DNA of 37,119 bases, taken from the NCBI GenBank assembly GCA_945872825.1, contig CAMCBD010000019.1, forward strand, positions 1-37,119, given 5' to 3'. A program made the translations under genes and the position numbers. Positions 1 to 37,119 of this stretch are shown in pieces. The notes beneath the pieces were generated by a model. The model was not told the DNA's origin and did not search any database. It was given only the letters and a program-made list of their open reading frames with translations. Numbering within the stretch: the stretch's first letter is position 1; each line of letters starts with the position of its first letter. The DNA is from Nitrosomonas ureae. GTDB lineage: Bacteria; Pseudomonadota; Gammaproteobacteria; Burkholderiales; Nitrosomonadaceae.

Positions 1-2
1 AT

Positions 3-149
3 TATGTATCACGCTTTCCGTTTTCAGTAGGAGAAGGCCGTCCAACACCTAAATCGGCAATAATTGCACCTATTGTACTGGTGCTTGCAATTGGCGCTCT
101 CGTCTATATGCGAAGCAAACGCAAATCAGATAAACAAGCCGCTGCTTAA
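3..149 (+). CDS. C-terminal end of a membrane-anchored protein (partial, runs off the window start)
   Basis: An open frame enters from outside the window and stops with TAA at 147-149, giving 48 visible residues. A short stretch with FPFSVGEG is followed by a hydrophobic segment of about 17 residues (roughly residues 20-36) and a basic tail rich in Arg, Lys, Asp and Gln. This is a single C-terminal membrane anchor with a positively charged cytoplasmic end, so the missing N-terminal part would lie in the periplasm. The layout, with an FPF/IPF-x-VG motif just before a linker and anchor, resembles the end of the protein at 36172-36936, and the two may be related. Function is not known from this fragment. 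Confidence 0.6.
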   Translation, partial: YVSRFPFSVGEGRPTPKSAIIAPIVLVLAIGALVYMRSKRKSDKQAAA

Positions 150-620
150 CATGTGGTGAATCAGTGATTGAAATAAAGAGTGATCGAGTTATTGATTCAT
201 ACCTATACAAGAATCAAAAAAATTGGGATAAAACAAAGTTGGAGAATTGTGGGGAAGCTGTTTCAGATTAAGCGATCATATGAGTTTGCGGCGGAAAGGT
301 GGTCACTTTTGTGATATCGCTTTTGATATCAGACTTATTATTACAAGTAAATTCTGTGATGGCACACTCTGCTTGGATTAAATCCGGTCCACCTCGAAGA
401 GCCGGTCTTTCATTACCCAAAAACAAATTTAACTCTTGTTTTAATTGGTTTCTCATAATTCTAACATCTCGCGTAGCTTAGGCTGCCGAATGTGGCGACA
501 AATTATGGAAACAAGGTATTGATTGAATTATGCTACTCACTTCCGTGCTGAACATAGAGTTATCTGGAAGAATAAATCTTGGAGAAGATTTGTCTGGTAG
601 TTTTTCAAATTATTACAGAT
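150..620. other. Intergenic stretch with no convincing gene
   Basis: This is about 470 AT-rich bases between the fragment at the window start and the end of cobS. Two short overlapping open frames lie on opposite strands (about 60 codons each, 268-456 minus and 299-481 plus). Neither has a Shine-Dalgarno sequence or a recognisable family. GATATC occurs twice, eight bases apart in an inverted context around 314-331. No terminator for cobS and no RNA gene is recognised. Confidence 0.4.
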
Positions 621-1391
621 TCACCACAATTCGATCATGCTGTAAATATTTGTGTTTAAAGCTATCACTGAAACTAATAATACGGTTGTTTCGGTAGTCT
701 CCACTAATGCACCTGCCGTATCACCTGTTGTTCCGCCGATTCGCTGAAACATAAGATGGCGCAAAAACAAGAAAGTAATGATGGCAGTCAGCGCCAGCAA
801 TGAGTAGCGGATATCAGTTAGTAGAAACACGGAAAAGGGTACGGCGGCGAGAATAGAAATACTCCATCGACGTGGCTGATTGGCTGCCAATGATGAACCT
901 AATCCATTAAATCTGACATATGGTGTGGTCAGAAACAACAGTAGCAAAAGCGTTCTAGCAAGGATAATGGCTAACAACAAAGTGATCCATTCATTATTGA
1001 TGACCAAGGTATAAAGCGCTACAAACTTGAGCAGTATGATTAATACGATTGACATCACGCCAGCCGGACCGCAATTCGGGTCCTTCATTATCGCCAGTGT
1101 TTTTATTCGATCACCCATCCCGCCAATCCAGGCATCAGCACTATCTGCTAAACCATCCAGATGTAATCCGCCAGTCAGCAATATCCAGGAAGTGACCAGT
1201 AATGCAGCGGTTACTAGTGGCGGTGTGCTACTCAATAGCCAACCCAATCCAATGAGCAGTGATCCGATTATCAAACCAACAAAAGGATAGAACAGTAAGG
1301 AATATCCTAGGTCTTTCTCGCTTGGCTGCGTTGTCAGCCGTACGGGTAATCGAGTCAGGAATTGAACGGCGATGAGAAATGGTTTGATCAT
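621..1391 (-). CDS. cobS: Adenosylcobinamide-GDP ribazoletransferase (cobalamin synthase)
   Basis: This integral inner-membrane enzyme joins adenosylcobinamide-GDP to alpha-ribazole (or its phosphate) in the last step of nucleotide-loop assembly. The 256-residue product has the family's usual length. It carries the two acidic signatures of CobS: GGLHLDGLADSADAW at about residues 74-88, and GGTTGDTAGALVE near residues 218-230. Between them lie several strongly hydrophobic segments, and the protein begins with FLIAVQFLTRLPV, typical of the family. It is the last gene of the cob operon and overlaps cobC by 4 bases (ATGA), which suggests translational coupling. No clear terminator follows it. Confidence 0.95.
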   Translation of the reverse strand: MIKPFLIAVQFLTRLPVRLTTQPSEKDLGYSLLFYPFVGLIIGSLLIGLGWLLSSTPPLVTAALLVTSWILLTGGLHLDGLADSADAWIGGMGDRIKTLAIMKDPNCGPAGVMSIVLIILLKFVALYTLVINNEWITLLLAIILARTLLLLLFLTTPYVRFNGLGSSLAANQPRRWSISILAAVPFSVFLLTDIRYSLLALTAIITFLFLRHLMFQRIGGTTGDTAGALVETTETTVLLVSVIALNTNIYSMIELW

Positions 1392-1984
1392 GCGTCAGGA
1401 TTGGAAATAAGCATTGCTTGATGAGGTTCTGTTTGTTCTATACAAACATGTTTGATGTCGGCATGACTAACCTCAAATTCCAATAAACGTTCAACCGGAT
1501 GCTGCTGAATATGACAAATAATGACGCGAATCACGCCACTATGCGTAATGAGTAAAATTTTTTTACCAATGAATTGTTGCTGAATATCATACCAAGCCGA
1601 CAATACGCGCGCTTCGAAATCGAGTAAATATTCGCCGCTAGGCGGTGGATAGTTCAGAGGATTCTGCCAGAAACGGGACAAAGCTTCGGCATTGGTTTGC
1701 ATCAATTCGGTCGCAGACCGATCTTCCCACTCTCCAAAGTGAATTTCCTGTATACGGCTATCTTTCGTTGCGGGAATGGAATATCGTTGTTCCAAAGCGT
1801 GTGCAAAGTTTGCGCAACGTATTAAAGGGGAAGTGATGATTTGTTGCCACTGAAACGGTTTCTTTTCAATGGCATTCCACATTTGTGCCCAGCCGAGTTG
1901 AGTTAACGGATAGTCCGTACTGCCGCAATAGCGATTGTTGTTCTCAGTTTCGCCGTGTCTGAGAAGATCAATAAAGGTTGTCAT
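1388..1984 (-). CDS. cobC: Alpha-ribazole phosphatase (histidine phosphatase family)
   Basis: This is a cytoplasmic phosphatase of the histidine phosphatase superfamily. It would remove the 5'-phosphate from alpha-ribazole phosphate or from cobalamin phosphate. The catalytic signature LLRHGETENN lies at residues 8-17, and the second catalytic His is in LLITHSGVIRV near residue 147. Length is 198 residues, normal for CobC. The start is 9 bases after the cobT stop, and the end overlaps the cobS start. Sequence alone cannot separate CobC from other small phosphatases of this family, but its place between cobT and cobS makes the assignment firm. Confidence 0.9.
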   Translation of the reverse strand: MTTFIDLLRHGETENNNRYCGSTDYPLTQLGWAQMWNAIEKKPFQWQQIITSPLIRCANFAHALEQRYSIPATKDSRIQEIHFGEWEDRSATELMQTNAEALSRFWQNPLNYPPPSGEYLLDFEARVLSAWYDIQQQFIGKKILLITHSGVIRVIICHIQQHPVERLLEFEVSHADIKHVCIEQTEPHQAMLISNPDA

Positions 1985-1993
1985 GGTTTAGGA

Positions 1994-3058
1994 TTAATTT
2001 TTCTGCGAAACCTGTGCTTCAGAAAAAGTGGCCATTTCATTGTGTAACTTACAAGCCATGTTTAATAGATTGAACGCGATTGCAGCACCACTGCCTTCAC
2101 CCAACCGCATATTCAGAGCAATCAACGGTTTTGCATCGAGTGCGTTGAGAATCCTAGCATGCCCTGATTCTGCAGACTGGTGGGAATAAAAAAACCAGTT
2201 CTTACACCCTGGGAAAATATGCTCGGCGGCTAATGCAGCAACGGTGCTGATGAAACCATCAATTAGTATCGGTAATCCTGATTGCGCGCCACGAATATAC
2301 GCGCCGGTCAAAGCAGCAATCTCAAATCCCCCGATACGGCGAAGCGCATCCAAAGGAGAATCAACGAGTGGGCTATGCAAAGACAATGCTTGTGATATGA
2401 CATTGATTTTACGTGCGATGCCAACACTATCAAGACCGGTACCGGAACCAGTCAGCAGCGTAGGCCGCTCATTTAGTAAGACACAAGCTAGAGCAGAGGC
2501 GCTTGTGGTATTGCCTATCCCCATTTCGCCCCCAATAAACAATTGCTTGTTCTTTTGTTGTGCGCGTTCAATCACCTCAAAGCCGACATTCAATGCCCGG
2601 TTCAGTTGATCCCAAGTCATTGCAGGTACATGGGCAAAATTTGCGGTACCTGCCCCAAGATGATAGTGCCGGACGTCTGTTAGCGACTGGGTATCGTGCA
2701 CTGTCCCCAGATTAATGATTTCCAACGAAGCACCCAGAGTACGTGCGAGAACATTGATGGCGCCACCGCCACGCGCGAAGTTCCGGATCATTTCGCTGGT
2801 GACCGATTGTGGAAATGCTGAGACGCCTTCCGCAGCAATACCATGATCTCCGGCGAAAATAGCGATATGCACCTGTTCAACGCAAGGTTGCGAAGTATTC
2901 TGCAATGCAGCGAGTTTAATGGCAATTTCCTCTAGTTGGCCGAGAGAGCCGGGCGGTTTTGTCAATTGTGCTTGGCGAATCTGAGCCAACTGAGCCATTT
3001 CCGGATTTGGAATAGCTAATGGTTCATTCAGCCAGCTAAGGGTGGTTTTTTCGGTCAC
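1994..3058 (-). CDS. cobT: Nicotinate-nucleotide--dimethylbenzimidazole phosphoribosyltransferase
   Basis: CobT transfers the phosphoribosyl group of nicotinate mononucleotide to 5,6-dimethylbenzimidazole to make alpha-ribazole phosphate, the lower-ligand precursor of B12. The 354-residue product matches the family length. It shows the LTKPPGSLGQLEEIA start region, the IFAGDHGIAAEGVSAFPQ motif, and the C-terminal LGEGSGAAIAF segment containing the catalytic Glu. Translation starts at GTG, which sits inside the end of cobU (GTGA overlap), and an AAAGGAG Shine-Dalgarno sequence lies within the last cobU codons. It is the third gene of the operon. Confidence 0.96.
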   Translation of the reverse strand: MTEKTTLSWLNEPLAIPNPEMAQLAQIRQAQLTKPPGSLGQLEEIAIKLAALQNTSQPCVEQVHIAIFAGDHGIAAEGVSAFPQSVTSEMIRNFARGGGAINVLARTLGASLEIINLGTVHDTQSLTDVRHYHLGAGTANFAHVPAMTWDQLNRALNVGFEVIERAQQKNKQLFIGGEMGIGNTTSASALACVLLNERPTLLTGSGTGLDSVGIARKINVISQALSLHSPLVDSPLDALRRIGGFEIAALTGAYIRGAQSGLPILIDGFISTVAALAAEHIFPGCKNWFFYSHQSAESGHARILNALDAKPLIALNMRLGEGSGAAIAFNLLNMACKLHNEMATFSEAQVSQKN

Positions 3059-3585
3059 ACATGTTCTCCTTTGAGCATCAAAGGCAACCCGGCAACAGTT
3101 AAAACCACTTGTTCACAATGTTGTGCGATTTCCTGATGTAATTTACCGGCTTCATCACAATAGCGTCGGCTCAGTTCACCCATTGGCGTGACTCCCATGT
3201 TTGTTTCATTGCTGACTAGAATGAGTTTTCCTGTTAAATGCGGTAGTACCTTAAGGAATGCTGCACGCTCCGTATCAAATTTTGATATGTCCGGATGAAC
3301 CAACAAATTGGTCAACCAGAGTGTCAGGCAATCAACTAATAGACAGTGGTCTTTATTTGCTTGCTGGATCAAAGCGGACGCCAGTTGCAAAGGCTCTTCA
3401 ATGACCTGCCAATGATCAGGGCGCCGTACCCGATGCGCGGCAATTCGCTCGCGCATTTCTTCGTCTTCGATAGTGGCCGTAGCGATATAGGTAACCGGAA
3501 GCAGGCTTTCCGTGGCCAAGCGTTCTGCCAATCTGCTTTTACCTGAACGGACACCGCCAAGAATCAATGTTCTTGTAGCGCTCAT
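3055..3585 (-). CDS. cobU: Bifunctional adenosylcobinamide kinase / adenosylcobinamide-phosphate guanylyltransferase
   Basis: CobU (CobP) phosphorylates adenosylcobinamide and transfers GMP from GTP to it, giving the GDP-activated substrate of CobS. The 176-residue product has the P-loop [12 protein letters not shown] at residues 10-21. The [17 protein letters not shown] segment near residues 49-65 holds the His that is guanylylated in this family, and [11 protein letters not shown] near residues 124-134 is also typical. It overlaps cobQ upstream by 4 bases (ATGA) and cobT downstream by 4 bases (GTGA), so the three genes are probably translated as a coupled set. Confidence 0.96.
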
Positions 3586-5063
3586 GGAGTGTTCACATGC
3601 AAGTTGAGTAACCGATGCAGATGCGCAGTATCCAGATATTGATCAATGCAATCCGCTAAACGATCAATTTGAGCTTCACGTATCGCATGGTAATCGGGTG
3701 TATTTTTTAGATCACCTAATCCGGCCCAGGTTAGTAATTCGCTGCAAGCCAGGGGAGATTCAAAAATGCCATGCAAATATGTGCCCAGTATCAGTCCATC
3801 GTCGCTGATTGCACCATCATCACCGTGCATCAGATGAGCGGAAGGCGGATAGTACGTATGATAGGTGGTGATGCCCGCATGGATCTCATAACCCGTTACG
3901 GTTGTTTTATGAAAAGCCAATATTCCTTGCGTGTTACGCAGTAATTTTTCTGGTTTCAGGGTTGTTTCCATATTGAAGAAAGCGAATCCATGCGCGCTAC
4001 CGCGGTCGCCCTCTAGGCCGTCGGGATCATGTATAAGCTTTCCTAGCATTTGGAAGCCGCCACAAATTCCCATCAGTTTTCCACCATAGCGTAAATGCCG
4101 GCGGATCGCCAGTTCCCAACCTTGTTCGCGTAGCCAATCTAAATCAGCACATACACTTTTGGAGCCCGGTAAAATGATTAAATCGGCAGGTGGAATGGTG
4201 TCTCCGGGACCAATATATTGTAGATTGACCTGTGGATGCAAGCGCAACGGGTCAAAATCAGTGTGATTACTGATACGTGGTAATGCGGGGACAATAACTC
4301 GAAGATAATCCTGCTCCATCGGTGTTACAAAGTCATTTGTGCGCGGCAAAGCATCTTCTGCTTCCAGATGTAAGCCCTGTAGATAAGGTAAAACACCCAA
4401 TACGGGCTTGCCGGTATATTGTTCCAACCAGTCTAATCCCGGTTGCAGTAATGCGATATCGCCACGAAAGCGATTGATAATGAAACCTTGGATGCGTGCC
4501 TGCTCAGTTTCGCTTAATAGGGCCAGCGTGCCCACCAGATGGGCAAAAACACCACCGCGATCAATATCGGCAATGAGAATTACCGGGCAATCGACGGCTT
4601 CCGCAAATCCCATATTCGCAATATCGTTGGCGCGCAAATTAATTTCTGCCGGAGAACCGGCTCCTTCAACAATAATCTTGTCGTATTTCGCGATGAGCCG
4701 AGAATGCGATTCGAGTACTGCCTTCAATGCTATCGATTTGTAATCATGAAATCCGCAAGCATCCATGTTGGCGATGGCATGACCGTGAATGATGATTTGC
4801 GCATTTTTATCCGTGTTGGGTTTCAGCAATACCGGATTCATATCAGTATGAGGTGCCAATCCGGCAGCCAGTGCTTGCACAGCCTGTGCACGGCCGATTT
4901 CTCCGCCGTCGCGCGTAACGACACTATTCAACGCCATATTTTGCGGTTTAAACGGTGCAATACTCACACCCTGACGTGCTAGCCAGCGGCATAATGCGGT
5001 CACCAACATACTTTTCCCTACGTCTGAAGTGGTGCCTTGAATCATGAGTGTCTGAGTGCGCAT
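3582..5063 (-). CDS. cobQ: Cobyric acid synthase (glutamine-hydrolysing)
   Basis: This enzyme amidates four side chains of adenosylcobyrinic acid a,c-diamide using glutamine and ATP, giving adenosylcobyric acid. The N-terminal half is a dethiobiotin-synthetase-like ATPase, with [12 protein letters not shown] at residues 7-18 and [10 protein letters not shown]. The C-terminal half is a class I glutamine amidotransferase-like domain, with [12 protein letters not shown] holding the nucleophilic Cys and [10 protein letters not shown] holding the catalytic His. The 493-residue length is normal. AGGAGG sits only two bases before this ATG, which is unusually close. It leads the minus-strand cob operon, and no B12 riboswitch is recognised upstream. 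Confidence 0.96.
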
Positions 5064-5157
5064 GGCCTCCTAGTAAATGTAGTGGATATTAATTTGATTA
5101 TGTCAGTGTATATGGGAAGTTGAATTTAGTCCTTACAGATACGGTACACCGGGTTTT

Positions 5158-5569
5158 TTGGGGGCTATATTTTACTTCAATCCCGGTTTGTGGTTCATCA
5201 AAATTTTCAGTGATGAATCGGGTGAATCTTTTTCTGGCAATAATTGGGCGAAAGGATTTATGCGCGGCACAGAATTTCATCGCGCTGACTGGTTGGATTT
5301 GATGGATAACGAAGAAGAAGGCGGTGCATTGGTAGCCATATAAAGAACCGGTTAGTGAAGAATTGCGTGAGAAGTTATTGATAAACCTATCAGCTGGTGT
5401 GATGCACATTTATCGTTATTTTGAGCCTCAGCGAAAAATGGCATCACAATTAGCAAGACAAACAGGCACACTGCGCCGCGAATAGCCAAAAACAGGACGT
5501 AACGCCTCCTGCCCTTGTGGCTCCGGGAAAAAATACAAAAAGTGTTGTGGAGAAGTAACGCTGCATTAG
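5158..5569 (+). pseudogene. Decayed UPF0149/YecA-type gene with C-terminal SEC-C motif
   Basis: Coding traces run on the plus strand in two frames. The first frame, 5158-5343, reads NWAKGFMRGTEFHRADWLDL, then MDNEEEGGALVAI and a stop. This is typical of the UPF0149 fold. The second frame starts at 5342 with KEPVSEELREKLL and continues to a TAG at 5483-5485. After that stop the same frame gives [20 protein letters not shown] and stops at 5567-5569. The tail is a zinc-binding SEC-C motif. The gene is thus missing its 5' end, has a frameshift or small deletion near 5341, and has one nonsense codon, probably a former CAG. The identification is confident, and the gene is almost certainly non-functional. 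Confidence 0.82.
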
Positions 5570-5772
5570 ACGAATCGAATGCATGATGCATCGAAAATAA
5601 ACTACTTGAGCGGATAAGGATTGCAATTCACGGATTATGACCGGTCTGGTGTTTCGGTCTGCCTGACCCACTGCGCTACTGCTTGTTTCTATGTTATTGA
5701 CTGGTTTTGTGGGTACAATTCAATCGAAACATCTGGATATCTATCCCAATGCTAAAAGGAAAGAATGTAACC

Positions 5773-7332
5773 ATGGCCAAAGCAAAAGAAGTCAAAGAAG
5801 AGCCATTGGAAAAGCAACTCTGGAAAGCTGCCGATAAATTACGAAAAAATATTGATGCAGCAGAATACAAGCATGTGGTACTGGGACTAATGTTCCTGAA
5901 ATACATCTCCGATGCGTTCGAGGAATTGCATGACCGGCTCAAAACCGGTGAAGGCGATCTCGTTGGTGCCGACCCGGAAGATAAAGATGAGTACAAAGCA
6001 GAGAATGTATTCTTTGTTCCCATCGAATCGCGCTGGTCACATCTGGTAGCGCAAGCCAAACAACCCGATATCGGCACCTATGTGGATGCCGCCATGGATG
6101 CGATTGAAAAGGAAAATCCATCACTCAAGGGTGTGCTGCCCAAAGTCTACGCACGGCAAAACCTCGATCCCACGTCACTGGGCGAATTGATCGATCTGAT
6201 CGGTAATATTGCGCTGGGCAACGCCAAAGCGCGTAGCGCTGATGTGCTCGGGCATGTATTCGAATACTTCCTCGGTGAATTTGTGTTGGCTGAAGGCAAG
6301 CAAGGCGGGCAGTTCTATACGCCGCGCAGCATTGTCGAATTACTGGTGAATATGCTGGAACCCTATAAAGGACGCGTATTCGATCCCTGCTGCGGCTCCG
6401 GCGGCATGTTCGTGCAATCGGAAAAGTTTGTCGAAGAACACCAAGGCCGCATCAACGATATTTCCATCTACGGCCAGGAAAGCAACCAGACCACCTGGCG
6501 CCTGGCGAAAATGAACCTGGCCATTCGCGGTATTGACAGCTCGCAGGTGAAATGGAACAACGAGGGTTCGTTCCTGAACGATGCCCACAAAGACCTGAAA
6601 GCCGATTTCATCATCGCCAATCCGCCGTTTAATGTCAGTGACTGGAGCGGCGAATTATTACGCAATGACGGCCGCTGGCAATTCGGCATACCCCCGGCGG
6701 GCAATGCCAATTTTGCCTGGCTACAGCATTTTGTGTATCACTTATCGCCCACCGGCATTGCCGGGGTGGTGTTGGCCAAAGGCGCGCTGACTTCCAAAAC
6801 CTCCGGCGAAGGGGAAATCCGCAAAAATCTCATTGCAGAAGGCAATCTGATCGACTGCATTGTGAATTTACCAGGTAAGTTGTTTTTGAACACACAAATT
6901 CCTGCGGGATTGTGGTTCATGAACCGCGCACGTAATAATGGACATCCCCGTAAAGATCAAATCCTGTTTATTGACGCGCGCAATCTCGGCCATCTGATCA
7001 ATCGCCGCACTCTCGAACTGTCCCGCGAAGACATCCAGCAAATTGCCAACACCTACCATGCCTGGCGCACCACCTCCGTCATTCCCGCGCAGGCGGGAAT
7101 CCAGCCGTATGAAGACATCAAAGGCTTCTGTGCCTCAGTACCGGTGGAGCGTGTGGCCGAACTGGATTACGTGCTGACGCCAGGGCGTTATGTCGGTCTG
7201 CCGGATGAAACAGATGATTTTAATTTCCCCGAGCGTTTCGCCGCGTTGAAGGCGGAATTCGAGGTGCAATTGCAGGAAGAGGCGGCGTTGAATCGGGCGA
7301 TTGTTGAGAGTTTGGCGAGAGTGAAGTTGTGA
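5773..7332 (+). CDS. hsdM: Type I restriction-modification system, DNA methyltransferase subunit
   Basis: HsdM forms an M2S complex with HsdS and methylates N6 of adenine in the split target site. The SAM-binding motif [11 protein letters not shown] is at residues 203-213, and the catalytic NPPF motif begins at residue 283. An N-terminal helical HsdM_N domain ([25 protein letters not shown]) comes first. I start at the ATG at 5773 (MAKAKEV) because AAGGAAAG precedes it at a suitable distance. In-frame codons upstream to 5707 would add 22 residues that are not typical of the family. Residues 436-444 are encoded by an inserted dRS3-like palindrome (7081-7100). It overlaps hsdS by 4 bases. Confidence 0.95.
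7081..7100. repeat. dRS3-like palindrome inserted in frame in hsdM
   Basis: The 20 bases read ATTCCC, eight spacer bases, GGGAAT, which matches the form of the neisserial dRS3 repeat (ATTCCC-N8-GGGAAT). It is translated in frame as part of VIPAQAGIQ. It sits in a linker between the methyltransferase core and the conserved C-terminal GFC segment, where a short insertion should be tolerated. Confidence 0.75.
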
Positions 7333-8528
7333 GTAATTTATGGCAAGAGTCGAAGCTTGGTAAAACTGGAAAGATTGTTACAGGAAAGACTCCTTCAAAA
7401 GATAATCCTGAGGATTGGGGGAATGATGTTCTTTTTATAACCCCATCTGATTATAGAAATTATGAGAAGAAAGCCTATTCAAGTATCAGAAAGCTTTCAG
7501 TAATTGGAGCCGAGCGACAAAAACTAAGATTGCTCCCTATAAATTCAGTATTGGTAACTTGTATTGGTTCTGATATGGGGAAAACCGTTTGTAACGTATT
7601 GCCATGTGTGACGAATCAGCAAATAAACGCAATCATTCCTGATCAGTCCGTAGCTAATGCAGACTATTTGTATTACGTTACGAAAGATCTTTATGAGGTA
7701 CTTAAAGGTTTTGGCGGGGATGGTACTGCTGTTCCAATATTGAATAAATCAGATTTTGAAAATATTGACATATTACTACCTTCAATTGCCGAACAAAAAG
7801 CCATCGCTTCCGTCCTCAGCAGCCTTGACGACAAAATCGATCTGCTGTGCCGCCAGAATAAAATCCTCGAAGCCATGGCTGAAGCGCTGTTTAGGCATTG
7901 GTTTGTGGAGGAAGCGCGAGAAGACTGGGAGAAAGTTAAGCTATCTGATGTTTGCCTTGTTATTACAAAAGAAACCACTCCGACCACGCTTGGCCATCAA
8001 TTTGTTGAAACGGGTGTAAATTTTGTAAAAGCAGAGTCAATAACTGACAGTGGTGATTTTATTCTTAAGAAATTCGCACACATTTCTGAAGAAACTCATC
8101 TCTTCTTGAGGAGATCAATAATTGAATCGGGTGATGTGTTATGCAGCATTGCTGGGACTATCGGTCGCACAGCCATTGTCGATGACTCAATTCTACCGGC
8201 AAATACAAATCAGGCAATTGCTATCCTTCGAGTTGATTATAAAAAATGCCTGCCTGAGTTTGTTTACTTGTTTTTGAAGTCAACGGCCTTTCGAGAGATT
8301 ATGGATGGAAAAGTTGTTCACGCTGTTCAGCCAAATTTAAGTCTCGGTGAGATTGGGAATACCATATTCCTGTCTCCTCCAAAGGATCTGGTGCGCAAGT
8401 TTGAGGTTACGATTCGCCCAATATTTGAAAAGAAAAAGAATAATTCGCGCCAAATCCGCACCCTCGAAACCCTCCGCGACACCCTGCTCCCCAAACTCAT
8501 GAGCGGCGAAGTTCGGGTAACCGTATGA
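7329..8528 (+). CDS. hsdS: Type I restriction-modification system, specificity subunit
   Basis: HsdS determines the bipartite DNA target of the complex. The 399-residue product has the expected two-fold layout. Target-recognition domain 1 covers about residues 1-150. It is followed by a conserved helical spacer ([20 protein letters not shown] with a following coiled coil to about residue 195). Target-recognition domain 2 covers about 205-365, and a second conserved helix ends in [16 protein letters not shown]. Translation starts at GTG overlapping the hsdM stop. The two recognition domains are visibly AT-richer than the conserved spacer and the neighbouring genes, as expected if they are exchanged by recombination. 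The target sequence cannot be predicted by eye. Confidence 0.94.
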
Positions 8529-9523
8529 ATACTCCAGACCAGATTACTATTTATCAATCCGCCGATGGCAGCGTGCAGCTTGAGGTTACGCTGGATCAAG
8601 ACACGGTTTGGCTGACTCAGCGCCAACTGTCGGCTTTGTTTGATAAGGATGTGCGCACCATCAATGAGCATATTCGCAATGTGCTTGCAGAACAGGAGCT
8701 TGCTGCTGAGGCAACTATCCGGAAATTCCGGATAGTTCAACAGGAAGGCGAACGCAAGGTCAACCGCGAGATTGAACATTACAATCTGGATATGATCATT
8801 TCCGTGGGTTACCGCGTCAATTCCAAAAAAGGCACGCAATTCCGTATCTGGGCGAGTCACGTGCTCAAACAATTTCTGGTGCAGGGTTATGCGCTGAATG
8901 AACAGAAACTTCAGACGCAACAACAAAAACTCGTGGATTTAAAACAAGCGATTGCCTTGTCTTCACGCTTGTTCCAACAAAAAGACTTAACCGCTTCCGA
9001 ATCGCAAGGCATCTTGTCGATCCTGGAGAAATACAGCCACGCGCTGACGGTGCTAGACGATTACGATCATCAGCGTTTACAGGTGACGGGAATCCAGCAA
9101 GCCGGACAGTGCAGAATTTCCTATGATGAAGCGATCCAGCAAATCCGGCTGTGGCGTGAGCAGGAGAAACTGGGCGGATTATTCGGCAACGAAAAAGATG
9201 ATTCCTTCAAAAGTTCGTTGGAAACTATTTACCAAACGTTTGGCGGCAAGGAACTTTACTCCAGTATTGAAGAGAAAGCGGCCAATCTGCTGTATTTCAT
9301 CGTCAAGAATCACTCTTTTTCCGATGGCAACAAACGCATTGCCGCCGCGCTGTTTGTCTGGTTTCTTGCGCGTCATAATTATCTGCTTAACGCAGACGGA
9401 GAAAAGCGCATCGCCGATAATGCCCTGGTTGCGTTTACGTTGCTGATTGCCGAGAGCAAACCCGAGGAAAAAGACACGATGGTGAAAGTCATCATCAATT
9501 TAATCAATGGCAATAATCCGTAG
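8525..9523 (+). CDS. RhuM-Fic/Doc fusion protein (death-on-curing type)
   Basis: The N-terminal part (about residues 8-120) is a RhuM domain with TVWLTQRQLSALF, the IRKFRIVQ segment and NLDMIISVGYRVNSKKGTQF. A coiled linker leads to a C-terminal Fic/Doc domain with the motif HSFSDGNKR at residues 263-271. Canonical AMPylating Fic proteins have HxFx(D/E)GNGR. The Lys in place of the second Gly matches Doc, which phosphorylates its target, so kinase-like activity is an inference. Genes of this type are common inside type I RM loci. The start overlaps hsdS by 4 bases, and the stop codon is supplied by a REP palindrome. A perfect 25-base palindrome lies within the RhuM part. Confidence 0.88.
   Translation: MNTPDQITIYQSADGSVQLEVTLDQDTVWLTQRQLSALFDKDVRTINEHIRNVLAEQELAAEATIRKFRIVQQEGERKVNREIEHYNLDMIISVGYRVNSKKGTQFRIWASHVLKQFLVQGYALNEQKLQTQQQKLVDLKQAIALSSRLFQQKDLTASESQGILSILEKYSHALTVLDDYDHQRLQVTGIQQAGQCRISYDEAIQQIRLWREQEKLGGLFGNEKDDSFKSSLETIYQTFGGKELYSSIEEKAANLLYFIVKNHSFSDGNKRIAAALFVWFLARHNYLLNADGEKRIADNALVAFTLLIAESKPEEKDTMVKVIINLINGNNP
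8713..8737. repeat. Perfect 25-base palindrome inside the RhuM-Fic gene
   Basis: Two 12-base arms (AACTATCCGGAA and its exact reverse complement) flank a single central A. In protein terms it encodes TIRKFRIV, a conserved stretch of RhuM proteins, so part of the symmetry follows from the near-palindromic peptide IRKFRI combined with particular codon choices. Confidence 0.85.
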
Positions 9524-9547
9524 GGGCAAATGATTATTTGCCCCTAC
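9520..9547. repeat. REP palindrome, copy 1, overlapping the RhuM-Fic stop codon
   Basis: This is a 28-base near-perfect palindrome. The left arm GTAGGGGCAAAT and right arm ATTTGCCCCTAC are joined by a four-base centre. The TAG inside the left arm (9521-9523) is the stop codon of the RhuM-Fic gene. An identical 28-base copy lies at 9854-9881 inside the following transposase gene, as expected for a REP and its RAYT. Confidence 0.85.
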
Positions 9548-9574
9548 TACAATTCCAACAATAACCTGGACATC

Positions 9575-10165
9575 ATGACCTACAATCCAACCATTCATCG
9601 CCGTAAATCGATTCGATTGCAAGGGTATGATTATTCACAGGCTGGTTTGTATTTTATTACCGTTTGTACGCATAACCGGGTGCCGTTGTTTGGGGAAATT
9701 GTTGACGGGGTTATGGCTCTGAATACAGCGGGTCAGATCGTAGAAAAATGCTGGTGTGCGATATCCGATCATTTCCCGCAGGTCACCTTGGATGAATTCG
9801 TGGTCATGCCCAATCATGTGCATGGAATTATTGCCATCGCGGCCACGAATCCTGTAGGGGCAAATGATTATTTGCCCCTACCATCCAACGAAACAACCCC
9901 GCAATCGAACGAAATACCCCGGCCATTGCCACATGGCACATCCCGCACGATTGGATCTATGGTGAGGGGATTCAAAATTGGCGTCACTCAATGGTTTCGC
10001 GCCAATACCGATACTCATGTGGTTTGGCAGCGCAATTATTACGAGCACATTATCCGCAACGAGGATGCTTACTTGAAAATCGCGGAATATATTCAAACCA
10101 ATCCCCGGTGCTGGGAAACGGATACCTACTTGCCTTCATGCACAAGAAAGCGCATCATTCGATGA
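9575..10165 (+). CDS. REP-associated tyrosine transposase (RAYT, Y1/IS200-like)
   Basis: RAYTs are single-copy HUH-type nucleases that bind, cleave and join REP hairpins as single-stranded DNA. The 197-residue product has HVH (residues 81-83, in VVMPNHVHGII) as the metal-binding HUH motif. The catalytic tyrosine is in the RNYYEHIIR segment, followed by YIQTNP. The start at 9575 (MTYNPTIHRRKSIRLQGYDY) matches the family start. The frame is open upstream to 9530, but that part is REP sequence. A complete REP copy lies in frame inside the gene and encodes VGANDYLPLP at residues 94-103. It sits between the RhuM-Fic gene and vapB, interrupting an otherwise overlapping RM operon. Confidence 0.9.
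   Translation: MTYNPTIHRRKSIRLQGYDYSQAGLYFITVCTHNRVPLFGEIVDGVMALNTAGQIVEKCWCAISDHFPQVTLDEFVVMPNHVHGIIAIAATNPVGANDYLPLPSNETTPQSNEIPRPLPHGTSRTIGSMVRGFKIGVTQWFRANTDTHVVWQRNYYEHIIRNEDAYLKIAEYIQTNPRCWETDTYLPSCTRKRIIR
9854..9881. repeat. REP palindrome, copy 2, in frame inside the RAYT gene
   Basis: This is base-for-base identical to the 28-base palindrome at 9520-9547. It encodes VGANDYLPL in frame, between the HUH core and the conserved SRTIGSMVRGFKIGVTQW segment. The transposase frame stays open through it. Confidence 0.88.
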
Positions 10166-10183
10166 ACTATTCGGAGATAAGCC

Positions 10184-10390
10184 ATGAGAACCACCATCGT
10201 ATTGGATGACGAATTACTGGAAAAAGCGCAAGCTTTAACCCATGTGCAAGAGAAGTCCGCACTGGTCAAAGAAGCATTGAAAGCACTGATCGAACGGGAA
10301 AGTGCCAAAAGGCTGGCCAATTTGGGCGGCTCTGAACCACAACTGAACGCAATCCCACGCCGGCAAACCAGCGAATCAATGCCTGAATGA
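10184..10390 (+). CDS. vapB: VapB-type antitoxin
   Basis: The 68-residue protein starts with MRTTIVLDDELLEKAQALT, the ribbon-helix-helix-like opening of VapB antitoxins of the DUF2191 kind. A helix (KSALVKEALKALIERESAKRL) and a disordered C-terminal tail follow; such tails usually block the PIN toxin's active site. A good Shine-Dalgarno sequence (CGGAGA) lies 7-8 bases before the ATG. The stop overlaps the vapC start by 4 bases (ATGA). Such pairs usually repress their own promoter, but no operator is obvious here. Confidence 0.85.
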   Translation: MRTTIVLDDELLEKAQALTHVQEKSALVKEALKALIERESAKRLANLGGSEPQLNAIPRRQTSESMPE

Positions 10391-10761
10391 TTCTGGTCGA
10401 TACCTCGGTCTGGATTAATCATCTGCGCAATAACGATCCGCATTTAGTCCGCTTGCTGACTGAAAATAATGTACTGGGTCATCCTTTTGTGCGCGGTGAA
10501 TTGGCGTTGGGCAATTTGCGCCAACGTAAAGAAATTCTGACCGCGCTGGATAACTTGCCCCAGGCCCCCGTTGCTTTTACCGATGAAGTGAATTATTTCA
10601 TCGAAAAACATTCGCTGTTTGGTTTGGGTATTGGCTTGATCGACGCCCATTTATTAGCTGCAACGCAGTTATCCGGCAATACCTGGCTGTGGACGCAGGA
10701 TAAGCGGCTCCTGGTAGCCGCTAATCGTCTTAATTTGGCGGCATCTGTTCAAAATGACTAA
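10387..10761 (+). CDS. vapC: VapC-type PIN-domain ribonuclease toxin
   Basis: This 124-residue PIN-domain protein would act as a Mg-dependent ribonuclease toxin, cleaving tRNA or rRNA when freed from VapB. All four expected acidic residues are present: Asp5 in MILVDTSVW, Glu38 in VRGELALG, Asp86 in LIDAHLLAA and Asp105 in TQDKRL. Its start overlaps vapB, and its end overlaps the start of hsdR by 8 bases, so the toxin is translated within the restriction operon. An active site this complete argues that the module still works. The placement might add a stabilising function to the restriction genes; that is inference. Confidence 0.9.
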   Translation: MILVDTSVWINHLRNNDPHLVRLLTENNVLGHPFVRGELALGNLRQRKEILTALDNLPQAPVAFTDEVNYFIEKHSLFGLGIGLIDAHLLAATQLSGNTWLWTQDKRLLVAANRLNLAASVQND

Positions 10762-13700
10762 ACTCACCGAATCTGCGATTGAAGAGCTAGCGATAAAATT
10801 ATTCACGCAGCTCGGTTACAGCCCTATCTACGCACCCGATATCGCCCCCGATGGCGATCATCCCGAGCGCGCCCACTACGATGAAGTATTGCTCATCGGC
10901 CGGTTAGAAAAAGCACTCCAGCGTATCAATCCTGGCATGACGGTCACGGTATTACAAACCGCCCTGAAAGAAGTCGAACGCATTCATTTCCCCGAATTAC
11001 TCACCAACAATGAAACTTTCCATCGCCTGCTCACAGAAGGCGTCAAAGTCAGCTACCAGCAAGATGGCAATGAACGTGGTGATATCGTCTGGCTGATTGA
11101 TTTTGAGAATCCCGGCAATAACGAATTCGTGGTGGCCAGCCAGTTTACGGTGATTGAAAACAATCAGAACAAGCGCCCCGATCTGGTGCTGTTTGTGAAT
11201 GGTATTCCTCTGGTCGTGATTGAGCTTAAAAATGCCGCCGATGAAAACACCACGATCAAGTCCGCATTCAAGCAACTGGAAACCTACAAACAAAGCATTC
11301 CCAGTTTGTTTACCTACAATGCCTTATTGGTGATCTCGGATGGACTGGAAGCCAAAGCCGGTTCACTGTCAGCAAGCTTCAGCCGCTTCATGTCCTGGAA
11401 AACAGCCGATGGCAAGGTGGAAGCCTCTCATCTGGTCAGCCAACTGGAAACTCTGATTAAAGGGATGCTGAACAAAAGAACCTTGCTCGATTTGGTGCGG
11501 CATTTTGTTGTATTTGAAAAATCCAAGAAAGAAGATCCGCAAACCGGCGTGATCAGTATCAGCACAGTCAAAAAGATTGCTGCCTATCACCAGTATTACG
11601 CGGTGAATGCCGCCGTGGCTTCAACCTTGCGTGCAGCAGACATTGGCCTTAATTCCAGAGTCATGCAAAGCCCGGCCAGCTATGGTTTACCCGATGTGGC
11701 TCAGCAACCCAGAGGAGATAAAAAAGCCGGTGTCGTGTGGCACACACAAGGCAGCGGTAAATCACTGTCGATGGTGTTTTATACCGGCAAGGTAGTGCTG
11801 GCGTTAAACAATCCCACGATCCTGGTGATTACCGACCGGAACGATCTGGATGATCAACTGTTCGATACCTTTGCAGCTTGTAAACAATTGTTGCGACAGG
11901 AACCCAGGCAAGTGGAAAATCGCCAGCAATTGAAAGAGCTGTTGCGCGTGGCATCTGGTGGCGTGATCTTTACTACCATCCAGAAATTCCAGCCGGAAGA
12001 AGGCAATGTGTATGAAGAGCTTTCTGACCGTCGCAACATTGTGGTGATTGCCGATGAAGCACATCGTACGCAATATGGCTTTAGTGCTAAAACCATCGAT
12101 CATAAAGATGCGCAAGGTGAAGTGATCGGCAAGAAAGTGGTGTACGGTTTTGCCAAGTATTTGCGCGATGCGCTACCCAATGCCACGTATTTGGGCTTTA
12201 CCGGTACGCCGATTGAAAAGACGGATGTCAACACGCCTGCCGTGTTTGGTCATTATGTGGATATTTACGATATTGCACAGGCCGTGGAAGACGGTGCCAC
12301 GGTGCGCATTTACTACGAGAGCCGCTTGGCAAAAGTCGCATTGAGTGAGGAAGGCCGGAAACTGATCAAGGAACTGGATGATGAACTGGATCAGGATGAA
12401 CTGACCGATACCCAGAAGGCGAAGGCCAAATGGACGCAGATGGAAGCGCTGATTGGCAGTGAATGTCGCATCCAAAACATCGCGCAAGATTTGGTCAATC
12501 ATTTTGAAGCACGCCAGGAAGTGTTTGCCGGGAAAGGCATGATTGTGTGCATGTCGCGCCGCATTGCGGCTGATCTTTATGTAGAGATCGTCAAGCTGCG
12601 ACCACAATGGCATTCCGATGACTTAAACAAGGGCATGATCAAGGTGGTGATGACGGCGGCATCCTCCGATGGCCCGGTCATGTCGAAACACCACACCACC
12701 AAGCAGCAACGCAAACTATTGGCCGAGCGCATGAAGGATAACAGTGATGCATTGAAACTGGTGATTGTGCGCGACATGTGGTTAACCGGTTTTGATGCGC
12801 CCAGTATGCACACGCTGTATATCGACAAGCCCATGAAAGGGCACAATCTGATGCAAGCCATCGCACGAGTGAATCGTGTTTATGGCGATAAGCCCGGCGG
12901 ATTGGTAGTGGATTACCTCGGCATTGCTTCGGATTTGAAAGAAGCCTTGTCGTTCTATTCCGATGCGGGCGGTAAAGGTGATCCGACCTTAATGCAGGAA
13001 CAAGCTGTGCAGCTCATGCTGGAGAAACTCGAAGTGGTATCCGCCCTGTATCATGGCTTTGCATACGAAGAATATTTTGAAGCAGATACATCGCAGAAAC
13101 TGGCACTCATTCTAGCGGCTGAAGATCATATTCTCGGACTGGATGATGGTAAGAAACGCTATATCAATGAAGTAACCGCACTGTCTCTGGCGTTCGCCAT
13201 CGCTATTCCGCATGAACAGGCTCTGGAAGCCAAGGATGAAGTGGCTTTCTTTCAGGCCGTCAAAGCGCGCCTGTCGAAATTCGACAGCACCGGCAGCGGC
13301 AAAACCGATGAAGATATTGAAACCACTATCCGGCAAGTGATTGACCGTGCCTTGGTATCGGAACAGGTGATTGATATATTTGATGCAGCCGGGATCAAGA
13401 AGCCGGATATTTCGATTCTTTCCGAAGATTTTCTGGCAGAACTCAAAGACTATCAGCACAAGAATGTGGCATTGGAAGTATTGAAGAAACTGCTCAATGA
13501 TGAGCTGAAAGTGCGTGCCCGGATTAATTTGATGCAAAGCCGATCGTTGATGGAGATGCTGGAAAACGCCATCAAGAAATATCACAATAAAATTCTGACC
13601 GCTGCCGAAGTGATTGATGAATTGATCAAAATCAGCAAGGAAATCGTGGCATCCGATAAAGAAGCAGAGAAACTTGATTTATCAACTTTTGAGTATGCCT

Positions 13701-13963
13701 TTTACACTGCTGTTGCCAGCAACGAAAGTGCACGTGAACTGATGCAAAATGACAAGTTACGTGAACTGGCAATCGTACTGACTCAGCGAGTCCGTCAAAA
13801 TGCTTCGATTGATTGGACTATTAAGGAAAGTGTAAAAGCCAAGCTGAAAGTGATTGTGAAACGCACACTGCGCCAATTCGGCTACCCGCCCGATATGCAA
13901 TTGATCGCGACTGAAATGGTATTGAAGCAGGCTGAGATGATTGCCAATGAATTGGCTGCTTGA
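10754..13963 (+). CDS. hsdR: Type I restriction-modification system, restriction and translocation subunit
   Basis: HsdR is the motor and nuclease of the R2M2S complex. The 1069-residue product has the N-terminal PD-(D/E)xK-type nuclease (Asp143 in RPDLVLF, Glu157 and Lys159 in VVIELKNA). Two RecA-like helicase domains follow, with Walker A at HTQGSGKS (from residue 330) and DEAH at 434-437, then YLGFTGTPIEKTD and IARVNRVYGDKPGG. The C-terminal helical region would contact HsdM. Length is normal for the family. The start overlaps vapC by 8 bases. The gene ends only about 15 bases before an IS5-family remnant, but the C-terminus looks complete. Confidence 0.95.
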   Translation: MTKLTESAIEELAIKLFTQLGYSPIYAPDIAPDGDHPERAHYDEVLLIGRLEKALQRINPGMTVTVLQTALKEVERIHFPELLTNNETFHRLLTEGVKVSYQQDGNERGDIVWLIDFENPGNNEFVVASQFTVIENNQNKRPDLVLFVNGIPLVVIELKNAADENTTIKSAFKQLETYKQSIPSLFTYNALLVISDGLEAKAGSLSASFSRFMSWKTADGKVEASHLVSQLETLIKGMLNKRTLLDLVRHFVVFEKSKKEDPQTGVISISTVKKIAAYHQYYAVNAAVASTLRAADIGLNSRVMQSPASYGLPDVAQQPRGDKKAGVVWHTQGSGKSLSMVFYTGKVVLALNNPTILVITDRNDLDDQLFDTFAACKQLLRQEPRQVENRQQLKELLRVASGGVIFTTIQKFQPEEGNVYEELSDRRNIVVIADEAHRTQYGFSAKTIDHKDAQGEVIGKKVVYGFAKYLRDALPNATYLGFTGTPIEKTDVNTPAVFGHYVDIYDIAQAVEDGATVRIYYESRLAKVALSEEGRKLIKELDDELDQDELTDTQKAKAKWTQMEALIGSECRIQNIAQDLVNHFEARQEVFAGKGMIVCMSRRIAADLYVEIVKLRPQWHSDDLNKGMIKVVMTAASSDGPVMSKHHTTKQQRKLLAERMKDNSDALKLVIVRDMWLTGFDAPSMHTLYIDKPMKGHNLMQAIARVNRVYGDKPGGLVVDYLGIASDLKEALSFYSDAGGKGDPTLMQEQAVQLMLEKLEVVSALYHGFAYEEYFEADTSQKLALILAAEDHILGLDDGKKRYINEVTALSLAFAIAIPHEQALEAKDEVAFFQAVKARLSKFDSTGSGKTDEDIETTIRQVIDRALVSEQVIDIFDAAGIKKPDISILSEDFLAELKDYQHKNVALEVLKKLLNDELKVRARINLMQSRSLMEMLENAIKKYHNKILTAAEVIDELIKISKEIVASDKEAEKLDLSTFEYAFYTAVASNESARELMQNDKLRELAIVLTQRVRQNASIDWTIKESVKAKLKVIVKRTLRQFGYPPDMQLIATEMVLKQAEMIANELAA

Positions 13964-13978
13964 AGCATGAGTGGTTAA

Positions 13979-14296
13979 CCGGCATTGTCACTGACCAAGC
14001 CGCAGCGACGTTGGCTCAGACGCCGACAGGCCGTAGAGCCTGCGATTGGGTATTTAAAGCCGGAGTACCGAATGGACCGCTGCTGGTTGCAGGGCAAGTT
14101 GGGAGATGCGCTCCATGCTGTGCTGTGTGCGGCGGGATACAACCTGCGCTGGCTGATGAGGGCAGTACTCCGCTTGAGGCTAAAGGGTATTTTGTTGCGC
14201 CTTGCGTTGTTTCAGTTGATCAACCGCTTCCGCGCAAAACAACCATATATTGGCGAAGCTTGCTTGTATATAAAGCAAAGCCACCGCCACGGTTAG
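13979..14296 (+). pseudogene. IS5-family transposase remnant (C-terminal part only)
   Basis: The frame 13979-14296 encodes about 105 residues: RRRQAVEPAIGYLKPEYRMD, then RCWLQGKLGDALHAVLCAAG and YNLRWLMR. This is the C-terminal region of IS5-family DDE transposases, with the catalytic Glu in the AVEPAIGYLK segment. The N-terminal two-thirds with the DD residues is absent. A TAA in this frame at 13976-13978 marks the break. It abuts the end of hsdR and suggests an old insertion or deletion at the island edge. No intact terminal inverted repeats were recognised. Confidence 0.8.
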
Positions 14297-14373
14297 GTGA
14301 ATTTTACAGGGCCGACTAAATAGGCGGTCGAAAGACAAAACGAAACTCAAGCGCTATAAATCAGGCGCAACGA

Positions 14374-15300
14374 TCACTTGTTTTTACAGTTGATTTCCCC
14401 AATATGAATCTCGCCCCTGATCTCAGCTAACTTCACTTGTTTTTCTCGCTCCCGGTAGCGGGCTTTGTCTTCTTCCGAGCGGTCATGGTAACAAGTGGGG
14501 CAACTAATTCCCTGTTGATAGTACTCACTGAGTTTGTCTTCTTCTGAAATCGGCAAACGGCACGCGTGACATTGATCATAGCTGCCTTTTTCAAGTTGAT
14601 GATTCACGGTAACCCGCTCATCAAACACAAAACACTCACCCTGCCACAAGGATTCCTCCTGTGGAATTTCCTCCAAGTATTTCAGAATGCCACCCTGCAA
14701 ATGGTAAACCTCCTCAAATCCTTGCTGTTTTAAATACGCCGTGGATTTCTCACAACGAATTCCGCCCGTGCAATACATCGCTACTTTTTTATGCACCGAG
14801 GGATCCAAGTGTTGGGATACATAGTGTGGAAATTCACGAAAAGTTGTGGTGTGGGGGTTTATTGCATTGGCAAACGCACCGACCGCAACCTCATATTGGT
14901 TGCGGGTATCGATCAACAAAACCTCCGGGTCGTTAATTAATTCATTCCATTGCCGAGGCGCCACATAGGTTCCAACCAATTGCTTGGGATCAATTCCCTC
15001 AACCCCCATTGTGACGATCTCTTTCTTCAGTTTTACTTTGCTGCGTTTGAATGGCATCTCGTCGGTCATGGATTCCTTGATCACTATGCTAGCAAGCTCT
15101 GGTATCGTTTCCATCCACTCCAGAACAGAATCGATGCCCATCCGGCTGCCAGAAATGGTGCCATTGACCCCTTCCTCCGCCAGCAGCAACGTTCCTTTTG
15201 TCTGATTTTCAACCATCTTCGCTTGCAGCGGTTGTTGTATCTCTTTGTAATGAGGTAAGGAGACAAATTTATACAGTGCACAAACAACAAATTTTGACAT
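14374..15300 (-). CDS. trhO: tRNA uridine(34) hydroxylase, rhodanese family
   Basis: TrhO (YceA, UPF0176) hydroxylates uridine 34 of certain tRNAs in an oxygen-dependent route to 5-hydroxyuridine. The protein has the N-terminal acylphosphatase-like part ([15 protein letters not shown]). A rhodanese domain follows with the cysteine loop [12 protein letters not shown], then a C-terminal Cys-rich segment (CHAC and CPTC pairs) that may bind zinc. I start at the ATG at 15300 ([12 protein letters not shown]), which has AGAGGAAA about 6 bases upstream. An in-frame ATG at 15318 would add six atypical residues. It is a single gene, divergent from the Crp/Fnr regulator. Confidence 0.92.
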
Positions 15301-15550
15301 TATGGTTTCCTCTTGCATGCCGAATCATAAATTAGGCGCAGTAACAGTCATGTTGACACCTATTCAAGTACGCGATCCAGTGACAGCGATAATTCTGCTT
15401 GTTTATTATTATCTTGCATTGCTCTATTTTTCGCATTCATTGTATTTTGCAGGATAATAGCGCTTTTCATTGTAAGATTGTATTGCTTGTGAATCTTCCA
15501 GTCATTAAGAGCGCGTAAATTGTTATATTCAGAATTCAAGGGAACATTGA

Positions 15551-16246
15551 GTGTCTTCGTCAGAACACAGCGATAAATCGGGATCCATAGATACGTTTTT
15601 TGAGCGTGATTTCGAGCAATTAAAGCAGGATTATCCTTCGATCCAGGAAACTGATGCGGCAAGTAAAGATTTCCTTTATCGTCAAGGGGATCATTGTGCC
15701 TACGTCTTCTGGATAAAAAGCGGTATCGTGAAACTTTCTCATCTGACAGCGCAGGGAACCGGAATTACCATTACGCTGCTGAGAAAAGGGGATGTCATTG
15801 GCTATTTTCAGGGTGATTCCGCCCGTCAGGAGATGGAAGAGACGGCGCAAGCACTCGGGGAAGTGAGTTACTATCGTTTGGCCTATAGCGATTTCAAGGC
15901 GATGCTGTCACAGCATGCGGAACTGGCGTGGCATGTGTTTGAGGAGACATACGCTCGCAAGCAGAAAATCGAACGTAAACTCCGGACTATTCTGACGCAA
16001 CCGGTTGAGATGCGCCTTGCCGCAACGTTATTGGAGCTGGCCGAGATGTTTGGAATCCGGTGCACGCATGGCTATGCATTGGAAATTCACTTAACACAGC
16101 AGGATGTGGCGGATTTGATCGGTGCCAGTCGTTCGGTTGTGAGCACAATTCTGAATGATTTTAGAAACCGCGGTATGCTCGACTATACGCGTGATCAGAT
16201 TTGTATCAATGACGCCACGCTCAGGGATTTCTGTCAAACCAAGTAA
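15551..16246 (+). CDS. Crp/Fnr-family transcriptional regulator
   Basis: The 231-residue protein has an N-terminal cyclic-nucleotide-binding-type beta barrel (about residues 20-140, with LYRQGDHCAYVFWIKSGIVK and LLRKGDVIGYF). A long dimer helix follows, then a winged helix at about 150-230 with the recognition region LTQQDVADLIGASRSVVSTI. The N-terminal Cys cluster of oxygen-sensing FNR is absent (one Cys only), so it is not a 4Fe-4S FNR; the ligand is unknown. Start is GTG, preceded by AAGGGAA at good spacing. It lies 108 bases upstream of a small membrane protein gene in the same direction, which may be its target. Confidence 0.9.
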   Translation: MSSSEHSDKSGSIDTFFERDFEQLKQDYPSIQETDAASKDFLYRQGDHCAYVFWIKSGIVKLSHLTAQGTGITITLLRKGDVIGYFQGDSARQEMEETAQALGEVSYYRLAYSDFKAMLSQHAELAWHVFEETYARKQKIERKLRTILTQPVEMRLAATLLELAEMFGIRCTHGYALEIHLTQQDVADLIGASRSVVSTILNDFRNRGMLDYTRDQICINDATLRDFCQTK

Positions 16247-16291
16247 TCTCTGGATAGTTTGTTGGGTAGCTAACAGACATCGCGGCAGCGC

Positions 16292-16343
16292 TGTATTAAT
16301 GTATGCAACATGGTAACCATTGGGGGAACCACCCATTAATACA
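16292..16343. promoter_or_regulatory. Nested inverted repeats in front of a small membrane protein gene
   Basis: Perfect 10-base arms TGTATTAATG (16292-16301) and CATTAATACA (16334-16343) enclose a second perfect palindrome, ATGGTAACCAT (16310-16320). A small GGG-CCC pair lies between them. The outer right arm runs directly into the AGGAG Shine-Dalgarno sequence of the gene at 16355. It could be an operator for a dimeric regulator or an RNA fold controlling translation. Confidence 0.5.
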
Positions 16344-16354
16344 GGAGCATTAAC

Positions 16355-16711
16355 ATGAAAGTGATTTCACCGCGTCTACACGGCTATCTTGATTTTCTGA
16401 CCGTTATTCTATTTTTACTTGCCCCAACACTATTAGATTTGAGCCAAGTGCCTGCGATGCTTGCGTATGGCCTGGCGGTAATTCATCTGATCGTTACATT
16501 GGCTTCTGATTTTCCGTTCGGCGTCATCAAGATCATTCCATTTCCCATCCATGGCTGGATTGAACGCATCGTCGGCCCTTCGCTGATTGCGGTGCCTTTT
16601 ATTCTCGGTTTTGCCAATGAAGAGATCGCGCGGAATTTTTATATCGCCGCCGGTCTGGTCATTATCGCAGTGGGTGTGTTGACGGATTACCAAAGTAAAG
16701 CAAAAGATTGA
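16355..16711 (+). CDS. Small four-helix membrane protein of unknown function
   Basis: The 118-residue product is very hydrophobic, with four likely membrane helices (about 11-29, 34-52, 68-87 and 90-110) separated by short loops. It contains HGYLDFLTVILFLLAPTLL and PFPIHGWIERIVGPSLI; the pairing of an HGY/HGW motif before each hydrophobic half suggests an internal duplication. It resembles small SPW-repeat-like membrane proteins, but I do not assign it firmly. AGGAG lies about 7 bases before the ATG. The nested inverted repeat just upstream and the preceding Crp/Fnr gene suggest regulated expression. Confidence 0.75.
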   Translation: MKVISPRLHGYLDFLTVILFLLAPTLLDLSQVPAMLAYGLAVIHLIVTLASDFPFGVIKIIPFPIHGWIERIVGPSLIAVPFILGFANEEIARNFYIAAGLVIIAVGVLTDYQSKAKD

Positions 16712-16756
16712 GAAGGTTAATCCAGCATTCCCTAAATTAACCAATATTCTCCGGGG

Positions 16757-17128
16757 TTATTCGCAACGATAAACATTTCCAATGAATATGATTTCCTTAT
16801 CAACCCCGGGAATATCATATTTTCCAGTGTTATTGGAATAGATAATATGCACGTTATTGCCGCCCAGTTTCTGTGCTTCGCTTCTTAAGTTGTTTCTGGC
16901 TTTAATCAGCCGGTCGGTATAGGGGGTATTGTCTTCTTCGGTTTCGCTCTCTTTTGATGAACCCTTCACTTTGCCGAGTAATTCGCAGCCATCAGGGCCT
17001 TGTTCGCCGAGTATGATCGTTACTGCTTTGGCGTCTTCCGGTTGCGCTGACACTTCCGCGCAACCGATGATGAGTAATGCCAGCATTACTCTTTGGATTA
17101 ATTGGCTAATTTCTTTTGAAACACTCAT
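16757..17128 (-). CDS. DUF4156-type lipoprotein
   Basis: The start chosen is 17128 (MSVSKEISQ), with AGGAG seven bases upstream; the frame is open further upstream but has no ribosome site there. The N-terminus is a lipoprotein signal with the lipobox LIIGC, so the mature protein would be anchored at that Cys. The mature part contains CELLGKVKGSS, NNLRSEAQKLGGNNVHI and ends IGNVYRCE, all typical of DUF4156 outer-membrane-type lipoproteins related to RcsF. Its function here is unknown. It converges with the membrane protein gene at 16355. Confidence 0.8.
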   Translation of the reverse strand: MSVSKEISQLIQRVMLALLIIGCAEVSAQPEDAKAVTIILGEQGPDGCELLGKVKGSSKESETEEDNTPYTDRLIKARNNLRSEAQKLGGNNVHIIYSNNTGKYDIPGVDKEIIFIGNVYRCE

Positions 17129-17337
17129 GGGTGACTCCTGATACGTGATTGTATTTTTCTTAAGCCGGGGTAGCATAGATAAGCACAGTGTTACCCGTCA
17201 ATAGCATTTGTTCAAGCAGCGTAAGGAAATGGTATGCAATGAAAGGAAATAGAGCCCTAGTCGTTCCTTTTTAGGCCATTTCCTGGATTCTTACTCAGGT
17301 ATATTGCGTCAATGTAACTTACTGGAGGTATTATACA

Positions 17338-17910
17338 TTGGATACCATCATCTATATTTCCCTGGCAGGGATAGTCATTGTCCTTGTATACGGAATCATG
17401 CTGTATAACAGCCTGATTGATATTAAGCATAGCGTTTCCCAGGCGTGGTCGAATATTGATATTTTGTTGAAGCAGCGCCACGATGAACTTCCCAAGCTGG
17501 TTGAAACCTGTAAGCAGTATATGGGTTTTGAACAGGAAACGCTCAAACAAGTGATTGCAGCTCGTTCGCAGGTTGCCTCCGCGTGGGAAACTGGCAACAT
17601 CGGCGCATTGGGTTCTGCGGAAAATATGCTGCGGGTTGGGCTGGGCAATTTGTTCGCAGTGGTGGAAGATTATCCGGAGTTGAAAGCCAGTGAGAAATTC
17701 CAGCATTTGCAGGCGCGGATTTCCGGATTGGAAAATAGCATCGCGGATCGTCGTGAGTACTACAATGAGGCGGTCAGAATTAACAATGTGCGGATTGAGC
17801 AGTTTCCCGATGTCATTATTGCCAATTGGTTTAAATTCAAGCCACGCGATTTGCTTGAGTTTAATTACGCGGACAAACAGGATATCAATATCGGAAGATT
17901 GTTTGGCTAA
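17338..17910 (+). CDS. LemA family protein
   Basis: The 190-residue protein has one N-terminal membrane helix (about residues 3-23). A long helical LemA domain follows, with YNSLIDIKHSVSQAWSNIDI, LLKQRHDELPKLVETCKQYM, and ASEKFQHLQARISGLENSIA, then DRREYYNEAVRINNVRIEQFP. The start is TTG at 17338, with a strong GGAGG eleven bases upstream. LemA proteins are membrane-anchored with a large extracytoplasmic or cytoplasmic helical domain and no firm biochemical role. The next gene, a GIDE-domain protein, begins 14 bases after the stop, a frequent pairing that suggests the two act together. Confidence 0.92.
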   Translation: MDTIIYISLAGIVIVLVYGIMLYNSLIDIKHSVSQAWSNIDILLKQRHDELPKLVETCKQYMGFEQETLKQVIAARSQVASAWETGNIGALGSAENMLRVGLGNLFAVVEDYPELKASEKFQHLQARISGLENSIADRREYYNEAVRINNVRIEQFPDVIIANWFKFKPRDLLEFNYADKQDINIGRLFG

Positions 17911-17924
17911 CGCACAGTTTCCAC

Positions 17925-18854
17925 ATGAATATCCTGCCAGCAGAGCTTTCACCGGAAGAATATCAATTTGTTGTGGGGGCATTGCTACTGACCACCTTGA
18001 TCAGCTTTTACTTGTTTGTTCGAAATTGGAAGCGGCTGCGTATCATCGAGGATACGCCTGCCGCCAAACTACGTTCCGCGCACCAAGGTTACATTGAACT
18101 GGAAGGAAAAGGGCAGTTTGTTGATGATCAGCCGATTTACGCGCCACTTTCGAATCACCCGTGTTTCTGGTATCGCAGTCTGATCGAACAACAGGAATCG
18201 TTTACTGAGAATGGCCGTACGCAAACACGCTGGAATGTTGTTTACAAAAATAACAGTGATCACCGGTTTAAGCTGACAGATGGTGTAAGCAGTTGCTATG
18301 TGGATCCGGATGACGCGGAAGTCAACGGCAACGAGAAATTGATTTGGTATGGCAATACCGAATGGCCAACCCGGACTCAGATACTGGAAAGCCAATCGAT
18401 TGTGAGTGCGATGACAAACAACTACCGCTACAGTGAATGGTTGATACTGCCAGGACAGCCGCTGTATATATTGGGTCAATTCAGTACCTGGTCTGCGACG
18501 GCGCAGCAATCAGTCAAGGATGTGATGATCAATCTGATTAATGATTGGAAACAAGATCAGCCGGCGTTGCGAAACCGGTTTGATACCAACAAGGACGGCA
18601 AGATCGATCAGGAAGAATGGGAGTCCGCTCGCCAACTAGCACAATCAGAGGCGCAGAAAATCCATGATCAACTGGTTCTGGAGCCGGATACTAATATCAT
18701 TGCAAAACCGGGAAACGCAGCACAGCCATTTATTATCTCGGTATATCCGCAAGCCTTATTGGCGCAGAAATATCGTCGCAACGCCATCATGTCACTGGCA
18801 ACGTGTATTACATTAATCTGCACTATTGCTTGGTTAGTGCATGTGCATGGGTAA
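17925..18854 (+). CDS. GIDE-domain membrane protein with an EF-hand
   Basis: The 309-residue protein has an N-terminal membrane helix (about 14-33) and a GIDE-type domain (about 50-200, including GYIELEGKGQFVDDQPIYAP and HPCFWYRSLIEQ). One clear EF-hand calcium loop, DTNKDGKIDQEE, sits at residues 220-231, and a C-terminal membrane helix at about 288-307. The GIDE domain is shared with mitochondrial E3 ligase MUL1, but the RING domain is absent, so no ligase activity is implied. It probably forms a membrane module with the LemA protein encoded directly upstream; calcium binding is inferred from the loop. Confidence 0.85.
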   Translation: MNILPAELSPEEYQFVVGALLLTTLISFYLFVRNWKRLRIIEDTPAAKLRSAHQGYIELEGKGQFVDDQPIYAPLSNHPCFWYRSLIEQQESFTENGRTQTRWNVVYKNNSDHRFKLTDGVSSCYVDPDDAEVNGNEKLIWYGNTEWPTRTQILESQSIVSAMTNNYRYSEWLILPGQPLYILGQFSTWSATAQQSVKDVMINLINDWKQDQPALRNRFDTNKDGKIDQEEWESARQLAQSEAQKIHDQLVLEPDTNIIAKPGNAAQPFIISVYPQALLAQKYRRNAIMSLATCITLICTIAWLVHVHG

Positions 18855-18866
18855 TTCAGTTAACAG

Positions 18867-20357
18867 CTAGTGCCAGAACAATTTCGATCTTGCCAATCGC
18901 CGCCAGACAGAATTGGATAAATGCGCCTGCTGAGAGGCTTTCAATTCTAACGCGCCGCTGAGCCGGCCCAACTCGAAGCTGTGTGTGACGGATTTTTTGG
19001 GCAATGCGCGCAGTAATTGCACACCGACCCGCATGTCGTTTTCACGTCCTAGCTCATTCTGTAATGCCGACAAAGCGGTAATGAAATGGTGAGTGCGTTT
19101 TCCGTAGAGCGGCGCAAAAGCTTCTGCCGTGTAACGCATCTTCTTGGCGGCAATACGTGCCAAGTGGCGCTCGGAAGCATCCAGTCTGGCAAAGCCGTGG
19201 CAGCGTTTGCTTAGCTTTTGCCAGCATTTCTCAAGAACCCTCTCTGCCCAGGCCTTAGCATCTCCTGTTTCCACGCTGGATGGCGTAACCAGCAGACTGC
19301 GGCCGATGTCGAGTACAAGCCGGGTGAAAATGGGTTTGAGCAACAATGCTTGCGCCCGCTGGCGAGCGTGTGCAGCAGCGTCACGCATCAGAGCAAGTGT
19401 TGTGTCCTGAACCGGTGCATTTCCCGGTGATCCTCCCAGTGCCGCCAAGGTTTGAGATAGAGCCTCCTGTAAGAACACATCCCAGTCGCGCGCCGGATTG
19501 AGCGTATGCAACGATTCACGTAGTGGCTGATCCCAATCGGACGATTCCAAACCCAACGATGTTGCCAGCAGCACGCCGGTACGCAGGCGGCGCAATGCGA
19601 TGCGAAGTTGGTGCAGATATTCGATGTCGTGCGCATTTTCCAGAAAGCCGGGCAGGTTGCCGACCAATTGCACCAGTGCAGCTTGCATCGTTGCATTCCA
19701 AACCTCACCGGCAGATTGATGCTTGTGAATTACCGCGTGCGTTGCCTTGGTTGGCGCAGGAATCACCGCGCCGCTCAGGATATAGCCGCGTTCCGCTTTG
19801 CTGCGCGGTTCGATGTGGAGTGGGGCTTGTTCGAGTAATTGTGTTGCGACATCGAACAAAAATGTAGGTTCTCCGGATTTAAGCTCAATTTCCACTTCAC
19901 AAATATCCCGATACATTTCTCCCACATAGATTTTTCCGATATCGAGCGCGACTTCAGCTTGCGCGGCAGAATTGCCTATTTGCCAGGTAGTGCGTTCAAA
20001 CTCGGTCGTGAATACCGGCGCAATGCGCTTTAGCTTGATTCCAGTCAGTAAATCTAATGCTGTTCTTGGCAGCACAGAAAAATCCGGATGGTTGCCGTTG
20101 GTGATCGCCATTTCCCATTCCGGGCGGGTCGACAACGCGCCGACGGATTGTGCCTCGGCTTTCAATGTTTGAATCCACTGATTATCCACCCGGCGCACAC
20201 GCAACGCGATGCCGCGCTGCATCAGATCAAACTTGGGCGTGTCGAAATAAATGCTGAGCAGCGGGCGTTTTGTTGGCGTGATCTTGCTCAACAAGGGATG
20301 TTTCCGGATGCGCGCAGTGTGGCGCGGATGCAAGGCCAGTTTCAGTTCAATTTCCAT
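18867..20357 (-). CDS. CYTH-CHAD domain protein (polyphosphate-associated)
   Basis: The N-terminal CYTH domain starts with MEIELKLAL, the ExExK signature of triphosphate tunnel enzymes, and continues to about residue 190 with YFDTPKFDL and CEVEIELKSGEP. The C-terminal CHAD domain (about 215-490) is helical and rich in His, Arg and Lys (EYLHQLRIALRRLRTG, RIAAKKMRYTAEAF), as known for polyphosphate binding. The CYTH part probably hydrolyses inorganic tripolyphosphate. I start at 20357, with AAGGAAT just upstream; the frame extends 20 codons further but without a ribosome site. It follows a PPK2 gene by 52 bases, which supports a polyphosphate role. Confidence 0.88.
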   Translation of the reverse strand: MEIELKLALHPRHTARIRKHPLLSKITPTKRPLLSIYFDTPKFDLMQRGIALRVRRVDNQWIQTLKAEAQSVGALSTRPEWEMAITNGNHPDFSVLPRTALDLLTGIKLKRIAPVFTTEFERTTWQIGNSAAQAEVALDIGKIYVGEMYRDICEVEIELKSGEPTFLFDVATQLLEQAPLHIEPRSKAERGYILSGAVIPAPTKATHAVIHKHQSAGEVWNATMQAALVQLVGNLPGFLENAHDIEYLHQLRIALRRLRTGVLLATSLGLESSDWDQPLRESLHTLNPARDWDVFLQEALSQTLAALGGSPGNAPVQDTTLALMRDAAAHARQRAQALLLKPIFTRLVLDIGRSLLVTPSSVETGDAKAWAERVLEKCWQKLSKRCHGFARLDASERHLARIAAKKMRYTAEAFAPLYGKRTHHFITALSALQNELGRENDMRVGVQLLRALPKKSVTHSFELGRLSGALELKASQQAHLSNSVWRRLARSKLFWH

Positions 20358-20409
20358 ATCAATTCCTTGTCTAATGCCACTGTGTGCAGCAGTAGGGACA
20401 GATACTTTA

Positions 20410-21228
20410 CTATTCAATCTTTAACTTATCAAAATTGATTCCTGCCGGTGCAGAAGGTGTTTTCAGCTTCATATCTTCCAATGCGTTAACGATACGATCA
20501 GCGATAACCCAATTGCGATACCATTTGTGGTTAGCCGGTACGATATACCAGGGTGCTCGATTGGTACTCGTGGCGGCCATCATGGCCTCGAATGCATCCA
20601 AATAGTTTTTCCATAATTTGCGTTCTTCGAGATCCGCCTCGTTAAACTTCCAACGCTTTTCTGGATTAAAAATACGCTCCTCCAGTCGTTTTTTCTGCTC
20701 ATCCTTGGAGATATGCAGGAAAAACTTGAGAATCACTGTTCCGCTCTCGGACAATAATTCCTCGAATTCTTTGATCTGATTAAATCGTTGTTTCACCACT
20801 TTATCCGATATCAATCCATGCACACGGGTAATCAGTACATCTTCATAGTGCGAACGGTTGAAAATACCGATCTGGCCTTTGGCAGGTGCTTTCTGATGTA
20901 CGCGCCACAAGAAATCATGATCAAGTTCTTCCGGTGATGGCGTCTTGAAGGACACCACCTCGCAACCCTGCGGATTCACGCCGGACATCACATGCTTGAT
21001 CGTCCCGTCCTTGCCGCTGGTATCCATCCCCTGTAACACGATCAGTAACGACCGGTTACCGTTGGCATAAAGGCGTTCCTGCAGTTCCCCAAGTCTGTCG
21101 ATCAATTTTTCTGTGACAGCCTTAGCTTTTTCTTTGCTTTTGTCGGTCTTCTTGTAGTCACCAGTATCGTCAGCGTCGAAATGAGACAGGTTCAGCTTGC
21201 TCTCGGGTTTTACTTGATAGTTTTTCAT
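20410..21228 (-). CDS. ppk2: Polyphosphate kinase 2 (class III-like PPK2)
   Basis: PPK2 enzymes transfer phosphate from polyphosphate to nucleoside mono- or diphosphates. The 272-residue single-domain protein has Walker A QGMDTSGKDGT at about residues 66-76, then SFKTPSPEELDHDFLWRVHQ, Walker B-like GIFNRSHYEDVLITRVH, and a lid region with KKRLEERIFNPEKRWKF. The FNRSHYEDVL wording and length fit class III enzymes, which can use both AMP and ADP; that substrate range is inferred from family knowledge. It leads a two-gene unit with the CYTH-CHAD gene. Confidence 0.92.
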   Translation of the reverse strand: MKNYQVKPESKLNLSHFDADDTGDYKKTDKSKEKAKAVTEKLIDRLGELQERLYANGNRSLLIVLQGMDTSGKDGTIKHVMSGVNPQGCEVVSFKTPSPEELDHDFLWRVHQKAPAKGQIGIFNRSHYEDVLITRVHGLISDKVVKQRFNQIKEFEELLSESGTVILKFFLHISKDEQKKRLEERIFNPEKRWKFNEADLEERKLWKNYLDAFEAMMAATSTNRAPWYIVPANHKWYRNWVIADRIVNALEDMKLKTPSAPAGINFDKLKIE

Positions 21229-21354
21229 TGTGTAATAGTACTCCGGTTATTACCACACAGAATGACATATTGCGATTGACTGGAAGTATTGAAGCGCAGA
21301 AATCGGACTGTTTCTGGAATGCAGCTAAATCAAGTTATTGAGTCGGCCATTAGT

Positions 21355-21491
21355 AGGCCGTTAAAAAACTATCTGCGTTGCCACTGCGGTGTTAAAACAG
21401 ACTCAAAATGCTCATTTATTAAGCATAAACTGCGCTTTTTCGTCTGTTTTTGCCTTGCATCGGCTACCTCGAAAACGTTTTTCAACGGCCT
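21355..21491. repeat. 137-base foldback (MITE-like) element
   Basis: The ends are near-perfect inverted repeats: AGGCCGTTAAAAAAC (21355-21369) and GTTTTTCAACGGCCT (21477-21491), with one mismatch. Inner arms AAAACAGAC (21394-21402) and GTCTGTTTT (21442-21450) share the same centre near 21422, so the whole element can fold into one long stem. It encodes no protein. A non-autonomous mobile repeat is the likeliest reading. Confidence 0.65.
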
Positions 21492-21572
21492 GTTAAATAG
21501 TTTGAATAGAATATTCGCACTATCACTTTTGCCGCAATGAAGAACCGATAAGAAACTTCACTGAATATCGAC

Positions 21573-22172
21573 TCAAACAGTTTTACGCTTGGTGCGGCGT
21601 GCGAATATCGTCAGAACTCCGAGACCGGCCAACAATAATGCGTAGCTCTCAGGTTCCGGCACAGGGGACAACAATCCTCGTATTTCACCCCCTGGGAACA
21701 GAGTGGTGTGAATGTTCAGGTAGGCCATTCCCGCATCAAGACCCAATACCAGCGCGTTGAAAGCGGAACTGACAGTGCCGCCATTGTCAGTAATGAAGGA
21801 CGGGTTGTAGCTGGAGGCCAGCGACATGTCGAATGTATGGTCGTACGATCCAGCGGTCACGCCAAGCGGAAAACCGTCAAACGATGGAAGCTGGGTTGTG
21901 ACGCCGACGTTGGATCCGGGTGCCACACAGCAATGAATATGTGCTGCCGAAACGGTGCCGAATAGATCGCTGAAGCTGGTTTCAACCCGCATTGTTACCA
22001 GATCAAAGTCAACTGTGACAAGTACTGTGCCTGTTGCAGGCGAAGCGTTTGGTGGTACTTCGCTGCTTCCTAGCAGGGGAGCAGCATATTTTGCCTCATG
22101 TGCGGCAGCGGGTAACGCAGCACTGACGCTGATAAAAACAAGGATTCCGAAAAGTAATTTTTTTGGATTCAT
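21573..22172 (-). CDS. CHRD-domain protein with PEP-CTERM sorting signal
   Basis: The 199-residue protein has a signal peptide (MNPKKLLFGILVFISVSAAL to about residue 24). A CHRD domain covers about 28-165 (LLGSSEVPPNASPATGTVLV, SAAHIHCCVAPGSNVGV, YLNIHTTLFPGGEIRGLL). The C-terminal PEP-CTERM tripartite signal is VPEPESYALLLAGLGVL plus a basic end. It should be exported, processed by an exosortase, and delivered to the surface or extracellular matrix. A GGAGA ribosome site is seven bases from the ATG. The 5' leader holds a small hairpin (ACTCC/GGAGT arms) and a TATAAT box further upstream. Confidence 0.93.
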   Translation of the reverse strand: MNPKKLLFGILVFISVSAALPAAAHEAKYAAPLLGSSEVPPNASPATGTVLVTVDFDLVTMRVETSFSDLFGTVSAAHIHCCVAPGSNVGVTTQLPSFDGFPLGVTAGSYDHTFDMSLASSYNPSFITDNGGTVSSAFNALVLGLDAGMAYLNIHTTLFPGGEIRGLLSPVPEPESYALLLAGLGVLTIFARRTKRKTV

Positions 22173-22250
22173 GATGTTTGTCTCCAGATTATAAAATTAT
22201 AAGTACTCCTTTTTACAAGGGTAGGAGTAGTCGTTGATAGACATCTTAAT

Positions 22251-22256
22251 ATTATA
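22251..22256 (-). promoter_or_regulatory. Possible -10 box of the CHRD/PEP-CTERM gene
   Basis: On the minus strand the sequence reads TATAAT, about 80 bases before the start codon at 22172. No convincing -35 hexamer lies 16-18 bases upstream of it, so a helper activator or chance is possible. No -24/-12 sigma-54 motif was recognised in this leader. Confidence 0.3.
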
Positions 22257-22381
22257 AATCATATAGTTACAGAAACTTGACGCCTACCGAATAAACTATA
22301 CGCTATGTAAATCTGGATGTCGATAAGCTGCAGAAAATCAGGGGAGTAAATGCGATGTTAGGAAGTTTAAGTTGGAAAATA

Positions 22382-23437
22382 CTATGCCGTCGTATCGATT
22401 TTTGTGTAAACACCCATCCATGCAATGCCATCATTGCCGATGGTGCCGCGGTACATGCCGCTGGTATTGAAACGCATGGCATAATTGCCGCGCTTATCCA
22501 GTACGATCAAGCCACCGTCACCCCCGATGGCGGCGATTTCTGCCAGTGTGTTATCGGCCGCTTCGGCAATCGGAATGTGCTGTAGCCTAACTTGCACTGC
22601 AGTATTGAAAGCTGCTGCCGTGCGGATGAACATTTCTCCAGTGCCGGTTGCGGATACCGCAACAGAGCGATTGTCCGCGTAAGTTCCAGCGCCGATGATC
22701 GAAGAATCTCCCACGCGGCCGTAGCGTTTGTTCGTGAGCCCACCGGTCGATGTGCCGGCGGCGAGATTACCGTAGCGATCCAGCGCCACCGCACCGACGG
22801 TTCCATGTTTTTCATCCACGCCTGGCAGCGGTGTGCCGGGATCAGAATCGTGGTCACGCAGTATGCTTTCTTTTGCGAGGGCTTTTTGCAATTGATCCCA
22901 GCGGTGTTGCGTGTAAAAATAGGAAGGGTCGACAATTTCCAAACCCTGTTCGGCAGCAAATGCTTCGGCACCCTGGCCGATGAGCATCACATGCGCGCTT
23001 TTTGTCATCACAGCGTGCGCGGCGCGGATTGGATTGCGGATTGTTGTGACACCGGCAACGGCACCTGCCATACGTGTGGCGCCATCCATAATTGACGCTT
23101 CCAGCTCATTGCGGCCAGCATGACTGAAAACCGCGCCTTTGCCCGCATTAAACAAAGGTGAATCTTCCATCACCACGATGGCCGCAATGACAGCATCCAT
23201 ACTGCTGCCGCCTCCTGCAAGCACGGTATGGCCAGCAATCAACGATTGCGCAAGTGCGTGCCTATAAGCTTGCTCACGTTCTGCAGTCAGTTTGTTGCGC
23301 GAGATAGCCCCGGCACCACCGTGGATCACCAGCCGGATGGGCGAATTATCTGCCATAGCTATTCCCGTTTGTAATGTCATGAGCAGCGGAATTAAAGAGG
23401 AGTCTGTGAAGCCAGTAATGATTGGCCGTCTATTCAA
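22382..23437 (-). CDS. iaaA: Isoaspartyl peptidase / L-asparaginase (Ntn-hydrolase)
   Basis: This plant-type asparaginase precursor cleaves itself before a Thr that then acts as the N-terminal nucleophile. The self-cleavage signature KHGTVGAVALD places that Thr at residue 213. Other family marks are LVIHGGAGAI near the N-terminus, VMEDSPLFNAGKGAVF and GDSSIIGAGTYA with STGGLTNKRYGRVGD. It hydrolyses beta-aspartyl dipeptides and asparagine. The longest frame begins at a TTG without a ribosome site. Its first 29 residues look like a weak signal peptide ending AMA. The ATG at 23356 (MADNSPIRLV), with GGGAA upstream, is the alternative cytoplasmic start. The location is therefore open. Confidence 0.88.
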   Translation of the reverse strand: MNRRPIITGFTDSSLIPLLMTLQTGIAMADNSPIRLVIHGGAGAISRNKLTAEREQAYRHALAQSLIAGHTVLAGGGSSMDAVIAAIVVMEDSPLFNAGKGAVFSHAGRNELEASIMDGATRMAGAVAGVTTIRNPIRAAHAVMTKSAHVMLIGQGAEAFAAEQGLEIVDPSYFYTQHRWDQLQKALAKESILRDHDSDPGTPLPGVDEKHGTVGAVALDRYGNLAAGTSTGGLTNKRYGRVGDSSIIGAGTYADNRSVAVSATGTGEMFIRTAAAFNTAVQVRLQHIPIAEAADNTLAEIAAIGGDGGLIVLDKRGNYAMRFNTSGMYRGTIGNDGIAWMGVYTKIDTTA

Positions 23438-23546
23438 TTAATTTTTCGTGTCTTCCTAAATTGCAGCGCCTGCAGTGCTGGCATTAGCGAAATCTGGACA
23501 TATTGACCATCTCCACCACCCGAGAAGCCGCCATCAGGCGCACAAA

Positions 23547-23825
23547 TCATATTGCCGGTTCTGTTATGAAGCTATCGATTATTTGCATAAGCCATAAAGG
23601 GTGGAAGTTTTCTCCATAGCCTTCGACAACAAATGTATTCTCGGATGGAGTCAATCTTAGATGCGCCCAAATCTTTTTATCACCGATTGTTACACAAGGG
23701 ATATGCACAACATTGTTGGTCATGTCGTAACGTGCGGAACATTGTTCCTCCGAAAAAGTTTTTGTCGTGGAAAAAACAAATAGCATGATGCCTGCGATCA
23801 GCCATAGCCCGTATTTTCTCGACAT
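23547..23825 (-). CDS. Small secreted protein of unknown function, possibly frameshifted
   Basis: The 92-residue product starts with a signal peptide (MSRKYGLWLIAGIMLFVFST, cleavage near residue 25). A short beta-rich mature part with two Cys residues follows: CSARYDMTNNVVHIPCVTIG. The ATG has AAAGGA six bases upstream. I do not recognise the family. The frame stops at 23547, but another frame on the same strand stays open from 23571 to 23434. That frame encodes a coding-like Gly-rich segment (NMICAPDGGFSGGGDGQYVQ), so the true protein may be longer and broken by a one-base change near 23571. Confidence 0.6.
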   Translation of the reverse strand: MSRKYGLWLIAGIMLFVFSTTKTFSEEQCSARYDMTNNVVHIPCVTIGDKKIWAHLRLTPSENTFVVEGYGENFHPLWLMQIIDSFITEPAI

Positions 23826-23880
23826 TTCGTATCCTTGCTTTGCTGATAAATAGCATGAAAAATAAATCTACCTGAATATC

Positions 23881-23886
23881 ATTATA
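23881..23886 (-). promoter_or_regulatory. Possible -10 box of the small secreted protein gene
   Basis: A minus-strand TATAAT lies about 56 bases before the start codon at 23825. A good -35 hexamer is not visible at the usual distance, so this is a tentative call. Confidence 0.3.
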
Positions 23887-24047
23887 AAAGTTTCTTTTCT
23901 CAGAAAACAGATAGCAGTTACACTGCGCGATGCAGCCTTGAGAATAATGAGAGCACCGGGCAGTGTCCTTGCGATTCAACCGCAATAAACCGAGCGGAAC
24001 CGGCAGCTTGATATTGCCAAAACCATATACAAGGATAGGATGGAAAG

Positions 24048-24080
24048 CTTAGACCTCTTCCCGAGGAATCTAAGGTTTTT
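24048..24080 (+). terminator. Rho-independent terminator hairpin without an upstream gene
   Basis: CTTAGACCTC (24048-24057) pairs with GAGG plus TCTAAG (24063-24066 and 24069-24074), with a five-base loop and a two-base bulge, then GTTTTT. This has the form of an intrinsic terminator on the plus strand. No plus-strand protein gene lies upstream between 23826 and 24048, so it would end a small RNA or a leader of the gene at 24161. Confidence 0.6.
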
Positions 24081-24160
24081 CCCGGTTACTGGATAGCTCT
24101 GGCAGAAATTTCCGCATCCCAAAGTTTGAAACCCTACAGCGCACAGGAGGTACGTGATCA

Positions 24161-25018
24161 ATGAAGTTCAGTTATAAATTGCAGCAGATGGCGGTATTTA
24201 TCGAATTTCTGGCCGGTGCAGGATTAGCAATTTTCTTCCACTTGGTGTTGCACAATGAAATGGCGTCCTACCTGATTTTTGGTGTCGGAGTGCTTTTGTC
24301 ATTGGCTACCTATCTGCTTCGGGAAGACATAGAAAAGACCCGCACTGAATTGACCGACCTTTACCACCAAGCCCACGAAGTAACCTACGCTATCAGCCGG
24401 GTTACCGATGCCGAATGTCAGGCAAAGGCTCAAGAACTATTGGCTAATACGATGCGCACCATTACCATGTTGCAGAATGGATTTATTCCGCTGGATGAAA
24501 CCGAATTCTACCTGGATGGCGCAAAATGTAGTGATGCGGCCATTCTGCGCATCAGAGCTGTCGATCCGGTAACTTTCGGCTGGCTGGCTCGCGCGACACT
24601 GGTGAATTTCTACCAGAGCAACTTGCGGGCTCTAGAACGGAAGGTCAATATCACACGGATTTTTGTTATGCATCGGGAAGAATTTGTTGAGCCGGAGTTT
24701 CAGAAGATCATGATGGCCCAACTGAAAGACGGGGTCGATATTCGAGTAGCTTTTCGGGATGAGTTCCCTGGAGCTAATGCCGTGAGTGATAGGGATACGA
24801 ATATCCCATGGGATTTTGCGGTGTATGACGAACAGGTTGCAACTGAAGTTTTTCCCCATGCTGGCAAATACTATGGCCGCAAGACCAGTCAACCAGCCGA
24901 GGTGGAGAAATATCTGCACTACTACCAACTGGTTGAGCACAACGCGCATACTGTGATGATTGAAGGGGAGCAGGTAACGCTGGCTAGCGATGTTATAGCC
25001 ATCACTCAGCAAAAATAA
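24161..25018 (+). CDS. Membrane-anchored protein of unknown function
   Basis: The 285-residue protein has two adjacent N-terminal membrane helices (about residues 10-28 and 34-52). A charged helix follows (EDIEKTRTELTDLYHQAHEV), then a soluble C-terminal domain of about 180 residues. That domain contains NFYQSNLRALERKVNITRIFV, FQKIMMAQLKDGVDIRVAF and an end segment HAGKYYGRKTSQPAEVEKYL. The pattern of strand-then-Gly-Val-Asp-Ile-Arg-Val resembles PLD-like or Rossmann-like sensor domains attached to small membrane modules. I cannot name a family. Translation is well supported by AGGAGGT about 10 bases before the ATG. A terminator-like hairpin lies in its leader. Confidence 0.7.
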   Translation: MKFSYKLQQMAVFIEFLAGAGLAIFFHLVLHNEMASYLIFGVGVLLSLATYLLREDIEKTRTELTDLYHQAHEVTYAISRVTDAECQAKAQELLANTMRTITMLQNGFIPLDETEFYLDGAKCSDAAILRIRAVDPVTFGWLARATLVNFYQSNLRALERKVNITRIFVMHREEFVEPEFQKIMMAQLKDGVDIRVAFRDEFPGANAVSDRDTNIPWDFAVYDEQVATEVFPHAGKYYGRKTSQPAEVEKYLHYYQLVEHNAHTVMIEGEQVTLASDVIAITQQK

Positions 25019-25155
25019 TATTCCGGCTATTACCTTGCTGTATGCTATGGCGGGGTTGACCCGTAGCATTAGTATGCGAAAACTAAATCTCACTTTTATT
25101 CTTCATTCTGCTTTATTAAATTTCAGTATGTCTGATAAATCAATCTGATCATTTC

Positions 25156-26066
25156 ATGTTAGAACTTCTCTACAGTCTCGCGTTTCGCCCCTATGTAACC
25201 CTATTCCTGCTGGCTTTTCTGATTCTGAGCTGGGTCGAGCAGGGGATGCTACGTACTTTTATCTGGCTGGTTACGGGCTATCTGGTTGCGCTTGCCGCCG
25301 AGTGGGGAAGCATTAATCACGGCATCCCGTTTGGCTACTATGCGTACCATTACGAAGCGCTGGAAAACGACTTGGTCGTCTTCGGTGTCCCGTTCTTTGA
25401 TTCACTGTCGTTTGTTTTCCTTAGTTACGTGAGTTTTTCGTTCGCACAATTCTTCCTGTCTCCGCACTGGCATCGCGGGTTTAACGTGCAACGCGTAACG
25501 CCACGCGATCTTCGTAACAGCGGCACCATGCTGTTCGTTGGCGCATTTTTCATGATGGTACTGGACTTGATCACTGATCCCGTTGCACATCTGGGTAAGC
25601 ACTGGTTTCTGGGCGATATTTACCACTATCCTGAGCCTGGCTGGCACTTTGACGTTATGCTGGCTGGTTCGTCGTCGGGTGGGTGATCATCTTCATCAAT
25701 CAGCGGATCGATGTGGCACTGGCTAAGCGTGAACCGTTTGGCAACAAACCGTTACAACTACGCTATGTGCCCGGCAAGGGATTGTTCGCGCCATTGTTCT
25801 GGTTCGGCATTGCCATCTTTATGCTGGGAATGACAGCCTGGTTGGGTTGGGGTTATGATCTTGCGCAGGTGCCAATCGCAGAGCGCGAAGCTTTTGTAGC
25901 TGAGACACGTAAGCTGTTTATTGCCGGCACTTTTATCATTGCACCGATTGCCGTGCTTGCCTGGGCGCACCTGACGCGGCGTGGCGGCCAGCCTTCACCC
26001 GAGCAATTGAGCGTGTGGCTGAAGGATTATCCCAATACCAAGCTGAAGGCGCGTTTGGATACTTAG
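25156..26066 (+). pseudogene. Carotenoid biosynthesis protein (CruF/DUF422 family), frameshifted
   Basis: Two adjacent frames encode the two halves of one multi-helix membrane protein. 25156-25686 contains GYLVALAAEWGSINHGIPFG, YYAYHYEALENDLVVFGVPF and LDLITDPVAHLGKHW. 25683-26066 contains VIIFINQRIDVALAKREPFG and the C-terminal helices. This is the Caroten_synth family, which includes the CruF hydratase. Restoring one base near 25668, in a GGTTC run, joins them smoothly as LAGFVVGWVIIFINQRI. The break is therefore a one-base deletion or a sequencing error. The second half begins with GTG overlapping the TGA (GTGA), so reinitiation yielding a split protein is also possible. Confidence 0.8.
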
Positions 26067-26113
26067 TTCTGTTAGTCAGCATACCAATCGAACTGAAACA
26101 AACAATGGGAATC

Positions 26114-27283
26114 TTATCGAACCTGACTGGATTCCTTATTCGCTAACTTGAGTACTTCTGCCGCTGTCAACTGTCCATCCATTTCGCCTTCCCAAGTTGC
26201 GTTGAAAGGCAGGATGTTTTGCACGCGCGTGGCGCGGTCAAGATAGGTTTGTAACGTCATATCCGGTTGCGTGACCGGCGTGGCTACAGCGCGCGGATTG
26301 CGGATGACTTCATCGAGCAGGGCCTGATTGATCTTGGCTTGGGCGCGCGCTTCGCGTTTTGCCTTGGGCGTTGCGCGCACGGCGCTTAACGTTTTCTTAA
26401 GTAACTGAGCGTGATTGCGCTTGTCGTCTTCCAGAATCGGATAGGTTTGCAGATACAACTTCTGGTCACGCCATCCGAGCAGGCGGGGTTGATTCACTAC
26501 GCGAACGGCTGTGCCGACCGGCACGTTATTGTATATGCCTACAATATCTTCCGGATACATGCGCAGACACCCATGACTGCCGCGCAAACCGACACTCGGC
26601 GGTTTATCGGTGCCGTGAATGGCATAGCTCGGCCACGCGAGTTTCAACACATGCGTACCCATCGGGTTATCCGGTCCGGGTGGAACGATGGCAGGCAATG
26701 GATCGCCGTTTTTTGCGTGTTCTTTACGGATGGAGGGCGTCGGTATCCAAGCGGGATTTTCTTTTTTGGACACAACTTGGGTGATGCCTTCCGGCGTCTT
26801 CCATTCCACGCGTCCGATGCCGAGCGGATGAGTGATGACTCGCTGCGGTTCACCGGCCTTGGCTTTGGGAAAATAAAACAAACGCATCGCAGCGAGATTG
26901 ATCACAATGCCTTGGCGCGGCGCATCCGGCAGCACGAACTGGGTGGGGATCACGATTGGAGTGCCTGCTTTCGGCAACCAGGGATCAACATTCGGGTTGG
27001 CGCTGACGATTTCCTCGTAGCCCAAGTTGAAGCGCCGGGCGATATCGGAAAGCGTGTCGTCTTTATTGACGGTGATCACCTGAAGCGTGCCGACCACATC
27101 TTCGCGAGCGGGATCGAAGCTGAACTCATGACTGGCTACCGGAATGGGTAGTGGCTTTACCGATGGTACGGGTGACACCGCTTGTTGGGTTGGGACTAAT
27201 TGGCAGCCGCTCAACAGGAAAAGGCTGATGCAAAAGCTACGTACGAGACTATCGCGGAGTAACGATAAAGGTTTTTTATTCAT
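26114..27283 (-). CDS. L,D-transpeptidase lipoprotein with LysM domain
   Basis: An N-terminal lipoprotein signal ends in LFLLSGC. It is followed by a Pro-rich linker and a LysM peptidoglycan-binding domain (QVITVNKDDTLSDIARRFNL to IVIP). The YkuD catalytic domain has IHGT and the active-site motif SHGCLRMYP. A basic helical C-terminal extension of about 130 residues follows. The enzyme would form 3-3 cross-links in peptidoglycan or attach proteins to it from the periplasmic side. I start at 27283 (MNKKPLSLL) because it gives a normal n-region; an in-frame ATG at 27301 adds six residues. Neither start has a clear ribosome site. Confidence 0.88.
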   Translation of the reverse strand: MNKKPLSLLRDSLVRSFCISLFLLSGCQLVPTQQAVSPVPSVKPLPIPVASHEFSFDPAREDVVGTLQVITVNKDDTLSDIARRFNLGYEEIVSANPNVDPWLPKAGTPIVIPTQFVLPDAPRQGIVINLAAMRLFYFPKAKAGEPQRVITHPLGIGRVEWKTPEGITQVVSKKENPAWIPTPSIRKEHAKNGDPLPAIVPPGPDNPMGTHVLKLAWPSYAIHGTDKPPSVGLRGSHGCLRMYPEDIVGIYNNVPVGTAVRVVNQPRLLGWRDQKLYLQTYPILEDDKRNHAQLLKKTLSAVRATPKAKREARAQAKINQALLDEVIRNPRAVATPVTQPDMTLQTYLDRATRVQNILPFNATWEGEMDGQLTAAEVLKLANKESSQVR

Positions 27284-27590
27284 AGTAATCAACAAGATCA
27301 TTAAAATTTAACGTGATCGATGGCAGTCAATTTACTAGATTTCTCATGATGACACAACCATTAATCACAACAAATCAGGATATTCTCACTGTCATTTAAA
27401 GTATTAGCTGAGAGATAAAAAATGCGTAAAACGCTGCCGGGGCTGTCAATCCGAGCGTTGATTTCGAGTTGCTACCAATGTATTTTTTGACCGGAAAAAT
27501 CGATTGCCAGTATGATTGCTGGCTGGAGAAAACAGCGCTCGATTTTATAGCGTTAAACCGAAATTTTTGCAAAAGCCATAAACGCTCACC

Positions 27591-29108
27591 ATGCCCAAGA
27601 TTTTTATTAACTACCGTCGTGATGATAGTGCAGCCAATGCTGGCCGATTATACGATCGATTGGCAAGCCACTTTGATCCTGACCATCTGTTTATGGATAT
27701 TGATCAAATTGCACCGGGAGATGATTTCACTGAAGTCATCCAAGAAAAACTGGGATCTGTGCAAATTGCTGTTGTTCTGATCGGAAAACACTGGCTCGAT
27801 ATGACTGATTCGAGCGGGCGGCGGCGTTTGGATAATCCGGATGATTTTGTGCGTCTTGAGATTGTCACCTTATTGGAACGAAAAATACGCATCATTCCGG
27901 TTCTGGTCGGTGGGGCTGACATGCCTGAGTCCTCGCAGCTACCCGAATGTCTGATGCCGCTGACGCGACGCCATGCCTATGAAATCAGTAACAATCGATT
28001 CCATACGGATGTTGATAAATTGATTCAGGTATTGGAAAAAGCCATGGGGGTGCAGACGCCATCACCACCGCCTGTGCGCCCCGATTCACCGAAAATACCA
28101 TTCGCGGCTATCCTCGGTGTACTCGTGACCCTCTTGGCGGCATTTGGCTTATTTCATTATTCTCCATGGATTGCACAAGAAACCGGCACGCAGCGTTCGC
28201 AGCCAGTAGCTCCTGAGCCGGAGAAATGGGTGGCAAAGCAATCTACTGTAGAACTGCCCAGTGAAACCAGACTTCCCTTCGAACCCGAAATGGTGCGCAT
28301 TCCATCCGGAAAATTCCGGATGGGTTCGCCTGAGACGGAAGAAGGAAGAGCTTCTGACGAAGGCCCGCAGCACGAAGTTGCTATCTCCCGTCCTTTTGCC
28401 CTCAGCCGTCATGAGATCACCGTCGGGAAGTTCCGGCAATTTGTAGAGGATGTAGGTTACCGCACGACTGCCGAGCAAAGCGGCAAAGGGTGTTATGTAT
28501 GGAATGCGGATAAGAAAGAATTTGAACAATTGCCGGAACGTAACTGGAAAAATCCCGGCTTTAAGCAAAACGACAGTCATCCAGCGGTGTGTGTGTCGTG
28601 GGACGATGTGCAGGCATATATTTCCTGGTTATCGGATCGTTCCGGCAAGCGATACCGGCTGCCGACCGAAGCCGAATGGGAATACGCCGTTCGTGCGGGC
28701 ACCACGACTGCGCGTTTCTTTCCGCACGGCCAGCAATGCCAGTATGCCAATGGTTTAGGGCAAGAAGTGAAAGCCATTGCTGGTTCCCATTTGGTACTGG
28801 CGGAATGTACTGATGATTATGTATATACCGCACCGGTTGGTCGTTTTAAAAGCAATCAATACGGTTTGTCCGATATGTTGGGTAATGTCAATGAATGGAC
28901 GCAGGATTGCGGGCACGATAATTACAACAATGCGCCGGGTGACGGCTCGGTGTGGTTGGACAAGGGCGGCGGCGATTGCAGCCGCCGGGTGGTTCGGGGC
29001 GGTTCGTGGTTCGACGTACCGCAGGTCTTGCGGTCGGCTGACCGTAACAGGGACGTCACCTATAGCGTCAACAGCCTCCTGGGATTTCGTGTCGCCAGGG
29101 ATTTCTGA
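27591..29108 (+). CDS. TIR - transmembrane - FGE-sulfatase (SUMF1-like) protein, candidate DGR target
   Basis: The 505-residue protein has three parts. Residues 1-150 are a TIR_2 domain, with FINYRRDD at 5-12, the MDIDQIAPGDDF loop, and Glu90 in VRLEI at the position of the NADase catalytic Glu. Residues 169-188 form a single membrane helix, with Lys168 and Arg163 on the N-terminal side, so the TIR domain should be cytoplasmic. Residues about 230-505 are an FGE-sulfatase/C-type-lectin-fold domain, ending RRVVRGGSWFDVPQVLRSAD and GFRVARDF. The last 40 codons show many NNC codons at positions usually Asn in DGR targets, and a GC-rich hairpin follows the stop. No strong ribosome site precedes the ATG. 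Confidence 0.9.
   Translation: MPKIFINYRRDDSAANAGRLYDRLASHFDPDHLFMDIDQIAPGDDFTEVIQEKLGSVQIAVVLIGKHWLDMTDSSGRRRLDNPDDFVRLEIVTLLERKIRIIPVLVGGADMPESSQLPECLMPLTRRHAYEISNNRFHTDVDKLIQVLEKAMGVQTPSPPPVRPDSPKIPFAAILGVLVTLLAAFGLFHYSPWIAQETGTQRSQPVAPEPEKWVAKQSTVELPSETRLPFEPEMVRIPSGKFRMGSPETEEGRASDEGPQHEVAISRPFALSRHEITVGKFRQFVEDVGYRTTAEQSGKGCYVWNADKKEFEQLPERNWKNPGFKQNDSHPAVCVSWDDVQAYISWLSDRSGKRYRLPTEAEWEYAVRAGTTTARFFPHGQQCQYANGLGQEVKAIAGSHLVLAECTDDYVYTAPVGRFKSNQYGLSDMLGNVNEWTQDCGHDNYNNAPGDGSVWLDKGGGDCSRRVVRGGSWFDVPQVLRSADRNRDVTYSVNSLLGFRVARDF
28981..29106 (+). other. Candidate DGR variable region at the 3' end of the TIR-FGE gene
   Basis: Between the conserved frames RGGSW, LRSA, RNR and GFRVAR, the codons at exchangeable sites are TTC GAC GTA, GTC, GAC, GAC GTC, TAT AGC GTC AAC AGC CTC CTG. 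Most are NNC, the pattern expected if AAC codons of a template had been changed only at adenines. The template repeat and reverse transcriptase are not in this window, so the assignment is tentative. Confidence 0.5.
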
Positions 29109-29142
29109 TCTTTGTACTTTGTGCTTTTGCCCTTTGCGGGGT

Positions 29143-29161
29143 GCAGGGGCGGAGCCCTTGC
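29143..29161. repeat. GC-rich hairpin 35 bases after the TIR-FGE stop codon
   Basis: GCAGGGGC (29143-29150) and GCCCTTGC (29154-29161) form an 8-base stem with one G-T pair around a GGA loop. No T-run follows, so it is not a normal terminator. Its size and place match the hairpin or cruciform found just past the variable region in many DGR targets. Confidence 0.6.
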
Positions 29162-29190
29162 GGGTTTGGTTCTTAGGGTTTGTGGTTTTG

Positions 29191-29266
29191 TAGGACAGAT
29201 CAGCGCAGCGTCATCCGTCATGAAGGCCGCTTCATGTATCACTCTCCGGTGCATTGCGTTACGCTT
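29191..29266. repeat. REP-like repeat remnants and a small hairpin
   Basis: 29191-29219 (TAGGACAGATCAGCGCAGCG plus nine bases) has the form of a degenerate REP with partly complementary ends. CATGAA (29219-29224) and TTCATG (29231-29236) form a perfect hairpin. 29246-29266 (CCGGTGCATTGCGTTACGCT) resembles the second half of a similar repeat. The whole looks like an eroded REP pair. Confidence 0.4.
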
Positions 29267-29283
29267 AAGGAAACTGAGTAACT

Positions 29284-29352
29284 GTCATTTCGAGCGTAGC
29301 GAGAAATCTATCGTATTAATTATCAAAGATTCCTCACTTTGTTCGGAATGAC
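29284..29352. repeat. Palindromic repeat with 26-base imperfect arms
   Basis: 29284-29309 begins GTCATTTCGAGCGTAGCGAG and 29327-29352 ends GTTCGGAATGAC. The two arms are inverted repeats, matching at 19 of 26 positions, around a 17-base AT-rich centre. It resembles widespread intergenic palindromes of the GTCATTYCGA type. No open frame crosses it with coding character. Confidence 0.65.
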
Positions 29353-29446
29353 CTATGAGGGTTATTCAGAGTTTCCTTCATGGCACCCTGCAGCTCTTAA
29401 ATTTCAGGTACAGTGCTGCCTGCTGAGTTTGCTTATTTAATTACTG

Positions 29447-30202
29447 ATGACATCCGCTGAATCCACCACCATCTTTACGCGATCCTGGTCTTTGTACGAT
29501 CTGATCACGGAACACAATTACATGTTTCATCAGGAAATCTATGCGGGGGTAGGGCGGCTGCTGAGCTTGCGTGAGGATGCGGGGTGTTATCGTTTGCTGG
29601 ATCTGGGTTGCGGCAATGCGCGCTATCTGGCGCCTTGTCTGCGGCAATCTCCTCCGTCGGTGTATGAAGGCGTGGATTTGTCCGAAGCGGCATTGATCGA
29701 GGCGCGTAGCTATTTGGCTGACTTGCCCGGCTCGGCGGTTACGCTGACGCAGGGTAATCTGCTCGAAGCTGTTGAAGCGACCGGCAAAACCTGGGATGTG
29801 ATTTTCACGGGATTTGCTGTGCATCATTTAACGGCTGCGGATAAAGCGCGTTTTTTCCAGGCCATTGGGCGTTGCCTGGCGGAAAATGGCTGGTTGATTT
29901 TGGTGGATGTGGTGCGTGAGGAAAACCAGAGCCGCGAGGATTATCTGGACGGTTATCTGAAATGCATGCGCGACAACTGGATCAAGGTGCCGCCGGATCA
30001 ATTGGAGGAAGCTTGCATGCACGTGCATGATCACGATTATCCGGAGTATTTTTCAACATTACAGGAAATGGCCTCAGCGGCTGGTTTGCAAGCCAGCCGT
30101 GTCGTCAACCAGTACGGGCAGCACAACTACCCTGTTATTTGCGCGTTCTGCCCTGCCAGACATTTAAACGGATCCGACAACCCCCTATGCTGCAAAAACT
30201 GA
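29447..30202 (+). CDS. Class I SAM-dependent methyltransferase
   Basis: The 251-residue protein has the class I fold. Motif I is RLLDLGCGNARYLAP at about residues 49-63, with the acidic residue after strand two in YEGVDLSEAALIEA. Motif II is WDVIFTGFAVHHL, and NGWLILVDVVREE is the strand 5 region. The C-terminal part carries a His-rich stretch, ACMHVHDHDYPEYF, and the end has CAFCPAR. The substrate is unknown. The start ATG at 29447 has only a weak ribosome site. The gene overlaps the start of the BASS transporter by 16 bases, so they are probably co-transcribed. Confidence 0.82.
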   Translation: MTSAESTTIFTRSWSLYDLITEHNYMFHQEIYAGVGRLLSLREDAGCYRLLDLGCGNARYLAPCLRQSPPSVYEGVDLSEAALIEARSYLADLPGSAVTLTQGNLLEAVEATGKTWDVIFTGFAVHHLTAADKARFFQAIGRCLAENGWLILVDVVREENQSREDYLDGYLKCMRDNWIKVPPDQLEEACMHVHDHDYPEYFSTLQEMASAAGLQASRVVNQYGQHNYPVICAFCPARHLNGSDNPLCCKN

Positions 30203-31113
30203 CTCTGTTGTTTCCGTTGTGGATGATACTGGCCGGCGCTATGGCTTTGTCCTCGCCGGAGTGGTTGCTGCCGTTGAATCAAGGGCCGGTCGTGGTATTG
30301 ATTCTGGCTTTTGTCATGCTGTGCATGGGATTGACCCTAACCTTTGATGATTTCCGCCGGATTGCCCGCATGCCGAGAGTAGTGGCGATTGGTTTTGCCG
30401 CACAATATACCATCATGCCTTTGCTGGCCTGGGGAATAGCAATTGGCCTGGATTTGCCGGTGCATTTTGCGGTTGGATTGATTTTGGTGGGTTGTTGTCC
30501 GGGCGGCACGGCTTCGAATCTGGTGTCTTATATTGCGAAAGCCGATGTGGCGCTGTCAGTGGTGATGACCGTTTGTTCCACATTGGCCGCGGTGATCCTG
30601 ACGCCGGTACTGACGCAATTATTTGCGGGCACGCTGGTTTCGGTGGATACCTGGATGTTGTTCAAGCAAACCCTGCAAGTCGTGATTTTACCTGTGGTGC
30701 TGGGCGTTTTGCTCAATCGCTGGGTGCCGCAGCTTGTGCAGCGCGTGATGCCCGTCGCGCCGCTGTTATCCGTGTTGGGTGTGTGTGTGATCTGCGCGGT
30801 GGTGTTTGCGGCCAATGCCGGAACCATTCTCCTATATGGCGGAGAACTGATTCTTGCGGTTGCGTTGTTGCATGGCGGCGGTTTTCTGATTGGCTATCAG
30901 TTTGCGCGGATCTTCGGCTGTCATACTCAGAGTGCCCGCACCATTTCGATTGAAGTCGGCATGCAGAATTCCGGACTGGCGATCGTGCTGGCCAAGCAGG
31001 CATTTCCGATGCTGCCGCTGGCACCGGTTGTGGGGGCGATTTCAGTGCTGATGCATTCTTTGGTCGGCAGTTCGCCGGCGGCACTGTGGCGGGCACGATC
31101 ATCCCAGCGGTAG
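30187..31113 (+). CDS. Bile acid:sodium symporter family (BASS) transporter
   Basis: The 308-residue integral membrane protein has about nine to ten hydrophobic helices and the BASS signature VGCCPGGTASNLVSYIAKAD with VALSVVMT. It also has SIEVGMQNSGLAIVLAKQAF near the C-terminal half, which lines the sodium and substrate site in this family. BASS proteins in plants carry glycolate, pyruvate or other organic anions. Its place directly before the glycolate operon makes an organic-acid substrate worth testing, but this is inference. I start at 30187 (MLQKLTLLFPLW), which gives a normal N-terminus. An upstream in-frame TTG would extend it into the methyltransferase gene. Confidence 0.88.
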   Translation: MLQKLTLLFPLWMILAGAMALSSPEWLLPLNQGPVVVLILAFVMLCMGLTLTFDDFRRIARMPRVVAIGFAAQYTIMPLLAWGIAIGLDLPVHFAVGLILVGCCPGGTASNLVSYIAKADVALSVVMTVCSTLAAVILTPVLTQLFAGTLVSVDTWMLFKQTLQVVILPVVLGVLLNRWVPQLVQRVMPVAPLLSVLGVCVICAVVFAANAGTILLYGGELILAVALLHGGGFLIGYQFARIFGCHTQSARTISIEVGMQNSGLAIVLAKQAFPMLPLAPVVGAISVLMHSLVGSSPAALWRARSSQR

Positions 31114-31178
31114 TTTTTTCTTTCGTTATTCCTGCTGTCGACATATCATTCGACTATCCATTCTCAAAGTAGACAGTT

Positions 31179-32084
31179 ATGGCGAATATCGGTTTTATCG
31201 GTCTGGGCATTATGGGCAAACCCATGGCCGGGCATTTGATCAAGGGCGGGCATAGTCTATTCTTGCATTCGCGCAGTGGCGTGCCTGCCGATTTGGTTGC
31301 ATTGGGCGGCAGGGCATTTTCTTCGCCCAAGGTGGTGGCGCAGCATGCGGATATTATTATCACCATGTTGCCGGATACGCCGGATGTGGAGAAAGTGCTA
31401 TTCGGGGAGAATGGCGTTGTTGAGGGCTTAGAACCTCATTCTGATCAAGCCAAGATGATTGTGGATATGAGCTCGATCTCGCCACTGGAAACACGCAAGT
31501 TTGCGACACGGCTGAATGTGCTGGGGCAAGAGTACGCCGATGCGCCGGTCTCGGGCGGTGATGTGGGGGCGCAAAATGCTATGTTGACTATCATGGTGGG
31601 TGCAAGTACAGCGGTATTTGCAAGAATTAAACCGATTCTCGAATTAATGGGTAAGACGGTTACGCACGTGGGTGAGAATGGCGCCGGTCAGATTTGTAAG
31701 GTCGCCAATCAGATTATTGTGTCATCAACCATAGAGGCCGTGGCTGAGGCATTGCTGTTTGCATCCAAGGCTGGCGCGGATCCGGAAAAAGTGCGGCAAG
31801 CTTTGCTGGGTGGTTTTGCGGCTTCGCGCGTGCTGGAAGTGCATGGCGAACGTATGATTCAGCGGAATTTTGAACCGGGTTTTCGCATCGAGTTACATCA
31901 AAAAGATTTGGATATTGCCTTGGCGAGCGCTTCCGCCCTGGGTGTGAGCCTGCCCAATACCGCAACCGTGCGCGAATTGTTTTCTGCCTGTCTCGCACAT
32001 GGCGGCGCGAAATGGGATAATTCAGCCATTGTAAAAATGCTGGAAAAATTAGCCAATCACGAAATTCAAAAGCATCCGGAATAA
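31179..32084 (+). CDS. glxR: 2-hydroxy-3-oxopropionate (tartronate semialdehyde) reductase
   Basis: This NAD(P)-dependent beta-hydroxyacid dehydrogenase would reduce tartronate semialdehyde, made from two glyoxylates by glyoxylate carboligase, to D-glycerate. The 301-residue protein has the Rossmann motif IGFIGLGIMGKPMAGH at residues 4-19. It also has the substrate loop DAPVSGGDVGAQNA, the catalytic Lys in GAGQICKVANQ, and the C-terminal HQKDLDIALASA signature. Related enzymes act on 3-hydroxyisobutyrate, but the adjoining glcDEF genes favour the glyoxylate route. glcD begins 4 bases after its stop. Confidence 0.88.
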   Translation: MANIGFIGLGIMGKPMAGHLIKGGHSLFLHSRSGVPADLVALGGRAFSSPKVVAQHADIIITMLPDTPDVEKVLFGENGVVEGLEPHSDQAKMIVDMSSISPLETRKFATRLNVLGQEYADAPVSGGDVGAQNAMLTIMVGASTAVFARIKPILELMGKTVTHVGENGAGQICKVANQIIVSSTIEAVAEALLFASKAGADPEKVRQALLGGFAASRVLEVHGERMIQRNFEPGFRIELHQKDLDIALASASALGVSLPNTATVRELFSACLAHGGAKWDNSAIVKMLEKLANHEIQKHPE

Positions 32085-32088
32085 TTGT

Positions 32089-33543
32089 ATGTCTCCTCAA
32101 GAACTCGTCAATAATTTGCGGTCTTTTTTGCCTCCCGAGGCGGTGTTGTATGAAACCGAAGATTTAAGGCCGTATGAGTGCGATGGTCTGTCGGCTTACC
32201 GGCAATTACCGATGGTGGTTGTTTTGCCGCGAACGGAAGAACAAATCGTCAAAATTCTCAAGCTCTGTTATGCAACTCAAACACCTGTTGTGGCGCGGGG
32301 CGCGGGTACCGGATTGTCGGGAGGCGCATTGCCGCATGCCCAAGGTGTTTTGCTGTCGCTCGCCAAGTTGAACCAAATCATCGCGATTGATCCGCTCGCC
32401 CGCATGGCACGCGTTCAACCGGGTGTCAGGAATCTGGCGATCAGTGAGGCGGTGGCGGCGTATAGTTTGTATTATGCACCGGATCCTTCGTCACAAATTG
32501 CTTGTTCGATTGGCGGCAATGTGGCGGAAAACTCAGGTGGTGTGCATTGTCTAAAATATGGCCTCACCGTGCATAACATCCTCAAATTGCGCGTTCTGAC
32601 TATCGAGGGCGAGTGCCTGGAAATTGGCGGTGAAAGCCTGGACAGTGCGGGATATGATTTGCTGGCGTTGATGACGGGCAGTGAAGGCATGCTGGGCATT
32701 GTCACGGAAGTTACGGTAAAGCTGATTCCGGTACCCGAAAAGGCGCAACTGGTGATGGCGGCGTTTGATGATGTGCACAAAGCCGGTAATGCGGTGGCGA
32801 ATGTGATTGGTGCGGGCATTATTCCTGCCGGTATGGAAATGATGGATAAAATTACCATCCATGCGGTGGAAGAATTTTTGCATGCGGGTTATGACTTGGA
32901 TGCGGCGGCTATTTTGTTGTGTGAATCGGATGGAAGCGCTGAGGAAGTGGCCGATGAGATCAATCGCATTTATGCCATCATGCAGCAAAGTGGCGCGACT
33001 AAAATCAGTACTTCACAAAATGAAGCTGAGCGGCTTAGGTTCTGGGCTGGGCGTAAAGCGGCATTTCCGGCAGCGGGCAGAGTTTCTCCGGATTATTACT
33101 GTATGGATGGCACCATTCCGCGCAAGCATCTGGCGCATGTGCTGGACGGCATTGAAAAACTTTCCCAGGAATATGGATTGCGCTGCATGAATGTGTTTCA
33201 TGCCGGAGATGGCAACCTGCATCCGTTGATTCTGTATGATGCCAATCAACCGGGTGAACTGGAGAGAACGGAAGAATTTGGTGGCAAGATACTGGAAATG
33301 TGTATTCATGCTGGCGGTACGATCACCGGAGAACATGGTGTGGGGATGGAGAAAATCAATCAGATGTGCACCCAATTTAAAACGGGCGAGCTGGAAATGT
33401 TTCATGCGGTGAAAGCGGCATTCGATCCTGCAGGATTGTTGAATCCCGGTAAAGCTGTGCCCACACTACATCGCTGTGCAGAATTGGGTGCGATGCATGT
33501 GCATCGCGGTGAAGAAAAATTTGCTGAATTGCCGCGTTTTTAA
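32089..33543 (+). CDS. glcD: Glycolate oxidase, FAD-linked subunit GlcD
   Basis: GlcD is the large flavin subunit of glycolate dehydrogenase, which oxidises glycolate to glyoxylate and passes electrons through GlcF to the respiratory chain. The 484-residue protein has the FAD-binding PCMH-type domain (VARGAGTGLSGGALPHAQGV, CSIGGNVAENSGGVHCLKYG) and a C-terminal FAD-oxidase domain. The latter carries MNVFHAGDGNLHPLILYD and the end GTITGEHGVGMEKI, followed by FDPAGLLNPGKAVP. The length is normal. It is translated just after glxR and five bases before glcE. Confidence 0.95.
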   Translation: MSPQELVNNLRSFLPPEAVLYETEDLRPYECDGLSAYRQLPMVVVLPRTEEQIVKILKLCYATQTPVVARGAGTGLSGGALPHAQGVLLSLAKLNQIIAIDPLARMARVQPGVRNLAISEAVAAYSLYYAPDPSSQIACSIGGNVAENSGGVHCLKYGLTVHNILKLRVLTIEGECLEIGGESLDSAGYDLLALMTGSEGMLGIVTEVTVKLIPVPEKAQLVMAAFDDVHKAGNAVANVIGAGIIPAGMEMMDKITIHAVEEFLHAGYDLDAAAILLCESDGSAEEVADEINRIYAIMQQSGATKISTSQNEAERLRFWAGRKAAFPAAGRVSPDYYCMDGTIPRKHLAHVLDGIEKLSQEYGLRCMNVFHAGDGNLHPLILYDANQPGELERTEEFGGKILEMCIHAGGTITGEHGVGMEKINQMCTQFKTGELEMFHAVKAAFDPAGLLNPGKAVPTLHRCAELGAMHVHRGEEKFAELPRF

Positions 33544-33548
33544 AGCCC

Positions 33549-34622
33549 ATGCAAGCCATTATTGACCAATACAAAGCAACTATTCGTGCTGCGGCTGAAC
33601 AGAAAACACCGCTGCAGATACGCGGCGGCGGCACGAAAGACTTTTATGGCAACTCGGTAGTGACTCCAAGTAACACGATACTGGATGCGACAGCTTATTG
33701 CGGCATTATTGATTATGAGCCGACTGAGTTGGTTATTACTGCACGTGCAGGTACGCGCCTGGCTGATTTGGAAGCTGCGCTGGACCAAAAGGGGCAAATG
33801 CTGGCGTTTGAGCCACCCTATTTTGGCGCGGCGGCAACGTTGGGTGGCTGCATTGCTGCCGGTTTGTCGGGTCCGCGTCGTGCTGCTGCCGGTTCGGTGC
33901 GTGATTTTGTGCTGGGTGTGCGACTACTCAATGGTAGAGGGGATGATCTAAGTTTCGGCGGGCAGGTGATGAAGAATGTTGCGGGTTATGATGTTTCGCG
34001 ACTGATGGTGGGTGCTATGGGTACGCTAGGGATGTTGCTTGAAGTTTCGCTCAAAGTTTTGCCTAAGCCTATGACCGGAATTACTCTACATATGCAAATG
34101 GATGAAGCTGCAGCTATCGAGAAAATGAATCAATGGGCCGGTAAGCCGCTGCCGATTTCTGCGACTTGTTATAGGAATGGTGGATTGTTTCTCCGGTTAT
34201 CCGGTGCTGAGTCAGCGGTGCGTGCGGCCCAGTTAAAATTGGGTGGCGAAGAACTCATTGAAGGTGAAGTTTTCTGGAAATCGGTGCGCGAACAAACGCA
34301 TGAATTTTTCCAATCTGCTGATTCCCTGTGGCGTTTATCGATCAATCCGACAACACCTCCTCTGTCTTTACCTGGAGAACAGCTAATAGAATGGAATGGC
34401 GGTTTGCGCTGGTTACTTAGTAATGAAAATTTGGGTGCAGTAACCATTCGCAAAACAGCAAAAGATGCGGGAGGGCATGCGACTTTGTTTCGCAGCAATA
34501 AGCCGGGTATTTCCGTGTTTCATCCGCTTGATCCCAACATGATGAAAATTCATTGTGTGCTGAAAGAAAAATTTGATCCGTCGCGGATCTTGAATCCCGG
34601 TCGACTTTATCCTGAGATCTAA
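33549..34622 (+). CDS. glcE: Glycolate oxidase, FAD-binding subunit GlcE
   Basis: GlcE is the smaller FAD-binding partner of GlcD. The 357-residue protein has LQIRGGGTKDFYGN near residues 22-35, AFEPPYFGAAATLGGCIAAG, GPRRAAAGSVRDFVLGVRLL and FGGQVMKNVAGYDVSRLMVG, all typical of GlcE. The C-terminus ends FDPSRILNPGRLYPEI, parallel to the GlcD ending. The ATG lies five bases after the glcD stop, and its own stop is immediately followed by the glcF ATG, so the three subunits are probably made in step. Confidence 0.94.
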   Translation: MQAIIDQYKATIRAAAEQKTPLQIRGGGTKDFYGNSVVTPSNTILDATAYCGIIDYEPTELVITARAGTRLADLEAALDQKGQMLAFEPPYFGAAATLGGCIAAGLSGPRRAAAGSVRDFVLGVRLLNGRGDDLSFGGQVMKNVAGYDVSRLMVGAMGTLGMLLEVSLKVLPKPMTGITLHMQMDEAAAIEKMNQWAGKPLPISATCYRNGGLFLRLSGAESAVRAAQLKLGGEELIEGEVFWKSVREQTHEFFQSADSLWRLSINPTTPPLSLPGEQLIEWNGGLRWLLSNENLGAVTIRKTAKDAGGHATLFRSNKPGISVFHPLDPNMMKIHCVLKEKFDPSRILNPGRLYPEI

Positions 34623-35873
34623 ATGCAAACTAAGCTCGCTGATTTTATAAAAAATTCTCCGCAAGGACAGGAAGCGGATGCCATTCTACGCAGTTGTGTG
34701 CATTGCGGTTTTTGTTTGGCTACTTGCCCGACTTATCAGATTCTGGGTGATGAACTGGATAGTCCGCGCGGTCGTATTTATCTGATGAAGCAGATGCTGG
34801 AGGGGCAGCCGGTTACGCAAAAAACGCAATTGCATCTGGATCGCTGCTTGACTTGCCGCGCTTGTGAAACAACTTGCCCATCTGGGGTGCGGTATGGAGA
34901 ATTGGTGGATATCAGCCGCGACCTGCTTGAAAAGCAGGTGAAACGTGATGTTAAGTCGGGTGTGATGCGTTATATGCTACGCAAGATCTTGCCAAATTCA
35001 TTGATATTCAATGTATTGCTTAAATCAGGGCAAGCAGTGCGCCCATTTCTGCCGGAAAGTTTAAAAAAAACAATCCCGGTCAAGCCTAAACCCGTTAAAA
35101 AATGGCCTGTCGCGAATCATGCACGCAAAATGCTGGTACTCGATGGTTGTGTGCAACCGGTATTAGCGCCCAACATCAATGCAGCGACTGCACGTGTACT
35201 GGATAATCTCGGTATATCTTTGATCAAGGCAGAGAAGGCGGGGTGCTGCGGCGCTGTTACTTTTCACTTGAATGCCCAGCAGGAAGGTTTGGATTATATG
35301 CGCCGCAATATTGATGTGTGGTGGCCATGGGTTGAACGGGATGGAATTGAAGCGATTGTGGTGACAGCCAGCGGGTGTGGTGTAACTGTAAAAGAATATG
35401 GACACTTGTTGCAGCATGATCCAGTTTATGCCGGGAAAGCAGCCAGAATATCAGCACTTGCAAAAGATATTAGCGAAATACTCCATGCTGAGCTTGAAAA
35501 CATCGAGCGATTGATGAATCAACAAAATGCCAATACCGATAAAATAAAACTGTCTTTTCACTCCCCTTGTACTTTGCAACACGGTATGAAAATTCGTGGT
35601 GTAGTTGAAAAAATCCTGATTGCCGCTGGTTTTGACTTGGTTATCGTTCCCAATGGACACCTTTGCTGCGGCTCGGCTGGTACGTATTCCATTTTGCAAC
35701 CTGAGCTTTCGCAACAACTGCTGAAAAACAAAGTAGTTGCTCTGGAGTCTGGTAAACCTGATCAGATTGCCACTGCCAATATTGGTTGTCTGATGCATTT
35801 GCAAGGTGGCACCGCAACATCTGTCAAGCACTGGATTGAATTGGTTGATGAACGATTAGCCTGTGGTGAATAG
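34623..35873 (+). CDS. glcF: Glycolate oxidase, iron-sulfur subunit GlcF
   Basis: GlcF carries electrons from the flavin subunits to quinone. The 416-residue protein has two 4Fe-4S binding motifs near the N-terminus, CVHCGFCLATCP and CLTCRACETTCP. It has two CCG-type domains, with GCCGAVTFH in the middle and LCCGSAGTYSI near the end; these form a second kind of cofactor-binding site. HSPCTLQHGMKI precedes the last one. It starts directly at the glcE stop and ends the operon. No clear terminator follows. Confidence 0.95.
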   Translation: MQTKLADFIKNSPQGQEADAILRSCVHCGFCLATCPTYQILGDELDSPRGRIYLMKQMLEGQPVTQKTQLHLDRCLTCRACETTCPSGVRYGELVDISRDLLEKQVKRDVKSGVMRYMLRKILPNSLIFNVLLKSGQAVRPFLPESLKKTIPVKPKPVKKWPVANHARKMLVLDGCVQPVLAPNINAATARVLDNLGISLIKAEKAGCCGAVTFHLNAQQEGLDYMRRNIDVWWPWVERDGIEAIVVTASGCGVTVKEYGHLLQHDPVYAGKAARISALAKDISEILHAELENIERLMNQQNANTDKIKLSFHSPCTLQHGMKIRGVVEKILIAAGFDLVIVPNGHLCCGSAGTYSILQPELSQQLLKNKVVALESGKPDQIATANIGCLMHLQGGTATSVKHWIELVDERLACGE

Positions 35874-36082
35874 ATCAAATTTATTAATGCAATTGCGAAA
35901 ATTTTGTTTATGATCAGTTTCGAATTCCAATTATTGCTTGTGCTGAAAAATTGGGAGGCCCTGTCTGTAGGTTGTATACGGTAACTCGATTTGTCATTGT
36001 TTGATAAGCAAGGGAGTTAACGGAGATCTGAAAGTTAAACGATTAAAAATGTTCATTTCGATTAAAATTCTGAATTTTTTGT

Positions 36083-36117
36083 TATACAATCCCGTGCTAA
36101 GTTGTTCGGGCGGGATT
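36083..36117 (+). promoter_or_regulatory. Possible promoter and operator of the His-rich protein gene
   Basis: A TATACA/TACAAT -10-like box at 36084-36090 is followed directly by a perfect inverted repeat, AATCCCG (36088-36094) and CGGGATT (36111-36117). It would overlap the transcription start and could be a repressor site or an RNA hairpin. The upstream DNA is AT-rich, and no convincing -35 hexamer is visible. Confidence 0.4.
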
Positions 36118-36171
36118 TCTGAGCATACATAAATGAATAAATTAGCTTACAGATAACAAATTGGAGAGAAC

Positions 36172-36936
36172 ATGAAGGTAGTTTCTAGAAGTGGTTGGGT
36201 AGCAAAATTAAGCGGCGCTATTTTGGCATCTTTTTTAGCGCTACCGGTATATGCACAGTTAATGCTCGCTCATGAAGGTCATCATGATGCAGGGGGGTGT
36301 ACGATAACCAATGCTGAATTCCCAATAGCATTCAGTGCTTACGAAGTTCCTGAAAACGATCTGCCGCCAATGCACTCATATTGTTCAAACATACCAACGC
36401 CTGGTAGAGTGCAACTGACTGTGGAATTGTCTGACTGGGATTCTCGTGAAATACCCTTGGCTGTGCGTTTGGTAAAAGCTGGACATAGTGGTCACGGCGG
36501 TGGGTATAGCGATAACCAAGGAAGCACGGCGGTCAGTAAAGAAGTAGCAAGCAATAAAGAAGATCACAGCGGTCATAATATGGATGAGCATTCCGATCAT
36601 GCGATGGAGCATGAAGGGCCTGGGGGAACAGATTCCAGCGCTGCTGAGCACGGTATTAATTATATTCCATATATGAAACATACTTCTGGAATCATAGTGG
36701 TCTCTGCAGTACTTGAAAAAGGGCATTATGAAATTTTGCTAGAAAGAAAGGATGATGCAGGTAATGTTGTTGTTGCTGGCCGTATTCCTTTTGGTGTCGG
36801 TGGTGCTGGCGGCCATGGTAGTCATGGCGGTGGTTTTGGTCTGATGGAATTTATCGTATTACTGCTGGTATCTGTTGGTGGCGGATTTTATTTCTTATAC
36901 CGCAGGAAATCGAAACAGCTAGCAGATAAATCTTAG
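36172..36936 (+). CDS. His-rich membrane-anchored periplasmic protein of unknown function
   Basis: The 254-residue protein has a signal peptide (cleavage near AYAQ, about residue 28). The periplasmic part starts with LAHEGHHDAGGC and two Cys residues. An Ig-like beta region follows (VQLTVELSDWDSREIPLAVR and later GHYEILLERKDDAGN), with a His/Asp/Gly-rich insert between about residues 104 and 160 (DHSGHNMDEHSDHAMEHEG). The C-terminal membrane helix (about 224-242) and basic tail give an outside-anchored topology. The His, Met and Cys residues suggest copper or other metal binding; that is inference. GGAGAG lies four bases before the ATG. Its tail resembles the fragment at 3-149. Confidence 0.8.
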   Translation: MKVVSRSGWVAKLSGAILASFLALPVYAQLMLAHEGHHDAGGCTITNAEFPIAFSAYEVPENDLPPMHSYCSNIPTPGRVQLTVELSDWDSREIPLAVRLVKAGHSGHGGGYSDNQGSTAVSKEVASNKEDHSGHNMDEHSDHAMEHEGPGGTDSSAAEHGINYIPYMKHTSGIIVVSAVLEKGHYEILLERKDDAGNVVVAGRIPFGVGGAGGHGSHGGGFGLMEFIVLLLVSVGGGFYFLYRRKSKQLADKS

Positions 36937-36972
36937 TATGTTCTTTGCTGTAGAGAAACTGGTTGAATTATC

Positions 36973-37001
36973 TTGACAGGTCAGTTATGAGTCAGTAGTC
37001 T
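36973..37001 (+). promoter_or_regulatory. Possible promoter near the window end
   Basis: A consensus -35 TTGACA (36973-36978) is separated by 17 bases from TAGTCT (36996-37001), a moderate -10. The next gene would lie beyond the window. The remaining bases to 37119 are rich in G and A on this strand and contain no open frame that I can support. Confidence 0.35.
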
Positions 37002-37119
37002 GGCCTGGATTGGGTTGTTTGTGGGGCATGATGGAAAGGAAGGACTAGTAATGTGGAAGGCATGATGTAGTATGAATGGGAAGGTCATGCGATAGAAGAC
37101 GAGAAGAAGCTTGAGAGAG

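Follow-up and report, generated by a model that had tools for sequence, protein, structure and literature searches.

Variable proteins that combine diversification by diversity-generating retroelements (DGRs) with an effector domain may, it has been proposed, serve as adaptive antigen sensors, a role described by the authors as still to be tested (Dore et al., 2024, PMC10907252). As described in that paper, clade-5A cellular DGR conflict loci carry a MoxR-like ATPase gene and two targets, one long and with no named domain at its N-terminus, the other short and with a C-type-lectin (CLec) domain only; they also have remote targets reached in trans, and their sensors are predicted in the cytoplasm and in the periplasm. 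Each of these features has a counterpart in the material treated here, the ATPase as an AAA_5 gene. What differs from the loci described there is a free-standing TIR-FGE gene (FGE, formylglycine-generating enzyme) that lies well away from the cassette locus, the genome having no detected DGR reverse transcriptase (RT) or template repeat (TR). The targets described in another study (PMC7517822) likewise include multidomain CLec variable proteins, some of them TIR-like, with the variable repeat (VR) near the gene 3' end, and many of them are remote. Each remote target in that study was attributed to a DGR in the same genome, whereas for the present gene none was found, and its TIR and CLec domains are joined by a membrane helix, a feature that the descriptions of variable proteins in that study do not mention. 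TIR-bearing and remote DGR targets are, as these two sources describe them, already in print (PMC7517822, PMC10907252), and the unusual part of the present case is a VR repertoire in an RT-less genome. A literature search that covered few subscription journals returned nothing that we recognised on VR repertoires of RT-less genomes or on TIR-FGE targets of this genus.

The gene was found in a stretch of 37,119 nucleotides from Nitrosomonas ureae (the window), which is contig C19 of the genome G000, an assembly of 2.76 Mb in 151 contigs that is 97.7% complete. It occupies positions 27591..29108 of the forward strand, on which all features below lie, and encodes 505 amino acids plus the stop codon (open reading frame list, Pfam). 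The best explanation of this gene, in which we have fairly high confidence, is an orphaned TIR sensor built by a DGR. It is intact, unlike several VR genes in the same genome. Because the neighbouring genes are ordinary (YkuD/LysM, a methyltransferase, an SBF transporter and FAD oxidase subunits), the protein likely acts alone.

An N-terminal TIR domain with Glu90 as the putative NADase residue had been expected from the first reading of the sequence, and the domain searches agree. Pfam places a SARM1-like TIR_2 domain at amino acids 4-143 (27600..28019; 4.4e-9), the best match of this part to SARM1 structures reaches 1.2e-6, and Glu90 (codon 27858..27860) aligns with the glutamate in HKEIVTAL of SARM1, which we take to be the catalytic E642. 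This glutamate is kept in all nine TIR_2-FGE proteins aligned. The dN/dS of the TIR codons is 0.09-0.14 in the five of eight comparisons for which dS was estimable, dS being mostly near saturation, and these codons appear to be under purifying selection. The sole PADLOC match of the protein is weak and partial (ThsB, amino acids 3-61, 26 bits), and the AlphaFold model of the TIR part is unreliable and unusable, with pLDDT mostly below 50. Alternatively, the TIR domain might have no enzymatic role and serve as a scaffold, in a protein that functions in surface binding or kin recognition; TIR activity is a prediction from sequence, and kin recognition is raised as an alternative role in the text of Dore et al. 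(PMC10907252). We regard this as unlikely, since the conservation of Glu90 within a SARM1-like sequence and the low dN/dS argue against a scaffold. The conserved glutamate, the low dN/dS and a randomly redrawn variable face would together fit a sensor that triggers a TIR response.

One hydrophobic segment, at about amino acids 169-187 (28095..28151; Kyte-Doolittle, window of 19), is predicted as a single membrane helix with Lys168 on its TIR side, as had been proposed. The proposed FGE/C-type-lectin-fold domain was also recovered, as an FGE-sulfatase domain at amino acids 231-503 (28281..29099; Pfam 1.6e-62). Its fold is that of PvdO and formylglycine-generating enzyme (PDB 5hha, 1y1h) and of Treponema denticola variable protein 1 (2y3c; so named in the PDB), which is a DGR target and in which, unlike the window protein, no TIR was matched. 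PvdO is nearest to this part (sequence 4.4e-52; Foldseek 7.2e-26, TMt 0.84), and the AlphaFold model of the domain has good confidence over most of its length, the weaker parts being 303-325 and 388-404. In the alignment, the catalytic cysteine pair of FGE (C336/C341 of human FGE, numbered after PDB entry titles) is absent, the corresponding window positions being other residues inside the VR. A C-type-lectin/FGE-fold domain with a VR at its end, as expected of a DGR variable protein, was thus found by Pfam and by sequence and structure matches. The hypervariable face had been placed outside the cell, and this part of the original prediction is uncertain: a membrane helix was found in six of the nine TIR-FGE homologues including the window protein, and is lacking in those of G094, G079 and G081, the first of which is the cleanest case of trans targeting.

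The VR spans 115 nt (28983..29097), and the 38 codons starting at 28983 are RRVVRGGSWFDVPQVLRSADRNRDVTYSVNSLLGFRVA. In a search of 61 genomes, three of the same genus (G006, G021 and G008) were found to have a short third copy of this segment beside an RT gene, and G094 and G090 were added later. All five have Avd-RT-TR cassettes with an AAC-rich template, which in G021 reads TGG AAC AAC AAT CCA CAG AAC ... GCC AAC AAC AAC CTG GGT. The genes beside the G021 template encode Avd (bAvd, 3.6e-15) and an RT (RVT_1, 2.9e-19) with the sequence IGLPLGNLTSQ, which we take to be a DGR-type motif, and the RTs of G094, G090, G006 and G008 are 94%, 80%, 79% and 68% identical to it, respectively. The G021 template repeat (L090:6602-6720) overlaps the final 59 bases of the RT gene.

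Compared with the G021 template, the window VR is changed at 19 of the 32 template adenines and at 6 of the 83 other bases (Fisher 1.1e-8), and 9 of the 11 AAY codons of the template are altered. By its sequence the 3' segment of the window gene is a true DGR VR, as the original prediction of a DGR target held, and the AAC-rich template bears out its proposal that AAC codons were the source of the NNC codons. When the AAY codons were followed through the five related VRs of this genome, positions 1 and 2 were altered in 67 of 110 cases and position 3 in 2 of 55 (p=4e-14). In the FGE codons upstream of the VR, position 3 is the one that differs most between the window gene and its relative C8b (131/252 vs 69 and 66).

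The VRs beside the cassettes show the same adenine signature against the template of their own genome. The changes at adenine and at other positions are 14/32 and 10/32 with 0/83 twice in G006, 19/32 and 20/32 with 0/83 twice in G021, 17/31 twice with 1/84 twice in G008, 23/30 and 21/31 with 0/84 and 1/84 in G094, and 15/31 and 16/31 with 2/84 and 3/84 in G090. For remote VRs the corresponding values are 20/31 and 12/84 (G008:C77) and 19/29 and 9/83 (G090:C5), and a fragment in G006 (G006x) is without adenine bias (14/32 and 30/83). In total, 51 VR-like matches were each scored against whichever of the five templates gave the fewest non-adenine mismatches, and the p-values are slightly favourable because the best-fitting template was chosen for each VR; adenine bias at p<0.01 was obtained for 45 of them. 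The exceptions are G006x, G021:C2, G090:C1b, G100, G108_4196 and G079, the last being the one among the nine TIR-FGE genes with p=0.018. G021:C2, G090:C1b, G100 and G108_4196 look like templates or other classes, and G021:C2 and G090:C1b fall in other template classes. Six weaker template matches (G070:C43, G102:C20, G081:C15, G081:C239, G079:C2 and G071:C86) were left out of this comparison.

When positions 28970-29180 were compared by BLAST with the genome of the window, four near-copies with 77-79% identity were found, each at the 3' end of a further FGE gene, on contigs C7, C52 and, in two copies, C8 (C8a and C8b), and the alignment continues past the stop codon. The C52 gene (385 amino acids) and, by sequence, the C7 gene also encode TIR-FGE proteins, with a TIR type unlike that of the window gene. 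Against the G021 TR, the five VRs are changed at 19/32 (C19), 15/32 (C7), 18/32 (C52), 20/32 (C8a) and 18/32 (C8b) adenines, 90/160 in total, and at 6/83, 2/83, 4/83, 2/73 and 2/83 other bases, 16/405 in total. The C8a VR has a 10-base gap, for which an automatic alignment gave 6/82 non-adenine mismatches and the multiple alignment used here 2/73. Four of the six non-adenine differences of the window VR are private, one is also present in C52 and one in all five VRs. These differences suggest decay or an older template allele, and the last rewriting of the window VR may therefore be old.

A GC-rich hairpin after the stop codon, also part of the original prediction, was confirmed at 29143..29161 (GCAGGGGC-GGA-GCCCTTGC), 45 nt past the end of the VR core. 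When up to two mismatches were allowed, the pattern GCAGGGGCGNAGCCCCTGC had four occurrences in the 2.76-Mb assembly, in each case directly after a VR (C7, C8a, C19 and C52), and a reversed-pattern control gave 0 occurrences. As DNA, the window 19-mer folds at -5.7 kcal/mol (z -2.4), and the 46-nt surroundings are unremarkable (z -0.9). In the mtd gene of BPP-1, a GC-rich 8-bp stem similarly stands soon after the VR and stop codon, and efficient homing needs this hairpin structure; the loop of BPP-1 has 4 nt and the hairpin lies within 24 bp of the VR, whereas the window has a 3-nt GNA loop at about 45 nt from the VR core, and several diversified VRs here, unlike mtd as described there, have no hairpin (Guo et al., 2011, PMC3240598). 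Since it is absent after the C8b VR and after both G021 VRs, the hairpin cannot be a general requirement. Another inverted repeat (roughly GGATNAGCGNAGCG..ATCC) is present at 29193-29216 and after many VRs, and has the look of a general intergenic repeat.

The 3' end of the gene might alternatively be that of an ordinary FGE protein, in which RGGSW..LRSA..R..GFRVA is a family motif and the NNC codons reflect codon bias. The motif is in part a family feature, since the consensus of distant FGE relatives from other phyla has RGGSW, LRSA-R and GFR, and NNC codons account for 106 of the 464 codons ahead of the VR. This combination of plain conservation and codon bias is scarcely credible, and is ruled out by the DNA match to a template that differs mainly at adenines, by third codon positions that are nearly frozen and by a hairpin specific to VRs.

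A second template class, likewise AAC-rich, was found in G090 near a second RT and bAvd gene, where the neighbouring VR differs from it at 15/26 adenines and 0/94 other bases. Against this template, FGE genes of the window's genome on C48 (L021:7258-7387), C9 (L018:6590-6715) and C22 (L019:6928-7060) are changed at 16/26, 17/26 and 19/26 adenines and at 10/94, 12/94 and 16/94 other bases, respectively. The genome has five first-class VRs and probably three of the second class, which would make eight in all, with no DGR RT found. On C48, the VR gene is preceded by a frame that we read as having a P-loop-like GNSGSGKSS motif. Several of these genes carry lesions: 10 bases are missing from the C8a VR and the frame is split upstream, and in-frame stops are present in C7 (TAG), C48 (TGA/TAA) and C9 (TGA). 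These fit a relaxed upkeep, or may be sequencing errors instead, and VR indels occur also in the RT-bearing G021 and G094.

A genome-wide search for a DGR RT and a template repeat, proposed as a check of the original prediction, found neither in the assembly. The G021 RT and bAvd queries gave no match in G000, and the template-repeat query returned only the five VRs, so that the window VR is an orphan outside a complete DGR. The sole RVT_1 match of the genome is a 1011-amino-acid protein on another contig (G000:C26, L013:4589-7621), which was rejected as the DGR RT since PADLOC assigns it to the RT_UG5-nitrilase defence RTs (1050 bits). On C8, the AAA_5 (MoxR-like) ATPase gene is followed by the long target and the short target; this order matches the clade-5A layout except for the RT, a likeness by gene order and not by RT phylogeny. 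At the position of the Avd-RT-TR segment of G021 (about 1.66 kb), this genome has about 150 nt, and both sides are 86.6-86.7% identical to G021. G019, assembled in one contig, is likewise empty at the cassette site, and the two genomes align continuously there at 88%.

Across the genus, the template is matched in 25 of 85 genomes, of which 5 have a cognate RT (at least 68% identity), 18 have no RT of this class, and 2 (G100 and G108) have another DGR-like RT beside the match. Of the 18, G071 retains bAvd together with part of an RT from a different class, and broken pieces of an RT are present in G084. The near-closed genomes G019, G028 and G075 (one contig each) and G080 and G097 (two each) have VR-like ends and no match to the cognate RT or bAvd; G019 has no RVT_1 match at all and G028 has one, in a 563-amino-acid frame. 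The VRs of these five congeners are adenine-biased, more weakly in G075 and G097 (16/32 adenines each, vs 17/83 and 15/83 other bases). Tentatively, and with somewhat less than even confidence, we suggest that the DGR core is an accessory that comes and goes in the genus while the VR-bearing sensors stay.

Comparison of the orthologous C8 loci of G000 and G019 gives information on timing. Upstream of the VRs, the coding sequences differ by 9% (long target) and 15% (short target). In the VRs themselves, 20/32 and 14/32 adenine sites differ and only 4/66 and 1/83 other sites, and because orthologous VRs differ at adenine sites and hardly elsewhere, diversification continued after the species split. 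Since this rewriting postdates the divergence from G019 and both sites are without a cassette, a DGR either acted from another place or was lost more than once; cassette loss would be recent or repeated, or the RT located elsewhere or in other strains. Absence of an RT and TR from the genome and an even spread of differences between strains had been named as findings that would speak against a DGR target; the former was found, and the latter was not, as judged between species, with one genome for each.

With 97.7% completeness and 151 contigs, the assembly may have missed a cassette. In this case, or if only some strains of the species have the cassette, the gene would still be diversified in trans. 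The near-unrelatedness of the G000 and G019 VRs at adenine sites with almost identical other sites speaks for a persisting cassette, as does the similarity at adenine sites in 903 pairs of 43 VRs (8 of the 51 were dropped), which is about as expected from independent draws; G094 has trans targets, and among the loci described by Dore et al. (PMC10907252) are some that are disrupted in the reference genome and intact in structural variants. Even so, we give persistence a low probability: no cassette component (RT, Avd or TR) was found in the assembly, the C8 contig reads through the empty cassette site, and VR-like ends that lack the cognate genes occur in five near-closed congeners as well, two of them with weaker adenine bias. 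In the preferred explanation, the absence of the cassette would reflect loss rather than missing data, and because the cassette is absent at its locus and was not found elsewhere, the specificity of the window gene would now be fixed, together with those of four, and probably seven, sibling VRs.

Genes for TIR_2-FGE proteins ending in such a VR are present in nine genomes (G000, G005, G015, G023, G079, G081, G090, G092 and G094), and five of the eight other loci (G015, G094, G079, G005 and G092) have flanking genes in common with the window locus. In G094, the TIR-FGE gene (contig C80) and the DGR (C68) are on different contigs, and even with these placed end to end at least about 29 kb would separate the two; the VR of the TIR-FGE gene is changed from the template of the same genome at 16 of 31 adenines and at 0 of 84 other bases. 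Because this gene lies off the DGR contig and matches its own genome's template except at adenines, the TIR-FGE proteins are trans targets. The claim of diversification in trans thus stands for the family, in the congener G094, and not for the window's own genome, whose assembly yielded neither a DGR RT nor Avd nor a TR; for this reason it refers to the past or to relatives, with no demonstrated present activity. The template fit is poorer for the TIR-FGE VRs of G005 (16/32 adenines, 16/83 others) and G079 (11/31, 12/84).

The FGE domain of the window protein is 63% identical to that of the second, short-type target on C8 and 43-46% identical to those of the eight other TIR-FGE proteins, and a swap of this domain in the window gene is therefore likely. 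Over 23340-34059 of the window, the flanks are 87-92% identical to G015 and the TIR segment 72%. The TIR-FGE gene appears to diverge far faster than its neighbours or to have been replaced. A scan of genome contigs, from which records of the same genome were possibly excluded, gave 26 loci with a best identity of 42%, which are FGE relatives and none of which matches over the TIR.

Such a swap would also be in keeping with VRs that keep changing by mutual gene conversion after RT loss, so that RT-less genomes shuffle rather than freeze their repertoire. The tandem C8a and C8b VRs have a common run of five derived adenine-site states (simulated p=0.006, uncorrected for 903 pairs), and runs at p<0.01 are present in 2 of 30 within-genome pairs vs 1 of 873 between-genome pairs. 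These pairs are few, however, and one of the two within-genome runs is in the RT-bearing G094; the C19 VR has no run with p<0.1 against the other four VRs of its genome, total similarity is significant at p<0.01 for 1 of the 30 pairs within genomes, and mosaics like these would also arise through partial-length retrohoming or from a common ancestor. With runs at p<0.01 in 3 of 903 pairs, a general excess of VR-to-VR conversion was not found, and we consider continued shuffling quite improbable.

According to the mechanism that we propose for an orphaned DGR-built sensor, the C-terminal FGE/CLec domain would bind a ligand via the face set by the VR, and binding would cluster the N-terminal TIR domain, which would probably cleave NAD+ or make a nucleotide signal in an anti-phage or conflict response. 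The VR would have been made by mutagenic retrohoming, in which a DGR RT and Avd copy an AAC-rich template with random adenine changes and the mutated copy takes the place of the gene's 3' end; shared 3' sequence, and probably also the hairpin after the stop codon, would direct this replacement. The window gene would be a past trans target of the Avd-RT-TR cassette sited in relatives between the long and short target genes. If the DGR core does come and go within the genus, immune-type specificities made in one lineage or period would be inherited in another as fixed receptors, and RT-less species or strains would keep randomly drawn TIR and other sensors that are refreshed when a cassette returns. 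The case is a compact one, with effector and hypervariable sensor in one protein of 505 amino acids, at a locus that is common to several species and at which the DGR of a congener reaches the TIR-FGE gene in trans. RT-less genomes are natural controls; should their fixed sensors still be able to trigger the TIR, diversification could be tested separately from sensing.

Other N-termini are also joined to VRs of the same class, as in a protein of G070 with ParA-like and TIR_2 domains (L189:5033-7606) and in the G008:C77 protein with a Trypsin_2 domain (L105:2166-3776).
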